Positions 1 to 64,000 of a stretch of 64,000 bases of DNA are shown here, piece after piece. A program made the position numbers and the translations under genes. Position 1 is the stretch's first letter. Each line of letters begins with the position of its first letter. Below the pieces are notes generated by a model that had not been told where the DNA came from, did no database searches, and worked only from the letters and a program-made list of their open reading frames with translations. Source of the stretch: Parvibaculaceae bacterium (GTDB taxonomy: Bacteria > Pseudomonadota > Alphaproteobacteria > Parvibaculales > Parvibaculaceae). Location: positions 1 to 64,000 of the forward strand of contig JARGNZ010000007.1 of assembly GCA_029209985.1 (NCBI GenBank), in the 5' to 3' direction.

Positions 1-1
1 C

Positions 2-487
2 TACATGGATAAACCGACCGCTGCGACGCTGACAGACCGCTTTGGCTATTGCTTTAAGACCCCTGAAGGCTCGACCTATATGCCGATTTTGAACGAGCAT
101 CGGTTGACGGCTTTTGAGCCCGTGACAATCGAAGGTGAGGGCGGCCCAATCACAGCCCTTCCATTCGACCAAGATCACGGCGAAATTCGCTCACTGGGCT
201 TTCGCATCGGCCCGGTCGCTTATTCGGCCGACGTGGTGGATGTGCCAGATGAAAGCTTCGATAAACTGCAAGGCCTTGAGTGTTGGATTGTCGATGCTTT
301 GCGCTATAAGCCACATCCAACGCACGCTCATGTAGACCGTGCTGTTGAATGGCTCAAGCGCGTCAACGTCCCACACGGCGTGTTGACCAACCTGCATGTG
401 GATTTGGATTATCGCAAGCTTTCCAGTGAATTACCTGACGGCTTTGAACCTGCTTATGACAACATGGTGTTGAAGTTTGAGGTTTAA
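2..487 (+). CDS. MBL-fold metallohydrolase, PhnP-like (3' part, cut by window edge)
   Basis: The reading frame is open from the left edge, so this is the C-terminal part (about 161 residues) of a longer protein. It ends with features of the PhnP-like metallo-beta-lactamase-fold hydrolases: a YSADV strand-and-aspartate motif around residue 74, a HAHVD motif near residue 108 and a TNLHVDLDY segment followed by PAYDNM near the end, which fit the last metal-binding histidine and the C-terminal cap of the family. Family members cleave phosphodiester-type bonds with two bound metals, but the substrate here cannot be read from the sequence. The N-terminal HxHxDH metal motif lies outside the window, so catalytic competence is not shown. 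Confidence 0.82.
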   Translation, partial: YMDKPTAATLTDRFGYCFKTPEGSTYMPILNEHRLTAFEPVTIEGEGGPITALPFDQDHGEIRSLGFRIGPVAYSADVVDVPDESFDKLQGLECWIVDALRYKPHPTHAHVDRAVEWLKRVNVPHGVLTNLHVDLDYRKLSSELPDGFEPAYDNMVLKFEV

Positions 488-614
488 GCAGGTCGTTCTG
501 AAGGTCTTCCGCAAAATTGATTAAAAAACTTCATTAAATCACTCAAACTAAACAACAATTTACTCATACTTTTCTGCTAGTGGTCCCATCTGATTGTGAA
601 ATGGGGGGTGTATA

Positions 615-1208
615 GTGAATGTTGTTTTGTTTCTTTCAGCGGCGATCAAAACTCTATATCTGAGAACTGCTTTCCGGTGGCTATGCGTTTTAGGCGTATC
701 TTTGTCTGCTTGGGCATTTCCCGCCAATGCGGGCGTCATGGCGCCAGAGCGCATGGGTAGCGCTAAACTGTGCAGCGCCGCTGCCAGCGGCCATTTCGGG
801 CAAGTATTGGCGCAGGAGGCTCAAAAATTCTCCAGTCCCGAGGAGTTTGCCGCTTTGTACGATCAGACCAGATGCGAGTGCGCGCTGACATGTTCGATCT
901 ACCAAGAGTTGCCGTTATTGCGGTTTGCGTTTGGACGGCCCGGCGCTCAAGATATGGCACGCTATATGGTGCACCATCATTTTTATCTGACATCTGAAAT
1001 GTGCTGGCTGGAGAATGTCTACAAGGATACGCCTGAGAAGGTTACAGGAGATGTTTTGCAGTTGCTCAACCAAGCAAGAGCTGACGGCGCATTGACAGCC
1101 TGTGTCCACACACCGGGTATCAATCCAAATTGGCCGTGGAGTTGGGATGGCGCTGGTAAACCAATGACCGAGGACGAATGGGCAAAAGCCTATCTAGGTC
1201 GCAAATAA
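615..1208 (+). CDS. hypothetical secreted protein with Cys-rich centre
   Basis: I do not recognise this 197-residue protein. The GTG start at 615 is chosen because a G-rich ribosome-binding stretch sits at 602-609 with normal spacing. The N-terminus carries basic residues, a hydrophobic stretch (about residues 20-34) and an Ala-x-Ala type signal-peptidase site near residue 40 (AFPANA then G), so export to the periplasm is inferred. The mature part has six Cys, including a CEC and a nearby C separated by three residues around residues 89-95, which suggests disulfide bonding. A WPWSWDG segment precedes the C-terminus. It stands alone: 127 bases of AT-rich sequence separate it from the upstream gene and a hairpin at 1263-1315 follows it. 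No enzymatic motif is evident. Confidence 0.6.
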   Translation: MNVVLFLSAAIKTLYLRTAFRWLCVLGVSLSAWAFPANAGVMAPERMGSAKLCSAAASGHFGQVLAQEAQKFSSPEEFAALYDQTRCECALTCSIYQELPLLRFAFGRPGAQDMARYMVHHHFYLTSEMCWLENVYKDTPEKVTGDVLQLLNQARADGALTACVHTPGINPNWPWSWDGAGKPMTEDEWAKAYLGRK

Positions 1209-1262
1209 CAACTCTATAATTACCCATAATATACATTATCGTTATTTTTGGTGTCAAAAATA

Positions 1263-1315
1263 TGGGAGCGATGGTGCTGCCCTCCAGCCGTAGCTGCAAC
1301 GCGCCATCGCTCCCA
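1263..1315. terminator. bidirectional hairpin terminator between facing genes
   Basis: A perfect 12-base inverted repeat (TGGGAGCGATGG at 1263-1274 with its complement at 1304-1315) encloses a 29-base loop. T runs flank it on both strands: 1323-1327 on the plus strand and the complement of 1255-1259 on the minus strand. It lies between the secreted-protein gene (plus) and the MAPEG gene (minus), so it probably ends both transcripts. The long loop makes it atypical. Confidence 0.6.
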
Positions 1316-1326
1316 AAGTCTCGTTT

Positions 1327-1749
1327 TTAGCTGAGTGCCAAAATGTTCCGCACCGCAAGTGCCATCAGTGTCAAAGAAGACAGCGAGAAGATAACGAACC
1401 GGAAAGCGACGACGTTGACGCTCACTTGGATCAGCGAGTGCAAAACCCGCAAGCATACATAAGCCCATGCGAGCATGATGTTCAGCTCGTCCCCATTGCC
1501 AACCAAGAATGTGTACGCCACAAGCGCGTAAAAGATTGTTGGCTGCTCATGCAGGTGGTTGTAATTGTCTGCCGCACTCCGTGCTGCTTTTGGCAAGATA
1601 TTCAGTGATCCAGGATGCTGGGCTTCCTGTGGGTCCAAGCCAGCCTTATTCATCGCTGGAATTCGATTGATGTACATCCAGACCCACATCAATAGTGTCC
1701 AGCTCACCAGTGCCAAGATAGGTGTTAGAATTTCCGTATTTGCCGCCAT
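1327..1749 (-). CDS. MAPEG family membrane protein
   Basis: 140-residue integral membrane protein with about four hydrophobic segments (roughly residues 6-28, 72-86, 88-104 and 115-138). The layout and motifs match the MAPEG superfamily of small membrane proteins, which in eukaryotes conjugate glutathione or make eicosanoids: an NRIPAM segment after the first helix, an NLHEQPTIFYAL motif near residue 65 and an AWAYVCLRVLHSL motif near residue 95. Bacterial members of this subgroup have no settled substrate, so only the family can be assigned. The ATG start at 1749 opens directly before the first helix. It lies 64 bases downstream of the PAS-domain gene on the same strand. Confidence 0.85.
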   Translation of the reverse strand: MAANTEILTPILALVSWTLLMWVWMYINRIPAMNKAGLDPQEAQHPGSLNILPKAARSAADNYNHLHEQPTIFYALVAYTFLVGNGDELNIMLAWAYVCLRVLHSLIQVSVNVVAFRFVIFSLSSLTLMALAVRNILALS

Positions 1750-1813
1750 TTTGCGCGCTCCCTTTTATATTCGAGGCAATAATGGCAGGAAACGACCGAA
1801 TTACAAGCTGCGG

Positions 1814-2398
1814 TTAAAGCGCGGACAGGTCCGGCAAACCGTGGCCAAGGTCGATAAAGTCAAACCACAATGTATCTTGCAGTCTGGTGGATTCAGCGCA
1901 TGGGTTTTTACCAATCGTATTGGCGAGTTGTCGGCTGCCTTTATCTGCCTCATCCACGGTGATGGCCATATTAATCTGACCATCTAGCCCTGTCAGCGGC
2001 AGCAATAAAGTGGCCCCATCGTAGGTTGACGCGCGTGAATTTTCGGTTTCTCGCGCCAAATTTCTAAATCCACGGCGGAAACCAAAGGGAGTTTTAGCCA
2101 TTCCCGCAATCATGAGTGGCACCATACTGGCCAATTGTTTGTCTTCTAATGAGTCAGACAAGTTGCGTCCGGTGAGCGAATGCCCCACCCGCTGCTCAAG
2201 CCCACTGCCCGCCATACGGATGACCAAGTCATCCTCAGCAACCACTTCTAGAATTTGGATAAAGGGCATCGCCTGCGCAATTGAGCGCAATTCAATTTGA
2301 TTCTTTGTCGGTACATCGCAGTCGTATTTCTTTTGTGCATCAAACCATGCGGTTAGGAGAAGTGACTGAAGCTTCCCTGGTTTTTTGACTTCTTCCAT
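1814..2398 (-). CDS. PAS-domain protein (PAS_5-like, alphaproteobacterial type)
   Basis: About 194 residues from the ATG at 2398. The N-terminal half fits the small single-PAS proteins common in alphaproteobacteria: a LLTAWFDAQKK helix, an acidic patch with an IPFI-like strand (AMPFIQILEV), then VIRMAGSGLEQRVGHSLTGRNLSDSL, where the G-R-N-L turn is typical of this PAS subgroup. It has no output domain, so it probably acts by protein contact; its signal is unknown. Start choice is uncertain: a TTG at 2455 would add 19 residues (213 in all), and a G-rich stretch near 2446-2452 could serve as ribosome site for an upstream start, but the extension does not look like part of the domain. Probably co-transcribed with the MAPEG gene. 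Confidence 0.72.
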   Translation of the reverse strand: MEEVKKPGKLQSLLLTAWFDAQKKYDCDVPTKNQIELRSIAQAMPFIQILEVVAEDDLVIRMAGSGLEQRVGHSLTGRNLSDSLEDKQLASMVPLMIAGMAKTPFGFRRGFRNLARETENSRASTYDGATLLLPLTGLDGQINMAITVDEADKGSRQLANTIGKNPCAESTRLQDTLWFDFIDLGHGLPDLSAL

Positions 2399-2605
2399 CC
2401 GTCTGAGTGTCCACAGTTTCGTACCCTGAGCTCTTAGTGCCCATAATCCCCCCAAATTCTGAATAAATGCTCACTAAAACTGTATAAAACGCCCATATTA
2501 TTTCTCTGTATTGGGAGCAGCTTCTATTTGGCGACTGGACAGATATGCCCTCAGCACTTAACACTCCTACTTCCTATACGTTCCGAATTGGCTGGAGAAA
2601 ACAAT

Positions 2606-3262
2606 ATGGGCCTGCAAGTCGCAATCATACCGGTTACACCGTTTGAGCAGAACTGCTCGCTGATCTGGGATGAAAAAACCAAATTGGGGGCTTTCGTAGA
2701 CCCTGGTGGCGACATTGACCGCCTTGAACAAGCCATGGACGAAACTGGCGTAAAGCTGGAAAAAATTCTGCTGACCCATGGGCATTTAGATCATGCGTCG
2801 GCAGCCGGTGAGCTGGCGAAAAAATACGGTGTAAAAATTGAAGGCCCGCATGAAGATGATTTGTTTCTCATCGAAGACTTACCGAAACAAAGTGCTCAAT
2901 ATGGTTTTCCTGTCTTTGATGACTTCCGTCCTGACCGCTGGTTGCACGACGAAGATTCAGTAACTGTTGGTGGCCATGAATTACGGGTTCGCCATTGCCC
3001 CGGCCACACACCCGGCCACGTCGTCTTTTACAACCAAGATCACAAAATTGCGATTGTGGGCGATGTCATTTTTCAGGGTTCTATTGGGCGTACGGACTTT
3101 CCGCGCGGCAATCATCAGCAATTGATTGATTCCATTCGCGATCGGCTTTTTGTCTTGGGCGATGACATTGCCTTTGTGCCGGGCCACGGACCGATGTCGA
3201 GTTTTGAAAAAGAACGCAAGACCAATCCCTTTGTTTCTGACGATGCCCTTGGGATTGAGTAG
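2606..3262 (+). CDS. MBL-fold hydrolase, glyoxalase II-like (YcbL type)
   Basis: 218 residues from the ATG at 2606, preceded by GGAG at 2594-2597; an upstream in-frame opening at 2528 would add an unrelated-looking tail. The protein is a metallo-beta-lactamase-fold hydrolase. It has the THGHLDH metal motif near residue 57, the HCPGHTPGH segment near residue 133, GDVIFQGSIGRTDFP near residue 158 and FVPGHGP near residue 200, which together supply the two-metal site. The short form without the large C-terminal glyoxalase II substrate domain resembles YcbL-type type II glyoxalases, which cleave S-lactoylglutathione or related thioesters; substrate assignment is inferred. Only two bases separate it from mazG, so the two are likely one operon. 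Confidence 0.9.
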   Translation: MGLQVAIIPVTPFEQNCSLIWDEKTKLGAFVDPGGDIDRLEQAMDETGVKLEKILLTHGHLDHASAAGELAKKYGVKIEGPHEDDLFLIEDLPKQSAQYGFPVFDDFRPDRWLHDEDSVTVGGHELRVRHCPGHTPGHVVFYNQDHKIAIVGDVIFQGSIGRTDFPRGNHQQLIDSIRDRLFVLGDDIAFVPGHGPMSSFEKERKTNPFVSDDALGIE

Positions 3263-3264
3263 AC

Positions 3265-4107
3265 ATGTCCCTTCCCTCTGATACACGCTCCATTCATGCG
3301 TTGCTTGCTGTGATGGCGCAACTGCGCAATCCAGATGGCGGGTGTCCGTGGGATCTTGAGCAAGATTTCAACTCCATTGCGCCCTATACCCTCGAAGAAG
3401 CATATGAAGTTGTGGACGCGATTGAGCGGCACAATCTTGTTGATTTGCGCGAAGAATTGGGCGACCTGCTTTTGCAAGTTGTCTTTCATGCGCAAATGGC
3501 CTCTGAACAACAAGCATTTGATTTCTCAGATGTTGTGCAAGGCATTGTTGAAAAAATGATCCGGCGTCACCCTCATGTGTTTGGGGATGAAGAGAGCAAA
3601 ACTGCGGGTGCTGTTGCGGGCCGCTGGGACCAGATTAAAGAGCAAGAAAAAGCAGAGAAGCTAAAAGCTACCCTGAATGCAGGAGAACAGGCTCCTGCAC
3701 CCGAAAGCCTTTTAGACGATGTGCCGGTTGTCTTGCCCGGCCTTACGCAGGCTGTGAAGCTTCAAAAGAAAGCCGCGAAGGTTGGCTTTGATTGGCCCGA
3801 TACATCACAGGTCATTGATAAGCTGAACGAAGAAATGTTGGAGCTATCACAAGAAGTCACCCACGAGCCTCGCGACACATCTAAAATTGAGGATGAGCTT
3901 GGGGACATTCTTTTTGTGTATGCCAACCTTGCCCGCCATTTGGGAGTTGACCCAGAGGCTGCCATTCGGCGCACCAATCAAAAGTTCCGGCGGCGGTTTG
4001 GCCGCATTGAAGAGCTGTTATCCACAGAGGGTAAAGAGTTTGATGAGATGGATTTAGCCGGGTTGGATAAATTATGGGACCAAGCCAAAAAAGAAGAGCG
4101 GTCCTAA
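3265..4107 (+). CDS. mazG: nucleoside triphosphate pyrophosphohydrolase MazG
   Basis: 280 residues, the usual length of two-domain MazG. The first MazG domain begins with CPWD near residue 28 and shows the metal-binding EEAYE and REELGDLLLQVVFHA helices (about residues 48-75); the second copy is at about residues 175-255, with EEMLELSQE and EDELGDILFVYANLARHL. MazG hydrolyses (d)NTPs to monophosphates and pyrophosphate, cleaning damaged nucleotides and modulating ppGpp. In several alphaproteobacteria mazG follows hflX on the same strand; here it faces the hfq-hflX cluster and its stop is only 4 bases from the end of the inositol-monophosphatase-family gene, with no terminator visible between them. 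Confidence 0.95.
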   Translation: MSLPSDTRSIHALLAVMAQLRNPDGGCPWDLEQDFNSIAPYTLEEAYEVVDAIERHNLVDLREELGDLLLQVVFHAQMASEQQAFDFSDVVQGIVEKMIRRHPHVFGDEESKTAGAVAGRWDQIKEQEKAEKLKATLNAGEQAPAPESLLDDVPVVLPGLTQAVKLQKKAAKVGFDWPDTSQVIDKLNEEMLELSQEVTHEPRDTSKIEDELGDILFVYANLARHLGVDPEAAIRRTNQKFRRRFGRIEELLSTEGKEFDEMDLAGLDKLWDQAKKEERS

Positions 4108-4111
4108 CACC

Positions 4112-4930
4112 TTACCGTCTCACCACAGACTGAAGCCGTTCCCATGCCTTCATATCCCGCGCCAATATGAAATTCCCTTTCAACGTGCTCGGGCGATAGA
4201 AAAGATTGGTGTCAACGTCGCGCACCATGCCCCCCGCTTCATTGAGCAATAAGGTGCCGGGCACATGGTCCCAAGGCAGCATCCGGTGAAAGTTGGCGAA
4301 GTCCTTTTTACCTTGAGCAATCAAGCTATACTCCACGCCGGCACAGCGTTCGCTTTTCAGTTTCTCCACTCTGTCTGCAATCAAATTGAGGCGCTCGGTC
4401 AGCTCCTCATCGGTGTAGTGGGTATTGAGAGCGCCGGACATGTTGAACAGGTCTGGGCTTTTACCCGCAGATAAGCGGTGGCCCTCTCCGCCCTTTTCAA
4501 ACCGAAAAGCGCCTCGACCCAATTCAGCTGCAAACAATGTATCGGTGAGTGGAAAATAGATCATTGAGAGCACCGGCAAGCCTTGTTGAACCAAGGCAAT
4601 CATCGTGCAAAATGTGGTCTTCCCTTCAATGAAGTTTTGCGTGCCGTCAATGGGGTCTAGCACCCAATATGGCGTATTGCTTTGCCCCACCAATTCCAAC
4701 AATTTCGGGTTTTCTGCGGTGCTTTCTTCTCCCAAAAAAAGCGCGTCTGTGCCCATCGCTTTCAAACCAGCAATCAAATGGTGCTCGGCTTGTTTGTCCG
4801 CAATCGTCACCCTATCTCCGGGACTTTTTTCTTCGATCTCGCCTGAGTCCAAGTTTTTGAAACGCGGCAGGATAATGGTTTCAGCGGTTTGCCGCAGCAA
4901 TTTGTAGAGCGCGTTAAATCTAGGTTCCAT
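4112..4930 (-). CDS. inositol monophosphatase family protein
   Basis: 272 residues of the lithium-sensitive phosphatase superfamily (inositol monophosphatase, histidinol phosphatase, CysQ). Metal ligands are visible as GEES at residues 67-70, DPIDGTQNF at 92-100 and a PWDHVPGTLLLNEAGG segment near residue 220, the C-terminal WD motif. The substrate could be inositol-1-phosphate, histidinol phosphate or 3'-phosphoadenosine 5'-phosphate; the sequence does not decide. The ATG at 4930 shares one base with the hflX stop (TAATG), which points to translational coupling as the last gene of the hfq-hflX run. Confidence 0.88.
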   Translation of the reverse strand: MEPRFNALYKLLRQTAETIILPRFKNLDSGEIEEKSPGDRVTIADKQAEHHLIAGLKAMGTDALFLGEESTAENPKLLELVGQSNTPYWVLDPIDGTQNFIEGKTTFCTMIALVQQGLPVLSMIYFPLTDTLFAAELGRGAFRFEKGGEGHRLSAGKSPDLFNMSGALNTHYTDEELTERLNLIADRVEKLKSERCAGVEYSLIAQGKKDFANFHRMLPWDHVPGTLLLNEAGGMVRDVDTNLFYRPSTLKGNFILARDMKAWERLQSVVRR

Positions 4931-6375
4931 TATTCATCCGCATCCAGATTGGTTGCATTTTCAAAATTGGACTGGGCTTGTTTTGCCAGTTTTGGGTATT
5001 GCTTCTCAAACCTGCCAAGATTTGCAAGGTTAAGCTGCACGTCCAAAATGGTGTCGCCCTCTTCGGTGATTTCCTGCTCAACATTTTGTCCGTGACGATA
5101 GAGCCAAGCCATCGCGGCCCCGTCCTCGGGTGTCAATGTGAGAGACAGATGGTTTTCAGTATCGGCAAACAACACATCAATTTGCTCAAGCAGCGCGTCC
5201 ACCCCTTCCCCAGTCATGGCGGAAACGGCAGATTTGTTGGCGCTTAGCTCTGCTTCATTCAACACAGCCGCGCGGCCATCCTCGTCAAGCAGGTCAATTT
5301 TATTGAGGACCTCAATATTCTTTTCATCCTCCAAAGCCATGCCAAGCTGTTCGAGCACATCGATCACATCTAACTTCTGAGCAGCGGTTTCGGGGTGCGA
5401 AATATCACGCACGTGCACCACAACTTTCGCTTCGAGGACTTCTTCCAAAGTCGCGCGGAAAGCGGCAACCAGATGGGTGGGCAGGTCTGAAATGAACCCA
5501 ACAGTATCGGACAAAATGATACGGCGTCCACTGGGAAGGGTCACCGCCCGCATGGTCGGGTCGAGTGTCGCAAACAACAGGTCTTCCGCCATCACTTCTG
5601 CTTCAGCCATACGGTTGAAGAGCGTTGATTTTCCTGAGTTGGTATAGCCCACCAATGCGACCACTGGATATGGCGCGTCCCGGCGATTTTTGCGGTGCAA
5701 CTCCCGAGTGCGTTTCACTTTATCGAGCTGCTTGTTGAGGCGTATAATTTTGTCTTCAAGGAAGCGACGGTCAGACTCGATTTGGGTCTCCCCCGGCCCG
5801 CCGAGAAAGCCAGCGCCGCCGCGTTGGCGCTCCAAGTGCGTCCAACTGCGCACCAATCTGCTTTTTTGAAAATTCAAATGGGCAAGGTCAACTTGCAACC
5901 GTCCCTCGCGGGTGCGGGCACGGGCGCCGAAAATTTCCAGAATAAGCCCGGTGCGGTCGAGCACCTTTACTTTCCATGCGCGTTCCAGATTGCGGTGCTG
6001 GCCGGGATTGAGGCTGGTGTCCATGATCACCAATTCAATCTCTTCTTCTGCCAGCATCAGCCGAATTTCTTCAAGCTTGCCGGTGCCCATCAAGGTTGCA
6101 GGGCGGACAGTCGAAAGAGGAATGATTTGGGACTGAACCACGTCGAGCTTAATCGCGGCTGCAAGCCCGACCGCTTCAGACATACGTTCTTCGGGGGTGC
6201 GGCGCAGATTTTCAGCGGACCGATTTCCCTTGAACCATGGTGTCAGCACACATACGCGCGTGGGCGCTTCGGCTTCATTGTGAAATTCAGAATGAGCCTT
6301 GCCTTGCTGGCTATCGAAATCGACGCCCTCTCCTTCTTGGAGAGGGCCATCGTATGTTGTTTTATCTGTCGGCAA
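4930..6375 (-). CDS. hflX: GTPase HflX
   Basis: 481 residues. The N-terminal HflX domain contains the conserved LMGTGKLEEI and GRLQVDLAHL segments and the glycine-rich ERQRGGAGFLGGPGE loop before a coiled coil (about residues 195-230). The GTPase domain has a P-loop GYTNSGKS at 243-250, DTVGF at 290-294 and an NKIDLL specificity motif near residue 360. HflX binds the 50S ribosome and splits stalled ribosomes under stress. About 40 acidic, probably disordered residues precede the usual start of the family domain. The gene follows hfq by 58 bases and couples into the phosphatase gene, an order widespread in alphaproteobacteria. Confidence 0.96.
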   Translation of the reverse strand: MPTDKTTYDGPLQEGEGVDFDSQQGKAHSEFHNEAEAPTRVCVLTPWFKGNRSAENLRRTPEERMSEAVGLAAAIKLDVVQSQIIPLSTVRPATLMGTGKLEEIRLMLAEEEIELVIMDTSLNPGQHRNLERAWKVKVLDRTGLILEIFGARARTREGRLQVDLAHLNFQKSRLVRSWTHLERQRGGAGFLGGPGETQIESDRRFLEDKIIRLNKQLDKVKRTRELHRKNRRDAPYPVVALVGYTNSGKSTLFNRMAEAEVMAEDLLFATLDPTMRAVTLPSGRRIILSDTVGFISDLPTHLVAAFRATLEEVLEAKVVVHVRDISHPETAAQKLDVIDVLEQLGMALEDEKNIEVLNKIDLLDEDGRAAVLNEAELSANKSAVSAMTGEGVDALLEQIDVLFADTENHLSLTLTPEDGAAMAWLYRHGQNVEQEITEEGDTILDVQLNLANLGRFEKQYPKLAKQAQSNFENATNLDADE

Positions 6376-6433
6376 TGGACGCTGCCTGATCTTTCCGCCC
6401 CACCGTAACGCGTGAGGAACTCGCGTTGTGGAA

Positions 6434-6676
6434 TCAGTTTATGTCCTCTTCTCCCTCAAAAAGCTGTATGGGAGAGCCGGGCATGATGGTTGAGATGGCG
6501 TGTTTATAGACTAATTGCGAATGACCGTCACGCCGCAAGAGAACACAAAAGTTGTCAAACCAAGTAATTACGCCTTGAAGTTTGACGCCATTGACCAAAA
6601 ATATCGTCAATGTCGCTTTGTTCTTACGGACATGGTTTAGAAAGGTGTCTTGCAGGTTTTGGTGTTTATCTGACAT
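6434..6676 (-). CDS. hfq: RNA chaperone Hfq
   Basis: 80 residues from the ATG at 6676; an in-frame extension to 6784 would add 36 residues not seen in Hfq. The N-terminus QNLQDTFLN, the Sm1 strand pattern ending in VITWFDNF and the Sm2 hallmark YKHAIST (residues 57-63) identify a typical Hfq. The protein forms a hexameric ring that pairs small RNAs with mRNAs and affects their stability. The C-terminal tail after the Sm core is short and acidic (FEGEEDIN), as usual in alphaproteobacteria. The gene has 154 bases upstream and may have its own promoter besides read-through from dat. Confidence 0.97.
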
Positions 6677-6830
6677 GTCATATCCAGCGGATTGGACCCG
6701 AACGCTTCTGCAAATTTCCACATCATGCAGGGCATTCTTGTTATAAGTTGGCCCGCTTTTTACGCGAGCATCGAAATAAAGCAAGTAATTCTTGCTATCC
6801 TTACAAGACTAGTCTGAACCTTAGATTAAG

Positions 6831-7688
6831 TTAAGGGGCTATTTGATTTTCTATGTAATAAGCCCGCCATAATTGCTGTGAAATTTCATTTTGCGAAGCA
6901 TTACCAATTTTATGACCATCAATTTGATTGATCGGCTGCACAAGGGCGTTTGACGATGTCAAAAAAGCCTCCTTCGCCTCGTATGCTTCCTGCGGGGTAA
7001 AGGCAATTTCACTCACCTCAATTCCCTCTTGTTTGGCAAGGCGTATCAACGCTTGGCGGACCGTGCCGTTCAGTATGCGTCCATTTGTTGGATGGGTGCG
7101 TACCCTGTTTTGTTGATCCACAATCCAAGCGTTAGAAGATGACCCCTCCGTCACTTTTCCCTCCGCATTTATCAGCCAAGCTTCCCGGCATCCCACATTG
7201 TCGGCTGCATGACGGGCCATGCTATTGGGTAATAAAGCGACTGTCTTAATGTCTACCCGTTGCCAGCGTATATCTGGTTGGGTTATGACACTGACTGGCT
7301 GAGGCAAAACTTGCGCATTCTGCGGGCGCGGCGTGGATGTCGCGGTTATCACCAGTGCGGGGTTCATATGGGCTGAATAGCTGTGCGCCCGGCGGGCACG
7401 CCCCCTGCTCACTTGCAAATAGATCATGCCATGGCGCACACGGTTGCGCCGAATGACTTCGCGCATGGTGACTTGCAGGGCGCTGCGGGTCATTGGCCAC
7501 GGAATTTCTAGTTCGCCTAAGGACCAATCAAGCCGATTGAGATGGGCTTCTTCGTCCAACATTTTTCCGTCACGTATTCCGCATACTTCGTAAACGGCAT
7601 CTGCAAATTGGTATCCCCGATCTTCAATATGGATCGCGGCCCCATTATGGGGGCAATAACGGCCATTGACATAAGCAATGCGTGACAT
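6831..7688 (-). CDS. dat: D-amino acid aminotransferase (class IV aminotransferase)
   Basis: 285 residues from the ATG at 7688, preceded by AAGGAAAT; an opening at 7805 would reach into trkH. The PLP-dependent class IV fold is seen as YVNGRY at the start, EDRGYQFADAVYEV near residue 22, the DIKTVALLPNSMAR segment with the candidate PLP lysine near residue 145, and a GKVTEGSSSNAWIV motif near residue 175. D-amino acid transaminases interconvert D-alanine and D-glutamate for peptidoglycan; branched-chain aminotransferase or aminodeoxychorismate lyase are the alternatives, but the position between the trk genes and hfq is the usual home of dat in alphaproteobacteria. It starts 29 bases after the trkH stop. 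Confidence 0.85.
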   Translation of the reverse strand: MSRIAYVNGRYCPHNGAAIHIEDRGYQFADAVYEVCGIRDGKMLDEEAHLNRLDWSLGELEIPWPMTRSALQVTMREVIRRNRVRHGMIYLQVSRGRARRAHSYSAHMNPALVITATSTPRPQNAQVLPQPVSVITQPDIRWQRVDIKTVALLPNSMARHAADNVGCREAWLINAEGKVTEGSSSNAWIVDQQNRVRTHPTNGRILNGTVRQALIRLAKQEGIEVSEIAFTPQEAYEAKEAFLTSSNALVQPINQIDGHKIGNASQNEISQQLWRAYYIENQIAP

Positions 7689-7717
7689 GTGATTTCCTTC
7701 GGTTTTGGCAACGTCTG

Positions 7718-9175
7718 TTATCGGCGCCAAAAATTCAAACTGAGGACAGATAGAACGGCGATCAATTCTACCCGGCCCAAAATCATCGCCGCCGATATGG
7801 CCCACAAGGCGCCCCCGTGCAACTCGCGCACGCTTTGACCATGCTCAACATTGTTGGTCACCATGTCATAAAGGGGACCCACATTTGTGAGGGCGGCAGC
7901 TGAAGCCACAAGGGAATGAGAGGCATCTACCTCGGTAAGAGAAATCGCGAGGGCCACAACGCCGAGCACGACGATATAGGCAATAAAAAAGGCCCAGACA
8001 GTTTTCATGGTTTGAATGGTAAAGGAACGGCCCCCAAACTGGGTTGGAATGATCCCGCTGGGGTGCGCCAATCTGGCCAGCTCGCGGCTGCTTTGCTTGA
8101 GCAATAAAGCCAGCCGCATGAGTTTTATACCCCCGGCAGTCGACATGGTCGCCCCGCCCAGAAGGGCTAAGGCTGTGATAACCACAGGGGAAACTTCCAC
8201 GCCTTCAAAACCTGCTGGGACAAAGCCGGAGGTCGAGAGCATTGAGGCCGCCATAAAATAGCCACCCGCCAGAGCGCTGGCCCCCTTTATATCCGTTTGA
8301 AGCAGAAACCAGCATGACAGGATGGCTCCGGCGATTAGAAACATCGCCATAAGATAAATGAATTCAGGGTCGCGGCCTGTTTCCTTAATGCCTGCCAACG
8401 CTATTTGCCGGTGCATTGAAAAGCTCATGGCGCCCATCAACATAAAGATGACGATCCAGAATTGAGCAAAGGGGGCGTCATAGGCAGAAAGGCCCGCGTC
8501 GCGCGGGGTAAAGCCACCGGTTGAAAGTGTTGAGAGGGATAAACAAAACGCGTCAAATGCTGGTACACCGCTTGCCCACACAGCGAAAAAACAAGCGGCT
8601 GTTAAGATCGCCATCAAGTTAAAAACTTCGCGTGTTGTGGAGCCAAGCCGATGGAGAGCATTGACGTTTTCGCCGCGTGCCAGCGGGGTTAAACGCAGCC
8701 CAAGGCCCGCAATATTTTGCGGGGCCAGAACGGCAGCAATCGCGACAATGGAAATAACACCGCCCAACCATTGCAAGAGAGCGCGCCATAAAATGATGGA
8801 GCGCGGCACCTCGTCTAAGTGTTCGATGAGCGTAAAGCCGGTGGTTGTGATCCCCGACAGAGCCTCAAAAATCGCATGCCCCCCGTGCGGCAAGGCCAAG
8901 CTTTGTGAGATGGGCCATGCCGCAAAAACGGCAATGACAATCCACATAATAGAAACAAGAAAAAGTTGGTCGGCACTCGACAACGCTTGGCGGGACTCAC
9001 GAAAGAGCAGCACAAGCCCGCCTCCACAAAACGCTGTCAGCATTGCCCCTGTCAAAAACCCCGTCAGTGCCAGACGTTCGTCATTGGCTAAAGCATTGAC
9101 GATCGGCAAGCACATGGCGGCGGCCAAGACGACCAGCAACCAACCCAATGAGTGGAGGATGTTTGTGTATGACAT
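7718..9175 (-). CDS. trkH: Trk-type potassium uptake protein TrkH
   Basis: 485 residues, almost entirely hydrophobic, with about ten to twelve transmembrane helices. The four pore-loop repeats of the Trk/Ktr/HKT superfamily are recognisable by their filter glycines: GITTTGFT near residue 110, LSTGGFTP near residue 220, STSGFVPA near residue 315 and LTNVGPLY near residue 435. TrkH forms the potassium channel subunit and is gated by the TrkA ring encoded immediately upstream (8 bases away). A GGVISIVAIAAVLAP segment near residue 138 matches the conserved helix after the first filter. Confidence 0.95.
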   Translation of the reverse strand: MSYTNILHSLGWLLVVLAAAMCLPIVNALANDERLALTGFLTGAMLTAFCGGGLVLLFRESRQALSSADQLFLVSIMWIVIAVFAAWPISQSLALPHGGHAIFEALSGITTTGFTLIEHLDEVPRSIILWRALLQWLGGVISIVAIAAVLAPQNIAGLGLRLTPLARGENVNALHRLGSTTREVFNLMAILTAACFFAVWASGVPAFDAFCLSLSTLSTGGFTPRDAGLSAYDAPFAQFWIVIFMLMGAMSFSMHRQIALAGIKETGRDPEFIYLMAMFLIAGAILSCWFLLQTDIKGASALAGGYFMAASMLSTSGFVPAGFEGVEVSPVVITALALLGGATMSTAGGIKLMRLALLLKQSSRELARLAHPSGIIPTQFGGRSFTIQTMKTVWAFFIAYIVVLGVVALAISLTEVDASHSLVASAAALTNVGPLYDMVTNNVEHGQSVRELHGGALWAISAAMILGRVELIAVLSVLSLNFWRR

Positions 9176-9183
9176 CCGAGCCC

Positions 9184-10560
9184 TCAGAAAAACTCAAGAC
9201 TGACGCGGAACATTTGTTCAACTTTACGCACCATGTCTGATTGAGCAAAAATAATAACACGATCCCCTTTTGCGATTTCTGTATGCCCGCGCGGCACAAT
9301 AACTTCCTTATCGCGGACAACTGCCCCAATAAGAATGCCGTTTGGCAGATCCACGTCCTTGAGGGGACGCCCCACCAAAGGAGAGGTTTCAAGGGCCTCT
9401 GCTTCGATCACCTCAGCTGCCCCATCATGGACAGATTGCAGGCCCCGAATACGGCCCCGGCGCACATGCCGCAAGACGTGCGAAACCGTGGTCGCACGCG
9501 GATTGAGAAAAGCATCAATGCCAAGGGATTGCATCAAAGGCCCGTAGGTCTGGTTATTAATCAGGCTCAAGGCCCGTTCGGCCCCTTCTCGTTTGGCCAA
9601 AACGCACGTCAAAATATTAGCCTGATCATCGTTGGTGAGGGTGATGATTGTATCTGTGTTTTTAATGCCCGCTTCTTTAAGCAACTCGGGGTTCAGACCA
9701 TCCCCATTGAGCACGATTGTTTTTTTCAATTGGTCAGCTGCAAACACAGCGCGCTTACGGTCACGCTCGATCACTTTCACCCGAACACCGCTCTGGCTTT
9801 TTTCCAGTTCCTTCGCCACATAAAGGCCAATGTTGCCGCCGCCAACAAGGATGACGCGGCTGGCTTCTTTTTCTTGATGCCCAAAGATCGACAGTGTTCT
9901 TTGTACATCCTTTTTTGCCGAGCTAAAATAAACCGCGTCACCGACCATCATATGGTCTTTGCTATTGGGCACAAAAAGTGTGTTGTTGCGTACAATGCCC
10001 ACGACCGTGGTTTTCAAATCTGGGAATAAGTCTGTCAGCTGATACAGCGGCGTATCGATGATGGGACAATCTTCTTCGATGCTCACCCCAACGACCTGTA
10101 CCTGTCCATCGGCAAAATCAATAATCTCAAACGCGCCCGGCACATTAAGGCGCCGCAAAACATTTCGACCCACTTCAAGTTCTGGGGAAATAATCACATC
10201 AATGGGCATGTGGTCGCGGGCAAAAAGATCTTGCCACGTTGGCTTCAAATAGCTTTGCGCACGAATACGGGCAATCTTGGTCGGCACATTAAAGACAGAG
10301 TGGGCGACCTGACAGGCCACCATGTTGACCTCATCATGGAAGGTCACTGCAATCAACATGTCGGCATCTCGTGCGCCCGCGCGGTCAAGCACATCAGGGT
10401 GTGAGCCATGGCCCACAAGCGCGCGAACGTCCAAACTGTCACTGATCGACTGGACAAGGTTTGGTGACCTATCCACGACGGTCACATCGTTTCCTTCAGC
10501 CGCAAGTTGGCGTGCGATACCGAACCCCACTTGGCCAGCCCCGCAAATGATGACTTTCAT
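9184..10560 (-). CDS. trkA: Trk system potassium uptake regulator TrkA
   Basis: 458 residues with two tandem RCK (TrkA-N plus TrkA-C) units, the usual TrkA size. The first Rossmann fold starts with CGAGQVGFGIARQLAAEG, the second near residue 233 with LVGGGNIGLYVAKELE; each is followed by an aspartate or glutamate typical of NAD(H) binding. TrkA is a cytoplasmic ring that gates TrkH in response to nucleotides and second messengers. It lies 62 bases downstream of ntrX; that gap holds a weak GCCG/CGGC hairpin near 10592-10612. Co-transcription with the ntr genes is usual in alphaproteobacteria. Confidence 0.96.
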   Translation of the reverse strand: MKVIICGAGQVGFGIARQLAAEGNDVTVVDRSPNLVQSISDSLDVRALVGHGSHPDVLDRAGARDADMLIAVTFHDEVNMVACQVAHSVFNVPTKIARIRAQSYLKPTWQDLFARDHMPIDVIISPELEVGRNVLRRLNVPGAFEIIDFADGQVQVVGVSIEEDCPIIDTPLYQLTDLFPDLKTTVVGIVRNNTLFVPNSKDHMMVGDAVYFSSAKKDVQRTLSIFGHQEKEASRVILVGGGNIGLYVAKELEKSQSGVRVKVIERDRKRAVFAADQLKKTIVLNGDGLNPELLKEAGIKNTDTIITLTNDDQANILTCVLAKREGAERALSLINNQTYGPLMQSLGIDAFLNPRATTVSHVLRHVRRGRIRGLQSVHDGAAEVIEAEALETSPLVGRPLKDVDLPNGILIGAVVRDKEVIVPRGHTEIAKGDRVIIFAQSDMVRKVEQMFRVSLEFF

Positions 10561-10622
10561 TGTCTTATAGCCTCTAAAATTTCACCAAACATGCCGCATA
10601 AACGGCTCATAGATGCTGCCGG

Positions 10623-12023
10623 TTAACGAGCTGAACTTGCTTCCGCACGCGAGCCAGTGACAACACCGAGCGACTTCAATTTTCTATGCAATGCAGACCG
10701 CTCCATACCAATAAAGGAGGCTGTCCGAGAAATATTTCCGCCAAATCGAGAAATCTGTGCGATCAAATACTCTCTCTCAAACGCTTCTCGTGCTTCGCGC
10801 AGGGGCATTGCCATAATGTGCTCACCGCCAGAATTGCCCATGCTTGTGGGCGATGTTGACCCAACTTCGGACGGCAACATATCAACGGTAATCGGCTTGT
10901 CTGGGTCCGCAGATGACAGGATCATCAACCGCTCCACATTATTGCGCAATTGGCGCACATTGCCGGGCCAATCATGGGCTTGCAAGGCCGCCATCGCTTC
11001 GTCTGAAATGGTGCGGACCGGCAACCCAGAACTGATCGAGAGTTGCTGCATGAAGAAGTCCACCAATTCAGGAATGTCTTCCCGGCGGGATGACAACGCA
11101 GGCACGCAAATTGGCACAACATTGAGACGGTGGAACAGGTCTTCACGGAATTGACCCGCTTCAATTTGGCTTTGCAGATCACGGCTTGATGAGGAGACAA
11201 CGCGCACGTCTACCTTGACCTTTTGATTGCCGCCTACTCTGCTAAAGGTTTGCTCCACCAACACACGCAAAATTTTTGACTGCGTTTCCAGAGGCATATC
11301 GGCCACTTCGTCTAAGAACAAAGTGCCGCCATGGGACTGCTCAAACACACCCACTTTGCGCGGACCATCGTTCCCCTCTTCGGTGCCGAAAAGCTCCTCT
11401 TCCATTCGCTCTGGGGCCATTGTAGCCGCATTCAGCGCCACAAAGGGGGCGCTTTCGCGGCGTGAATTTGCATGAAGCAAACGAGCCACCACTTCTTTGC
11501 CGCTGCCCGAGGGGCCGGTAATTAGAACACGGCTTCCGGTTGGGGCCACCTTATCAATTGCAATGCGCACTTGGCTTAGTGCACTGGAATCGCCAATCAT
11601 TGCTGTGTCGGTTCCGACTTTCAGCCGCAGCTCTTCGTTCTCCCGCTTCAAACGGGCGGCTTCAATTGCACGCTGCACAATCAAGATCAGGCGGTCAGCT
11701 TTGAACGGCTTTTCTACATAGTCGTAGGCGCCTTTGCGAATAGCTGTGACGGCTGTTTCAATGTTGCCGTGTCCACTAATGATCACAATCGGCAGGTCTG
11801 GATATCGTTGTTTCACAACATCCAATATTTCCAGCCCATCTAAGCGACTGCCTTGCAACCAAATATCAAGCACCAATAAACTTGGCATGCGTTCATCGAT
11901 CGCTGCCAACGCCGCATCACTGTCCCCAGCAACCCGTGTTTCGTAGCCTTCGTCAGAAAGTATCCCCGCAATAAGTTCGCGGATATCAACTTCATCATCA
12001 ACAATAAGTACTTCAGACGCCAT
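10623..12023 (-). CDS. ntrX: nitrogen assimilation response regulator NtrX
   Basis: 466 residues: receiver domain with phospho-acceptor Asp53 (LLVLDIW), an AAA+ domain with Walker A GPSGSGK at 170-176 and Walker B TLFLDEVAD at 234-242, and a C-terminal Fis-type helix-turn-helix (NISRTASFIGMERSALHRKL). The surface loop that in sigma-54 activators reads GAFTGA is absent; residues 213-225 carry a shortened GTEEGNDGPRKVG stretch instead. That is characteristic of alphaproteobacterial NtrX, which is thought to act without remodelling sigma-54 holoenzyme. It is the partner of NtrY; its ATG lies inside the end of ntrY (11-base overlap). Confidence 0.95.
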   Translation of the reverse strand: MASEVLIVDDEVDIRELIAGILSDEGYETRVAGDSDAALAAIDERMPSLLVLDIWLQGSRLDGLEILDVVKQRYPDLPIVIISGHGNIETAVTAIRKGAYDYVEKPFKADRLILIVQRAIEAARLKRENEELRLKVGTDTAMIGDSSALSQVRIAIDKVAPTGSRVLITGPSGSGKEVVARLLHANSRRESAPFVALNAATMAPERMEEELFGTEEGNDGPRKVGVFEQSHGGTLFLDEVADMPLETQSKILRVLVEQTFSRVGGNQKVKVDVRVVSSSSRDLQSQIEAGQFREDLFHRLNVVPICVPALSSRREDIPELVDFFMQQLSISSGLPVRTISDEAMAALQAHDWPGNVRQLRNNVERLMILSSADPDKPITVDMLPSEVGSTSPTSMGNSGGEHIMAMPLREAREAFEREYLIAQISRFGGNISRTASFIGMERSALHRKLKSLGVVTGSRAEASSAR

Positions 12024-14394
12024 GTGCCGCCTCTTTCCCCTTCAGTTGTTCGCCGAATACATCCCCAATTTGTGCATTTGACGCGTTCTGTGTCCCAGTG
12101 CCGGTGGTGGTTTCCGCGATTTTATGCGGAAACACCAATTTAATAGAGGCACCTGTTTCCCAACCGTCTTCTTTGGCTGCATCGTGCAGCTCCAAACGGC
12201 CGTGATGGTCTTCCATAATTTTCTGTACAATAGCCAAACCCAACCCTGTACCCTTTGTTCGTGTGGTCATATAGGGCTCCGTCAGGCGAAGCCGGCCCGT
12301 TTCAGGCAAGCCACATCCAGAATCAGTTACGCAAATTTCAAACGTGTCGTCATGGTCTCGCAAAACCACCTCGATACGTCCAATCTTTTTCGCCGGTTCA
12401 TGGTTTGAATGTGTTCCCTCTGCCTCTTCGGCTTCATGCCCCCTTACCGCCTCGGCAGCATTTTTCAGTATATTCGTGAGCGCTTGGCTCAACAAATGAC
12501 TGTCGCATTGTACAGGCGGCAAGCTGTCTGGCAGATGAATGGCATACTCGATCTCAGGGTGCGCCACACGTTGCAAGAAAACGGCTTGGCGTAAAATTTC
12601 AATCACGTCCGTATCCTTGATGGCAGCCGTGGGCATACGCGCAAATGAAGAAAACTCATCAACCATCCGGCCAATGTCGCCAACTTGCCGAATGATGGTC
12701 TCAGTGCATTGTGCAAAAACAGCCGGGTCTGATGAAATTTCTTTGCGGTATTTTCGGTTAAGGCGTTCCGCTGACAGTTGGATCGGGGTCAGTGGGTTTT
12801 TAATCTCATGGGCAATGCGTTGGGCCACGTCTGCCCACGCTGCATTGCGCTGGGCGGAGACTAATTCCGTAATATCATCGAAAGTCAGAACATACCCTTG
12901 ATTGCCTTCTTGGGAATGCTTGCCCGTCACACGCACGTTCAAGGTGCGTTCTGAACCGTCCACGTGCAACGCCACTTGCGCTTGGCCCCTGTTGAGAGGG
13001 TGCTCCATTGCGTCATACACAACCCCAGACATTTCTGGAATAATATCCGTAATCAATTCACCGTTCGTGGTTTCTGCATCGCGGCCTAAAAACTTCAAGC
13101 TGGCGCGGTTCGTGTGGTCAATCCGTCCTGTACGGTCCAGGCCAATTACCCCCGCGCTCACCCCCGCCAACACAGCTTCGGTAAACCGTCGGCGGTCATC
13201 AATTTGCTCATTGGCTTCAACCAAGTCTGAGCGTTGAGACTCCAATTGTTTGGTCATGCGGTTAAAGGCACGCGACAACAAATCGATTTCATCATCTTCA
13301 CCTGCACGGTCCACCCGCACGCGGGCGGTCAAATCCCCCACACTCACCTTTTCGGCAGCATCCATTAAGTTGCCGATGGGCGTGACGATCCGATTGGCAA
13401 CCCACAAGCCAATCCAAATGGCCGCGAAGACCACCACCAACGCCAGCACAATATACATGACCATGAAAGTCAGTTGTGCTTGCGAGCGTTGATCGCGCAA
13501 CACCTTAAAGCGCTGCGTGATTTCATTGGCATTTTGTACGTGAGAGAGAACGCGCGGATCCACAAACCGAGAGATAAAGAGGTACGCGTCTGGAAACGCG
13601 TCCAGCTTTACCAGTGCTTTCACTTGGTTGGATTCAATGTCGGTGTAAAGTGCTGCGGTTTCACCTGCTGCGACCTTTGCCATCACCGCTTCGGATGGCA
13701 TCCGTTGGCTTGGCATTAGGTTGGCGCTAGAGCGGCTTAGAATGGCCCCTTTGCGATTGATGATATAGGCGTCATTCAGCGAGCGCACGCCCACTTGAGC
13801 TTCAACAAACTTTTTGAATTTCTCCGGGTTATTTGCATAGAGGGCGCTTTGACCGTTGAGGTCTGATTTCATCAATTGAAGGTCGTTGTTGAGCACCATG
13901 CGGTGCTCATTCAAATAGGCACCCGCCACCTTATTGGTATTGTTGACGAGCAGTTGAACTTGATGCCCAAAAACTTTCTCTAGGCCCCCTTCAAGTACGA
14001 TTGAGGCGTAAATGGCCACGATGATGGCGGGACCGCCAGCAATCACAGTAAACAACGTCACCATGCGTCCGTGAAGTTTTGCCCCGGCATTCCCTCTTCT
14101 GGTGGCCAAATAAATTTTGACGAAACGCCAAATCACCAGTCCCAGCAACACTGTAAAAACAGCAAGGTTGACCACCAGCAAGACGCCCAGTTCGGAGCGT
14201 TCTGGCTGGGCAACCAATGTGCCGGTAAGGGCCATAAAGGTGTAGGCACCCAAAAAGACAGCAACAATGACAATGCCGACCGAAAAAGTCGCTGCCACGC
14301 CACGCATTTGGGAACCCCGAACAAGGCCATGCCAGAAGTTTGTCAGCGTGTTGCTGAGCTGCACCACCATTCCCCCTGTACCCGTCTGCGCCAT
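12013..14394 (-). CDS. ntrY: nitrogen regulation sensor histidine kinase NtrY
   Basis: 793 residues from the ATG at 14394, preceded by GAGGGG; a GTG at 14511 would add 39 residues without family character. Order: three N-terminal membrane helices (about residues 30-135), a long extracytoplasmic sensor region, a fourth helix near residue 315, a HAMP domain (NRIVTPIGNLMDAAEKVSVGDL), a PAS domain, the phospho-acceptor H box [20 protein letters not shown], then N, G1 (DSGCGLPE) and G2 (GTGLGLAI) boxes of the ATPase domain. NtrY phosphorylates NtrX and is linked to nitrogen, redox and envelope responses in alphaproteobacteria. The stop overlaps the ntrX start, so the two are translationally coupled. 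Confidence 0.95.
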   Translation of the reverse strand: MAQTGTGGMVVQLSNTLTNFWHGLVRGSQMRGVAATFSVGIVIVAVFLGAYTFMALTGTLVAQPERSELGVLLVVNLAVFTVLLGLVIWRFVKIYLATRRGNAGAKLHGRMVTLFTVIAGGPAIIVAIYASIVLEGGLEKVFGHQVQLLVNNTNKVAGAYLNEHRMVLNNDLQLMKSDLNGQSALYANNPEKFKKFVEAQVGVRSLNDAYIINRKGAILSRSSANLMPSQRMPSEAVMAKVAAGETAALYTDIESNQVKALVKLDAFPDAYLFISRFVDPRVLSHVQNANEITQRFKVLRDQRSQAQLTFMVMYIVLALVVVFAAIWIGLWVANRIVTPIGNLMDAAEKVSVGDLTARVRVDRAGEDDEIDLLSRAFNRMTKQLESQRSDLVEANEQIDDRRRFTEAVLAGVSAGVIGLDRTGRIDHTNRASLKFLGRDAETTNGELITDIIPEMSGVVYDAMEHPLNRGQAQVALHVDGSERTLNVRVTGKHSQEGNQGYVLTFDDITELVSAQRNAAWADVAQRIAHEIKNPLTPIQLSAERLNRKYRKEISSDPAVFAQCTETIIRQVGDIGRMVDEFSSFARMPTAAIKDTDVIEILRQAVFLQRVAHPEIEYAIHLPDSLPPVQCDSHLLSQALTNILKNAAEAVRGHEAEEAEGTHSNHEPAKKIGRIEVVLRDHDDTFEICVTDSGCGLPETGRLRLTEPYMTTRTKGTGLGLAIVQKIMEDHHGRLELHDAAKEDGWETGASIKLVFPHKIAETTTGTGTQNASNAQIGDVFGEQLKGKEAAHGV

Positions 14395-14618
14395 AAACTG
14401 CCCCTCAGCCGTTTCGGCAACTGAATAAAACCAGTGTTTTATTGTATCTACAAGGCAACGAAAGCCTCTAACCTCGACATACTGGCGGTTTTTGCGCGGC
14501 GTTTCAACCACATTGTTGCAGGTTTACATCACCTTTGGCAGATGGTTAAAAGCTGCACTATCTAGCTGATTTTGCTAGACATTCTGCGCCTGCGTCCGAA
14601 CACCGCCCGTGCGCAAAC

Positions 14619-16058
14619 CTACAAGCCTCGCACAACTTGGATTTCCAGTTCGCGAATCTTTTTGCGCAACGTGTTTCGGTTGATGCCCAGCATATGGGCA
14701 GCCTTAATTTGATTGCCCCGAGTGGCCGTCAAAGACAGGGTCAACAGCGGGCGCTCCAACTCGCGCAATACACGGTCGTATAAGCCGGGACGTGGCAGGT
14801 CTTCGCCAGCTTGGGCAAACATCTTGCCCAAAATACGCTCCACAGCCCCTTCCAAACTTTCGTCTACATTGATTTCACTTGGGACACTGACGGGGTCTGG
14901 CTCGGTCAGCTCGCTTTGAATAACGCTGCCAGAAATGAGGTCCTCGGTGTAAAGGGCAGCCAAGCGGTGAACAAGGTTCTCCAACTCGCGCACGTTACCG
15001 GGCCATCTATACTTCTTCAGCAATTCCATGCCTTCTGTATCGATCATCTTCACCGGCAGGCCGTCGGCTTCTGCAAGCTTTAGAAAGTGATGGATCAGGT
15101 CTGGCACATCTTCCGAGCGTTCGCGCAAAGGAGGCAAACGTAGTGGCACAACATTTAGGCGATAAAAGAGGTCTTCACGGAACAAGCCTTGGTTGATCAA
15201 CTGGCGCAAATCACGGTTCGTTGCGGCGACAATCCGCACGTCCGTTTTTATGGGACTGCGCCCTCCGACGGTTGTGTATTCGCCTTGCTGCAATACCCGC
15301 AAAAGCCGGGTCTGTGCCTCCATCGGCATGTCGCCGATTTCATCTAAAAAGAGTGTCCCGCCTTCGGCTTGCTCAAACCGTCCGGTTGATTTTTGACTGG
15401 CCCCGGTGAACGAACCCTTCTCGTGGCCGAACAATTCACTCTCGATCAGCTCTCTGGGAATGGCCGCCATGTTGATCGCCACAAAGGGGCCACGTCGGCG
15501 CTTGCCGTAATCATGCAAAGCGCGAGCGACAAGTTCCTTACCCGTTCCAGATTCCCCATTGATCATCACCGTTAAGTCGGTTTGCATGAGGCGGGCAATG
15601 ACCCGGTAAATTTCTTGCATCGCCGGTGAGCGGCCAACCAGAGGAATGTTTTCCTCCTCGGCCGTCATGGGGCGCGCTTTTGAGGCTTCTTTGGGCTGCG
15701 CTAAGGCGCGTTCGACCACGCCAATAAGTTCATTCAGATCGAAGGGCTTGGGTAAATATTCGTAGGCCCCCCGTTCTGCTGCAGTGATCGCCGTCATCAG
15801 GGTGTTTTGCGCACTCATGACAATAATGGGAACATCGGGCCGCAGTCGTTTGATGCGCGGAATAAGATCAAAGGCATTCCCGTCGGGCATCATCACGTCT
15901 GTGATAATCAAGTCACCGTCCCCTTGGCTGCTCCAGCGCCACAGGGTTGCAACATTGCTGGTTGTGCGCACCTCATATCCCACTCGACCCAACGCTTGGC
16001 TAAGAACCGTACGAATAGCGGTGTCATCATCAGCAATTAAAATTGTTCCGGTCGGCAT
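14619..16058 (-). CDS. ntrC: nitrogen regulation response regulator NtrC
   Basis: 479 residues from the ATG at 16058, which has a strong AAGGAG eight bases upstream; the in-frame opening at 16094 is rejected. Receiver domain with Asp54 ([10 protein letters not shown]), AAA+ domain with Walker A GESGTGK (168-174), a GSFTGA version of the sigma-54 contact loop (215-220) and Walker [10 protein letters not shown], then a C-terminal Fis-type DNA-binding domain ([20 protein letters not shown]). NtrC-P activates sigma-54 promoters of nitrogen assimilation genes. The intact loop contrasts with that of NtrX encoded next to it. It starts 51 bases after ntrB ends. Confidence 0.96.
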
Positions 16059-16109
16059 GTTCAAAACTCCTTGATTGCTGAGCAACGCAATCAATTGGAA
16101 AATCTACGA

Positions 16110-17237
16110 CTAAAGTATGTCAGGCGATGGGGTGCTCTCATCCAATGACTTGTCTATGGCCTGCATGGGCATGAGAACTCTAAAGATGGTACGGCGCGGT
16201 TGGCTTTCGCATTCAATGATGCCGCCGTGGTCGCGCACAACCTTGGCGACGAGCGCAAGGCCCAAACCACTGCCGGACGCCTTTGTGGTGACAAAGGGAT
16301 CAAAGAGGTAAGGCAGCAAATCAGCCGGAACGCCAGGGCCATTATCAATCACGCAAATTTCGAGCGGCAAACCCACGCGATCCCGGCTCCCCGGCACAGA
16401 AAGCCTTACGCCGGGGCGATAGGCTGTGGTGAGGATAATCTCCCCTTCCTTCTTGTCGCCAACGGCTTCAGCTGCATTTTTAACCAAGTTCAAAAACACT
16501 TGAATGAGTTGATCATTATCACCGAGCACGGCGGGCAAGGACGGGTCATATTCTTCTATAATTTTGAGATGGCTGGCAAAGCCTGACTCTGCCAGTTTTT
16601 TTACATGTCCCAGCACTGAGTGAATGTTGACTGGTTTTCGCGGCACCGGGCGTTCATCGGAAAAGACTTCCATGCGATTGACCAGATTGCGGATACGGTC
16701 GACTTCATCAACAATCAGCGTGGTCAAACTTTTGTCTTCTGCGCTTGCCCCAAGCTCTAACAATTGCGCTGCCCCTCGAATGCCAGACAGGGGGTTTTTA
16801 ATTTCATGGGCCAGCACTGCCGCCATCCCCACGACAGAGCGGGCAGCGCCGCGTGAGCTTAATTGGCGGTCCATTTTTTGGGCCATTGTACGTTCTTGCA
16901 AAAGCACCAGCGCGTGGTGTTGATCGTCCTCGACCAACGTCACCTGCACATCGACGGAGCGTTCGCCAAAACGTGGGGAGGCAAGTTCCACATCATATTC
17001 ATTGACCGATGCTCCGGCATTAAAGACCTGCTCGATCAACGTCACCAAGGGAGAGTTGATGCTCAATATGTCGCCGAGCGGATGGCGTTGCAGCACGTTT
17101 GCACTGACAGCGAAAAACTGCTCTGCGGCATCATTGGAAAAGACAAGGCGTAGGTCGCGCCCCAACACCAACACCGGGTGGGGAATGGTATTGAGGATAT
17201 CGTGCGCGTCTGGGCCTGATGATCTGCTCGTGCTCAT
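16110..17237 (-). CDS. ntrB: nitrogen regulation sensor histidine kinase/phosphatase NtrB
   Basis: 375 residues, soluble, with an N-terminal PAS domain (about 12-115), the dimerisation H box [15 protein letters not shown] with His144, and an ATPase domain with N box ([10 protein letters not shown]), G1 ([10 protein letters not shown]) and G2 ([11 protein letters not shown]). NtrB phosphorylates or dephosphorylates NtrC according to PII protein and glutamine status. Its start overlaps the dusB stop by four bases, the classical nifR3-ntrB-ntrC arrangement. No membrane segment is present. Confidence 0.95.
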
Positions 17238-18277
17238 GCGGCCACTTCCCCTTCTGCGATTTGGCTGACAAATGTTCCTTCGGCCAATTCTTCGTAAAAC
17301 CGCGCAAGGTCATCCATTACCTTTTGGGTGTTCCAGGATGGCATGATGTCACCCTTGAAAGCTTTGAGGCCTGCGCTCCCCTGAATGCCCGCTTGGGCAG
17401 CAGCGGCTTCAATATACCAGCCAAGGTGCTTGCGCACGATGCGAATGCCAAGGTGCTCGCCGTAGTGATCCAGTGCTTCTTTGTAGTGCCAGAGAGCGGT
17501 TTCGGCCTGCACCTCAAATGGCACCTCTGTCGGTGCGGTGCCATCTTCTAACCATTGCCCAAGTTGACCGAGAAACCACGGACGGCCATTGGCCCCGCGC
17601 CCGACCATCACCGCATCAGCCCCGGATTGTGCAAGGCATTTATCTGCGTCTTCGATTGAACAAATGTCGCCGTTGGCCACAACAGGCAGGCTGGTCACAT
17701 CAACAACGTCTTTGATCGCCGCCCAGTCTGCGGTGCCTTTATAAAACTGACAGCGGGTGCGCCCGTGCACGGTCAACAATTGAACGCCCGCAGCTTGCGC
17801 ACGCTGGGCTAGCTCCGGCGCATTGCGTGTTGCGTCATCCCACCCTAACCGCATTTTGAGGGTTACGGGTACGCTGGCCGCCTCCACAGTTGCGCGGATC
17901 AATTTTTCTGCATGGTCCAAGTCGCGCATCAAGGCAGAGCCGGACATGCCCGTGGTCACTTGGCGTGCGGGACAGCCCATATTAATATCGATGATGTCAG
18001 CGCCCGCGTCTTCTGCCAACCGCGCGCCCTCGGCCATCCACTCTGGTTCGCGGCCTGCAAGCTGCACCACAAGCGGGCTGAGCAAGCCACTTCCCGCAGC
18101 GCGGCGCACCACGTCGGGACGGGCGCGCACCAGTTCTTCGCTGGCCACCATTTCAGACACCACAAGACCGCAACCCATGCGGTCGGCCACTTGTCGGCAG
18201 GGCAAATCAGTCACGCCTGACATGGGGGCTAGAATGACTTTATTTTTAAGTTCGTGGCGGCCAATAGAGATGGTCAT
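17234..18277 (-). CDS. dusB: tRNA-dihydrouridine synthase DusB (NifR3)
   Basis: 347 residues of an FMN-dependent TIM-barrel enzyme that reduces uridine to dihydrouridine in the tRNA D-loop. The start [14 protein letters not shown], the catalytic segment [11 protein letters not shown] with Cys102, the RLGWDD and TVHGRTR segments near residues 142-172 and the FMN phosphate-binding [12 protein letters not shown] near residue 222 are all present. As nifR3 it is the first gene of the ntr operon in alphaproteobacteria. The upstream 170 bases are shared with the divergent ispDF gene; no convincing sigma-54 element was found there. Confidence 0.96.
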
Positions 18278-18447
18278 TTTTTGAGCAATCCAATTTCATG
18301 CCTATTCGTTAGGCAAACTTACGGCAGGATTGACATTCATACAACAAATTTTCTTCAAAAAACGCAAAGTACCGCCCCTTTTTGAGAATTTTGGCAATTT
18401 TTCACTTTCAGCTTGCTCGCAGCGTCGTCTTGGGCGACATCAGAGTT

Positions 18448-19620
18448 ATGTCAATTGCAGCACTCATCGTGGCCGCAGGTCGCGGCACCCGCATGGGCAG
18501 TGGATTGCCCAAGCAATACAGAGCCTTAGCGGGCCAACCCGTTCTTCGCCGCACGGTGGCAGCATTGCGGGCCGATTCCCGCATTGAACACGTCGCATGC
18601 GTCATTCATGCGGATGATCACGCCCTTTATGCCGACTGTATGGGCGACGATGTGCGCCTCATTCATCCGCCCGTCACAGGCGGTGCCACACGGCAGGCTT
18701 CTGTTTTGGCCGGACTTGAGGCAATGGCGGCCCATCGTCCCACCCATGTCCTCATTCATGATGCCGCCCGCCCGTTTCTGGATGCGCCACTTTTGAACAG
18801 CCTTATTGATGGCCTACAGAGCCATCCGGCTGTTTTGCCTGCTCTGCAAGTTGTTGATACGCTCCAGCGTGTGGACACCGATCAGCATTGTTTAACCACC
18901 GTGTCGCGTGAGGGGCTATGGCGAGCGCAAACGCCTCAAGCATTTGAGTTTGAGAGCATCTTGGCGGCACATCGCAATGCTGAAGGACAAAACTTAACCG
19001 ACGATGTTGCTGTTGCCCGTGCGGCTGGTATGCCGGTCACGGTGGTGAATGGCTCGGAAAATAATTTCAAACTCACCACTGAAGCAGACTTTATGCGAGG
19101 GGAAATCATGCTGAGCAGGTTGTGTGAAACACGGACTGGGTCTGGTTTCGATGTGCATCAACTGGTTGCCGGAGACCACGTTACGCTTTGCGGTATCCAC
19201 ATTCCCCATAGTCATACATTATCCGGGCATTCAGATGCAGATGTCGCCATGCATGCTTTAACCGATGCGTTGCTCGGGGCCATTGGCGACGGCGATATTG
19301 GCGCGCACTTTCCCCCAACAGATCCGCAATGGAAAGGGGCTGCGTCTCATATTTTCCTTGAGCACGCCCGCGACCGTATTCGCAAACGCATGGGCCGCAT
19401 TGTTCATGTGGATGTCACCATCATTTGTGAAGCGCCAAAAGTTGGCCCGCACCGCGAGACGATGCGCACAAACCTCGCCAAACTGTTGGATGTAGACCTT
19501 GACCGGGTGAGCATCAAAGCCACGACAACAGAACAACTCGGGTTCACGGGCCGCAAAGAAGGCATTGCCGCGCAGGCCATTGCCAGTGTTGAGCTTCCTT
19601 CTTCCCTGCGGGGGCTGTGA
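18448..19620 (+). CDS. ispDF: bifunctional IspD/IspF isoprenoid enzyme
   Basis: 390 residues from the ATG at 18448 (a TTG at 18382 would add a hydrophobic tail). The N-terminal half is IspD, 2-C-methyl-D-erythritol 4-phosphate cytidylyltransferase, with the nucleotide-binding AALIVAAGRGTRMGSGLPKQY motif split over residues 4-24 and an HDAARPF motif near residue 103. The C-terminal half (from about residue 228) is IspF, MECDP synthase, with the zinc ligands in GSGFDVHQL and the GHSDADV motif. Fusion of these non-consecutive MEP-pathway enzymes is common in alphaproteobacteria. A TTGACA at 18330-18335 is a good -35 element, but no clear -10 follows at the proper distance. It overlaps pgpA at TGATG. 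Confidence 0.95.
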   Translation: MSIAALIVAAGRGTRMGSGLPKQYRALAGQPVLRRTVAALRADSRIEHVACVIHADDHALYADCMGDDVRLIHPPVTGGATRQASVLAGLEAMAAHRPTHVLIHDAARPFLDAPLLNSLIDGLQSHPAVLPALQVVDTLQRVDTDQHCLTTVSREGLWRAQTPQAFEFESILAAHRNAEGQNLTDDVAVARAAGMPVTVVNGSENNFKLTTEADFMRGEIMLSRLCETRTGSGFDVHQLVAGDHVTLCGIHIPHSHTLSGHSDADVAMHALTDALLGAIGDGDIGAHFPPTDPQWKGAASHIFLEHARDRIRKRMGRIVHVDVTIICEAPKVGPHRETMRTNLAKLLDVDLDRVSIKATTTEQLGFTGRKEGIAAQAIASVELPSSLRGL

Positions 19621-20126
19621 TGGCAGACGCACACAAATCAACGCTTTCGTTCTGGCACCCGGCCCATCTTATGGCGACCTGGTTTGGGGCGGGCTTATTG
19701 CCCAAAGCACCGGGCACATGGGGGTCACTTGCCGCACTCCCCTTTGCCTATGTCTTGCTTCTTTTCTTTCCCTCTCCGATTATTTTGTTGGGAGCCGCCT
19801 GCTTTTTGTTTATTCCCGGATGCTGGGCAAGCGCCGCCTATGCCACCTCATTAGGCACCCCCGATCCCGGCGCTGTCGTGGTGGATGAAGTTGTGGGGCA
19901 ATGGATGGTCTTGGCCATCGCCCCTTTCACCCCCATCGGATGGCTTTTGGCGTTTCTTCTTTTCCGTATTTTCGACGTCTTAAAACCGTGGCCGATCAGT
20001 CTTGCCGACGCCCATGTCAAGGGTGGCTTCGGCATCATGATTGATGATGTCATTGCCGCCATCTTTGGCATGGCTATCATGTTTGCAATGACTATATATG
20101 CGCCTCAGATTTTTGTGCTTTCTTAG
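19620..20126 (+). CDS. pgpA: phosphatidylglycerophosphatase A
   Basis: 168 residues from the ATG at 19620, which overlaps the ispDF stop (TGATG); a GTG one codon earlier is also possible. The PgpA family is recognised by the entry motif ATWFGAGLLPKAPGTWGSL, the metal-binding DPGAVVVDEVVGQW and a C-terminal FRIFDVLKPWP followed by GGFGIMIDDVIAA. Four hydrophobic segments place it in the inner membrane, where it removes the phosphate from phosphatidylglycerophosphate to give phosphatidylglycerol. The downstream cinA-type gene starts 12 bases on, in the same direction. Confidence 0.94.
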   Translation: MADAHKSTLSFWHPAHLMATWFGAGLLPKAPGTWGSLAALPFAYVLLLFFPSPIILLGAACFLFIPGCWASAAYATSLGTPDPGAVVVDEVVGQWMVLAIAPFTPIGWLLAFLLFRIFDVLKPWPISLADAHVKGGFGIMIDDVIAAIFGMAIMFAMTIYAPQIFVLS

Positions 20127-20138
20127 AGGGTTGATTAA

Positions 20139-20633
20139 ATGTTCTCTACACGACTTATTCAGTACGCCCGATTACTCATCGGGGATTGTAGCGAAAAGGG
20201 CTTGCGCATTGTCACAGCGGAATCTTGTACCGGTGGATTGATTGCCGGGTGCTTGACGGAGATTGCGGGCAGTTCTGCTGCGGTAGATTGCGGCTACGTC
20301 ACCTATTCAAACGAAGCTAAGCGCGACATTCTAGGCGTCCCCGGCGATATGTTGGCAGATTACGGCGCTGTCAGCGAACCTGTGGCACGGGCAATGGCCG
20401 AAGGGGCTTTGCAAGAATCCCGCGCCCATATCGCTGTTGCTGTTACAGGCATTGCGGGTCCAGGTGGGGGCACGCCCATGAAACCGGTGGGGCTTGTGCA
20501 TATTGCATGTGTGCGCGAAAACCGCCGTATGCTGCATGAAGTGCATCATTTTGGCGATCTTGATCGAAGTGAAATTCGTATGAAAACGATTGAAGGGGCT
20601 TTTGACCTTATTCAGCGCCAGCTTGAGAGCTAG
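20139..20633 (+). CDS. CinA C-terminal domain protein (nicotinamide-nucleotide amidohydrolase)
   Basis: 164 residues, the size of a stand-alone CinA C-terminal (PncC) domain. The hallmark TAESCTGGLIAGCLTEIAGSS is spread over residues 28-48, with the nucleophilic serine in ESCTGG, followed by GYVTYSNEAKRDILGV and VTGIAGPGGG with a downstream KPVGLVHIA. The enzyme hydrolyses NMN to nicotinate mononucleotide in the pyridine nucleotide salvage cycle. The N-terminal molybdopterin-binding-like domain of full CinA is missing, as usual in this subgroup. Last gene of the ispDF-pgpA run; it faces the COQ10-like gene with 13 bases between stops. Confidence 0.93.
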   Translation: MFSTRLIQYARLLIGDCSEKGLRIVTAESCTGGLIAGCLTEIAGSSAAVDCGYVTYSNEAKRDILGVPGDMLADYGAVSEPVARAMAEGALQESRAHIAVAVTGIAGPGGGTPMKPVGLVHIACVRENRRMLHEVHHFGDLDRSEIRMKTIEGAFDLIQRQLES

Positions 20634-20646
20634 GCTTTAATTGGCT

Positions 20647-21114
20647 TTAGTCAACCTTGGGTGTGCTGTCCGGTCCATAAAGCGCGTCTGCCCGGTCAAT
20701 GAAGGCGGAAACCATTTTGTGCACGGCTTTTGTGAAAACACGGGCAACCATGCTTTGCAGCATCCGGCTTTTGAATTCAAAATCTACGTAGAAATCAATT
20801 TCGCTACCTTCGTCTAATGGGCGCACTTTCCAATGGCTGTTGAGATACTTAAAAGGCCCGTCTTTGTAGCTGATGTCTACTTTTAGTGTCTCAGGGTAAA
20901 GTGTCACTTCTGACGAAAACCGCTCCCGAAACATTTTATATGCAATGATCAAATCAGCGGTGATGACTTTATGCCCCTCCACCACTTCTTCTTTGCGAAT
21001 GCGCGCGCCCGCGCACCACGGCAAAAAGTCGGGATATTTTCCAATATCCCCAACCATTTCGAACACGTCTTTTGCCTCGTACGGAACCAACCGAACTTCT
21101 GAATGGGTGGGCAT
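20647..21114 (-). CDS. COQ10/RatA-like START-domain protein
   Basis: 155 residues of the polyketide cyclase/START superfamily. The segment VEDIGKYPDFLPWC-type signature appears as MVGDIGKYPDFLPWC near residue 20, followed by the helix-grip strands and a C-terminal helix with RMLQSMVARVFTKAVHKM. Homologues in alphaproteobacteria and mitochondria (COQ10) bind ubiquinone and support respiration; the E. coli homologue RatA is sometimes labelled a toxin. No antitoxin-like partner gene is next to it here, so a lipid or quinone-binding role is more likely. It is 34 bases downstream of lipA on the same strand, a frequent pairing in alphaproteobacteria. Confidence 0.88.
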   Translation of the reverse strand: MPTHSEVRLVPYEAKDVFEMVGDIGKYPDFLPWCAGARIRKEEVVEGHKVITADLIIAYKMFRERFSSEVTLYPETLKVDISYKDGPFKYLNSHWKVRPLDEGSEIDFYVDFEFKSRMLQSMVARVFTKAVHKMVSAFIDRADALYGPDSTPKVD

Positions 21115-21148
21115 TATCTAGGTCAAACTTTTCAAAAGAGTGCGACGC

Positions 21149-22117
21149 TTATCGATTAAGCTTGGCGGCACGGTTATCGCGTAACTGCGCAAAATCATCG
21201 TCTGCATGATAAGAAGAACGCGTCAGCGGGCTAGATGATACCTGCAAGAAACCCTTTGTCCGGGCAATGCGCTCATATGATTCAAATTCCTCCGGGGTCA
21301 CAAACCGTTCAACCGCCGCATGCTTGCGCGTCGGCTGTAGGTATTGGCCAATGGTGATGAAGTCCACATCAGCGGACCGCATGTCGTCCATCACCTGTAA
21401 CACTTCTTCACGCTCTTCGCCTAAGCCAACCATGATGCCGGACTTTGTGAAAATGCTTGGATCAACCTCTTTCACCCGCTGCAACAAACGTAACGAATGG
21501 AAGTAGCGCGCTCCGGGCCGGATTTTCAAATATCGACGGGGAACGGTTTCCAGGTTGTGATTGAACACATCCGGTCTGGCTTCTGCCACTTGTTCCAACG
21601 CGCCTTCTTTGCGCAAAAAGTCTGGTGTGAGAATTTCAATGGTCGTGCTGGGGGTGGCCGCGCGAATGGCTTCAATCACATTTACAAAGTGCTGCGCCCC
21701 TCCGTCCGCCAAATCATCCCGGTCCACAGAGGTGATGACCACATGGCGCAATCCAAGCTTGGCAACAGCGTCTGCCACTTTTGCCGGTTCCTCAGAATCC
21801 AGAGGATTGGGCATGCCTGTTTTTACATTACAGAAAGCACACGCACGGGTGCATGTGTCGCCCATAATCATCATGGTCGCATGTTTTTGGGACCAACATT
21901 CGCCGATGTTTGGACAGCCTGCCTCCTCACACACGGTGACAAGGCCATTATCCTTCATCAGCTTCTTCGTCTCATTGTAAACCGAAGAGCCTGGCGCCTT
22001 CACGCGGATCCAGCTTGGCTTACGCAGCAGTGCCGTGTCGGGCTTATGGGCCTTTTCCGGGTGGCGCGGGCGCAAGGGCGTTGCGGGTGCATTTACAGTG
22101 TCGACTATGGTGACCAT
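21149..22117 (-). CDS. lipA: lipoyl synthase LipA
   Basis: 322 residues, radical SAM enzyme that inserts two sulfurs into protein-bound octanoate. Both iron-sulfur clusters are visible: the auxiliary cluster cysteines C63, C68 and C74 ([12 protein letters not shown]) and the radical SAM CX3CX2C at C89, C93, C96 (CTRACAFC). The RSSYHADD segment close to the C-terminus contains the conserved serine that ligates the auxiliary cluster. Its products are the lipoyl groups of the pyruvate dehydrogenase E1 beta and E2 subunits encoded further upstream on the same strand. The 181-base gap upstream holds a candidate terminator for the TerC gene. Confidence 0.97.
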
Positions 22118-22293
22118 GATATTTCTCTAATTTCACTTTGGGGTCTTATATCTTGTCCTGAACATGGCGTACAGGTCGGCTGAGATCAAGCTTTGTCGCC
22201 CCATATTATGCCCAATAAGCCTTTCCAAGCGATGAATTAGCGAACACCGATTCAGGCGTTAGAGCCGTTCATAGCTGAGGAAAAGAGAAGCCC

Positions 22294-22310
22294 CCCGCTT
22301 AAGACGCGGG
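22294..22310 (-). terminator. candidate terminator of the TerC-family gene
   Basis: A CCCGC/GCGGG stem (22294-22298 with 22306-22310) and a 7-base loop overlap the end of the TerC-family gene; on the minus strand it is followed by a pyrimidine-rich CTTCTCTTTTCC tract. The stem is short and the T run imperfect, so the call is tentative. Confidence 0.4.
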
Positions 22311-23048
22311 TTGCGTCTCCTGCTTTTGTGCTTTTCTCCGCTTGCGCCGTGCAGAGGACCAAAGATTGAGGAACTCCACGGACAAAGAGAAGGCAATCGC
22401 TGCGTAGATAAAGCCACGCTCGATATGATAGTGCATGCCATCGGCCACGAGCGCCATGCCAACCAAAATCAAAAAGGCTAAAGCGAGCATTTTGACAGTT
22501 GGATGGGCAAGAACAAAATCACCAACCGGTTTGGCCGCAAACAGCATCACCGCCATCGCAATCACGACAGCTGCAATCATAACTTCAATATGCTTGGCAA
22601 TGCCGACCGCCGTAATGACGCTATCTAGAGAGAAGACAACATCGAGCGCCATGATCTGCACCACAGCCATCATAAAGCCCATGCTGAGGTCTGAGCCTTT
22701 GTCGTCGTCAGCGCCTTCCAAGCTATGGTGAATTTCAATTGTGCCTTTGGCAATCAGGAAGAGGCCGCCGCCGAACAAAACAATGTCGCGCCACGAATAG
22801 TCCACGTTAAACAATTCGATCACGGAGGCTGTCAGCCCCGCAATCCACGCGATTGACCACAGCAATATCAAGCGCAGGCCTAAAGCTCCGGCAAGACCAA
22901 TTTTGCGTACTTTCTCGCGGTGTTTTTCCGGGGCGCGGTTCGCGACAATGGATAGGAAAATCAGATTGTCGATGCCGAGTACAATCTCAAGCACTGTCAG
23001 CGTGAGCAGGCTAATCCACACTTGCGGTTCACTCAGCATTTCAATCAT
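22299..23048 (-). CDS. TerC family integral membrane protein
   Basis: 249 residues from the ATG at 23048 (a GTG two codons earlier is possible). Seven or so transmembrane helices; the family motifs LEIVLGIDNLIFLSI near residue 21 and VFSLDSVITAVGI near residue 120, each with an intramembrane aspartate, are intact. TerC-like proteins (YgjT, YkoY) have been linked to metal export, manganese in particular; tellurite resistance itself cannot be inferred from the family. The C-terminal tail is basic (RRKRRKAQK). It lies 51 bases after lpdA on the same strand, so it may be transcribed with the pyruvate dehydrogenase operon. Confidence 0.9.
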   Translation of the reverse strand: MIEMLSEPQVWISLLTLTVLEIVLGIDNLIFLSIVANRAPEKHREKVRKIGLAGALGLRLILLWSIAWIAGLTASVIELFNVDYSWRDIVLFGGGLFLIAKGTIEIHHSLEGADDDKGSDLSMGFMMAVVQIMALDVVFSLDSVITAVGIAKHIEVMIAAVVIAMAVMLFAAKPVGDFVLAHPTVKMLALAFLILVGMALVADGMHYHIERGFIYAAIAFSLSVEFLNLWSSARRKRRKAQKQETQPAS

Positions 23049-23099
23049 GGCCACATTCCTATCATCGGTTCATTTATCCATCCGTTTTAGCCTAATTGC

Positions 23100-24500
23100 C
23101 TAAATGTGCAATGCTCGGTCGAAGGCATCCAGAACAGATTCATGCATCATTTCGCTTAAAGTCGGATGTGGGAACACGGTTCCCATCAAATCGGCCTCGG
23201 TTGCTTCCATCATTCGGGCCACGGTGTAGCCTTGAATAAGCTCGGTCACTTCCGCTCCCACCATATGAGCGCCTAGCAGCTCACCGGTTTTTTCATCGAA
23301 AACCGTTTTAACAAGCCCAGTCGTATCACCAAGCGCGATCGCTTTACCGTTGCCCGTAAAGGGGAAGCGCCCAACTTTGATTTTATATCCGGCTTCTTTT
23401 GCTTTTTCTTCGCTCAACCCCACACTCGCGACTTGGGGATGGCAATAGGTGCAGCCGGGAATTTTGCTGGTATCCAAGGGGTGAATGTCTGGCTGCCCCG
23501 CAATGCGTTCAGCAACCATCGCCCCTTCGTGACTGGCTTTATGTGCCAACCATGGGGGGCCGACCAAGTCACCAATTGCATATATGTTTTTCACGTTGGT
23601 TGTGCACCATTTGTCTACACTCACGTGGGTGCGATCTACTTTGATGCCAAGCTTTTCTAGGCCAATATTCTCGACGTTCCCCACAATACCAACCGCACAA
23701 ATGACAACATCAACGGTTTGGGTTTGTGTTTTTCCATCCGATGTGGTGACTGTGACTTTTGCGTTCTTAGCCCCCTTCTCAACCTTCTCAATTTTGGCAC
23801 CTGTGAGAAATTTCATGCCTTGAGCTTTGAAAGACTTTGCGGCAAGCGCTGCAATCTCTGCATCCTCAGCGGGCAAAATACGGTCCACCATTTCCACGAC
23901 CGTCACGTCAACGCCGAGCGTATTATAAAAACTCGCGAACTCGATTCCGATCGCACCAGAGCCGATGACGAGAATAGACTTCGGCATTTTTTTTGGCACC
24001 ATGGCTTCTTTGGCAGTCCAAACCACATCCCCGTCTGGTTCTAAGTCGGGCAAGGTTCTCGCGCGCGCACCCGTGGCCAGAATGATGTTCTTGGCTTTTA
24101 CGGTGAGTGTTTCTTTGGTTGATTTTACCGAAATTGTTGTGGGATCGCTTAAACTCGCTTCACCAGCGATAACATCAATTTTGTTTTTCTTCATCAAAAA
24201 GCCGATACCACCGGAAAGGCGTTCGGAGACTTTGCGCGAGCGTTTCACTACAGCGTCAATATCAAAGCTAATGCCCTCAGCTTTTAGGCCGAAGTCACTG
24301 GCATTCTGCATCAAGTGATAAACTTCTGCAGATCGCAACAAGGCTTTGGTGGGAATACACCCCCAATTCAGGCACACACCGCCCAGCTTATCGCGTTCAA
24401 TCACCGCTGCTTTTAGGCCCAGTTGGCTGGCACGAATGGCGGCGACATAGCCCCCCGGTCCTCCGCCGATTACAACAACATCATATGTTTTATCTGTCAT
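23100..24500 (-). CDS. lpdA: dihydrolipoyl dehydrogenase (E3)
   Basis: 466 residues of a class I flavoprotein disulfide reductase. FAD-binding GGGPGGYVAA at 12-21, redox-active disulfide C43 and C48 (GGVCLNWGCIPTKA), NAD-binding IGSGAIGIEFASFY near residue 180, the second FAD contact YAIGDL near residue 305, and the C-terminal His-Glu pair in HPTLSEMMHES. It reoxidises dihydrolipoyl groups of E2 (and, in the cell, of other 2-oxoacid dehydrogenases). The start is 7 bases after the pdhC stop, making it the fourth gene of the pyruvate dehydrogenase operon. Confidence 0.97.
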   Translation of the reverse strand: MTDKTYDVVVIGGGPGGYVAAIRASQLGLKAAVIERDKLGGVCLNWGCIPTKALLRSAEVYHLMQNASDFGLKAEGISFDIDAVVKRSRKVSERLSGGIGFLMKKNKIDVIAGEASLSDPTTISVKSTKETLTVKAKNIILATGARARTLPDLEPDGDVVWTAKEAMVPKKMPKSILVIGSGAIGIEFASFYNTLGVDVTVVEMVDRILPAEDAEIAALAAKSFKAQGMKFLTGAKIEKVEKGAKNAKVTVTTSDGKTQTQTVDVVICAVGIVGNVENIGLEKLGIKVDRTHVSVDKWCTTNVKNIYAIGDLVGPPWLAHKASHEGAMVAERIAGQPDIHPLDTSKIPGCTYCHPQVASVGLSEEKAKEAGYKIKVGRFPFTGNGKAIALGDTTGLVKTVFDEKTGELLGAHMVGAEVTELIQGYTVARMMEATEADLMGTVFPHPTLSEMMHESVLDAFDRALHI

Positions 24501-24507
24501 TTGGACC

Positions 24508-25812
24508 TCACATCAACATGCTGGTTGGAAGTTCAATGTGGCGTTTGAACACTTGAAGGAACTGGGCACCGAGTGCGCCGTCAATCACACGATGGTCGCA
24601 TGAAAGAGTGACGGTCATCACCGTTGCAGCAGTCACCTCACCGTCTTTAATCACCGGTCGCATCTCTCCTGCCCCGACCGCGAGGATCGCTGATTGGGGA
24701 GGGTTGATGACAGCGGTGAAATTCTTCACACCGAACATGCCGAGGTTAGAGATTGAAAAACCGCCCCCTTCAAATTCGGATGGCTTGAGTTTCCGCTCAC
24801 GTGCCCGCAGTGCGAGGTCTTTGGCGGCGGTGGAAATTGCGGCAAGGCCCTTTTCGTCGGCCTTAGAAATGATGGGCGTAATCAAGCCGCCATCAATAGC
24901 AACTGCAATGCCAATATCCGCATTATGATGTTTCAGCACGGCATTGCCTGCATAGCTCACATTAACGTCCGGCACCTTCTTCAGCGCCAAGGCGGCAGCA
25001 CGCACCACAAAATCGTTTACGGACAATTTAATGCCCTCATCGCCCTGCGCGTTGAGATCCTTGCGGGCTTGCAGAAGTGCGTCCAGTTCACAATCAACGG
25101 AAATATAATAGTGAGGAATTTCTTGTTTTGATTGCGTTAGTCGCCGCGCGATGGTCATGCGCATTTTGTCCAAGGGCACTTCATCGTAAGACCCTTCTTC
25201 AAAATAAACACGCGGATCAACAGCAGGTTGTTGCCCTGTCGGGATCGCTTGTAATGCGGCAGGTGCTTTAGACTGACCGCTGGCGAGGGCTGCTTCGACA
25301 TCTTTCTTGACCACCCGCCCCCGTGGGCCAGTTCCTTTGAGGGCCGCAATATCAACGCCTTCTTGAGAGGCAATACGGCGGGCAAGTGGGCTGGAAAACA
25401 CCAGCTCTCCAGTTGCTCTGGCAGGCTCTGGCGCACTGGACTTTTCAGTGTCAGGAGATGCCTCTGTGCTTGATGCAGGTTCTGCTTTAGAGGGAGTAGT
25501 TTCCGGGGAAGCGGGGGCGCTCTCTGCATCTGCGTTCACGTCAAAGCCATCAAGGGCGCTGGCGTCTTCGCCCTCTTCCAAAATAATCGCAATGGCGGTG
25601 TTCACTAAAACAGCTTCTGTGCCTTCTGCGACCAGCAGTTTTCCGACAGTCCCCTCGTCAATGGCTTCCACTTCCATCGTGGCTTTGTCGGTTTCAATTT
25701 CGGCAATGACGTCACCAGAAGCTACAGCATCGCCTTCTTTGACGTGCCACTTGGCAAGGGTGCCTTCTTCCATCGTGGGAGACAGGGCCGGCATGAGAAT
25801 TGATATGGGCAT
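24508..25812 (-). CDS. pdhC: pyruvate dehydrogenase E2, dihydrolipoyl acetyltransferase
   Basis: 434 residues. One N-terminal lipoyl domain with lipoyl Lys43 in ETDKATME, an Ala-Pro-Ser-Glu linker (about 85-140), a peripheral-subunit-binding domain (SPLARRIASQEGVDI... about 143-180), a second linker, and the acetyltransferase core ending with the catalytic SCDHRVIDGA motif. A single lipoyl domain is usual for alphaproteobacterial E2. It forms the multimeric core of the complex that converts pyruvate to acetyl-CoA. It starts 11 bases after pdhB. Confidence 0.97.
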   Translation of the reverse strand: MPISILMPALSPTMEEGTLAKWHVKEGDAVASGDVIAEIETDKATMEVEAIDEGTVGKLLVAEGTEAVLVNTAIAIILEEGEDASALDGFDVNADAESAPASPETTPSKAEPASSTEASPDTEKSSAPEPARATGELVFSSPLARRIASQEGVDIAALKGTGPRGRVVKKDVEAALASGQSKAPAALQAIPTGQQPAVDPRVYFEEGSYDEVPLDKMRMTIARRLTQSKQEIPHYYISVDCELDALLQARKDLNAQGDEGIKLSVNDFVVRAAALALKKVPDVNVSYAGNAVLKHHNADIGIAVAIDGGLITPIISKADEKGLAAISTAAKDLALRARERKLKPSEFEGGGFSISNLGMFGVKNFTAVINPPQSAILAVGAGEMRPVIKDGEVTAATVMTVTLSCDHRVIDGALGAQFLQVFKRHIELPTSMLM

Positions 25813-25823
25813 GGTGTCCTCCC

Positions 25824-27209
25824 TTAGCGGTAGCAGACGGCTTTCACCGCCTCAACTACATCTGCGGCACATGGCAGCGCCAGTTTTTCAAGGTTAGCGG
25901 CATACGGCATTGGCACGTCCTTTTGGGTCACGCGCATCACCGGTGCATCAAGGTAGTCGAAAGCCTTCTCGCTTACTTGTGCGGCGATCTCTGCGCCAAT
26001 GCCCGCAACGGGCCATGTCTCTTCTACCGTCACCAGTCGGTTCGTTTTCTTCACAGATTCCAAAACCGGCCCCAAATCAAACGGTCGCAATGAGCGTAAG
26101 TCGATCAATTCGGCACTGATGCCTTGTTCTGCCAAAGTCTCCATGGCTTCTAAGCAATAGGTGATGCCGTGAGAGAAGGAGACCAAAGTCACATCGTTGC
26201 CTTCGACTAACTTTTTCGACACGCCGATGGGCACGGTCCAGTCATCCATTTCAGGCACATCAAATACTTTGCCGTAGAGGATTTCATTTTCCAAAAAGAT
26301 CACAGGATTGGGATCGCGGATCGCTGACTTGAGCAGTCCCTTCGCGTCGGCGGCTGAATACGGTGCCACCACCTTCAGACCCGGAATATGCGCATACCAC
26401 GAGGAATAGTCTTGTGAGTGCTGCGCCCCAACCCGCGACGCAGGCCCATTGGGACCACGGAACACAATGGGGCAACTCATTTGTCCGCCCGACATGTAGC
26501 GTGTTTTGGCAGCGGAGTTGATAATGTGGTCAATCGCCTGCATGGCAAAATTGAATGTCATGAATTCAATAACCGGGCGCAACCCTGCCATCGCGGCGCC
26601 TGCCCCCAGCCCTGCAAAACCATGCTCTGTAATCGGCGTATCAATCACCCGGCGCGCGCCAAATTCATCGAGCAAGCCTTGTGTGACTTTGTAGGCCCCT
26701 TCGTATTCGGCAACCTCTTCGCCCATCACAAATACATCTGGATTTGTGCGCATTTCTTCTGCCATTGCGTCGCGCAAGGCTTCCCGCACAGTCATTTGGC
26801 GCATGGGCGTGCCGTCGGGCACATCAGTTTCCAATGCAACCGGCTCTTGCGGTGGCGCTGTGGAAACGACTGACGTGTCCGTCGCCTCAGAAGGTTCTGG
26901 AGTTGCCTTTGCTTCTGAAGTGCTCGGTTTTGGGGTGGCCGGTTCTGGCTCCGCGCTCGGGCTTTCTCCCTCTTCCAAAATTGTGGCGATCAATGTGTTG
27001 ATGGCCACATTCTCTGTGCCTTCGGCAACCAACAATTTGCCCATGATGCCATCATCAATAGACTCTAGCTCCATGGTTGCCTTATCGGTTTCAATCTCGG
27101 CCAGCACGTCGCCAGACGACACTTTGTCGCCCTCTTTAACAAGCCATTTTGCAAGCGTGCCCTCTTCCATTGTTGGGGATAGAGCTGGCATTAAAATGTC
27201 GATACTCAT
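25824..27209 (-). CDS. pdhB: pyruvate dehydrogenase E1 beta with N-terminal lipoyl domain
   Basis: 461 residues. Residues 1-80 are a lipoyl domain (Lys43 in ETDKATME) very similar to that of E2 encoded next to it, followed by a Pro-Glu-Ala-Thr linker to about residue 130 and then the transketolase-like beta subunit, recognisable by [34 protein letters not shown] and [16 protein letters not shown]. The beta subunit pairs with PdhA and carries the second thiamine diphosphate half-site. A lipoyl domain fused to E1 beta is a known alphaproteobacterial feature. The start overlaps pdhA by four bases. Confidence 0.96.
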
Positions 27210-28315
27210 GCGCTTGCTCCTTCTTCCTGTTCAGCTGGGGCGGTAACATCGGTCCATAATTCAGCGGGATCAGGCTCAGGGCTTTCTTTGGCAAAAGCAG
27301 CGGCGTCAGAAACAATGGCGCGCACTTCTTTGTCGATTTCTTTCAAATCAGCTTCGGTCACTTTTTTGCCTTCCAGAAGCCGGGCACGTACTTGCTCAAT
27401 CGCGTCGTGCTCCTCTCGCATTTTGCTGACTTCTTCTTTCGCGCGGTATTTCGCAGGGTCAGACATGGAGTGACCCCGATAGCGGTAGGTCATCATTTCC
27501 AAAATGTACGGACCCTTTCCGGCGCGGCACCATGCGGCCGCTCGTGCCCCCGCATCGCGCACCGCGCGAATGTCCATGCCGTCCACTTGTTCGCCGGGAA
27601 TGTTAAAACTCACGCCGCGTTTAGACAGATCCGTTTGGGCTGAAGAGCGACTGACAGACGTCCCCATGGCGTATTGGTTGTTCTCAATGACATAGATGAC
27701 GGGTAGCTGCCACAACTCCGCCATGTTGAAGCTTTCGTAGACTTGGCCCTGATTTGACGCCCCGTCTCCAAAATAGACATAGGACACATTGTCGTTGTCC
27801 CGGTAGGCATTGGCCAAAGCTAGTCCTGTACCAAGGGAGACTTGCGCCCCCACAATGCCGTGTCCGCCGTAGAAGTGTTTTTCTTTGGAGAACATGTGCA
27901 TGGAGCCGCCCTTGCCTTTGGACAAACCGCCTTCGCGTCCGGTCAGCTCAGCCATCACCCCTTTTGGGTCCAGACCGGCTGCAAGCATGTGGCCGTGGTC
28001 TCTGTAGCCTGTGATGATTTGGTCGCCCTCTTGCACAGTCATTTGCAAGCCCGTGACGACGGCCTCTTGACCGATATAGAGGTGGCAAAAACCACCTATC
28101 AATCCCATGCCGTACATCTGGCCCGCTTTTTCCTCAAAACGACGGATCATCAACATGCCGCGATAGCCTGCGAGATCTTCTTCGTGGGTGAAGGGCGTGA
28201 TTTCCGGGGCCGAACGGCTGGCCTTACTCGGCGTGCTTCGCTTGGCGGCGGGTTTTCTTTTGGCCGCTGGCTTGCTGCGCGGTTTTTTATTTCCAGGTTG
28301 AGAACGAGAGACCAT
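27206..28315 (-). CDS. pdhA: pyruvate dehydrogenase E1 alpha
   Basis: 369 residues. After a Lys-Pro-Ala-rich tail of about 40 residues, the E1 alpha fold is shown by [19 protein letters not shown], the thiamine diphosphate motif GDGASNQGQ...[10 protein letters not shown] (GDG to NN about 29 residues apart, near residues 195-225), and the phosphorylation-loop-like segment [16 protein letters not shown]. It decarboxylates pyruvate and passes the acetyl group to lipoyl domains. First gene of pdhA-pdhB-pdhC-lpdA. The basic N-terminal tail probably contacts E2 or is disordered. Confidence 0.96.
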
Positions 28316-28449
28316 TGAATTCTCCTCAAATCAGCCGGCCATTTGCCAAATGCAAACAGAGGGTCCGATGTGCAATCAGTGTTACCGAGAACAGCTAAAA
28401 AAGCGTTCCAAGTAGTTACTAATCACAAGGATACAGTCTAAATCGTTGA

Positions 28450-28455
28450 ATTATA
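28450..28455 (-). promoter_or_regulatory. candidate -10 element of the pdhA promoter
   Basis: On the minus strand a perfect TATAAT lies 135 bases upstream of the pdhA start. At 17 bases the -35 position (28473-28478) reads TTAGGT, a weak match, and falls within the inverted repeat at 28470-28488. The call is therefore tentative. Confidence 0.4.
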
Positions 28456-28469
28456 TGATTTTTTTAGAA

Positions 28470-28488
28470 TTAACCTAAATTCGGTTAA
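28470..28488. promoter_or_regulatory. 19-base palindrome TTAACC-N7-GGTTAA, possible operator upstream of pdhA
   Basis: A perfect inverted repeat of six bases per arm lies just upstream of the candidate pdhA -10 element and would cover the -35 region. The symmetry suits a dimeric repressor such as a GntR-type regulator of pyruvate metabolism, but no regulator gene of that kind is in the window and the assignment is inference. Confidence 0.45.
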
Positions 28489-28505
28489 GCCTATGAATTG
28501 AAAGG

Positions 28506-28832
28506 CTAATCTCTAAATATCGTCAACTCATCCGGACGCATGTACCCCAAAAAGGAGCGCACACGTTCGTCAAGAAGGTCAGGATCAATACTCTCAGGGC
28601 GCAGCATCGCAACATTGCGTTCCATGCGTTCTCTTGTTTCCGTCAGCTCACTGAGAACAAGTTGGCGGTCTTCGATTGCCTGCGCATAGCTCATAAATGT
28701 CCGCACCCCCTGCGGGCTTTCGACCACGTGGTACAGAAAGTAGGCCGCCACAAAGAGACCCACCATCGGCAAAAGAAAGCGTCGAAGGCGGAGTGGCTCA
28801 TCAGCAATGCGAATCAGTTCATCTCGTTCCAT
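28506..28832 (-). CDS. ftsB: FtsB/DivIC-like septum formation initiator
   Basis: 108 residues: a short cytoplasmic N-terminus, one membrane helix (LLPMVGLFVAAYFLYHVV, about 20-38), then a coiled-coil segment (residues 45-80) and a C-terminal LDERVRSFLGYMRPDE motif that matches the alphaproteobacterial FtsB end. FtsB joins FtsL and FtsQ in the divisome. The location between eno and pdhA is the standard one for alphaproteobacteria and supports the call despite low sequence conservation. The tail TIFRD is typical. Confidence 0.85.
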   Translation of the reverse strand: MERDELIRIADEPLRLRRFLLPMVGLFVAAYFLYHVVESPQGVRTFMSYAQAIEDRQLVLSELTETRERMERNVAMLRPESIDPDLLDERVRSFLGYMRPDELTIFRD

Positions 28833-28945
28833 GCCCCTAAAGAATCACATAGTGATTCGGCGCGCAAGTAGAATATGTAATTGATTGTATTGATTAAAAT
28901 TCGTCTGCCCGGTGCCGCTGCTGGTCATTAAATATCCCCATACAC

Positions 28946-28972
28946 GAAAGGCGCCCCCATGGAGCGCCTTTC
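28946..28972 (-). terminator. hairpin, probable eno terminator
   Basis: A perfect 9-base inverted repeat (GAAAGGCGC at 28946-28954 with its complement at 28964-28972) and a 9-base loop lie 25 bases after the eno stop. On the minus strand the 3' arm ends in CTTTC, followed by GTGTATG, so the T run is weak. Confidence 0.55.
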
Positions 28973-28997
28973 AAAATTTCATGAGCTGGCCACAGCC

Positions 28998-30302
<1,305 letters not shown>

Positions 30303-30326
30303 TTAGAAATTGAAGATCTGCGCCGG

Positions 30327-30355
30327 TTTATACGGGTTCAGGCCGTCTTGCGCAA
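30327..30355 (-). promoter_or_regulatory. eno: candidate eno promoter
   Basis: On the minus strand, TTGCGC (30350-30355) and TATAAA (30327-30332) are separated by exactly 17 bases, 55 bases upstream of the eno ATG. Matches to the sigma-70 consensus are 4/6 and 5/6. Confidence 0.55.
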
Positions 30356-30474
30356 AGACAAGTTGCGTCAATGCGCCCTTAAACGCAAAAAGAATGCAAT
30401 TTGGCTCCATTTAGGCCGAAACACCATTCCGTTTCAATTTTCACTTGATCCATTGGTGGGAAAACGCCTCGCCC

Positions 30475-31038
30475 TTACCGGTTTTGCGGCTTTGTAGACG
30501 GAGGGCGCACGGCATCGGTCAGGTTGGTGAGAAACTTTTCTCGCTCGTCTTCCACAAATTCATTCGCCGCTTCCGACGCTGCAATGCCGTACCCTAAAAC
30601 AAAAGCCATGCCATGGCGGCCTTGCAGCTCTGCTTCTTTCCTGCGCGTCCGCATTTCCGTCAACAACATGTCGGTAAATTCATAGCGTTCGTTTAGAATG
30701 ATTTCGACCCGGTCTACGGGCAAATAATCAGCAATAGAAAGCGCATATAAAACTTCTGAACGAAGGGAATGGCGCAATTGGATACGGCGCATCTCTTTGA
30801 AAAAATATTGCCGACCAGATTCTGTGATTTGATATTCTTTTTTGGCAGGGCGGCTGTCTTGTTCGATTTTCTCGAACTCTACAAAGCCCTTTTCCGTTAA
30901 TGTCGCAAGCGCTGGATAAATCCCACTTGGGCTGATGTCGAGGTAAAGCGAGACATTCAACTCAAGTTCTTTTTTAATATCATAGCCGCTTGCCGCACCA
31001 CGGATAAGCACACTAAGCACCAAGTGCTGCGTGTTCAT
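30475..31038 (-). CDS. PadR family transcriptional regulator
   Basis: 187 residues. An N-terminal winged helix-turn-helix of PadR type: HLVLSVLIRGAASGYDIKKEL, then PSGIYPALATLTEKGFVEFE and the KKEYQITESGRQYF wing (about residues 1-80); the C-terminal half is a helical dimerisation region. PadR proteins repress detoxification or transport genes and respond to small ligands. No obvious target gene is adjacent apart from its own promoter and the divergent que operon, so its regulon is unknown; regulation of the que genes is possible but not shown. A TTGACA-containing promoter lies upstream. Confidence 0.9.
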   Translation of the reverse strand: MNTQHLVLSVLIRGAASGYDIKKELELNVSLYLDISPSGIYPALATLTEKGFVEFEKIEQDSRPAKKEYQITESGRQYFFKEMRRIQLRHSLRSEVLYALSIADYLPVDRVEIILNERYEFTDMLLTEMRTRRKEAELQGRHGMAFVLGYGIAASEAANEFVEDEREKFLTNLTDAVRPPSTKPQNR

Positions 31039-31077
31039 ACATTTCTCCCGATGTTGTAGGGTAAGTGTAAACGGATC

Positions 31078-31107
31078 TGCATAAAGCTCAAGATTTTATA
31101 CTGTCAA
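31078..31107 (-). promoter_or_regulatory. candidate promoter of the padR-type gene
   Basis: Minus strand: perfect TTGACA at 31102-31107 and TATGCA (3/6) at 31078-31083 with an 18-base spacer, about 40 bases upstream of the regulator's ATG. The -35 is strong, the -10 weak. Confidence 0.45.
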
Positions 31108-31157
31108 AACCTATTCTAACTATCTACTTTGCAGCAATCGACATGCCAAATGGACAT

Positions 31158-31191
31158 CCTTTTGAGGGGCGGACTCAAAGGAAATGCCCCT
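31158..31191 (+). promoter_or_regulatory. pseudoknot-capable RNA element upstream of queC
   Basis: TTTGAG (31161-31166) can pair with CTCAAA (31174-31179); AGGGGC (31165-31170), partly in that loop, can pair with GCCCCT (31186-31191). The pairings interlock, as in an H-type pseudoknot, or compete as alternatives. It lies 63 bases before queC. The loop does not match the preQ1-I consensus, so a riboswitch is only a possibility. Confidence 0.3.
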
Positions 31192-31253
31192 GCACTTGAC
31201 GTACTCCCTCGTATCTGCTCAACACCAGTTGTTCTCACTTTTAGGGTTTCAGC

Positions 31254-31958
31254 ATGACGCAAAGCGCCTTGGTATTATTTTCTGGCGGACAAGATTCAAC
31301 CGTGTGTTTGGCGTGGGCGCTCTCGCGGTTTGATCATGTCGAGACCATTGGGTTTGACTATGGTCAATCTCATGTTGTGGAGCTTGAATGCCGCGAAAAT
31401 GTACGCAAAGCTCTATGTGACGCTTTTCCAGACTGGGCAAAAAAACTGGGCGAAGACCATGTGTTAAGCCTGCCCACGCTGGCACAAGTAAGCGAAACGG
31501 CCTTGACCCGTGATGTAGCCATTGAAATGGGTGACAATGGTCTACCAACAACCTTTGTTCCGGGCCGCAATCTACTGTTTTTCAATTATGCGGCTGCCTT
31601 GGGCTATCGACGCGGTATCACATCGCTGGTCGGTGGCATGTGTGAAACAGACTATTCAGGCTATCCAGATTGCCGAGACGATACGCTCAGTGCGCTGGAA
31701 ACAGCTTTGAGCCTTGGGATGGACCGCCCCTTCACCATCGAGCGCCCACTAATGTGGATTGATAAGGCGCAAACGTGGGCCTTAGCTGAAGAACTAGGCG
31801 GCCCAGAGTTGACCGAGGTCATTATAGAGCATAGCCACACCTGCTACCGTGGCACCCGCGACCAACGCCACCCATGGGGATATGGATGTAATGATTGCCC
31901 GGCCTGTGATTTACGCAAAAAAGGCTATACAACATGGCAAGCCAGCCGCGCCAAATGA
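31254..31958 (+). CDS. queC: 7-cyano-7-deazaguanine synthase QueC
   Basis: 234 residues. The ATP pyrophosphatase P-loop [15 protein letters not shown] is at residues 9-23; the family segment [21 protein letters not shown] is near residue 100; the zinc site is formed by cysteines in SHTCYRG and [15 protein letters not shown] close to the C-terminus. It converts 7-carboxy-7-deazaguanine to preQ0 using ATP and ammonia. First gene of queC-queE-queD-queF, all on the plus strand, the route from a pterin precursor to preQ1 for tRNA queuosine. A folE gene for the first step is not in the window. Confidence 0.97.
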
Positions 31959-32036
31959 GGATGGCTGAGAGTAATCAAAATGCATCGCGCGCGTTGAACC
32001 GCCCTGCACCCAACCGACACGATTGAGAACGGCCTA

Positions 32037-32666
32037 ATGTATTCAGTAAAAGAAATTTATTACACGCTGCAAGGCGAAGGCGCCCACGCTGGGCGCCCGG
32101 CTGTGTTTTGCCGCTTTTCTGGATGCAATCTATGGACGGGCCGCGAGAAAGACAGAGAAAAAGCCATCTGCCAATTCTGCGACACCGATTTTGTTGGCAC
32201 AGATGGTCCTGGCGGCGGCAAGTTTGAAGATGCGGCAGCATTGGTGGCCAGCGTTAAAGCCCATTGGACCGGCGTGGGCGGTGTGCCTTATGTCGTGTGC
32301 ACGGGCGGCGAGCCTTTATTGCAATTAGATGTGCCGCTCATACAAGCTTTTCAAGCGGCTGGTTTTGAAGTAGCGATTGAAAGCAATGGCACCCTCGCAG
32401 CCCCGAGCGAACTGGACTGGATTTGCATTAGCCCCAAAGAAGGATCTGAAATGATCCAGAAAACGGGCAATGAACTCAAATTGGTTTTTCCGCAACCCGG
32501 TTTTCCCCCTGAGATGTTTGAAGACTGGGGCTTTGAGCATTTGCTGTTACAGCCCATGGATGGGCCAGAGGTTGTGGCCAATACTCGTGATGCCATTCAA
32601 TATTGCATGGACCACCCCCAGTGGCGGTTGAGCGTTCAGACACACAAATACATTGGGATTGACTGA
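32037..32666 (+). CDS. queE: 7-carboxy-7-deazaguanine synthase QueE
   Basis: 209 residues, radical SAM enzyme with the unusual CX14CX2C cluster motif of QueE: C30, C45 and C48. The N-terminal KEIYYTLQGEGAHAGRPAVF and the CTGGEPLLQ segment (SAM contacts) fit the family. It contracts 6-carboxytetrahydropterin to the 7-deazapurine ring. The gene starts 78 bases after queC and its stop overlaps the queD start (TGATG), so QueE and QueD, consecutive enzymes, are coupled. The C-terminus SVQTHKYIGID is the usual end of the protein. Confidence 0.96.
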   Translation: MYSVKEIYYTLQGEGAHAGRPAVFCRFSGCNLWTGREKDREKAICQFCDTDFVGTDGPGGGKFEDAAALVASVKAHWTGVGGVPYVVCTGGEPLLQLDVPLIQAFQAAGFEVAIESNGTLAAPSELDWICISPKEGSEMIQKTGNELKLVFPQPGFPPEMFEDWGFEHLLLQPMDGPEVVANTRDAIQYCMDHPQWRLSVQTHKYIGID

Positions 32667-33031
32667 TGCGTATCTACAAAGAGTTTAAGTTTGAAGCGGC
32701 GCACTTCCTGCCCAGCGCCCCAGAGGGGCATCCCAATAGCCGCATTCATGGACACTCCTTTCGGGTTGTCGTATGGATGGAAGGTGAGCCAGACCCCACC
32801 ACAGGGCTTATTCGTGAATTTGGCGATATGTATGAAGTCCTCGATGCAACACGTGCGCAGTTGGACCATAATATGCTCAACGACATTGTTGACCTTGGGC
32901 CTCCCACGCTTGAAAACATTTGCATCTGGCTATGGAAAAAACTGAAACCGTCTTTGCGGCGTTTATCACGGGTTGAAATTCATCGTGACAGTTGCGGTGA
33001 AGGGTGTGTGTATGACGGGCCGGTTTCTTGA
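32666..33031 (+). CDS. queD: 6-carboxytetrahydropterin synthase family protein (QueD)
   Basis: 121 residues of the tunnelling-fold pterin family. The zinc ligands are His13 (FEAAHFLP), His28 and His30 (RIHGHSF); the C-terminal RVEIHRDSCGEGCVY matches the E. coli QueD end. The reaction expected from context is dihydroneopterin triphosphate to 6-carboxytetrahydropterin. Oddity: where E. coli QueD has the catalytic Cys (EGHKCGRLHGH), this protein reads EGHPNSRIHGH, so Asn24 occupies the Cys position. The operon placement still argues for the QueD step, but a changed mechanism or a different pterin activity should be considered. Overlaps the queE stop. Confidence 0.9.
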   Translation: MRIYKEFKFEAAHFLPSAPEGHPNSRIHGHSFRVVVWMEGEPDPTTGLIREFGDMYEVLDATRAQLDHNMLNDIVDLGPPTLENICIWLWKKLKPSLRRLSRVEIHRDSCGEGCVYDGPVS

Positions 33032-33072
33032 GACAGACTGTCATCAGTAAACGTATTGAATGAGGAAGCACA

Positions 33073-33546
33073 ATGAGCCATTCCAACGAAACAGACCTTA
33101 GTGGATTGAGCCAACTCGGCGGCGCCAGTGACGTTGCGGCCTCCCCTGAAGACGCGATTTTAGAACGCGTGCCCAATCCGCATTCAGATACAAATTATAC
33201 AGCGCGCTTCACCTGCCCTGAATTTACATCCCTTTGCCCGGTTACCGGGCAACCCGACTATGCTCACCTTGTCATCGATTATTTACCCGGTGATTGGCTG
33301 GTGGAATCCAAGTCGCTCAAGCTTTTCCTACAAAGCTTCCGCAATCACGGGGCATTTCATGAGGATTGCACTGTTGGCATTGGTAAGCGCCTCAATGACA
33401 CGATTGCCCCTCGGTGGATGCGCATTGCAGGATATTGGTTTCCGCGTGGCGGCATTCCCATTGATGTGTTCTGGCAAACCGGGGCCATACCAGAGGGGCT
33501 TTGGGTTCCAGACACGGGCGTTGCCCCGTATCGTGGACGTGGTTAA
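33073..33546 (+). CDS. queF: NADPH-dependent preQ0 reductase QueF
   Basis: 157 residues, the short unimodal (YkvM) type of the T-fold nitrile reductase. The catalytic cysteine is C55 in [12 protein letters not shown], and the family NADPH motif is [10 protein letters not shown] near residue 77, with [12 protein letters not shown] after it. It reduces the nitrile of preQ0 to the aminomethyl of preQ1, which is then inserted into tRNA. Last gene of the que operon, 41 bases after queD, and followed by a clear terminator. About 25 extra N-terminal residues precede the conserved core. Confidence 0.97.
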
Positions 33547-33570
33547 TTAACCCATAACACCTTTCCTACT

Positions 33571-33595
33571 CCTTAAATGCAATTTAGGTGTTTTT
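33571..33595 (+). terminator. rho-independent terminator of the que operon
   Basis: The hairpin CC-T-TAAAT / ATTTAGG (33571-33588, loop GCA) is followed by TGTTTTT. An outer AACACCT/AGGTGTT pairing (33556-33562 with 33586-33592) is an alternative. Both place a U run directly after the stem, 25 bases beyond the queF stop. Confidence 0.6.
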
Positions 33596-33630
33596 AATCT
33601 CTATACGTCATACCTGTTAGCTCAAGTGAA

Positions 33631-35094
33631 TTGACATTCGTAGAGGTATGCCGTTTGTTGCATCGGGTTGTTACGCAAAACTCATCTACCCACGTAAATG
33701 CGTCACCTCGCGGTGACAACACCCCCTCATTGTCTCCAAGAGTTTTTGCTGCTGAGTTTTCTTCCGTTAGCATTGCGCACGCCTGTCTCATTCTGGCGCT
33801 TGGGTATGCGGCCATCTCAATTTACAATTTCTATGTACTGCCAGAACCGCACAACGTCACTTTGTTTGTCATTGCAGGGCTTACTTCTGGCACGCTGCTC
33901 GCCCTTTATCTCGTCAACCGTCTGGTCACCTTTCCAGACTACATCGCACACCCCCTTTTCATTCTGGTGGCTCTCCTCATCTTGGGCAACGTTGTGACGC
34001 AATGCGTCATATTAGAAGAGGAAAAATATCTCACGAACTTCATGCTGATCACGACCGGCGTGTCTTTAATCTTTTTCTCTTGGCGCATGCTCATTCTCTT
34101 TTATGTCCTTGTGATTGGATCCTTTGCTTGGACTTTGCAATACATTCACCCTGCGCCAGATTACACCCAGCAATTTTTTGTGATGGGCTGTAGTTTTCTC
34201 ATTGGCATCCTTTCTGTGTCGGTTCGGAAAAATGTGCTGCACCACCTCCTCCTCACCCGTGCTTTAGCGCAGTCCAAATCAGAACGTCTGCAAGAAGCAT
34301 TGGCAGAGTCACAACGCGGCATCAAAGCCCAGCAAGAAAATCATTCAAAAAGTAATTTCTTAGCGCATATGAGCCATGAGCTGCGCACGCCCTTGACCGC
34401 GATCATTGGGTTTTCAGACATTATAAAGCTGGAGCTATTCGGCTCTTTAAGAAATGATCGCTATGCAGATTATATTTCTGACATTCATGCCTCAAGCGAG
34501 CATCTTCTCTCTTTAGTGAACGATATTTTGGACTTGTCCAAGTTGGAAGAGAATATGGTCGACGTGCATTTGACCTCTGTTGACTTAGGCGAGACGCTGG
34601 AACGCAGCCTGAGCATGGTACGGGAACGGGCCAGAAAAAATAACCTCACCCTTGAGCACACCCCACTTGACGGTGAGCCGGTGATTTATTCCGACCCCCT
34701 ACGCCTCAAGCAAATTGTGCTCAACCTACTGAGCAACGCGGTTAAGTTCACCCCAAGTGGCGGATTGGTGAGTCTGGAAACTCATTTTGATCCCTCAGGC
34801 ACGCTTATCATCGAAGTGCGTGACACGGGAGTGGGCATGAGTGAGGCGGAAATGGCCAATGCGCGCGAGCCATTTTGGCAGGCAAAAGCCTACCGGTCGT
34901 CGCCCACAGAAGGCACGGGATTGGGCTTGTCGCTCTCTAAAGAACTCGCAGAACTTTTAGGCGGGCGCCTTGAGATAGAAAGCGAGCCAAATGTGGGTAC
35001 TACGGCCCGCTTGGTGCTTCCGTATGAAGCTATCCAAAACCCCGCACACAAAAAACCCTCCGAAGACAGAGAGCCTAGAGAGGGTTTCAAGTAA
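33631..35094 (+). CDS. orphan membrane histidine kinase (PleC/DivJ-like catalytic core)
   Basis: 487 residues if the TTG at 33631 is the start; later TTG codons are possible because about 50 residues precede the first membrane helix. Five to six transmembrane helices (about residues 50-205) without a recognisable periplasmic domain, then a coiled coil, the H box FLAHMSHELRTPLTAIIGFSDIIKLELFG split over residues 246-270, an N box LNLLSNAVKFTPSGG, G1 DTGVGMSEAEM and G2 GTGLGLSL. The H-box neighbourhood closely resembles PleC and DivJ kinases that feed DivK in alphaproteobacteria. No response regulator gene is adjacent, so it is an orphan. Its last codons overlap the hairpin terminating kdsA from the other strand. 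Confidence 0.85.
   Translation: MTFVEVCRLLHRVVTQNSSTHVNASPRGDNTPSLSPRVFAAEFSSVSIAHACLILALGYAAISIYNFYVLPEPHNVTLFVIAGLTSGTLLALYLVNRLVTFPDYIAHPLFILVALLILGNVVTQCVILEEEKYLTNFMLITTGVSLIFFSWRMLILFYVLVIGSFAWTLQYIHPAPDYTQQFFVMGCSFLIGILSVSVRKNVLHHLLLTRALAQSKSERLQEALAESQRGIKAQQENHSKSNFLAHMSHELRTPLTAIIGFSDIIKLELFGSLRNDRYADYISDIHASSEHLLSLVNDILDLSKLEENMVDVHLTSVDLGETLERSLSMVRERARKNNLTLEHTPLDGEPVIYSDPLRLKQIVLNLLSNAVKFTPSGGLVSLETHFDPSGTLIIEVRDTGVGMSEAEMANAREPFWQAKAYRSSPTEGTGLGLSLSKELAELLGGRLEIESEPNVGTTARLVLPYEAIQNPAHKKPSEDREPREGFK
35050..35087 (-). terminator. kdsA terminator embedded in the facing kinase gene
   Basis: AAACCCTC (35053-35060) pairs with GAGGGTTT (35080-35087). On the minus strand the stem is followed by a T6 run, 28 bases after the kdsA stop. 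The element lies inside the last 15 codons of the plus-strand kinase gene. Confidence 0.7.
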
Positions 35095-35114
35095 ATTTTG
35101 GAATGTAACCCAGC

Positions 35115-35948
35115 TTAATTCCGTTGCTTGGACAGCTCATCGAAGGCCATTAAGCGGGCAAGCAAAGCTTCCATCTGATCAACCGGCACCATGTTGGGGC
35201 CATCAGAGGGGGCTGTATCTGGGTCCTGGTGCGTTTCCACAAAGAGAGCCGCAACGCCAACAGCTACGGCGGCGCGGGCAAGCACTGGGACAAATTCGCG
35301 TTGACCACCAGAGGTCGCGCCGTTCCCGCCGGGCTGCTGAACTGAGTGTGTCGCATCAAAGACAACGGGAGCGCCAATTGCGGCAAGCTCAGGCAAGGAG
35401 CGCATGTCAGACACCAATGTGTTGTACCCGAATGATGCGCCTCGCTCTGTTGTCATCACGTTTGGATTGCCTGCTTCCACAACTTTGGCCACCACGTGCT
35501 TCATGTCCCAAGGGGCCAAAAACTGGCCTTTCTTTACATTCACAACTTTACCCGTTGCGGCGGCCGCTTCCAAGAGGTCGGTTTGGCGACACAGAAAAGC
35601 CGGGATCTGCAAAACATCCACCACTTCGCCGGCAATCGCGCACTGTTCTTCTGTGTGCACATCCGTAATGGTAGGCACGTCAAATTCTTTGCTCACCGCT
35701 TCGAATATCGGCAAAGCATTTTCAATGCCAATGCCGCGCTGACTGTTGCGGCTGGAGCGGTTGGCTTTGTCGAATGAGCTTTTATAGATGAAGTTAATGC
35801 CCAAACGGCTGGTGATTTCTTTCAGCTCATTGGCCATGAAAAAAGCATGATCCCGGCTTTCCATAGCGCATGGCCCTGCAATAAGGGTCAATGGCTTATC
35901 GTTCCCGATTTCAAAATTCGCCAGCTTGATAATTGCGTTTGGACTCAT
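35115..35948 (-). CDS. kdsA: 3-deoxy-8-phosphooctulonate synthase KdsA
   Basis: 278 residues from the ATG at 35948; a GTG at 35963 would add five residues. The DAHP-synthase-like barrel is recognised by [46 protein letters not shown] and the [12 protein letters not shown] segment with the active-site loop. The enzyme joins phosphoenolpyruvate and arabinose 5-phosphate to Kdo 8-phosphate for LPS. A Cys in [10 protein letters not shown] is conserved in KdsA generally; the metal-binding cysteine of class II enzymes was not checked in detail. 68 bases after pyrG, same strand. Confidence 0.96.
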
Positions 35949-36016
35949 GACGTTCTCTACCACTTCATCTGCTTTGCTGATGTGCGCCCTTCACAGGCTC
36001 ACACGCGATGGAAAAT

Positions 36017-37651
<1,635 letters not shown>

Positions 37652-37776
37652 CTACCTTAAACAAGTTTCATCCGATTCGAAGCAGTGATAACCGTTTCGA
37701 GTGTCGAATTTGAAAAAAATACAAAATGCCACCACGCCTTGACCTCAAGACGGGGTGGCTTGGTCGGCTTAAACTA

Positions 37777-38145
37777 TTATCCGCGTGGGACAACTGGTGC
37801 GCTTGGAACCTCAGGTGCTGTCGGAGCTGCTGGCACTTCAGAACCAGGAACTTCAGGTGCAGCGAAAGGTGCTGGCACTTGGTTTTCTGACCCACCCAGC
37901 AAATCTGTTGGGGACGTGTTGTACGTCGCGATCAGAGTGAGCCCAAGGCTTGTCGCAAAGAACAAACCGCCGCAAATGGCTGCTACACGGGACAAAAGAT
38001 TCCCCGCTGCCCGGCCAGACATCATGCCTCCGCCGCCACCGCCGCCACCAATACCCAGCGCACCGCCCTCAGAGCGTTGCAGCAGAATGGTGACAATCAA
38101 TGTAACTGCGATCAATAGATGAACGACGAGCAGAATGGTGTCCAT
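37777..38145 (-). CDS. secG: preprotein translocase subunit SecG
   Basis: 122 residues from the ATG at 38145. Two membrane helices (about 5-22 and 51-72) flank a cytoplasmic loop with TILLQRSEGGALG, an eight-glycine run and MMSGRAAGNLLSRV, the SecG signature. SecG is the auxiliary inner-membrane subunit of SecYEG. The C-terminal tail (from about residue 85) is rich in Pro, Ala, Val and Glu with repeated APEVP units. The Gly run is encoded by near-identical GGN codons at about 38026-38049, a potentially slippery tract. Confidence 0.93.
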   Translation of the reverse strand: MDTILLVVHLLIAVTLIVTILLQRSEGGALGIGGGGGGGGMMSGRAAGNLLSRVAAICGGLFFATSLGLTLIATYNTSPTDLLGGSENQVPAPFAAPEVPGSEVPAAPTAPEVPSAPVVPRG

Positions 38146-38424
38146 GTGTTCCAAATCCTAAAATGCGCACATGCGAATAACCAAGACAGCTGGCTACCCT
38201 CAAGAATGCTGCGATATCTAACGCAGTCAGCGCCCAATTACCAGCCTAGGGATCGCTTTTGTCTGCTTTTTCATCAGAATTTGTGACGATAAATACAGAC
38301 AAGAGAAAATCCTGTCCTAAAAACCCAGAAAACCAGCCATTTTTACGCATTTCATGCCTATTTTGGCTGAAAGCGCGGCGATAAATTGTTCACCGCCACG
38401 CCCCTCTTTTATAGAGCCTCTATT

Positions 38425-39201
38425 TTATAGATATGCGGAGATAATTCCGTAGAAATCAGCCGCTGTCAGGCTTGCACCGCCAACCAATGCGCCGTTTACA
38501 TTTGGGGCAGCCATCAGCTCTTCCGCGTTTGTTGGTTTCACGGAGCCACCGTAAAGAACCCGGTAGCCGTTGCCTTGCTCACCAAACCGCGCCACCAAGC
38601 GCTTGCGAATATGAGTATGGACTTGGCCCACTTCAGCTGTTGTGGGGGTGCGGCCCGTGCCAATTGCCCATACAGGCTCATAGGCAATGACCGTGTTTTT
38701 CGGATCAAAATCGTCACCCAGCGACCCTTTGAGTTGGGCTGTAATGACGCTCAACGTTTTGCCTGCATCCCGTTCTGCCTCAGTCTCTCCCACGCACACG
38801 ATGGAAATAAGGCCTGCGCGGTGTCCCGCTGCTGCTTTCTGTGCAACCAGCGCATTTGTTTCCCCGTGGTCCGCCCGGCGTTCGGAATGGCCAACGATGA
38901 CGTATTTTGCGCCCACGTCTTTCAGCATCTCTGCGCTCACGTCGCCTGTGTGGGCGCCGCTGACTTGCGTATGGCAATCTTGGCCACCGATTCGGACTTT
39001 TGAACCTTTTGCCGTCTCAACCAACAGGGCAATCGTTGGTGTTGGAGGGCAAATCAATACGTCGCACGGAAGACGATCAAGCTTGCTCAGCTTTTTAGCC
39101 AATGCGTTGATTTCCTTCTTTGCACCGCGCAATCCGTTCATTTTCCAGTTGCCCGCTACAAGCGGTTTGGGAGCTCTTACTGTCGTTTTGCGCGCTGCCA
39201 T
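38425..39201 (-). CDS. tpiA: triosephosphate isomerase
   Basis: 258 residues from the ATG at 39201, preceded by AAAGGAAA; an opening at 39231 is unlikely. Active-site residues are in GNWKMNG (Lys20), [14 protein letters not shown] (His) and [15 protein letters not shown] (Glu), with the phosphate loop YGGSVKPTN and GALVGGASL near the end. It interconverts dihydroxyacetone phosphate and glyceraldehyde 3-phosphate. Nine extra residues precede the usual N-terminus. The 279 bases to secG downstream hold only a weak GGCG/CGCC hairpin and AT-rich sequence. Confidence 0.97.
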
Positions 39202-39699
39202 GCTGTTTCCTTTATGTAAAGTGTGCCGCAATTAACCAAAACCTCTCTTAGCGGTGTAGCAAACTGATCGGCATTGGCCAAGTCAGCATTGTTTTGCGCC
39301 CCTCTCGCGCCTCATTCAGTGCCCTCAACCCATCATTGAGGCTTAAAACAACCTCTATTTTGCAAAATTAGCCATAAAGTGGGTAAACAACCCGCTCTGC
39401 ACAAATCTTCCGTAGAATTTTGCACTCAATTCTGAAAGATTGTGGGAGAAACAGGCCTAAAACTGACTCGATACATCCTTTCGGGGGGATTTCCGAAAGG
39501 ACAGCTGATAAACACGCATTCACAGCGCGTTCCTAGAACACCGCTTTAGTATGTTGAACGTGTGATGGTGGCGCCGAAATATGCTGCACGCATATCCGTG
39601 GCAGATAGCCAATCGAGTGAGCGATAGAGTTGATGGGTACGAATAGCTAATTAATTGAATGCGGGCCTTTGCTTAAAAGACCCTGCTACGAGGTAGACT
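39202..39699. other. 498-base intergenic region between divergent tpiA and ppiD
   Basis: No gene is supported here. It must hold the promoters of tpiA (minus) and ppiD (plus), but no -35/-10 pair with good spacing stands out. The clearest element is the hairpin at 39477-39500. The rest is AT-rich unstructured sequence. Confidence 0.6.
39477..39500. repeat. inverted repeat upstream of ppiD
   Basis: CCTTTCGG (39477-39484) and CCGAAAGG (39493-39500) form a perfect 8-base stem with an 8-base G-rich loop. No T run follows on either strand, so a terminator is unlikely; an operator or structured leader is possible. Confidence 0.5.
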
Positions 39700-41598
39700 A
39701 TGCTGGATACATTACGCAAACATTCTTCAGGCTGGGTTGCTGGTCTCTTTATGGGCCTCATCGCAATGAGCTTTGTTTTATGGGGCGTTGCAGACATCTT
39801 CTCGGCCCCGCGCACTGAAGTTGTTGCGACCGTCGGCGATCAAGAAATCACGAGCAGCGACTTCGTAGCTGACTACCGTCGGGAACTTGCTAATTATTCG
39901 GCTCAGCGTGGGCAAGATATTACCCCCGCAGAAGGCATGGCATATGGCATCGACCGCCAAGTACTCGCGCGCCTTATCGGCGCAGCTGCAATTGATGGCG
40001 CAGCCAAAAGCTTAGGTCTTGCCGCCTCTGACGTGGCCGTCGTTGAAGAAATCAAAGCAGACCCAACATTTCAGAATGCTAGCGGGCAATTTGACAAGCA
40101 AACCTTTGACTTGGTGCTTTATCAAAATGGCTTGAATGAAGCAGCTTATTTTGAAGAGCGTCGTAACTTTATTGCGCGCCGCCAACTCATCAATGCTGTG
40201 TCAGCAGAAACAGCGGCCCCCAAGGGGATGGCCGAGCTGATTAACGCGTACCGTAATGAAAAACGGGTTGCACGCTACATCGTCTTGCCCCCCGCTTTGT
40301 TGGGCGAGCAAGTAGAGCCAACAGAAGAAGAGCTTATCGCTTACCACGAACGCGTTGGTAGCCGCTTTGCCTCCCCAGAGTTACGCAGCTTTCAAGTGAT
40401 GGTTCTACGACCTGAAGCATTGGCAGCACAAATTGGTATCAATGAAGAAGACCTCCGGGCGGCCTACGAAGACCGTCGGGGAGATTTTGATACACCAGAA
40501 ACGCGCAGTGTTATTCAGTTGCCTTTCCCAACTGAGGAAGCAGCTGCTGCGGCAAGTACCAAGCTTACTCAAGGCACTTCCGTTGCCGAGATTATTGCGA
40601 GCATTGGTCAAAACGAAGATGATGTCACATTGGGCTTTGTTTCTCGCACAGATTTAAGCTCATCGGCCTACGCGGATGCGGTCTTTGCGTTGGAAAAAGG
40701 AGGCGTTAGCGCACCGGTTGAAGGCCCCCTCGCCCACATGGTTTTCATTGTGAACGATATTCGCCCGGGTGTGGTTTCAACCTATGAAGACGTGCGCGAT
40801 ACATTGAAAGCAGAAGTCGTCAATGACCAAGCCCTCAATGAAGTGCTCGACTTCTATAATCTGATTGAAGATGAGCGTGCGGGCGGTGCCACTTTGGCAG
40901 AATTGGCCGCGAAGTTTGACTTCCCTCATTCGCAAGTGAATGACGTGACGCGGACTGGCTTAGACGCCAATGGGGCCGCCAAAAAAGACCTGCCGGATGT
41001 TCCAGAGTCCATGGCCACAATTTTTGCCTCTGAAGTTGGCGCTGAAATTGACGCCATTGAAACAGAAGACGGCGGCTACATTTGGATTGAAGTAACAGAC
41101 ATTCAGCCAGAACAAGCCAAGCCACTTGCTGACGTGCGTGACGAGATCGTGACCCTATGGAAAGAACAAACTCAGGTTGCCAAACTTGATGAGCTGGCCA
41201 CAGAGCTAGTTGCACGCGGCACTAAAGGCGAAACGATTGAGGCCATTGCAGCAAGCTTGAACCGCTCTCCCCTCACCTCTAACGGCATGTTACGCCGGTT
41301 TAGCGATGACACGTTCTCGCGTATGGCCGTGACGAACCTTTTTGCCACGCCAAAGGGAGGCTTTACACAAGCCACTGTTGGCTTTGGCGATAGTCGCGTT
41401 TTGATGCAGGTGCACGACATCATTGAACCATCTGCCGGGGCAAATGCAGACGATATTGCTAAGCTCAACGAAGAATTGGCATTGGGTGTTGAAAACGATT
41501 TGATCAACACACTGATTGTCGCGCTTCAAGAACAGCAAGGCACAACAATCAATGAAACGCTCTTGCGCCAATCTGTTGAAACATCTGCCCAGCAGTAG
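39700..41598 (+). CDS. ppiD: PpiD-like periplasmic folding chaperone (SurA N-terminal and parvulin domains)
   Basis: 632 residues. The start LRKHSSGWVAGLFMGLIAMSFVLWG is one N-terminal membrane anchor (about residues 10-33), followed by a SurA-like chaperone domain (VGDQEITSSDF onward, to about residue 165), a weakly conserved parvulin-like domain (about 245-355) and a long C-terminal helical region. PpiD is an inner-membrane-anchored chaperone facing the periplasm near SecYEG. The parvulin core is degenerate, as in most PpiD, so isomerase activity is doubtful. Position between tpiA and trpE is typical for alphaproteobacteria. Confidence 0.92.
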   Translation: MLDTLRKHSSGWVAGLFMGLIAMSFVLWGVADIFSAPRTEVVATVGDQEITSSDFVADYRRELANYSAQRGQDITPAEGMAYGIDRQVLARLIGAAAIDGAAKSLGLAASDVAVVEEIKADPTFQNASGQFDKQTFDLVLYQNGLNEAAYFEERRNFIARRQLINAVSAETAAPKGMAELINAYRNEKRVARYIVLPPALLGEQVEPTEEELIAYHERVGSRFASPELRSFQVMVLRPEALAAQIGINEEDLRAAYEDRRGDFDTPETRSVIQLPFPTEEAAAAASTKLTQGTSVAEIIASIGQNEDDVTLGFVSRTDLSSSAYADAVFALEKGGVSAPVEGPLAHMVFIVNDIRPGVVSTYEDVRDTLKAEVVNDQALNEVLDFYNLIEDERAGGATLAELAAKFDFPHSQVNDVTRTGLDANGAAKKDLPDVPESMATIFASEVGAEIDAIETEDGGYIWIEVTDIQPEQAKPLADVRDEIVTLWKEQTQVAKLDELATELVARGTKGETIEAIAASLNRSPLTSNGMLRRFSDDTFSRMAVTNLFATPKGGFTQATVGFGDSRVLMQVHDIIEPSAGANADDIAKLNEELALGVENDLINTLIVALQEQQGTTINETLLRQSVETSAQQ

Positions 41599-41660
41599 GC
41601 TTTGCTTACGTACACTAAGCCTTCAGGGCGCGCAGCCTAAAGGGTTGCGAACAGCACGGA

Positions 41661-43181
41661 ATGACTATGTTGAGTCCAAATTTTGATAGCTTTCAATCGA
41701 CCTATGATGAGGGCGTGCCTCAGCTGCTATGGACTCGGCTTGTCGCCGACTTGGAAACCCCCGTGTCTGTCTATCTCAAAATTGCAGCAGATAAGCCAAA
41801 TAGCTTTTTGCTGGAATCTGTTGAAGGTGGGGAAACACGCGGGCGCTATTCCATCATCGGCCTGCACCCTGACATCATCTGGAAGGCGGACGGCCAAAAA
41901 GCGCAAATCAATCGAAAGGCGTTACTGGATAGCTCTGCCTTTGAGCCTTGCCCGCAAGACACGCTAACTGCTTTACGGGCGCTGCTTGATGAATCTCGCA
42001 TTGAAATGCCCGAGGAGCTGCCTTCTATGGCGGCAGGTGTCTTTGGCTATATGGGGTATGACGCGGTGCGGCTGATGGAGCATTTGCCCAACCAAAACCC
42101 CGATGTCCTTGAGCTGCCGGATTTCCTTTTTGTGCGCCCTACGGTGATTGCGGTTTTTGATGCGGTCAAAGATGAGATTGCTTTGGTCACTCCCGTGCGC
42201 GCCCAGTCTGGCACGTCTGCCAAGGCGGCCTATGCCCGTGCGGAAGAGCGGTTAAACGATGTCATTGTGGCACTTGATACTGCGCCGCCCCATCAAGACG
42301 AAATGGTTGATGTGGCTCCCTTAGCACCCCCTGTCTCTAATACGCCGCCTGAGCACTATTTCTCCATGGTTGAAAAAGCCAAGGAATATATCCGGGCGGG
42401 TGATATTTTTCAGGTCGTGCTCTCACAGCGATTTGAAACTCCCTTCGAGCTGCCCCCCTTTGCGTTGTACCGTGCCTTGCGCCGGATCAACCCCTCGCCT
42501 TACCTCTATTTTCTCAACTTTGAAGGCTTCTCGATTGTTGGCTCAAGCCCCGAAATTTTAGTTCGGGTGCGCGATGGCGAAGTCACCCTGCGTCCCATTG
42601 CAGGCACACGCCACAAAGGGGCCAATGCCAAAGAAAATGCTGAGATTTCAGCAGAGTTGTTGGCAGACCCGAAAGAGCGCGCAGAACATTTGATGCTGCT
42701 TGACTTAGGGCGCAACGATGTTGGGCGGGTTTCCAAGGTTGGGTCTATTGAGGTGACAGAGCAGTTTGAGCTTCAGTTTACCTCGCACCTCATCCACATC
42801 GTTTCTAATGTTGTGGGAGAACTTGATACAGACCGCTATGACGCGATTGCTGCCCTCAATGCAGGTTTTCCCGCTGGAACGGTTTCAGGGGCACCCAAAG
42901 TACATGCGATGGAAATCATTGATGAGCTAGAGCTTGAAAAGCGCGGGCCTTATGCCGGGGCTGTCGGGTATTTCACCGCCGACGGTGAAATGGATACCTG
43001 CATCATCTTGCGTACCGCCATTGTGAAAGATGGCAAAATGTATGTGCAAGCTGGTGGTGGGGTTGTTGCCGACTCGACACCGGAAGGTGAGCATCAGGAA
43101 TCCATCAATAAAGCCAAAGCCTTATTTAGAGCGGCTGAAGAAGCGGTTCACTTTGCGTCACGTGCGCGCCGGGGCCAATAA
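41661..43181 (+). CDS. trpE: anthranilate synthase component I
   Basis: 506 residues. The N-terminal regulatory half includes the SFLLESVEGGETRGRYSIIG segment (residues 47-66), where the LLES serine is part of the tryptophan feedback site. The catalytic half has GDIFQVVLSQRFE, SPEILVRVRDGEVTLRPIAGTR, NDVGRVSKVGS, FPAGTVSGAPKV and YAGAVGYF, all conserved in TrpE. It makes anthranilate from chorismate with the TrpG glutaminase. The AGGCTT/AAGCCT pair at 41597-41622 in the 62-base leader could form a hairpin, but no Trp-rich leader peptide was seen. The 3' end overlaps the facing deacetylase gene by 24 bases. Confidence 0.97.
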   Translation: MTMLSPNFDSFQSTYDEGVPQLLWTRLVADLETPVSVYLKIAADKPNSFLLESVEGGETRGRYSIIGLHPDIIWKADGQKAQINRKALLDSSAFEPCPQDTLTALRALLDESRIEMPEELPSMAAGVFGYMGYDAVRLMEHLPNQNPDVLELPDFLFVRPTVIAVFDAVKDEIALVTPVRAQSGTSAKAAYARAEERLNDVIVALDTAPPHQDEMVDVAPLAPPVSNTPPEHYFSMVEKAKEYIRAGDIFQVVLSQRFETPFELPPFALYRALRRINPSPYLYFLNFEGFSIVGSSPEILVRVRDGEVTLRPIAGTRHKGANAKENAEISAELLADPKERAEHLMLLDLGRNDVGRVSKVGSIEVTEQFELQFTSHLIHIVSNVVGELDTDRYDAIAALNAGFPAGTVSGAPKVHAMEIIDELELEKRGPYAGAVGYFTADGEMDTCIILRTAIVKDGKMYVQAGGGVVADSTPEGEHQESINKAKALFRAAEEAVHFASRARRGQ

Positions 43182-44708
43182 GGCCGTTAGGGGCACCAAA
43201 TCGATGCCTTTCGCGTCCAAGCCACGCACCCACACTTCTAGCACTTCTAACGTCATATCGTGAGGGTGGCCGATGGCGATGGCATTGCCATTACGCCGGG
43301 CGATGCTTTCCAACTGATCGAGTTGGTTGAGTAGATTGTCTGGCCCTTGTGCATGATCCAAGAAGACATCGCGACCCAATGTCGGCACCCCTGCTGCCTG
43401 TCCCACTTTGGCGGCGGTTGAGGCTTGGCTTGTGCGGCTATCGAGGAAAATAAGACCGCGCTCATTCAAGCTTTTCATCACCGGCAATAAAGCCCGCACG
43501 TCTTCGGTAAAGCGACTGCCCATATGATTATTAATGCCCACATAGCCCTCTAATTGCGCCAAGTTGCGTGCCAAAGCTTGGCTCACTTCTTGTGCTGACA
43601 TGCCCGTCATCAAGGCGTCGTCGCCGGGATCATGGTGCCCATGTGGTTCCATTGGCACATGCACGAGGATTTCATGGCCTGCCGTTCTTGCTTCACGGGC
43701 CAGCTTGGCGGAGCGGGCGCCATACGGCAAGAACGACAGGTTTATCTCTTTCGGCAAATCGATGGTGCGTTGCGTACGCTCAACATTAAGGCCGAGGTCA
43801 TCTAGTACAATCGCGATCTTGGGGCGGTTGCTCGAGGTGTGAAGTCCGGCAAAGCGTTGCCACGCCGGACGCGCATCGCTGAGCAATTTAGCATCCCCCT
43901 CAATGGGGCCACCTAAGGCTGTTCCGATGGCACCGGTCGTCAAGGCATCCAGTCGCTCATCAAAGGCGCTGTTGGATTTGTCCGCGAGGATGCCCCCGCG
44001 CAAGTCCAAAGGAATGAATTCATCCAGTCCCAGTTTTTCATCCCGGTTAGGTTGGGCAATATGGTCTGGCAGTGACGCTAAAACGGATAGATTGACTGAA
44101 ATGGAATTGATCGGGCTTAAAACGGACGGCTCTTTTGCCCCGTTTGCGGGTGTCTGCCATTGCGCAGGCCAAGCGCTTGGTTTTTGCAGCCCTAAGATAA
44201 TACGCGTTTTCAGCGGGGCCTTTTTTTGAACATCAGGGTTCACGTGCGCCAATTCGATACGGGCGTTGCCCAACAGCTCTGGCAGCGCAAAGGTGAACGC
44301 GGTGCCCGTGAGCAATCCCACCACAAGCGCCATAAAGGCGAGCAGCGTCCAATCTTTCACGCGCGTTGGCGGTGTTGAAACTTGGGTGCCCGGTGGACGG
44401 ATGCCTTTAGATAAAATGCTTGAGACATCGTCCAAACGCCCAAGCTTAGAAGCACTGGCGGCCTTCATGGCATTTGTCGGAGCTGACGGCGTCTTCGTAG
44501 GGCCTGCCCGCACTGATTTTGGGGTGTCACTTGGAGATTTTTGCGTTACAGGCGTGCTTTTTGCCGCCCCGCCAGCAGAAGCTGGTGTTGGGCGCTCAAG
44601 GCTTTCGGGCCGGGTAATCGGCCCATCAATTTTTGCCAGAAGCTCTGTCAGATCGGAATAATCGCGATCTTTTGATGCTCCGGGTCGGAAATTGCCTGCC
44701 GCCGCCAC
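43158..44708 (-). CDS. divergent polysaccharide deacetylase family protein
   Basis: 516 residues from a GTG at 44708, preceded by AAGGGGAA at good spacing; an opening at 44813 would add 35 residues without family character. Residues 1-130 are Pro/Ser/Thr/Lys-rich and cytoplasmic; one membrane helix follows (LLAFMALVVGLLTGTAFTFAL, near residue 136), then a linker and a C-terminal NodB-like barrel (from about residue 295). That domain has IAIVLDDLGLN, HEILVHVPMEPHG, NNHMGSRFTED, FLDSRTS and AIAIGHPHDMT. The divergent polysaccharide deacetylase family (YibQ-like) is of unknown substrate. It splits the trp genes and its end overlaps trpE. Confidence 0.85.
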   Translation of the reverse strand: MAAAGNFRPGASKDRDYSDLTELLAKIDGPITRPESLERPTPASAGGAAKSTPVTQKSPSDTPKSVRAGPTKTPSAPTNAMKAASASKLGRLDDVSSILSKGIRPPGTQVSTPPTRVKDWTLLAFMALVVGLLTGTAFTFALPELLGNARIELAHVNPDVQKKAPLKTRIILGLQKPSAWPAQWQTPANGAKEPSVLSPINSISVNLSVLASLPDHIAQPNRDEKLGLDEFIPLDLRGGILADKSNSAFDERLDALTTGAIGTALGGPIEGDAKLLSDARPAWQRFAGLHTSSNRPKIAIVLDDLGLNVERTQRTIDLPKEINLSFLPYGARSAKLAREARTAGHEILVHVPMEPHGHHDPGDDALMTGMSAQEVSQALARNLAQLEGYVGINNHMGSRFTEDVRALLPVMKSLNERGLIFLDSRTSQASTAAKVGQAAGVPTLGRDVFLDHAQGPDNLLNQLDQLESIARRNGNAIAIGHPHDMTLEVLEVWVRGLDAKGIDLVPLTALLAPART

Positions 44709-44942
44709 GGAGCTTCCCCTTTCCCTCGAATGTCTGCAAAATGCTCTCACCCACAAGATGATGTGCATTCGGTCCCGGATTAAACCATATTTTGTGAGCA
44801 TTGGACAAGCCAACCCCAGGGCAAAACCTGTGGACAGCTTGAGAAATAATTACACTTTCCCGCGTCCCCCGCCTTGCTGGTATCTGCCCAGATGCCTATA
44901 AGAACCCTTAGGTTTGGTGCGCGTGCCTCCTTGGGATGATTG

Positions 44943-44976
44943 GCGTACTATCTGGCCTTGCGTACTATTTGGGAGA
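44943..44976 (+). repeat. 17-base tandem repeat upstream of trpG
   Basis: GCGTACTAT occurs at 44943-44951 and again at 44960-44968, with the following YTGG also shared; the unit spacing is 17 bases. The second copy runs into the trpG ribosome-binding site (GGGAG at 44971-44975). Could be an operator, a promoter duplication or chance. Confidence 0.4.
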
Positions 44977-44983
44977 ACGCACC

Positions 44984-45580
44984 ATGTTGTTGCTGATCGA
45001 TAATTACGACAGTTTTACCTACAATCTGTATCACTTCCTCGGAGATCTTGGGGTAGAGGCAGAAGTTGTGCGCAATGATGCCATTAGCGTGGATGAGGCC
45101 ATGGCGAAGGGGGCTGAAGCCCTTATGATTTCGCCGGGGCCTTGCGACCCAGACCGCGCCGGTATTTGCCTCGACTTGATTAAAGCCGCCGCTGGTAAGC
45201 TTCCCATCTTTGGGGTTTGTTTAGGCCATCAGTCCATCGGGCAAGCCTTTGGAGGCAAAATCGTTCGCGCCCCTGAATTGATGCACGGTAAAGTCAGCCA
45301 TATTGAGCATGAGGGCAAAGGTGTTTTCAAAGGTCTTCCCAACCCACTTGGCGTGACCCGCTATCACTCCCTCACAATCGAACCCTCTTCGCTGCCCGAT
45401 TGCCTTGAGGTCACCGCGCAAACAACCGACGGCGTTATCATGGGTGTGCAACATAAAGAACTGCCCATTCACGGTGTTCAGTTTCACCCCGAAAGCATTG
45501 CCTCCGACAAAGGGCACGACTTGCTGGCCAACTTCCTTGACCTCGCACAGGTCAGCCGAAAAGAAATGATTTCACAATGA
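44984..45580 (+). CDS. trpG: anthranilate synthase component II, glutamine amidotransferase
   Basis: 198 residues from the ATG at 44984, preceded by GGGAG; an opening at 44936 would cross the tandem repeat. Class I glutaminase: start [13 protein letters not shown], nucleophile Cys79 in [17 protein letters not shown], and the His-Glu pair in [11 protein letters not shown]. It provides ammonia to TrpE. The end overlaps trpD (ATGA), so trpG-trpD-trpC are coupled. The sequence could also serve as PabA; the context favours tryptophan. Confidence 0.96.
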
Positions 45581-46602
45581 GCGACCTAAAACCTCTTTTG
45601 AACCAAGTGGCAAACGGCACGTCCTTGTCTGAAGCAGACGCGACCACGGCCTTCAATCTTTTGATGTCTGGCAATGCAACACCTGCTCAAATTGGTGCCT
45701 TTTTGATGGCGCTACGAGTGCGCGGTGAAACCATCGAAGAAATCACTGCTGGTGCCCGGATCATGCGCGAAAAGGCCACAGCTGTTGCTGCCCCGGTTGA
45801 CGCCATCGACACCTGCGGCACAGGGGGCGATGCGTCTGGCACCTATAATATTTCTACAGCTGTTTCCTTTGTTGTGGCTGCCTGCGGTGTTTCCGTTGCC
45901 AAACACGGCAACAAGGCATTGTCTTCTAAATCTGGCACCTCAGAAGTTTTAGAAAAACTTGGGTTGAAGCTCGACATCTCTCCGCGCCACATCACACAGT
46001 GCATCGAGCAAGCGGGCATGGGGTTCATGTTTGCACCGGGTCACCATTCTGCCATGAAATATGTAGGAGCTGCCCGCCAAGAGCTTGGCACACGCACCAT
46101 ATTTAACTTACTCGGGCCGCTCTCTAACCCAGCCGGGGCTAAACGCCAATTGATGGGTGTGTTTGCAGAGCAATGGGTTGAGCCGCTTGCGCACGTGCTC
46201 AAAAAATTAGGGTCTGAAAAAGTGTGGGTTGTGCATGGTTCCGACGGGTTGGACGAGTTGACCACCACAGGTCCGTCCACTGTTGCTGAACTTAAAAACG
46301 GCACCGTGACGCGCTTCACCATCACCCCTGAAGACGCTGGCTTGCCGATTGCCAATGCCAGCGCTCTTAAAGGTGGCGGCCCAGAAGAAAATGCTGTCGC
46401 CCTCCTCGCTCTTCTCAATGGCACTCCCAGCGCCTACCGCGACATTGTTTTGCTCAACGCGGCGGGTGCCCTTGTGGTTTCTGATAAAGCGCCTACCTTG
46501 AAAGAGGGTGTTCTTCAAGCTGCCGCCGCGATCGACAGTGGCGCCGCTCTTAAAACAAAAGACCGCTTGGTCGCTATTTCGCAGGATGCTTCATATGAGT
46601 GA
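45577..46602 (+). CDS. trpD: anthranilate phosphoribosyltransferase
   Basis: 341 residues. The PRPP-binding [17 protein letters not shown] (near residue 75), the [18 protein letters not shown] segment and [14 protein letters not shown] are the family markers, followed by [14 protein letters not shown]. It attaches phosphoribosyl to anthranilate, the second step of tryptophan synthesis. Overlaps trpG by four bases and trpC by eight. The C-terminal part [14 protein letters not shown] is typical. Confidence 0.98.
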
Positions 46603-47392
46603 TACGCTAAAACGCATTGGCGCTTATAAGCTAGAAGAAATCGCCGCCGCCAAAGCTGAGCTGTCCTATGCAGATTTAGAGATCGCCGCCAAAGCCGCCG
46701 CCCCCGTTCGCGGGTTTGGAGCGGCCCTGCAAAGAAGTATTGAACAGGGGCGCTATGCGCTTATTTCAGAAATTAAAAAGGCCAGTCCGTCAAAAGGGTT
46801 GATCCGGGCAGACTTCAACCCAGCTGCCTTAGCCAAAGCCTATGAAGCGGGCGGCGCGACCTGCTTGTCTGTTCTCACGGACACGCCAAGCTTCCAAGGA
46901 GCGCCTGAGTTTCTAAAAGACGCCCGCGCGGCTGTGTCTCTTCCGGCCTTGCGCAAAGACTTTATGTATGACGTTTATCAGGTGGCCCAAGCGCGCGCAT
47001 GGAATGCAGATTGCATTCTCATCATCATGGCAGCGGTGAGCGACCAACAAGCACAAGAGCTTGAAAATGCAGCCTTTGAATGGGGCATGGATGTTCTCTT
47101 AGAAGTACACAACCACGATGAATTGGACCGGGCGCTCCAGCTTAAATCCAATTTGTTAGGCATTAACAACCGCAACCTCAAAACCTTTGAGACCAGCCTC
47201 AACACCACCTTAGAGCTTGCGCCTTTAGTGCCCGCTGACAAATTGGTGATTGGTGAAAGCGGTTTAGGCACGCCAGCCGATTTAGCCATGCTCGCGCGAA
47301 TTGGTGTTGAAAGCTTTTTGATTGGCGAAAGTTTGATGCGCCAAGAAGATGTTTGCGCGGCCACTCGCACACTTCTTACGCGTTCAACGTAG
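46595..47392 (+). CDS. trpC: indole-3-glycerol phosphate synthase
   Basis: 266 residues from the ATG at 46595. TIM barrel with the signature [15 protein letters not shown] near residue 54, [12 protein letters not shown] near residue 114, [12 protein letters not shown] near residue 188 and IGESGL near residue 218. It closes the pyrrole ring after the TrpF step; trpF and trpAB are not in the window. Its start lies within the end of trpD. A GNAT gene starts 10 bases after its stop, an unusual insertion before moaC. Confidence 0.97.
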
Positions 47393-47402
47393 GAGTAAAC
47401 AA

Positions 47403-47912
47403 GTGGGTCTGCGTAAAGCCATCCGTGAAGACATAGACCTCCTCCCCGCTTTGGAAAAAGCGGCCGGTGAAGTCTTTCGCACGATCGGCATGGATGACAT
47501 TGCCAATGCAGACTTGCCGACGGTGGATGATTACGCAACGTATCTGCATCATGGTGCGATCTATGTTGCCACCTCAGACGAAGATGAAACAACTCTGACC
47601 GGGTTTATTTTGCTCGCGCCGTATGAAAATGCGGCACACATTTATGAAGTGAGCGTGCATCCTAAATTTCAACGCCAAGGCATTGGTGCAAAACTTCTCG
47701 CCCAAGCAAATGTCTGGGCACAGGAAAACGGGTTTGATTGCATCACACTGACAACCTTCACCAATGTGCCGTGGAATGCGCCTTATTACGCGACCAAAGG
47801 TTTTAAGCTTATTGAATCGGCTGCCTATTCACCTGCTCAAAAAATCTTAGCCGAAAATGAAATGCTTCACGGGCTGAGCGATAGATGCTGGATGCAAAAG
47901 ACCTTACCTTAG
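47403..47912 (+). CDS. GNAT family N-acetyltransferase
   Basis: 169 residues from the GTG at 47403, with AGGAG seven bases upstream; an earlier opening at 47349 overlaps trpC and is rejected. The acetyl-CoA-binding motif A is [15 protein letters not shown] near residue 87 (the Q/R-x-x-G-x-G/A pattern), with a preceding HIYEVSV strand and the motif B-like [14 protein letters not shown]. Substrate unknown. It lies between trpC and moaC and is likely transcribed with both; nothing in its sequence links it to tryptophan or molybdopterin chemistry. Confidence 0.9.
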
Positions 47913-47944
47913 TACCCGGACCAACCTCAAAGGATCAACCTGAT

Positions 47945-48427
47945 ATGTCTGATAAGCTCTCTCATCTAACCGAAGATGGTTCAGCACACATGGTTGATGT
48001 ATCGGAAAAAGACATCACAAGCAGACGGGCCATTGCAACAGCCCGTGTACGGATGAAACCGGAAACACTACAGCACGTGATAGCAGGTGATATGAAAAAG
48101 GGAGACGTGTTGGGCACCGCCCGCCTTGCGGGCATCATGGCGGCTAAACAAACACCCACCCTTATTCCTTTGTGTCACCCTTTGATGATTTCAAAAGTCA
48201 CGATTGACTTTGAACCTGATGTTGCTTCGTCCTCCATCCATGTCAAAGCAGAGGTCAAAGTATCCGGACAAACCGGGGTTGAAATGGAAGCACTCACAGC
48301 GGCCAGTGTTGCAAGCTTAACCATCTACGACATGGCAAAAGCTGTTGATAAAGAAATGGTCATTGAGGACATCAAGGTGCAACACAAGTCAGGCGGAAAA
48401 TCTGGCACCTATGAGGCGCATTCATGA
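47945..48427 (+). CDS. moaC: cyclic pyranopterin monophosphate synthase MoaC
   Basis: 161 residues from the ATG at 47945. The family is identified by [43 protein letters not shown] and [16 protein letters not shown], with the catalytic Lys in [13 protein letters not shown] near the end. It makes cyclic pyranopterin monophosphate for molybdenum cofactor. The stop overlaps the moeA start by four bases (ATGA). MoaA is not in the window. Confidence 0.97.
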
Positions 48428-49641
48428 GCGCCCTTCTCCCGGTTGATGACGCAATCGCGCGCTTAGGGGGCATGATTACGCCTCTAGGCACTGAACAAGT
48501 TCCCTTGGCGCAAGCCAATGGACGGGTCCTTGCGCATGACGTTGTTGCCCAGCGCACACAACCACCTTTCGACAATTCAGCGATGGATGGGTATGCGGTC
48601 CGCGCCGCAGACGTTGCCACTGTGCCGATACGGCTGCAGGTGATTGGGGAAGCGCCAGCCGGCGGCACCTACAACGGCATTTTGAGAGATGGTCAAGCGG
48701 TTCGCATATTCACCGGCGGACCGTTACCCGCCGGGGCTGATGCCATTGTCATTCAAGAAGATACGAACCGCGATGGCACCACTGTAGAAATTTTAGAAAG
48801 CTCTGCTGTTGGGCGGCATGTTCGCCGTGCCGGACTGGACTTTAGTCAGGGGGATGTGTGTCTCAAAGCAGGTGAGCGCCTCACACCCTACTCTATTGCT
48901 CTTGCTGCGGCAGCCAATGTGCCCACGTTGACAGTTTACCGGCAACCCAAAGTGGCTTTTTTTGCCACGGGGAATGAGTTGGTATTGCCGGGGGAAGTGC
49001 CCGGCCCCAACCAAATCGTTTCTTCTAACTCTGCTGGCATAGCCGCGTTCATCCACGCACATGGCGGTATACCGATCGATCTTGGCATTGCCCGCGACAC
49101 GCTCGACAGTATCAAAGACACCGCTGCTCGTGCGCATGACGCTGACCTTCTTCTCACCCTAGGCGGGGCTTCTGTGGGGGATCATGATTTAGTGCAACCG
49201 GCATTGACTGAGATGGGCCTCAAGGTGGATTTTTGGAAAATTGCCATGCGGCCGGGAAAGCCGTTGATGTTCGGTGACATTAAGGGACAACCCTTCCTTG
49301 GACTGCCCGGCAATCCGGTTTCAGCCCTTGTCTGCGCCATTCTATTTTTATCGTCGACCATGGCGCGTCTTTCTGGGATGCCCGCCCTGCACCCTGCTCA
49401 CATCAATGTGCAAGTCGACACTGACTTGCCGAAAAATGGTCCGCGTCAAGATTATATTCGGGCGCGCCTGCGGCAGGATGAAACCGGCGCACTCATTGCT
49501 ACCCCCGGATCACGCCAAGACAGCTCCATGCTCTCTTCTATGGCGGCGGCTGGTGGGCTGATCATCCGTGCGCCCCATGCTGGGCCTCTTGCTGCAAGGG
49601 CCACAGTTCCTCTTTTGCCCCTAAAGCTTAATGGGATTTGA
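48424..49641 (+). CDS. moeA: molybdopterin molybdotransferase MoeA
   Basis: 405 residues in four MoeA domains. N-terminal NGRVLAHDV and the [11 protein letters not shown] motif near residue 44, [16 protein letters not shown] near residue 96, then the MoaB-like active domain with [32 protein letters not shown] and [15 protein letters not shown], and the signature [11 protein letters not shown] near residue 300. It inserts molybdate into adenylated molybdopterin. Coupled to moaC upstream; 240 bases separate it from lexA, which has its own regulated promoter. Confidence 0.96.
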
Positions 49642-49659
49642 TTTATCCACAGAAAGCGG

Positions 49660-49688
49660 TTGACGATTCAGAAGAACCAAAGTAGAAC
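49660..49688 (+). promoter_or_regulatory. lexA: lexA promoter, -35 TTGACG and -10 TAGAAC
   Basis: TTGACG (49660-49665) and TAGAAC (49683-49688) are spaced by exactly 17 bases. The SOS box at 49674-49688 covers the spacer and the -10, so LexA binding would block RNA polymerase. A leader of about 185 bases to lexA would follow. Confidence 0.55.
49674..49688 (-). promoter_or_regulatory. SOS (LexA) box 1, perfect GTTC-N7-GTTC
   Basis: Reads GAAC-CAAAGTA-GAAC on the plus strand, i.e. GTTC-N7-GTTC on the minus strand, the direct-repeat LexA box of alphaproteobacteria. It overlaps the candidate lexA -10. Confidence 0.75.
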
Positions 49689-49698
49689 AGATTTGGAC

Positions 49699-49713
49699 GT
49701 TTTGGTTTTGTTC
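49699..49713 (+). promoter_or_regulatory. near-match SOS box, GTTT-N7-GTTC
   Basis: One base differs from the alphaproteobacterial LexA consensus. It lies 11 bases downstream of box 1 and may be a weaker operator or chance. Confidence 0.4.
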
Positions 49714-49794
49714 CTGTGGGGTGATTTGCAGAATAACTTAACCAAAATTAAGAATCTGACTGACTGGATGGACACAAAGCAGAAATTTCTCTTT

Positions 49795-49809
49795 GTTCCC
49801 AAGGGGTTC
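49795..49809 (+). promoter_or_regulatory. SOS (LexA) box 2, perfect GTTC-N7-GTTC
   Basis: GTTC-CCAAGGG-GTTC, a perfect direct repeat with 7-base spacing, 73 bases before the lexA ATG. It supports autoregulation at two sites, perhaps with a second promoter near it. Confidence 0.75.
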
Positions 49810-49881
49810 TAGGCCCACTTTATTGGGTGTTTCTTGGATCGCTAGATTTGCCAGTACCGATATTTTGGAGGAACGCGAGTA

Positions 49882-50604
49882 ATGCTTACACGCAAGCAGC
49901 ACGAACTTTTGATGTTCATCAACGAGCGTTTGAAGGAAACAGGCGTTGCCCCTTCCTTCGATGAAATGAAAGAAGCCTTAGACCTACGGTCCAAATCGGG
50001 CATTCATCGGTTGATTACCGCTTTGGAAGAACGCGGCTTTATTCGGCGTTTGGCCCATCGGGCGAGAGCATTGGAAATCCTCAAATTACCGGAATCGTCT
50101 TCCCCTGCCCTTGGTCACGGTGCCCCCGCGACGACAGGCTTTTCACCCAGCGTTATTGAAGGCAGTCTTTCAAAACAATCATCGACTGGGGCTGATGCCT
50201 TTAATTCTGCCAATGAAAATGATGCCATGAATGTTCCCGTGATGGGGCGCATTGCGGCAGGGACACCAATCGAAGCCCTACAAGAAGAAAGCCACCAAGT
50301 AAGTGTGCCGATGTCTATGATGGGCAACGGCGATCACTATGCTCTTGAGGTCAAGGGTGACTCAATGATTGATGCGGGTATCTTGGATGGTGACACGGTG
50401 ATCATCCAGCGTTGTGACACGGCAAACAATGGCGAGATTGTTGTGGCACTTGTAGAAGGACACGAAGCAACGCTTAAACGCTTGCGCCGCAAAGGGGGTT
50501 CCATTGCTTTGGAAGCTGCAAACCCAGCTTACGAAACACGTATTTTTGGGCCAGACCAAGTTAAAGTACAAGGCCGCCTTGTCGGCCTAATGCGTCGCTA
50601 CTAA
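49882..50604 (+). CDS. lexA: SOS repressor LexA
   Basis: 240 residues. N-terminal winged helix ([12 protein letters not shown]...; recognition helix near residues 38-50, [18 protein letters not shown]). A long linker (about 71-115) is typical of alphaproteobacterial LexA. Self-cleavage parts: Ala126-Gly127 in GRIAAGTP, Ser161 in KGDSMIDAG and Lys199 in EATLKRL. RecA-driven autocleavage inactivates it. The strong GGAGG ribosome site is at 49867-49871. Two perfect SOS boxes and one near-match upstream indicate autoregulation. Its stop overlaps the last codon of the comEC tail on the other strand. Confidence 0.97.
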
Positions 50605-50795
50605 TCTTTATACGTCTTATTCTGAATGTGCGCTTTGCCGATTGTCCAAGGCCGATCTCCCTGCGCAGTGCGTACCGCCTCCACCTTCCAGCCGAGTGTT
50701 TTTCTCGTTTGATCGGTGAGGAACAATGCATGGGCCCCATTTCTGGCTAGGCTTCCCCTATCGATGATTTTGGTGCTTTTACATAACGCCCTCAT
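50601..50795 (-). pseudogene. C-terminal tail of ComEC, separated by an in-frame TAA
   Basis: 64 codons in the same frame as comEC, directly after its TAA at 50796-50798 (the junction reads TGG-TAA-ATG). The sequence LCKSTKIIDRGSLARNGAHALFL followed by VEAVRTAQGDRPW matches the expected end of alphaproteobacterial ComEC proteins (IDR, NGAHAL, GDRPW). It ends with TAG overlapping the lexA stop by four bases. It could be a lost piece of a decaying comEC, be re-initiated at the ATG right after the stop, or reflect a sequencing error. Confidence 0.7.
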
Positions 50796-52907
50796 TTACC
50801 AAGAAGAATAAAACCGCGCAACAATAACATCTGCATGTGTGCAATCTTCTCGCCAACTTGTTGGACCATTGAGAATGACAACTGTTGGCCGCATTTTTTG
50901 GACAAATGAACAGCCACGCGGATCGCAGCTCACATGCTCACTTTCGCTCAGGGCCGTTTTGGGATGACGCACATCTCCTGTTCGGCGCAACCAATTTTCC
51001 ACCACAAAAAAGGGCGTTGCGGCGGTTAGTTCATACTTGCCCTCTTCGGCCTTGACCGCGATCACCTTCCCTTCCCGGTCGATGAGAACATCGGGCGCGG
51101 CAAGTGTCCAACTTAATGCGAAGCCAAGGCAAATGGGCACGACCCCCGCCCAGCGCCATGCGTGCTTCCACAAGCTCAGCCACACCCCCCCGCCAACCGT
51201 TATCATCAACACCCAATCGGGTTGAGTGGGCAATGTCTGGAGAGCATGAGGCAAATGTGCCACCCAATGCGCCACCCATAGCATCGCCGCCACGCCCTGC
51301 TCCATCACCCACAAAGGCGCTGCCTCAGCCCCAACGGGCATCAGGATCAATGCCATAATAGCCGCAGGCATCACCACAAAACCTAATAACGGAAGGGCCA
51401 GAAGGTTGCCTAGCAAGCCATAACTTGCCACACGGTTAAAGTGATATTGCGCAAAGGGAGCTGTCGCAAGCCCGGCAATTAAGCTGGTTGCTAAAAGTCC
51501 TCCGGCATAGCCCCCTACTTTACGAGCTGGTGTCCAAAACTTATCTTGCAAGCCCGCCCCATCATTACTCCGTAGGCGGTGTATTTTATCTCCTGCCTTT
51601 TCGTAAAATGATATAAGCGCAATGACTGCAGCAAAAGACATTTGAAAGCTCGGCCTCAATACGCTTTCTGGGGCGATCATCATGATGGCGATTGCGGCCA
51701 AGGCCACATTGCGCAAAGACAATGCGGGCCGGTCAAACAAGATCGCCAGAAACATGAGGCACACCATGATGTAAGCACGTTGGGTGGCAATTGCGCCGCC
51801 AGAAATGAGAAGATAAAAAGTTGCCCCACTTAGGGCCAATATGGCCGCTGCCTTTTTCACAGGATAGCGCAGCACCAATACTGGAAATAGAGCGAGCACC
51901 ATTCGCAAGCCTGTAAAAAGCACACCGGACACCAATGCCATATGCAATCCAGAAATTGCTAAAATATGCGCAAGGCCCGCAGTCCGTAAATTCTGCGCGG
52001 TTTCTGGATCAATCAAATCTCGGTCGCCGGTGATCAAGGCAATGGCGATTGGGGCTGTGTCAGGGGACATGGCACGTTCAATTTTTTGAGCGATTGACGT
52101 GCGTAGTTTTTCGATATCCACAGAGGGCCAAAATTGCCACTCGGTTCTCTTGGTGTTTTTAGCAACAATGGTCGGCGTGCCCATAATAAAGCCAGTGGCG
52201 CCAATTCGTTTGAACCATGCATCGCGGGCAAAGTCATAGGCGCCGGGGGCCACCGGCCCAGCGGGGGGCCACAGTCTTGCGAGGGCCTCGATCTCATCGC
52301 CAATTTCTGGCACTTGCTTTTTTGACCCGAGGGTAACTCGTATGAGGGCGGGCAATTCGTCTGGTTTTAGGTGTTCAATTTGCAGGGGCTGGATGTGCAA
52401 TCTTGCACGGCCTGTACGGGTCGCGGACACGTCAATAACCGAGCCTTTCAGCCGTGCAAAGCTGATTTCTTTCTCAATTTTGGGCGCAGAGCGCACGTAA
52501 GAACGCAGCTGTGCGGTGCTCATCCCCAAAACCGGGATCAAAACCAGCACCAAAAGCGGGATACTAAATTTCTTTATCCCTTCCCCACGTGCGCCCTGCG
52601 TACCTCTGACAACTCCCCCAACGAGCAGCAAAACAAGAGCGCCCATCCAAAACCCAGACGGCTCACTCGGCAGCCCAAAATAAATGACAATCCCGGCTGC
52701 GAAGAGTACAGGAATCCAGAGCGCCCATTGGTCCTGCTCATTACCTATTTGGCGGGCAATCCAAAGGGCCAATTTCTGAGGCAAAAAGAGCGAGTCACTT
52801 GGTCGCCACCCCGCTACGCCTCCTCTGCCCGTCTTTTGCACATCATGATTTTCCGTTTTCGCCTCCCAAATCGGAACAAAACATGATCTTTTTGGGTCTG
52901 GCACCAA
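50796..52907 (-). CDS. comEC: ComEC/Rec2-type DNA uptake channel protein, lacking its C-terminal tail
   Basis: 703 residues up to an in-frame TAA. After an N-terminal DUF4131-like region with several helices, the Competence domain is recognised by IALITGDRDLI, LAHILAISGLHMALVSG (the ISGLH motif) and many membrane helices; the C-terminal part is a reduced metallo-beta-lactamase-like domain (DVLIDREGK..., WLRRTGD, SCDPRGC, EDC..ADVIVARF) without metal histidines. ComEC moves single-stranded DNA across the inner membrane. The usual last 60 residues follow after the stop (50601-50795). The TTG start at 52907 is uncertain: no ATG or good ribosome site exists before the first helix. Natural competence cannot be concluded. 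Confidence 0.8.
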   Translation of the reverse strand: MVPDPKRSCFVPIWEAKTENHDVQKTGRGGVAGWRPSDSLFLPQKLALWIARQIGNEQDQWALWIPVLFAAGIVIYFGLPSEPSGFWMGALVLLLVGGVVRGTQGARGEGIKKFSIPLLVLVLIPVLGMSTAQLRSYVRSAPKIEKEISFARLKGSVIDVSATRTGRARLHIQPLQIEHLKPDELPALIRVTLGSKKQVPEIGDEIEALARLWPPAGPVAPGAYDFARDAWFKRIGATGFIMGTPTIVAKNTKRTEWQFWPSVDIEKLRTSIAQKIERAMSPDTAPIAIALITGDRDLIDPETAQNLRTAGLAHILAISGLHMALVSGVLFTGLRMVLALFPVLVLRYPVKKAAAILALSGATFYLLISGGAIATQRAYIMVCLMFLAILFDRPALSLRNVALAAIAIMMIAPESVLRPSFQMSFAAVIALISFYEKAGDKIHRLRSNDGAGLQDKFWTPARKVGGYAGGLLATSLIAGLATAPFAQYHFNRVASYGLLGNLLALPLLGFVVMPAAIMALILMPVGAEAAPLWVMEQGVAAMLWVAHWVAHLPHALQTLPTQPDWVLMITVGGGVWLSLWKHAWRWAGVVPICLGFALSWTLAAPDVLIDREGKVIAVKAEEGKYELTAATPFFVVENWLRRTGDVRHPKTALSESEHVSCDPRGCSFVQKMRPTVVILNGPTSWREDCTHADVIVARFYSSW

Positions 52908-53099
52908 AAATGACCGTGGTCGGGCTTACGCGCCTGCATTCATTATGATAAACAACGCCTGCCCAAATCGGGTGAAACCGTACCGGCTTCTGGTGTTTAC
53001 GCCCTGCGTTGACTTCCATGGTGCCAGTCTCGCATGAAATATCTATTTTGCCCAGCTGGTAAGATAGATGCGCGGGGTCTATTTAGAAGAGCTAAATTT

Positions 53100-54512
53100 A
53101 TGAGCGATACCGGCCAAGTCATCACGCGATTTGCACCGTCCCCTACAGGCTTCCTGCACATCGGGGGCGCCCGCACGGCGCTGTTTAATTGGCTGTTCGC
53201 GCGTCATCATGGCGGCAAATTTTTGCTCCGCATTGAAGACACGGACCGCGAACGCTCCACGGATGAGGCTATTGAAGCCATTTTTGCGGGTATGAAATGG
53301 CTTGGCCTTGAATGGGATGGCGAGCCGGTTTTTCAATTTGCCCAACAAGCCCGCCACCGAGAAGTTGCAGAGCACATGCTCGCTTCCGGTCATGCTTATT
53401 ATTGCTATTGCTCCCCAGACGAATTGACGGCCATGCGCGAAAAGGCGAAGGCTGAGGGCCGCCCCATGCATTATGATGGCACGTGGCGGGACCGAGATGC
53501 GAGCGAGGCCCCGGAAGGAATTGCCCCCGTTATTCGGTTTAAGGCCCCGAAAGATGGCGCAACAACCATCAAAGATACGGTGCAAGGAGATGTCACCATT
53601 GCCAATGAGCAACTGGATGATTTGATTCTGATGCGCAGCGACGGCACCCCGACTTACATGCTGTCCGTGGTTGTAGATGACCATGATATGGGCGTTACCC
53701 ATATTGTGCGCGGTGACGATCACCTGACCAATGCCGCCCGCCAGATTTTGATTTATCAAGCCTTAGATTGGGCTGTCCCTGAGTTTGCTCACGTGCCTTT
53801 GATCCATGGACCGGACGGGGCGAAACTCTCGAAACGCCACGGCGCTTTGGGGGTCGAAGCCTACCGGGATATGGGATACTTGGCAGAAGCCATGCGGAAC
53901 TATCTTGTGCGCCTTGGCTGGAGCCATGGGAACGATGAGATATTTTCGACCGAACAAGCCATTGAGTGGTTTAATTTGGAAAGCATTGGCAAATCGCCGG
54001 CACGCTTTGACTTTGCAAAGTTAGAGCACGTCAACAGCGCTTACATTAAAGAGGGTGCGGACGAAGACCTTGTGGCGGCCTTGGCCCCTCTGCTGGAGAG
54101 CGTGTCAGGGTGGCGCATCGATTCGGCTTTGCGTAACAAACTTTTACAGGCTATGCCTTCCTTGAAAGAACGTGCTAAAACGTTGCTAGATCTTGGCAAG
54201 GGCGCTGAATATCTCCGTTCATCGCGACCGATCGAGATTGAAGACAAATTAGCCGCGAAATTGACAGATGACGCTCGGGCCATGTTAGGCCGCTTGAGCA
54301 CCGTGTTATCTGACCTAACTGATTGGACCACTGCTGCCATTGAGGCCTGCGTACGCGGGTTTATGGACGCAGAAGGCTTGAAATTTGGGCAAGTTGGGCA
54401 GCCTTTGCGGGCCGCTCTTACCGGGACAACGGCGTCTCCGGGATTGTTTGATGTTCTCGCTACTCTTGGAAAAGAGGAAGCGCTGAGCCGTATCAACGAT
54501 CAAACGAAATAA
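53100..54512 (+). CDS. gltX: glutamate-tRNA ligase
   Basis: 470 residues from the ATG at 53100; an opening at 53034 would add 22 unrelated residues. Class I synthetase with the HIGH-type motif in [16 protein letters not shown] (near residue 15) and the KMSKS-type motif GAKLSKRHG (near residue 242); [18 protein letters not shown] and [20 protein letters not shown] are family segments. It charges tRNA-Glu. Alphaproteobacteria often have two GltX copies and use one for tRNA-Gln in the amidotransferase route; which type this is was not decided. Confidence 0.97.
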
Positions 54513-54568
54513 CGTCTGAAATAATGGGAAATATGTGCGAAAGCCATAGCGACCCAACGTCAGATGAC

Positions 54569-54574
54569 TATAAT
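54569..54574 (+). promoter_or_regulatory. gltA: candidate -10 element of the gltA promoter
   Basis: A perfect TATAAT 70 bases before the gltA ATG. No TTGACA-like -35 stands at 16-18 bases, so the promoter may depend on an activator. Confidence 0.35.
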
Positions 54575-54643
54575 CACGGCCGGATTGCACCCCCCCTCAA
54601 GGGACAGTGTGGCCAACGCAACTAGAAGGGATAGGGTCAAGAG

Positions 54644-55957
54644 ATGACAAAATTTGGAAGCGATGCAGGTGCCAACGAAACAGCGAAGCTGGAAGTTGGA
54701 GGCAAAACCTACGAACTGCCTGTTTTTGGAGGGTCTATTGGACCAAGCGTCATTGATGTATCCAAACTTTACGGATCCAGTGGCTACTTCACCTATGACC
54801 CAGGCTTTACATCTACTGCCAGCTGTGAGTCCGACATCACCTATATTGATGGTGAAAAAGGCCAACTGCTGCACCGGGGTTATCCAATTGGTGAGCTTGC
54901 TGAGAAAGGCAACTTTCTTGAGACTTGCTACCTTTTGATGAATGGCGAACTGCCAAACAAAGAAGAAAACGAAGAATTTACACGTGCGATCACGTATCAC
55001 ACCATGGTGCATGAGCAAATGCAGTACTTCCTGCGCGGCTTCCGCCGGGATGCTCACCCAATGGCTATCATGGTCGGCATGGTTGGCGCACTGTCTGCTT
55101 TCTATCACGACAGCACAGACATCAATGATGCTGAGCAACGCATGATTGCAAGCCGTCGTTTGATCGCGAAAGTACCTACCATCGCAGCGATGGCGTACAA
55201 GTTCTCTATTGGCCAGCCAACTGTCTACCCACGCAATGACATGGGCTATGCAGAAAACTTCTTGAACATGTGCTTCTCAGTTCCGGCTGAAAAATATGAA
55301 GTTAATCCTGTGTTGGCTGATGCGATGGAAAAAATCTTCATCCTTCACGCTGACCACGAGCAAAATGCGTCTACCTCTACTGTACGTTTGGCTGGTTCTT
55401 CAGGCGCTAATCCATTCGCATGTATTGCGGCTGGTATTGCATGCCTCTGGGGTCCTTCCCACGGTGGGGCCAATGAAGCGGCTTTGGACATGCTTGCAGA
55501 AATTGGAACTGTTGATCGCATTCCAGAATTTATTGCCCGCGCAAAAGACAAAAATGATCCCTTCCGTTTGATGGGCTTTGGACACCGGGTTTACAAGAAC
55601 TACGATCCACGCGCGACAGTGATGCAAGAAACTTGTCACTCTGTGTTGAAAACATTGGGCATTAAAGATGATCCATTGCTCGACGTTGCAATGGAACTTG
55701 AGCGCATTGCGCTTTCTGATGAGTACTTTGTTTCGAAAAAACTATATCCAAACATCGACTTCTATTCAGGCATCACCTTGAAAGCGATGGGTTTCCCAAC
55801 AACCATGTTCACAGTGCTGTTCGCATTGGCACGGACTGTTGGTTGGGTCGCTCAATGGAATGAAATGGTCGAAGATCCAAAACAACGGATTGGCCGTCCT
55901 CGCCAACTCTTCACAGGTTCAGGCGAACGGGCTTACACTGACCTCGCTGACCGGTAA
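54644..55957 (+). CDS. gltA: citrate synthase
   Basis: 437 residues, the hexameric bacterial type II size. Catalytic His residues are in [11 protein letters not shown] (near residue 233) and [12 protein letters not shown] (near residue 273), and the aspartate in DFYSGI near residue 370; [14 protein letters not shown] is the substrate-binding signature. It condenses acetyl-CoA with oxaloacetate. The N-terminal beta region ([16 protein letters not shown]) fits the NADH-sensitive type, though allostery was not assessed. A strong terminator follows. Confidence 0.98.
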
Positions 55958-55978
55958 AACACCTTCTCTTGATACATT

Positions 55979-56007
55979 AAAGGCGCTCCTTGTGAGCGCC
56001 TTTTTTG
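55979..56007 (+). terminator. rho-independent terminator of gltA
   Basis: AAAGGCGCTC (55979-55988), a 5-base loop and GAGCGCCTTT run into a T6 tract ending at 56006. On the minus strand it is followed by TTTAATG, so it may also help to end the lpxB transcript. Confidence 0.85.
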
Positions 56008-56040
56008 TTACCAATTGTGAGATCGTCTTTTGAAATTGAA

Positions 56041-57216
56041 TTAAGAACGGCCAATCATTTGCGCCACTTCGCGGGCCGCGCGCTCGCTTGGCGCTTCACC
56101 GCCCACTCCCATAATCTCTTGAAACTCGGCCAAATCGTCTAATGCTGTTTGGCGACGTTTGGGGTCAAGCAGCAAGCCCGCCATATCCTCAGACAAATTA
56201 TCTGACGTAGAAAATTGCTGTAAAAATTCGTTTACGGACGGTCTATCTAATACAAGGTTGACCAACACAACGGACGGCACGCGCATCATTCTGCCAACCA
56301 CCCATGCTGCCAGTCGGTCAATTTTATAGGCGATTGTCATGGGAATTTGTGCAAGTCCCAACTCCAACGCGACTGTGCCCGAAGCGGCAAGAGAGACGTT
56401 TGCCGCTGCGAAAGCTCCGCGTTTCTCCCCGTCGTCTTCAACTACGATTGGATCTCCCGGCCATGTTGCAACGACATCGCGCACATAACTGGCCACATGG
56501 GGCACTGTGGGAATGACCACGCGCAAATTGGGCACTTTTGCTTTTAGCTTTTCGGCGGTCTCCCCAAAAAGTTGGCTGAGACGTTTGACTTCATTGGCAC
56601 GGGACCCTGGGAGAATAAGAGCGATCGGCGTGTCTGCCGCTAGTCCATGCCGTACGCGAAAAGCTTCCCCTTCAGACTTCGGCGCTATTTTTTCAATGGC
56701 GGGATGACCGACATAGGTGCATTTCAAGTTTGCCTGCGCCGCGAAAAAATCTGGCTCAAATGGCAATAACGCCAACACCCGGTCGAGATAACCAGCCATC
56801 GCTTTGGCCCGCCCGCGCCGCCACGCCCACACAGTTGGGGAAACATAATTTGCAATTGGCACATCGGGCATGCGCTTATGAATGCGCTTGGCAACATTGT
56901 GCGTAAAGTCTGGTGCATCAATAATGACAACGCCATCGGGTTTATCTGCTACAGCGTGGGCCGTGGTTTCTTTCATATGACGCAAGATTAACGGCAAGCG
57001 CGGAATAACTTCTTTCGGCCCCATGACGGCAATGTCACTCATGGGGAAAATAGATGTAAGCCCCAACGCTTCCATTTTTGGACCGCCAACGCCGGAGAAC
57101 CGGACCTCGCCTAACCTATCTTGCAGCCCCTTCATGAGCGCACTGCCAAGCGTATCCCCAGAGGCTTCTCCAACGATCAACATAATATGAGGCGGACTAT
57201 TGGACGGTTCACTCAT
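56041..57216 (-). CDS. lpxB: lipid-A-disaccharide synthase
   Basis: 391 residues of a GT-B glycosyltransferase (GT19). The start IMLIVGEASGDTLGSALMKGL, FSGVGGPKMEALGL, ISPTVWAW-like YVSPTVWAWRRGRAKAM, LPFEPDFF, GHPAIE, LPGSRANEVKRL and AASGTVALELGLAQIPMTIAYK are all family markers. It joins UDP-2,3-diacylglucosamine to lipid X at the membrane. It is the last gene of the minus-strand lpx run and starts 7 bases after lpxI. Confidence 0.97.
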   Translation of the reverse strand: MSEPSNSPPHIMLIVGEASGDTLGSALMKGLQDRLGEVRFSGVGGPKMEALGLTSIFPMSDIAVMGPKEVIPRLPLILRHMKETTAHAVADKPDGVVIIDAPDFTHNVAKRIHKRMPDVPIANYVSPTVWAWRRGRAKAMAGYLDRVLALLPFEPDFFAAQANLKCTYVGHPAIEKIAPKSEGEAFRVRHGLAADTPIALILPGSRANEVKRLSQLFGETAEKLKAKVPNLRVVIPTVPHVASYVRDVVATWPGDPIVVEDDGEKRGAFAAANVSLAASGTVALELGLAQIPMTIAYKIDRLAAWVVGRMMRVPSVVLVNLVLDRPSVNEFLQQFSTSDNLSEDMAGLLLDPKRRQTALDDLAEFQEIMGVGGEAPSERAAREVAQMIGRS

Positions 57217-57223
57217 GGTATCT

Positions 57224-58120
57224 CTATTCCGGCTTCGCCACGCTTAAAACAAACATTCCAAGCTTATTTGCTCTGTGTACGGTATTTTCTAAATCTACAA
57301 TCAGGGCGCCGCCCTCTTGCACCACAACCCCGGCAAGCCCTGCCGCAGCCGCATTCTCGATTGTCGTCACGCCAATGGTGGGCAGATCGACGCGCCTATC
57401 TTGATTGGGTTTTGGCAATTTCAAAAGCAACCCCGCCCTGTCTGATGGGGAGCCGCGCAAGGCTGGATCTAACCCTGCAACCCGCAGCAGCATGTTGTCT
57501 GTGCCTTCTGAAGCTTCGAGCGCAATGGCAATCCCACGACAGACAACAGCCCCTTGGCCAATGTCGAGCTGCCCCATGGTTTCCACAACCTCAATGGCGC
57601 GAGCGAGATCTGCCTCATCTTGCTCTGTCAATTTTCTGTTGGTGAACAAACCAGCTGGTGCCAAGAGATCCGTATTCACCGCCTCAGCCGGGACAATCCG
57701 CAGACCGTGCTCATCTTCCATATAGTTGACGAGGCCACTCAAAAGGCCATCATCGCCTTGACGCAGAAGCTTAATTAAGCGTGGCAAAAATTTAATGGCC
57801 ATCCAATCGGGGCGAATATCTGACAGGCTGGGACGGGCGACAGGTCCGATCAAGACCAGATCATGCACTCCATTGTCCTTATAGAAATTGAGTGTCTTGG
57901 CCAACTCCCCCCACTTCACCCATTTATGGGGAAACTCTTCGACGGAAGGATCGGTTTCGCCTTTAAGGGCGATGATGAACACGTCACGCCCTTCAGCCCG
58001 CGCGGCTTTTGCGACGGTGAGCGGCAGTGGTCCTTGGCCCGCAAAAATACCCAATGGTCCCTTGCTCGTCCGCGCCTTATCTGGGTGCCCCTCGCCCGCT
58101 GTGGAAGGTGGGTGTGCCAT
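57224..58120 (-). CDS. lpxI: UDP-2,3-diacylglucosamine pyrophosphatase LpxI
   Basis: 298 residues of the LpxI (DUF1009) family that replaces LpxH in alphaproteobacteria. Markers: LGIFAGQGPLPLTVAKAA, FHKWVKWGELAK-type segment HKWVKWGELAKTLNFYKDNGV, DDGLLSGLVNYMEDEHG, GQGAVVCRGIAIALEASEGTD and LPTIGVTTIENAAAAGLAGV. It hydrolyses UDP-diacylglucosamine to lipid X. Its position between lpxA and lpxB fits. A 20-residue N-terminal extension precedes the core. Two bases after lpxA. Confidence 0.96.
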   Translation of the reverse strand: MAHPPSTAGEGHPDKARTSKGPLGIFAGQGPLPLTVAKAARAEGRDVFIIALKGETDPSVEEFPHKWVKWGELAKTLNFYKDNGVHDLVLIGPVARPSLSDIRPDWMAIKFLPRLIKLLRQGDDGLLSGLVNYMEDEHGLRIVPAEAVNTDLLAPAGLFTNRKLTEQDEADLARAIEVVETMGQLDIGQGAVVCRGIAIALEASEGTDNMLLRVAGLDPALRGSPSDRAGLLLKLPKPNQDRRVDLPTIGVTTIENAAAAGLAGVVVQEGGALIVDLENTVHRANKLGMFVLSVAKPE

Positions 58121-58122
58121 TG

Positions 58123-58911
58123 TTATCGCTGCGGTGTGCAGATGGAACGATCTGCTGCTGTGCGAATGAAGTTTACAATTTCCATTGCATCGACATTGTC
58201 CCCAAACACGCCTGCGGCATCTGCCACACGTTCAGCCATTGTGCCTTCTTCGGCAAAGAGCATTCTGTAGGCAGCACGCATTTGATGAATTTGATCCCGC
58301 CCGAAACCGCGACGCTTTAGTCCAATAACATTTAGGCCTGCAAGGTAAGCACGGTTGCCAATCACCATGCCATAAGGGATGACATCATGCTCTACACCGG
58401 CAAGGCCGCCAATAAAAGCATGTGGCCCGATGCGGACAAATTGATGAACACCGCAACCGCCGCTCAAGATGGCAAAGTCGGAAACATCGCAATGGCCTGC
58501 CAACATCACATTGTTAGAAAACACGACATGATTACCCACGCGACAATCATGACCGACATGAGAGGCCGTTAGAAAGGTGCCATTATTCCCAACTTGGGTA
58601 ATGCCGCCGCCCCCTTCTGTGCCGGGGTTCATGGTCACTTGCTCGCGAATGACATTGTCGCTGCCAATGATCAACTGGTTATCTTCGCCGTGGTATTTCA
58701 GATCTTGTGGCGGATGTCCAAGAGACGCAAATGGATAGACTTTGGTGCGCTCACCAATGCTTGTATTACCTTCCACCACCACATGCGACACGAGCTCTAC
58801 ACCCGCAGCAATTTTTGCTGAAGGGCCGACGAGACAGAAGGGTCCCACTTTGACATCATCTGCCAATTCTGCTGCTGGGTCGACGATTGCCGAAGGGTGG
58901 ATTTGAGTCAT
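58123..58911 (-). CDS. lpxA: UDP-N-acetylglucosamine O-acyltransferase LpxA
   Basis: 262 residues: left-handed beta-helix of hexapeptide repeats (from [13 protein letters not shown] on), then the C-terminal helical part ([23 protein letters not shown]). The catalytic His is in [16 protein letters not shown], near residue 120. It acylates UDP-GlcNAc at the 3-OH with a hydroxyacyl-ACP in the first lipid A step. Overlaps fabZ by four bases. Confidence 0.97.
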
Positions 58912-59402
58912 TTTTCGTCCGTTTTATCAATAATCATCGCGCTGTAATCAGCTTGGGCCACAACAGCGCCATCCACCTTGGCATCCCCGTGGAATTTCCA
59001 CACGGGGCCACGGCTTTGAATTTTTGTTACGTGAATTTCGAGCACATCACCGGGCACAACTGGCTTGCGGAAGCGGGCTTTATCGATGGTCATGAAATAA
59101 ACCATCTTTTCCGCGCCATCACCACCAAGGCCGTGAATGACCAAAGCTCCGGCTGTTTGCGCCATTGCTTCCACAATCAACACCCCTGGCATGACTGGGT
59201 GGTCAGGAAAGTGTCCTTGAAAAAAATTGTCGTTAATCGTGACATTTTTAATGCCAACCGCAGACTCTGTGCCCTTCATGTCGCGAATTTTATCAATTAG
59301 CAACATCGGGTATCTGTGAGGCAACAGCTGCATGACGCGCGCAATATCCGCACTGCCTAACGATTCAGTATCCGGATTTTCTGTTTTAGATGTGTCACTC
59401 AT
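58908..59402 (-). CDS. fabZ: 3-hydroxyacyl-ACP dehydratase FabZ
   Basis: 164 residues with an acidic, probably disordered N-terminus of about 18. The hot-dog core starts [18 protein letters not shown]; the active-site His64 ([15 protein letters not shown]) and Glu78 (VLIVEAMAQ) are in place. It dehydrates hydroxyacyl-ACP and shares that substrate pool with LpxA and LpxD, which explains the clustering. It starts 59 bases after lpxD. Confidence 0.97.
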
Positions 59403-59461
59403 CGTCTCGTCCTATTTGTCTTGCACTAATTTATCTTACAAACGTCACTCTCACACATGAG

Positions 59462-60505
59462 TTAGCGTTTTTTAGGGCGGCCCAATTTAGCGATTGCCAC
59501 CAATTCCCGTTTCCATTGCACCACAGGCTTTGCGGGTGTGCCGCCCATGCGGGCGCCCGGTTCCACATCCTTGACGACGCTAGAGCGCGCGGCGATTTGT
59601 GCGCCTGAGCCAATGGTGATGTGGCCAATCGCTGTCGCGCGTGCGCCCATGGCGACGTAATCTTCGATATGGGTACTGCCGGAAATGCCGCCCTGCGCCA
59701 CCAAAATGCAGCCTGCGCCAATATGAGCGTTGTGCCCGATTTGTACCAAGTTATCAATTTTGGTACCCGCGCCAATAACTGTGTCTGGGCTGGCACCCCG
59801 ATCAACTGCTGAATTTGCGCCGATCTCGACATCGTCTTGCACAATGACCCGGCCCAATTGCGGGATTTTTTCATGGGACGGCAAACCCATCGCAAATCCA
59901 AAACCATCTTGGCCTAAGCGCACGCCGGGATGAATGAGCACCCGGTCGCCAATCAGACTGAAGATAATGCTGGCTCCCGGACCAATGTAACACTCGCTCC
60001 CGATCGCGCAGTTTTCACCAATAAAGGCGGTGCCGCTGATGACAGTGCCTGCGCCCACTTCGGCCCCGGCCCCAACAATGGCACCCGGCTCAATGATCGC
60101 GGTTGGATCGATCTGGGCGTTTGGGTGCACAGTTGAGGTGAATGTTTCACCTGGGGTTGCGCCAAATAAGCTGCGTGGTTTAACCGACGACGGATAGAAC
60201 GCCTGCGCCGCCATTGCATAGGAACGGTACGGCTGATGGCTGACCAAGAGCGCAACACCGCTCGGGGCCTTGTCGATATTTTTGGGTGCTGTAATGATTG
60301 CCGTGGCCGAACTGGCCGAAAAGGCATCCATATATTTGGGGTTGTCGATAAAACTTAGATGGCCTTCGCCCGCCTCATCTAGCGGGCGCACATCGTCCAC
60401 AAGAATAGAGCCATCTACCCCCTCCTTCAGCTCAGCATCAATACGCTGGGCGAGATCAGTAAGGGTAAAGGGACCTTCATTCTTGAAAAATCTTGGATCA
60501 GCCAT
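59462..60505 (-). CDS. lpxD: UDP-3-O-acylglucosamine N-acyltransferase LpxD
   Basis: 347 residues: an N-terminal uridine-binding domain (about 1-110), hexapeptide-repeat beta-helix (about 113-310) and a short C-terminal helix (KRELVAIAKLGRPKKR). The catalytic His is in NLVQIGHNAHIGAG near residue 250. It adds the second hydroxyacyl chain of lipid A. It starts 49 bases after ompH, the usual bamA-ompH-lpxD-fabZ-lpxA order. Confidence 0.96.
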   Translation of the reverse strand: MADPRFFKNEGPFTLTDLAQRIDAELKEGVDGSILVDDVRPLDEAGEGHLSFIDNPKYMDAFSASSATAIITAPKNIDKAPSGVALLVSHQPYRSYAMAAQAFYPSSVKPRSLFGATPGETFTSTVHPNAQIDPTAIIEPGAIVGAGAEVGAGTVISGTAFIGENCAIGSECYIGPGASIIFSLIGDRVLIHPGVRLGQDGFGFAMGLPSHEKIPQLGRVIVQDDVEIGANSAVDRGASPDTVIGAGTKIDNLVQIGHNAHIGAGCILVAQGGISGSTHIEDYVAMGARATAIGHITIGSGAQIAARSSVVKDVEPGARMGGTPAKPVVQWKRELVAIAKLGRPKKR

Positions 60506-60554
60506 GCGTGTTCAATCGATCCTTTGGGCGCCTAGAGTGCAGACATGCCAACAC

Positions 60555-61163
60555 TTACTGGGCGCTACGTGGTTTCATTTCTTCTGGTGTAAAGGGCTTC
60601 ACAATCAGCTTTTTCAAACGCTGATTGAGGATCGCCATCACTTCACTGGTCACGTCCAGATCGACGCCGCCCACAACAATCATTGAGGTGTCGAGCATAA
60701 CGTCGGCGCCATGGGCGCGCATCACTTCGGCAAAAATGGGTTTGAGCACGGCTTGCACTTCGCTCAACGCCCGCGCTTCACCCAATTCGATTGCCCGGCT
60801 TTGCAGTTTCAATTCCATCGACAAGGTATTTTTGAGTTTCTCATACTCATAAGCCCGTTGCTGCAATTGTTTGTCGGACAACGACCCTTTGTCTGCCTCT
60901 AGTGCGGTGCCATTTTCTTTGAGCTTGGCAACCATTTCGCTTTGGGATTTTTGAAGCCCCTCCGCATAGACCTTGACCTGATCGCGTACATTTTGCCCAA
61001 CTGTGGACTCCACAAACAGCCGGTCGCTGTCCACAAAAACCATCACGGTTGGCTTTTGTGCCGCCTGAACTGTTCCGCTGAACAAGCCACCGGTCACAAA
61101 CACTGTCGCCGCGAGAAGAGCCGCGCTGAGGCGGTTTCTCGTACTCTTACTAAATACAGTCAT
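60555..61163 (-). CDS. OmpH/Skp-like periplasmic chaperone
   Basis: 202 residues from the ATG at 61163; the second of two close ATGs is chosen because GGGAG is eight bases away from it but almost touches the first. Signal peptide (NRLSAALLAATVFVTGGLFSGTVQA, cleavage near residue 35), then a Skp-type body with a long helical hairpin (about 65-150, KENGTALEADKGSLSDKQLQQRAYEYEKL). Skp/OmpH binds unfolded outer-membrane proteins for BamA, encoded directly upstream. The loop is Gln/Lys/Glu-rich as in the family. Confidence 0.9.
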   Translation of the reverse strand: MTVFSKSTRNRLSAALLAATVFVTGGLFSGTVQAAQKPTVMVFVDSDRLFVESTVGQNVRDQVKVYAEGLQKSQSEMVAKLKENGTALEADKGSLSDKQLQQRAYEYEKLKNTLSMELKLQSRAIELGEARALSEVQAVLKPIFAEVMRAHGADVMLDTSMIVVGGVDLDVTSEVMAILNQRLKKLIVKPFTPEEMKPRSAQ

Positions 61164-61181
61164 GAACATACTCCCGTCCGA

Positions 61182-63518
61182 TTAGAACCGTGTACCAGCG
61201 CTAAACCGGAATGCTTCTGTTTTATCATAATCTTCTTTTAGGAACGCGTGGGAGAAGTCCAAACGCACAGGCCCGAATGGTGATTTCCAATAAACACTCA
61301 GACCAGCCGATAAACGCGGCGCCAATTTATCTTCAACTTCCGTCAAGGCTGTACCGGTGCTGGAGAAGATATCTTCATCATCACTGAGACCGACATAGCC
61401 AGCATCCACGAAGATACTTGTATCGATGTCCAACGCCTCTGGCAGGAAGTTCGGGAACGTCAACTCAGCAGATGCAATGGCATAAGCTTCTGCACCCAAG
61501 GCATCATCTGTTTCCAAGTCACGGGCGCCAACGCCTGCACGTTCAAAGCCACGGAAGTCTGATCCACCGACAAAGAAGCGGTCGTTGATGATGACCTTTT
61601 GGCCGATGCCATCCACATAGCCACCACTGAGGCCCAATGTCGCTTGGAAGTCCTCGTTGAAGCCGTGGTACATGCGCCAATCAGCTTTCGATTTCAAATA
61701 TTTCACAGACCCACCAACACCGGTGAACTCCTGATCGAAGTTAAAGTCCCAACCACGAGTTGGGCGCACCGGATCATTTCTGCGGTCGAGTGAATAGTTG
61801 AAGCCAATGCTTGAGCGGATGTCAGAGCGTTCGGTAATGAAAAGAGACGCCGTGCTGGCAACATTGGTGATTTCTTCCATGCGCAATGTATAGCGCGCAG
61901 TCAAACGGCTGCGGGAAGACAAGGGGAAGCCAAAGCGGAACCCAAAGCCCGTTACCCGGCTGTCATAAGATGCCTCATCTTGGAAGTCCGTTTCCGTGCC
62001 GAAGATGTCAATACCAGCTGACAGGTTACGGTCCATGAAGTATGGCTCTGTAAAGCGCAGGTCAATGGTTTGACGACGCGCGGCCAATGATAGACCCAAG
62101 CGCAGATACTGCCCCCGCCCCATAAAGTTCCGCTCGGTGATTGAGGCATCTGCAACTGCATTATCTACAGACGAGAAACCAAAGCCCAAGGACAGATCAC
62201 CAGTTGACTGCTCTTGCACATCCACATTGATGATTGTTTTATCAGGAGAAGAACCCGGCTCTTCGATTACCTCGACAGAGGAGAAATAGCCCAGAGCGTT
62301 GATGCGGCCTTCTGAAGATTTCAGAAGAATGCGGTTAAAGGCATCCCCTTCAGATAACTTCATTTGGCGGCGGATCACCTTATCGAGTGTCCGGGCGTTC
62401 CCGTTCACATTGATCCGCTCCACATAGACCCGTGGGCCTTCAGAAATTTTATAGGTAATCGCAGCGGTCAGGGTTTCTTTATCGCGACGCACACGCGGCC
62501 GCACTTCCGCAAACGCATAGCCTTGAATACCGGCAAGGAACGTCAACCCTTCAACTGTGTCATCGATAAAGTCGGCGTTGTAAATATCGCCTTCTTTGGT
62601 TTTCAGCGTATTTTCTAACTCAGCCTCTTTGAGCTTTTCGAGTGTTGTATCAATTTCCATTGCGCCGAAGGTGTATTGTGGACCTTCTTCAACAGTGAAC
62701 GTGATGTAGAACTCTTCGCCATCCCGGCTCAAGTCGGCCACGGCTGACACAACGGTGAAGTCAGCATAGCCTTTTGACAGATAGAACCGGCGCAGCAATT
62801 CGCGGTCATATGTTAGGCGGTCAGGGTCGTAGCTGTCTGAGGACGACAGGAATTTCCACCATGCGGTTTCGCCGGTAGAAATAACGTCACGCAAATCGCT
62901 ATCGGAATACACATCGTTCCCTAGGAAGTTGATGCCACCGATACCGGTTACAGGGCCTTCATCAATTTCAAATACCAAATCAATCCGGTTCTGGGGGAGA
63001 CGGATGATTTTTGGTTCCACTTTCGCGGAGAAACGACCTGAGCGGCGGTGCAAATCGATGATGCGCTGGGTATCGGCTTGCACTTTCGCGCGGGTGTAAA
63101 CCGTGCGCGGTGAGAGCTGAACTTCCTGCGTCAAATCTTCGTTGCTGATGGCATCATTGCCTTCAAATGCCACCCGGTTGATGATTGGGTTTTCTTGAAC
63201 CAAGACAGTAACCCGGCGGCCCTCTTGGCGAATGGTCACATCGGCGAACAGGCCGGTTGCGAACAAACGCTTGAGCGCCTCATCAATTTGAGCTGACGTA
63301 AGCTCTTGACCAACTTTCACCCGCATATAAGAGCGTACAGTCGTCGCTTCCACACGCTGATTACCGCTGACAATGATTTGCTCAACCACTTCGGCTGCAT
63401 AGGCAGTTTTAGAACTACCCGGCAGCGCAACCATCAAAGTTGCGAGTGCCAACAAACCTAATGCATAAAAACGTCTAGCCATTTCGCCCCGTCCCATCAA
63501 TCGCACTTCTTTGTACAT
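61182..63518 (-). CDS. bamA: outer membrane protein assembly factor BamA
   Basis: 778 residues from the ATG at 63518. The start is uncertain: ATGs at 63572 (overlapping the rseP stop as TAATG), 63497 and 63482 are in frame, and the signal peptide itself begins near 63482 (MARRFYALGLLALATLMVAL, cleavage at AYA before AEVVEQ). Five POTRA domains follow (IVSGNQRVE first), then a 16-strand barrel with the VRGF-like motif FRGFERAGVGARD and a final SAGTRF with terminal Phe. It inserts proteins into the outer membrane. OmpH gene follows by 18 bases. Confidence 0.95.
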   Translation of the reverse strand: MYKEVRLMGRGEMARRFYALGLLALATLMVALPGSSKTAYAAEVVEQIIVSGNQRVEATTVRSYMRVKVGQELTSAQIDEALKRLFATGLFADVTIRQEGRRVTVLVQENPIINRVAFEGNDAISNEDLTQEVQLSPRTVYTRAKVQADTQRIIDLHRRSGRFSAKVEPKIIRLPQNRIDLVFEIDEGPVTGIGGINFLGNDVYSDSDLRDVISTGETAWWKFLSSSDSYDPDRLTYDRELLRRFYLSKGYADFTVVSAVADLSRDGEEFYITFTVEEGPQYTFGAMEIDTTLEKLKEAELENTLKTKEGDIYNADFIDDTVEGLTFLAGIQGYAFAEVRPRVRRDKETLTAAITYKISEGPRVYVERINVNGNARTLDKVIRRQMKLSEGDAFNRILLKSSEGRINALGYFSSVEVIEEPGSSPDKTIINVDVQEQSTGDLSLGFGFSSVDNAVADASITERNFMGRGQYLRLGLSLAARRQTIDLRFTEPYFMDRNLSAGIDIFGTETDFQDEASYDSRVTGFGFRFGFPLSSRSRLTARYTLRMEEITNVASTASLFITERSDIRSSIGFNYSLDRRNDPVRPTRGWDFNFDQEFTGVGGSVKYLKSKADWRMYHGFNEDFQATLGLSGGYVDGIGQKVIINDRFFVGGSDFRGFERAGVGARDLETDDALGAEAYAIASAELTFPNFLPEALDIDTSIFVDAGYVGLSDDEDIFSSTGTALTEVEDKLAPRLSAGLSVYWKSPFGPVRLDFSHAFLKEDYDKTEAFRFSAGTRF

Positions 63519-63571
63519 ACCGCCCCCAATTTCGCGGGTCTTGTTGAATCTCAGACCACTATTCATCATCA

Positions 63572-64000
63572 TTAACTCAACAATTCAGAGAAGAACGACA
63601 CGACTTGCAAATGCTGTAGGTCGTTCCAAGTTGCAAAAATAGCCAGCATCATGACCAATGCCAAGCCAATACGGAAGCCAATTTCTTGGGCTTGCTCCCC
63701 AAGGGGGCTGCCTTTAATTGCTTCGATAGCATAGAAGAGCAAATGCCCGCCGTCCAACATTGGTACAGGCATCAAATTGAGCAGCCCAATACTAACGGAC
63801 AAAAGCGCGATCAGGCTGACCAATGAGGCAAAGCTGACTTGCGCCACCTGCCCTGTGATATCAGCAATGCCCAAGGGGCCGCGCAGTTGTGACGGATCTT
63901 CGCGCCCTGCGACCATGCCAATAAGATAGTCAACAGTACGCTCTAGAACGAACCATGTTTCACCTGCCCCCATCCATAAGGCGGTGATTGGATCGTAACG
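63572..64000 (-). CDS. rseP: RIP metalloprotease RseP (C-terminal part, cut by window edge)
   Basis: About 142 residues are visible, open to the right edge. They contain the end of the second PDZ region and the C-terminal membrane segment: RGPLGIADITGQVAQVS, then LLNLMPVPMLDGGHLLFYAIEAIKG with the LDG metal motif (the aspartate is the zinc ligand), and a last membrane helix. RseP cuts anti-sigma factors inside the membrane. The stop shares a base with an ATG of bamA. The N-terminal HExxH motif is outside the window. Confidence 0.92.
   Translation of the reverse strand, partial: RYDPITALWMGAGETWFVLERTVDYLIGMVAGREDPSQLRGPLGIADITGQVAQVSFASLVSLIALLSVSIGLLNLMPVPMLDGGHLLFYAIEAIKGSPLGEQAQEIGFRIGLALVMMLAIFATWNDLQHLQVVSFFSELLS

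Follow-up and report, generated by a model that had tools for sequence, protein, structure and literature searches.

A predicted DnaA box beside an inverted LexA operator pair at the lexA promoter of a Rhodobiaceae/Parvibaculum-group alphaproteobacterium

The lexA promoter described here, which belongs to an alphaproteobacterium of the Rhodobiaceae/Parvibaculum group, carries an inverted pair of LexA operator motifs and, next to its predicted −35 hexamer, a single conserved 9-mer that is very likely a DnaA box. Reading from the sequence, we consider this to be probably a self-repressed promoter with two inputs, LexA acting through the operator pair and DnaA acting with either sign. LexA would occupy the inverted pair, one operator lying over the −10 region and the other just past the predicted start, and would repress its own gene until DNA damage triggers its self-cleavage. 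DnaA, bound at the single box beside the −35, would modulate the promoter, most likely by aiding RNA polymerase, and the resupply of LexA would then track replication initiation or the level of DnaA. The safe part of this mechanism is LexA autorepression via the operator pair, where both binding and autorepression are what knowledge of the LexA family would predict.

Positions are those of the window, the whole 64-kb stretch of DNA that was analysed. The gene at 49882–50604 on the plus strand encodes a protein of 240 amino acids that matches TIGR00498 above its cut-off (180 bits versus 111). This supports the first-pass annotation, which had called the region a lexA control region, and places a LexA orthologue directly downstream, as expected of an alphaproteobacterial LexA-autoregulated promoter. 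On the upstream side lies a gene for a MoeA-like molybdotransferase (48424–49641, plus strand), whose NCBIfam matches were under their cut-offs (best PRK10680, E 2e-106). The predicted −35 hexamer, TTGACG (49660–49665, plus strand), and −10 hexamer, TAGAAC (49683–49688, plus strand, predicted from sequence only), are separated by a 17-base spacer, and the annotation had correctly seated box 1 on this pair. A probable ribosome binding site, GGAGG, was recognised in the sequence at 49867–49871 (plus strand). TTGAC is present in 30/30 family loci. Outside the family, TTGA[CT] together with box 1 (≤2 mismatches) was found in 95/105 class loci among the matches listed. A second set, the named loci (the best 80 of 556, a list that leans to close relatives), includes 76 from outside the family, and in 65 of these the sequence directly at box 1 is TTGCG or TTGCA. 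A simple sigma-70 scan that requires T at the sixth −10 place reported no promoter in 49600–49900, and the lexA promoter is therefore a prediction backed by conservation.

Several smaller features of the gene and its leader were recorded. Measured from where box 1 begins to the ATG, the leader is 208 and 190 bases long in the window's genus and 149–164 bases in 5/7 genomes of genus g3, and is shorter (59–95 bases) in the other 23 family loci; the leader stretch in the window is 49714–49881. Two weak terminator-like hairpins lie at 49804–49828 (2 found versus 0.4 in shuffles). A structured leader RNA was considered and rejected, as the folding energy of 49695–49890 equals that of shuffles (z 0.06) and Rfam gave no match in 48400–51200. 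At locus L005 (the lexA of genome G004), the lexA match contains one in-frame TGA, and L003 from the same genus has an open frame. Between the −35 and operator 1, GATTC at 49665–49669 forms a GANTC site of the CcrM type; GANTC at this promoter is not remarkable in the family (15/30 loci versus 11.3 in shuffles).

Operator 1 (box 1, GTTCTACTTTGGTTC, 49674–49688, minus strand) is a GTTC-N7-GTTC motif that overlays part of the −35/−10 spacer and contains the −10 hexamer. It is conserved in 30/30 family loci, as befits an alphaproteobacterial LexA-autoregulated promoter, with its conserved operator over the core promoter. Operator 2 (box 2, GTTTTGGTTTTGTTC, 49699–49713, plus strand), likewise present in 30/30 family loci, runs in the opposite orientation to operator 1; in the window the two start 25 bp apart, and operator 2 begins 10 bases past the −10, directly downstream of the predicted transcription start. 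The inverted pair recurs, with starts 24–26 bp apart, in all 30 aligned family lexA promoters. Box 2 has the form GTTT-N7-GTTC, and because its first half is GTTT in all 30 loci, this near-match is the family's normal form. We also applied a looser definition of the pair (box 1 with ≤1 mismatch; box 2 as GTT[CT]-N7-GTT[CT] with ≤1 mismatch; starts 20–30 bp apart). Found at spacings of 21–27 bp, the looser pair was present in 30/30 family loci, in 89/105 other class loci among the matches listed, and in 80/80 named loci (the best 80 of 556, four of them family members again), and was never seen in five shuffles per locus. Boxes 1 and 2 are conserved far beyond chance.

GTTC-N7-GTTC occurs four times in the 64-kb window versus 1.76 expected, a count reached by 11/100 shuffles, and 55 times (22 + 33) genome-wide versus 159 (87 + 72) for the reversed control. 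Since the pattern is enriched in neither the window nor the genome, a perfect match alone means little, and conservation must decide. The motif agrees with the one cited for Caulobacter in the available part of PMC12700426. As far as the accessible portions of the literature describe alphaproteobacterial lexA autoregulation, the window shares its gene, its motif and an operator over the promoter, and adds the inverted operator pair and the DnaA box by the −35.

The DnaA box (TTATCCACA, 49643–49651, plus strand) ends 8 bp upstream of the −35 and 22 bp before box 1, outside the coordinates and claims of the first-pass annotation. The exact 9-mer is present in 36/36 family genomes with sequence upstream of lexA; 30 of these were read directly, and six (G025, G029 and G032–G035) were placed by coordinates, 88–120 bp before lexA. 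When the 30 family loci are aligned, every column of the box is invariant (identity 1.0), against 0.52–0.55 across the 30 bases upstream, and the gap between the box and TTGAC is 5–8 bp, so that the box keeps a fixed place by the promoter, as would be expected of a DnaA-regulated promoter. Searching 37 family genomes for the box followed by a short spacer (5–9 or 4–12 bases) and TTGAC returned 41 matches, 36 of them at lexA, one per genome; G006, the one family genome lacking a match, has a completeness of 68% and likewise yielded no lexA. The perfect 9-mer occurs 18 times in the window's genome versus 23 times for the reversed control, and because these counts are about equal, it is the place of the 9-mer, not its number, that is remarkable.

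TTATCCACA is the DnaA consensus. The window's genome encodes a DnaA with the box-binding domain (PF08299, 110 bits), which a DnaA-regulated promoter would need; TIGR00362 gave 112 bits over the 69-residue DnaA domain supplied, under its full-length cut-off of 343.9. The same 9-mer occurs twice, 156 bp apart, beside hemE (G000:C49 at ~23.4 kb; L302:1875–2039), a gene named from a 50-residue stretch. The hemE neighbourhood is the usual site of the alphaproteobacterial replication origin, and the paired boxes there are likely the origin. Because the genome encodes a DnaA with a box-binding domain and carries the 9-mer twice beside hemE, the 9-mer is very likely the DnaA box of this organism. Single perfect copies also lie upstream of uvrC (L309:967–975; a weak match over a 50-residue stretch) and of a gene (L305:1028–1036) that, by its N-terminus, looks like topA.

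Outside the family, lexA upstream regions were read in 105 of the 176 class genomes with a LexA match; these were the best-scoring rows, one to three per family, and not a random sample. Ten without a recognisable TTGA[CT] plus box 1 were left out of the DnaA count, giving 95 anchored promoters. Among the matches listed, 12/95 promoters, from ten families, carry a DnaA-like box (≤1 mismatch) within the 38-nt stretch at the −35; four of these boxes are perfect. In 200 shuffles the mean was 0.4 and the maximum 3; a distal stretch of equal length gave 2, and 300 permuted motifs gave a mean of 0.44 and a maximum of 5. DnaA-like sites anywhere in these upstream regions numbered 21, of which ten end no more than 10 bp ahead of the −35. 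In a motif-free test, TGTGGATAA tied for top 9-mer, in 9/62 families, where shuffled sets reached 8 in 3/40 and 9 in 0/40; taken alone, this is a modest result. A class-wide pattern search for a perfect DnaA box 8–38 bases before box 1 matched 14 of 385 genomes (five from the family, four at lexA elsewhere and five without a recognisable lexA behind), and the reversed control matched three. Inside other families the perfect pattern varies, occurring in 1/17, 7/15 and 4/23 genomes.

An alternative is ordinary lexA autoregulation alone, with TTATCCACA kept as an upstream promoter element, as the site of another regulator or as a titration site. The operator pair is class-wide, while the DnaA-like box is missing in 83/95 class promoters among the matches listed and in 76/76 outside-family named loci from the best 80 of 556 (mostly Rhizobiales; ≤1 mismatch within 320 bp, one locus having only 109 bp upstream). 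We nevertheless regard this alternative as rather unlikely, given that the 9-mer is exact in every family genome with lexA upstream sequence and matches the DnaA consensus, and that outside the family a DnaA-like 9-mer occurs in either orientation and recurs at the same place in ten other families. The window has a single DnaA box at lexA, in contrast to E. coli DnaA, which prefers pairs of close sites according to the available part of PMC11317965.

Within the two-input reading, the opposite sign would have DnaA repress lexA by crowding the −35, as reported for E. coli uvrB; its share lies inside the probability given to that reading, and we think it unlikely. The accessible text of PMC6015884 reports E. 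coli uvrB, recN and dinJ as jointly repressed by DnaA and LexA, and other families include lexA promoters in which the DnaA box touches the −35. The box in the window, however, stops short of the −35, as do its counterparts in the 30 aligned family loci. It lies upstream of the −35 and overlaps neither hexamer, which suggests help to RNA polymerase over blocking. To judge from the portion of that source available, the E. coli cases resemble the window in that a single promoter region contains sites for both DnaA and LexA. They differ in that the E. coli targets are SOS effector genes that DnaA represses, whereas the target in the window is the SOS regulator itself, and in that the DnaA box of the window, unlike the E. 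coli system, does not overlap a LexA operator.

The first-pass annotation had reported SOS motifs at 49674–49688 (minus), 49699–49713 (plus) and 49795–49809 (plus), all of which are present, and had proposed that the outer two, 121 bases apart, allow looping or serve two promoters. Its view that the region holds several SOS boxes stands insofar as at least two operator motifs are conserved, but the conserved second motif is the imperfect box at 49699 and not the perfect one at 49795. When related lexA leaders were compared, box 3 (GTTCCCAAGGGGTTC, GTTC-N7-GTTC, 49795–49809) was found in 1/30 family promoters, that of the window genome only. In the sister species, Rhodobiaceae bacterium NORP139 (L045, 96% identity), the same position reads ATTTCCAACGGGT followed by a gap, and the box is absent; the next named relatives include a Parvibaculum species (L048, 77% identity), both comparisons being drawn from the best 80 of 556 named loci.

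Scoring also sets box 3 apart. A matrix made from lexA operators, by its design biased towards boxes 1 and 2, gave box 3 a score of 6.4 bits and a rank of 40 among 55 genome matches. Under the same matrix, box 1 and the sites upstream of recA (13.5 bits), ssb (14.7 bits), a comM-like gene (16.0 bits) and a presumed ribonucleotide reductase gene (12.7 bits) spanned 12.7–20.9 bits. A matrix from box 1 alone gave box 3 a score of 8.1, near the comM-like site at 8.7, whose margin was nearly gone; all others scored 13.0–23.4, the recA, ssb and reductase sites staying at 13.0–14.9. The names of these genes come from short N-terminal stretches: RecA was slightly under its cut-off and SSB above, the comM-like gene matched only as ChlI, under cut-off, and the presumed reductase was without a Pfam match. 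Box 3 was rejected as an operator on its near-absence from the family, its absence in the sister species and its matrix rank; it is most likely a chance match, and under our best explanation the 49795 site plays no part in lexA control. Operators at 49674 and 49795 acting by looping or serving two promoters are very improbable even though boxes 1 and 3 are both perfect motifs, because the distal site is not conserved, the 121-bp distance corresponds to 11.5 turns at 10.5 bp per turn (half-integral and out of phase for simple looping), and the sigma-70 scan, which also misses the predicted main promoter, gave no promoter near box 3.

The place that the DnaA box occupies in the window's family is enriched for a different motif in the named loci. 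Of the 76 outside-family named loci (L049–L124, mostly Rhizobiales), 74 could be anchored. Of these, 18/74 (from the best 80 of 556) have a CtrA-like TTAA-N7-TTAA site (≤1 mismatch) within the 40 nt preceding the −35, versus 2.7 in shuffles (maximum 7) and 1/73 in a distal stretch; the site ends 3–4 bases before the −35 in 18/18. At two mismatches, the count was 50/74 (again from the best 80 of 556) versus 15.4 in shuffles (maximum 29) and 4/73 in the distal stretch. GANTC occurs between −40 and +90, mostly 40–50 bases past the start of box 1, in 54/74 named loci from the best 80 of 556, versus 26.2 in shuffles and 26 in an upstream control. The CtrA counts are not independent, because the species are closely related. 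Among the 95 TTGAC-type class promoters, CtrA-like sites numbered 0 at one mismatch and 8 at two, both below the shuffle means (1.7 and 10.1). For Dinoroseobacter shibae, the available part of PMC6473078 reports a CtrA site predicted in silico at lexA; it and the site in the window are both those of cell-cycle regulators, CtrA in D. shibae and DnaA here. We suggest, tentatively, that the stretch upstream of the lexA −35 could be a swappable cell-cycle input, taken by DnaA in the window's family and in scattered lineages elsewhere, and by CtrA with nearby GANTC in Rhizobiales. If this is true, the replication cycle would set how high the SOS repressor can rise, and with it the threshold at which the damage response starts.

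DNA damage and replication have a physiological link, but accounts of the SOS repressor gene usually place it under LexA control alone. In the portion of the open-licence literature available, we found no report of a DnaA box at lexA. Our analysis corrects which boxes matter at the lexA promoter. The predicted DnaA motif there may tie the damage response to chromosome replication, and a DnaA box kept letter for letter at the family's lexA promoter would wire the replication initiator directly, and transcriptionally, to the SOS set point.
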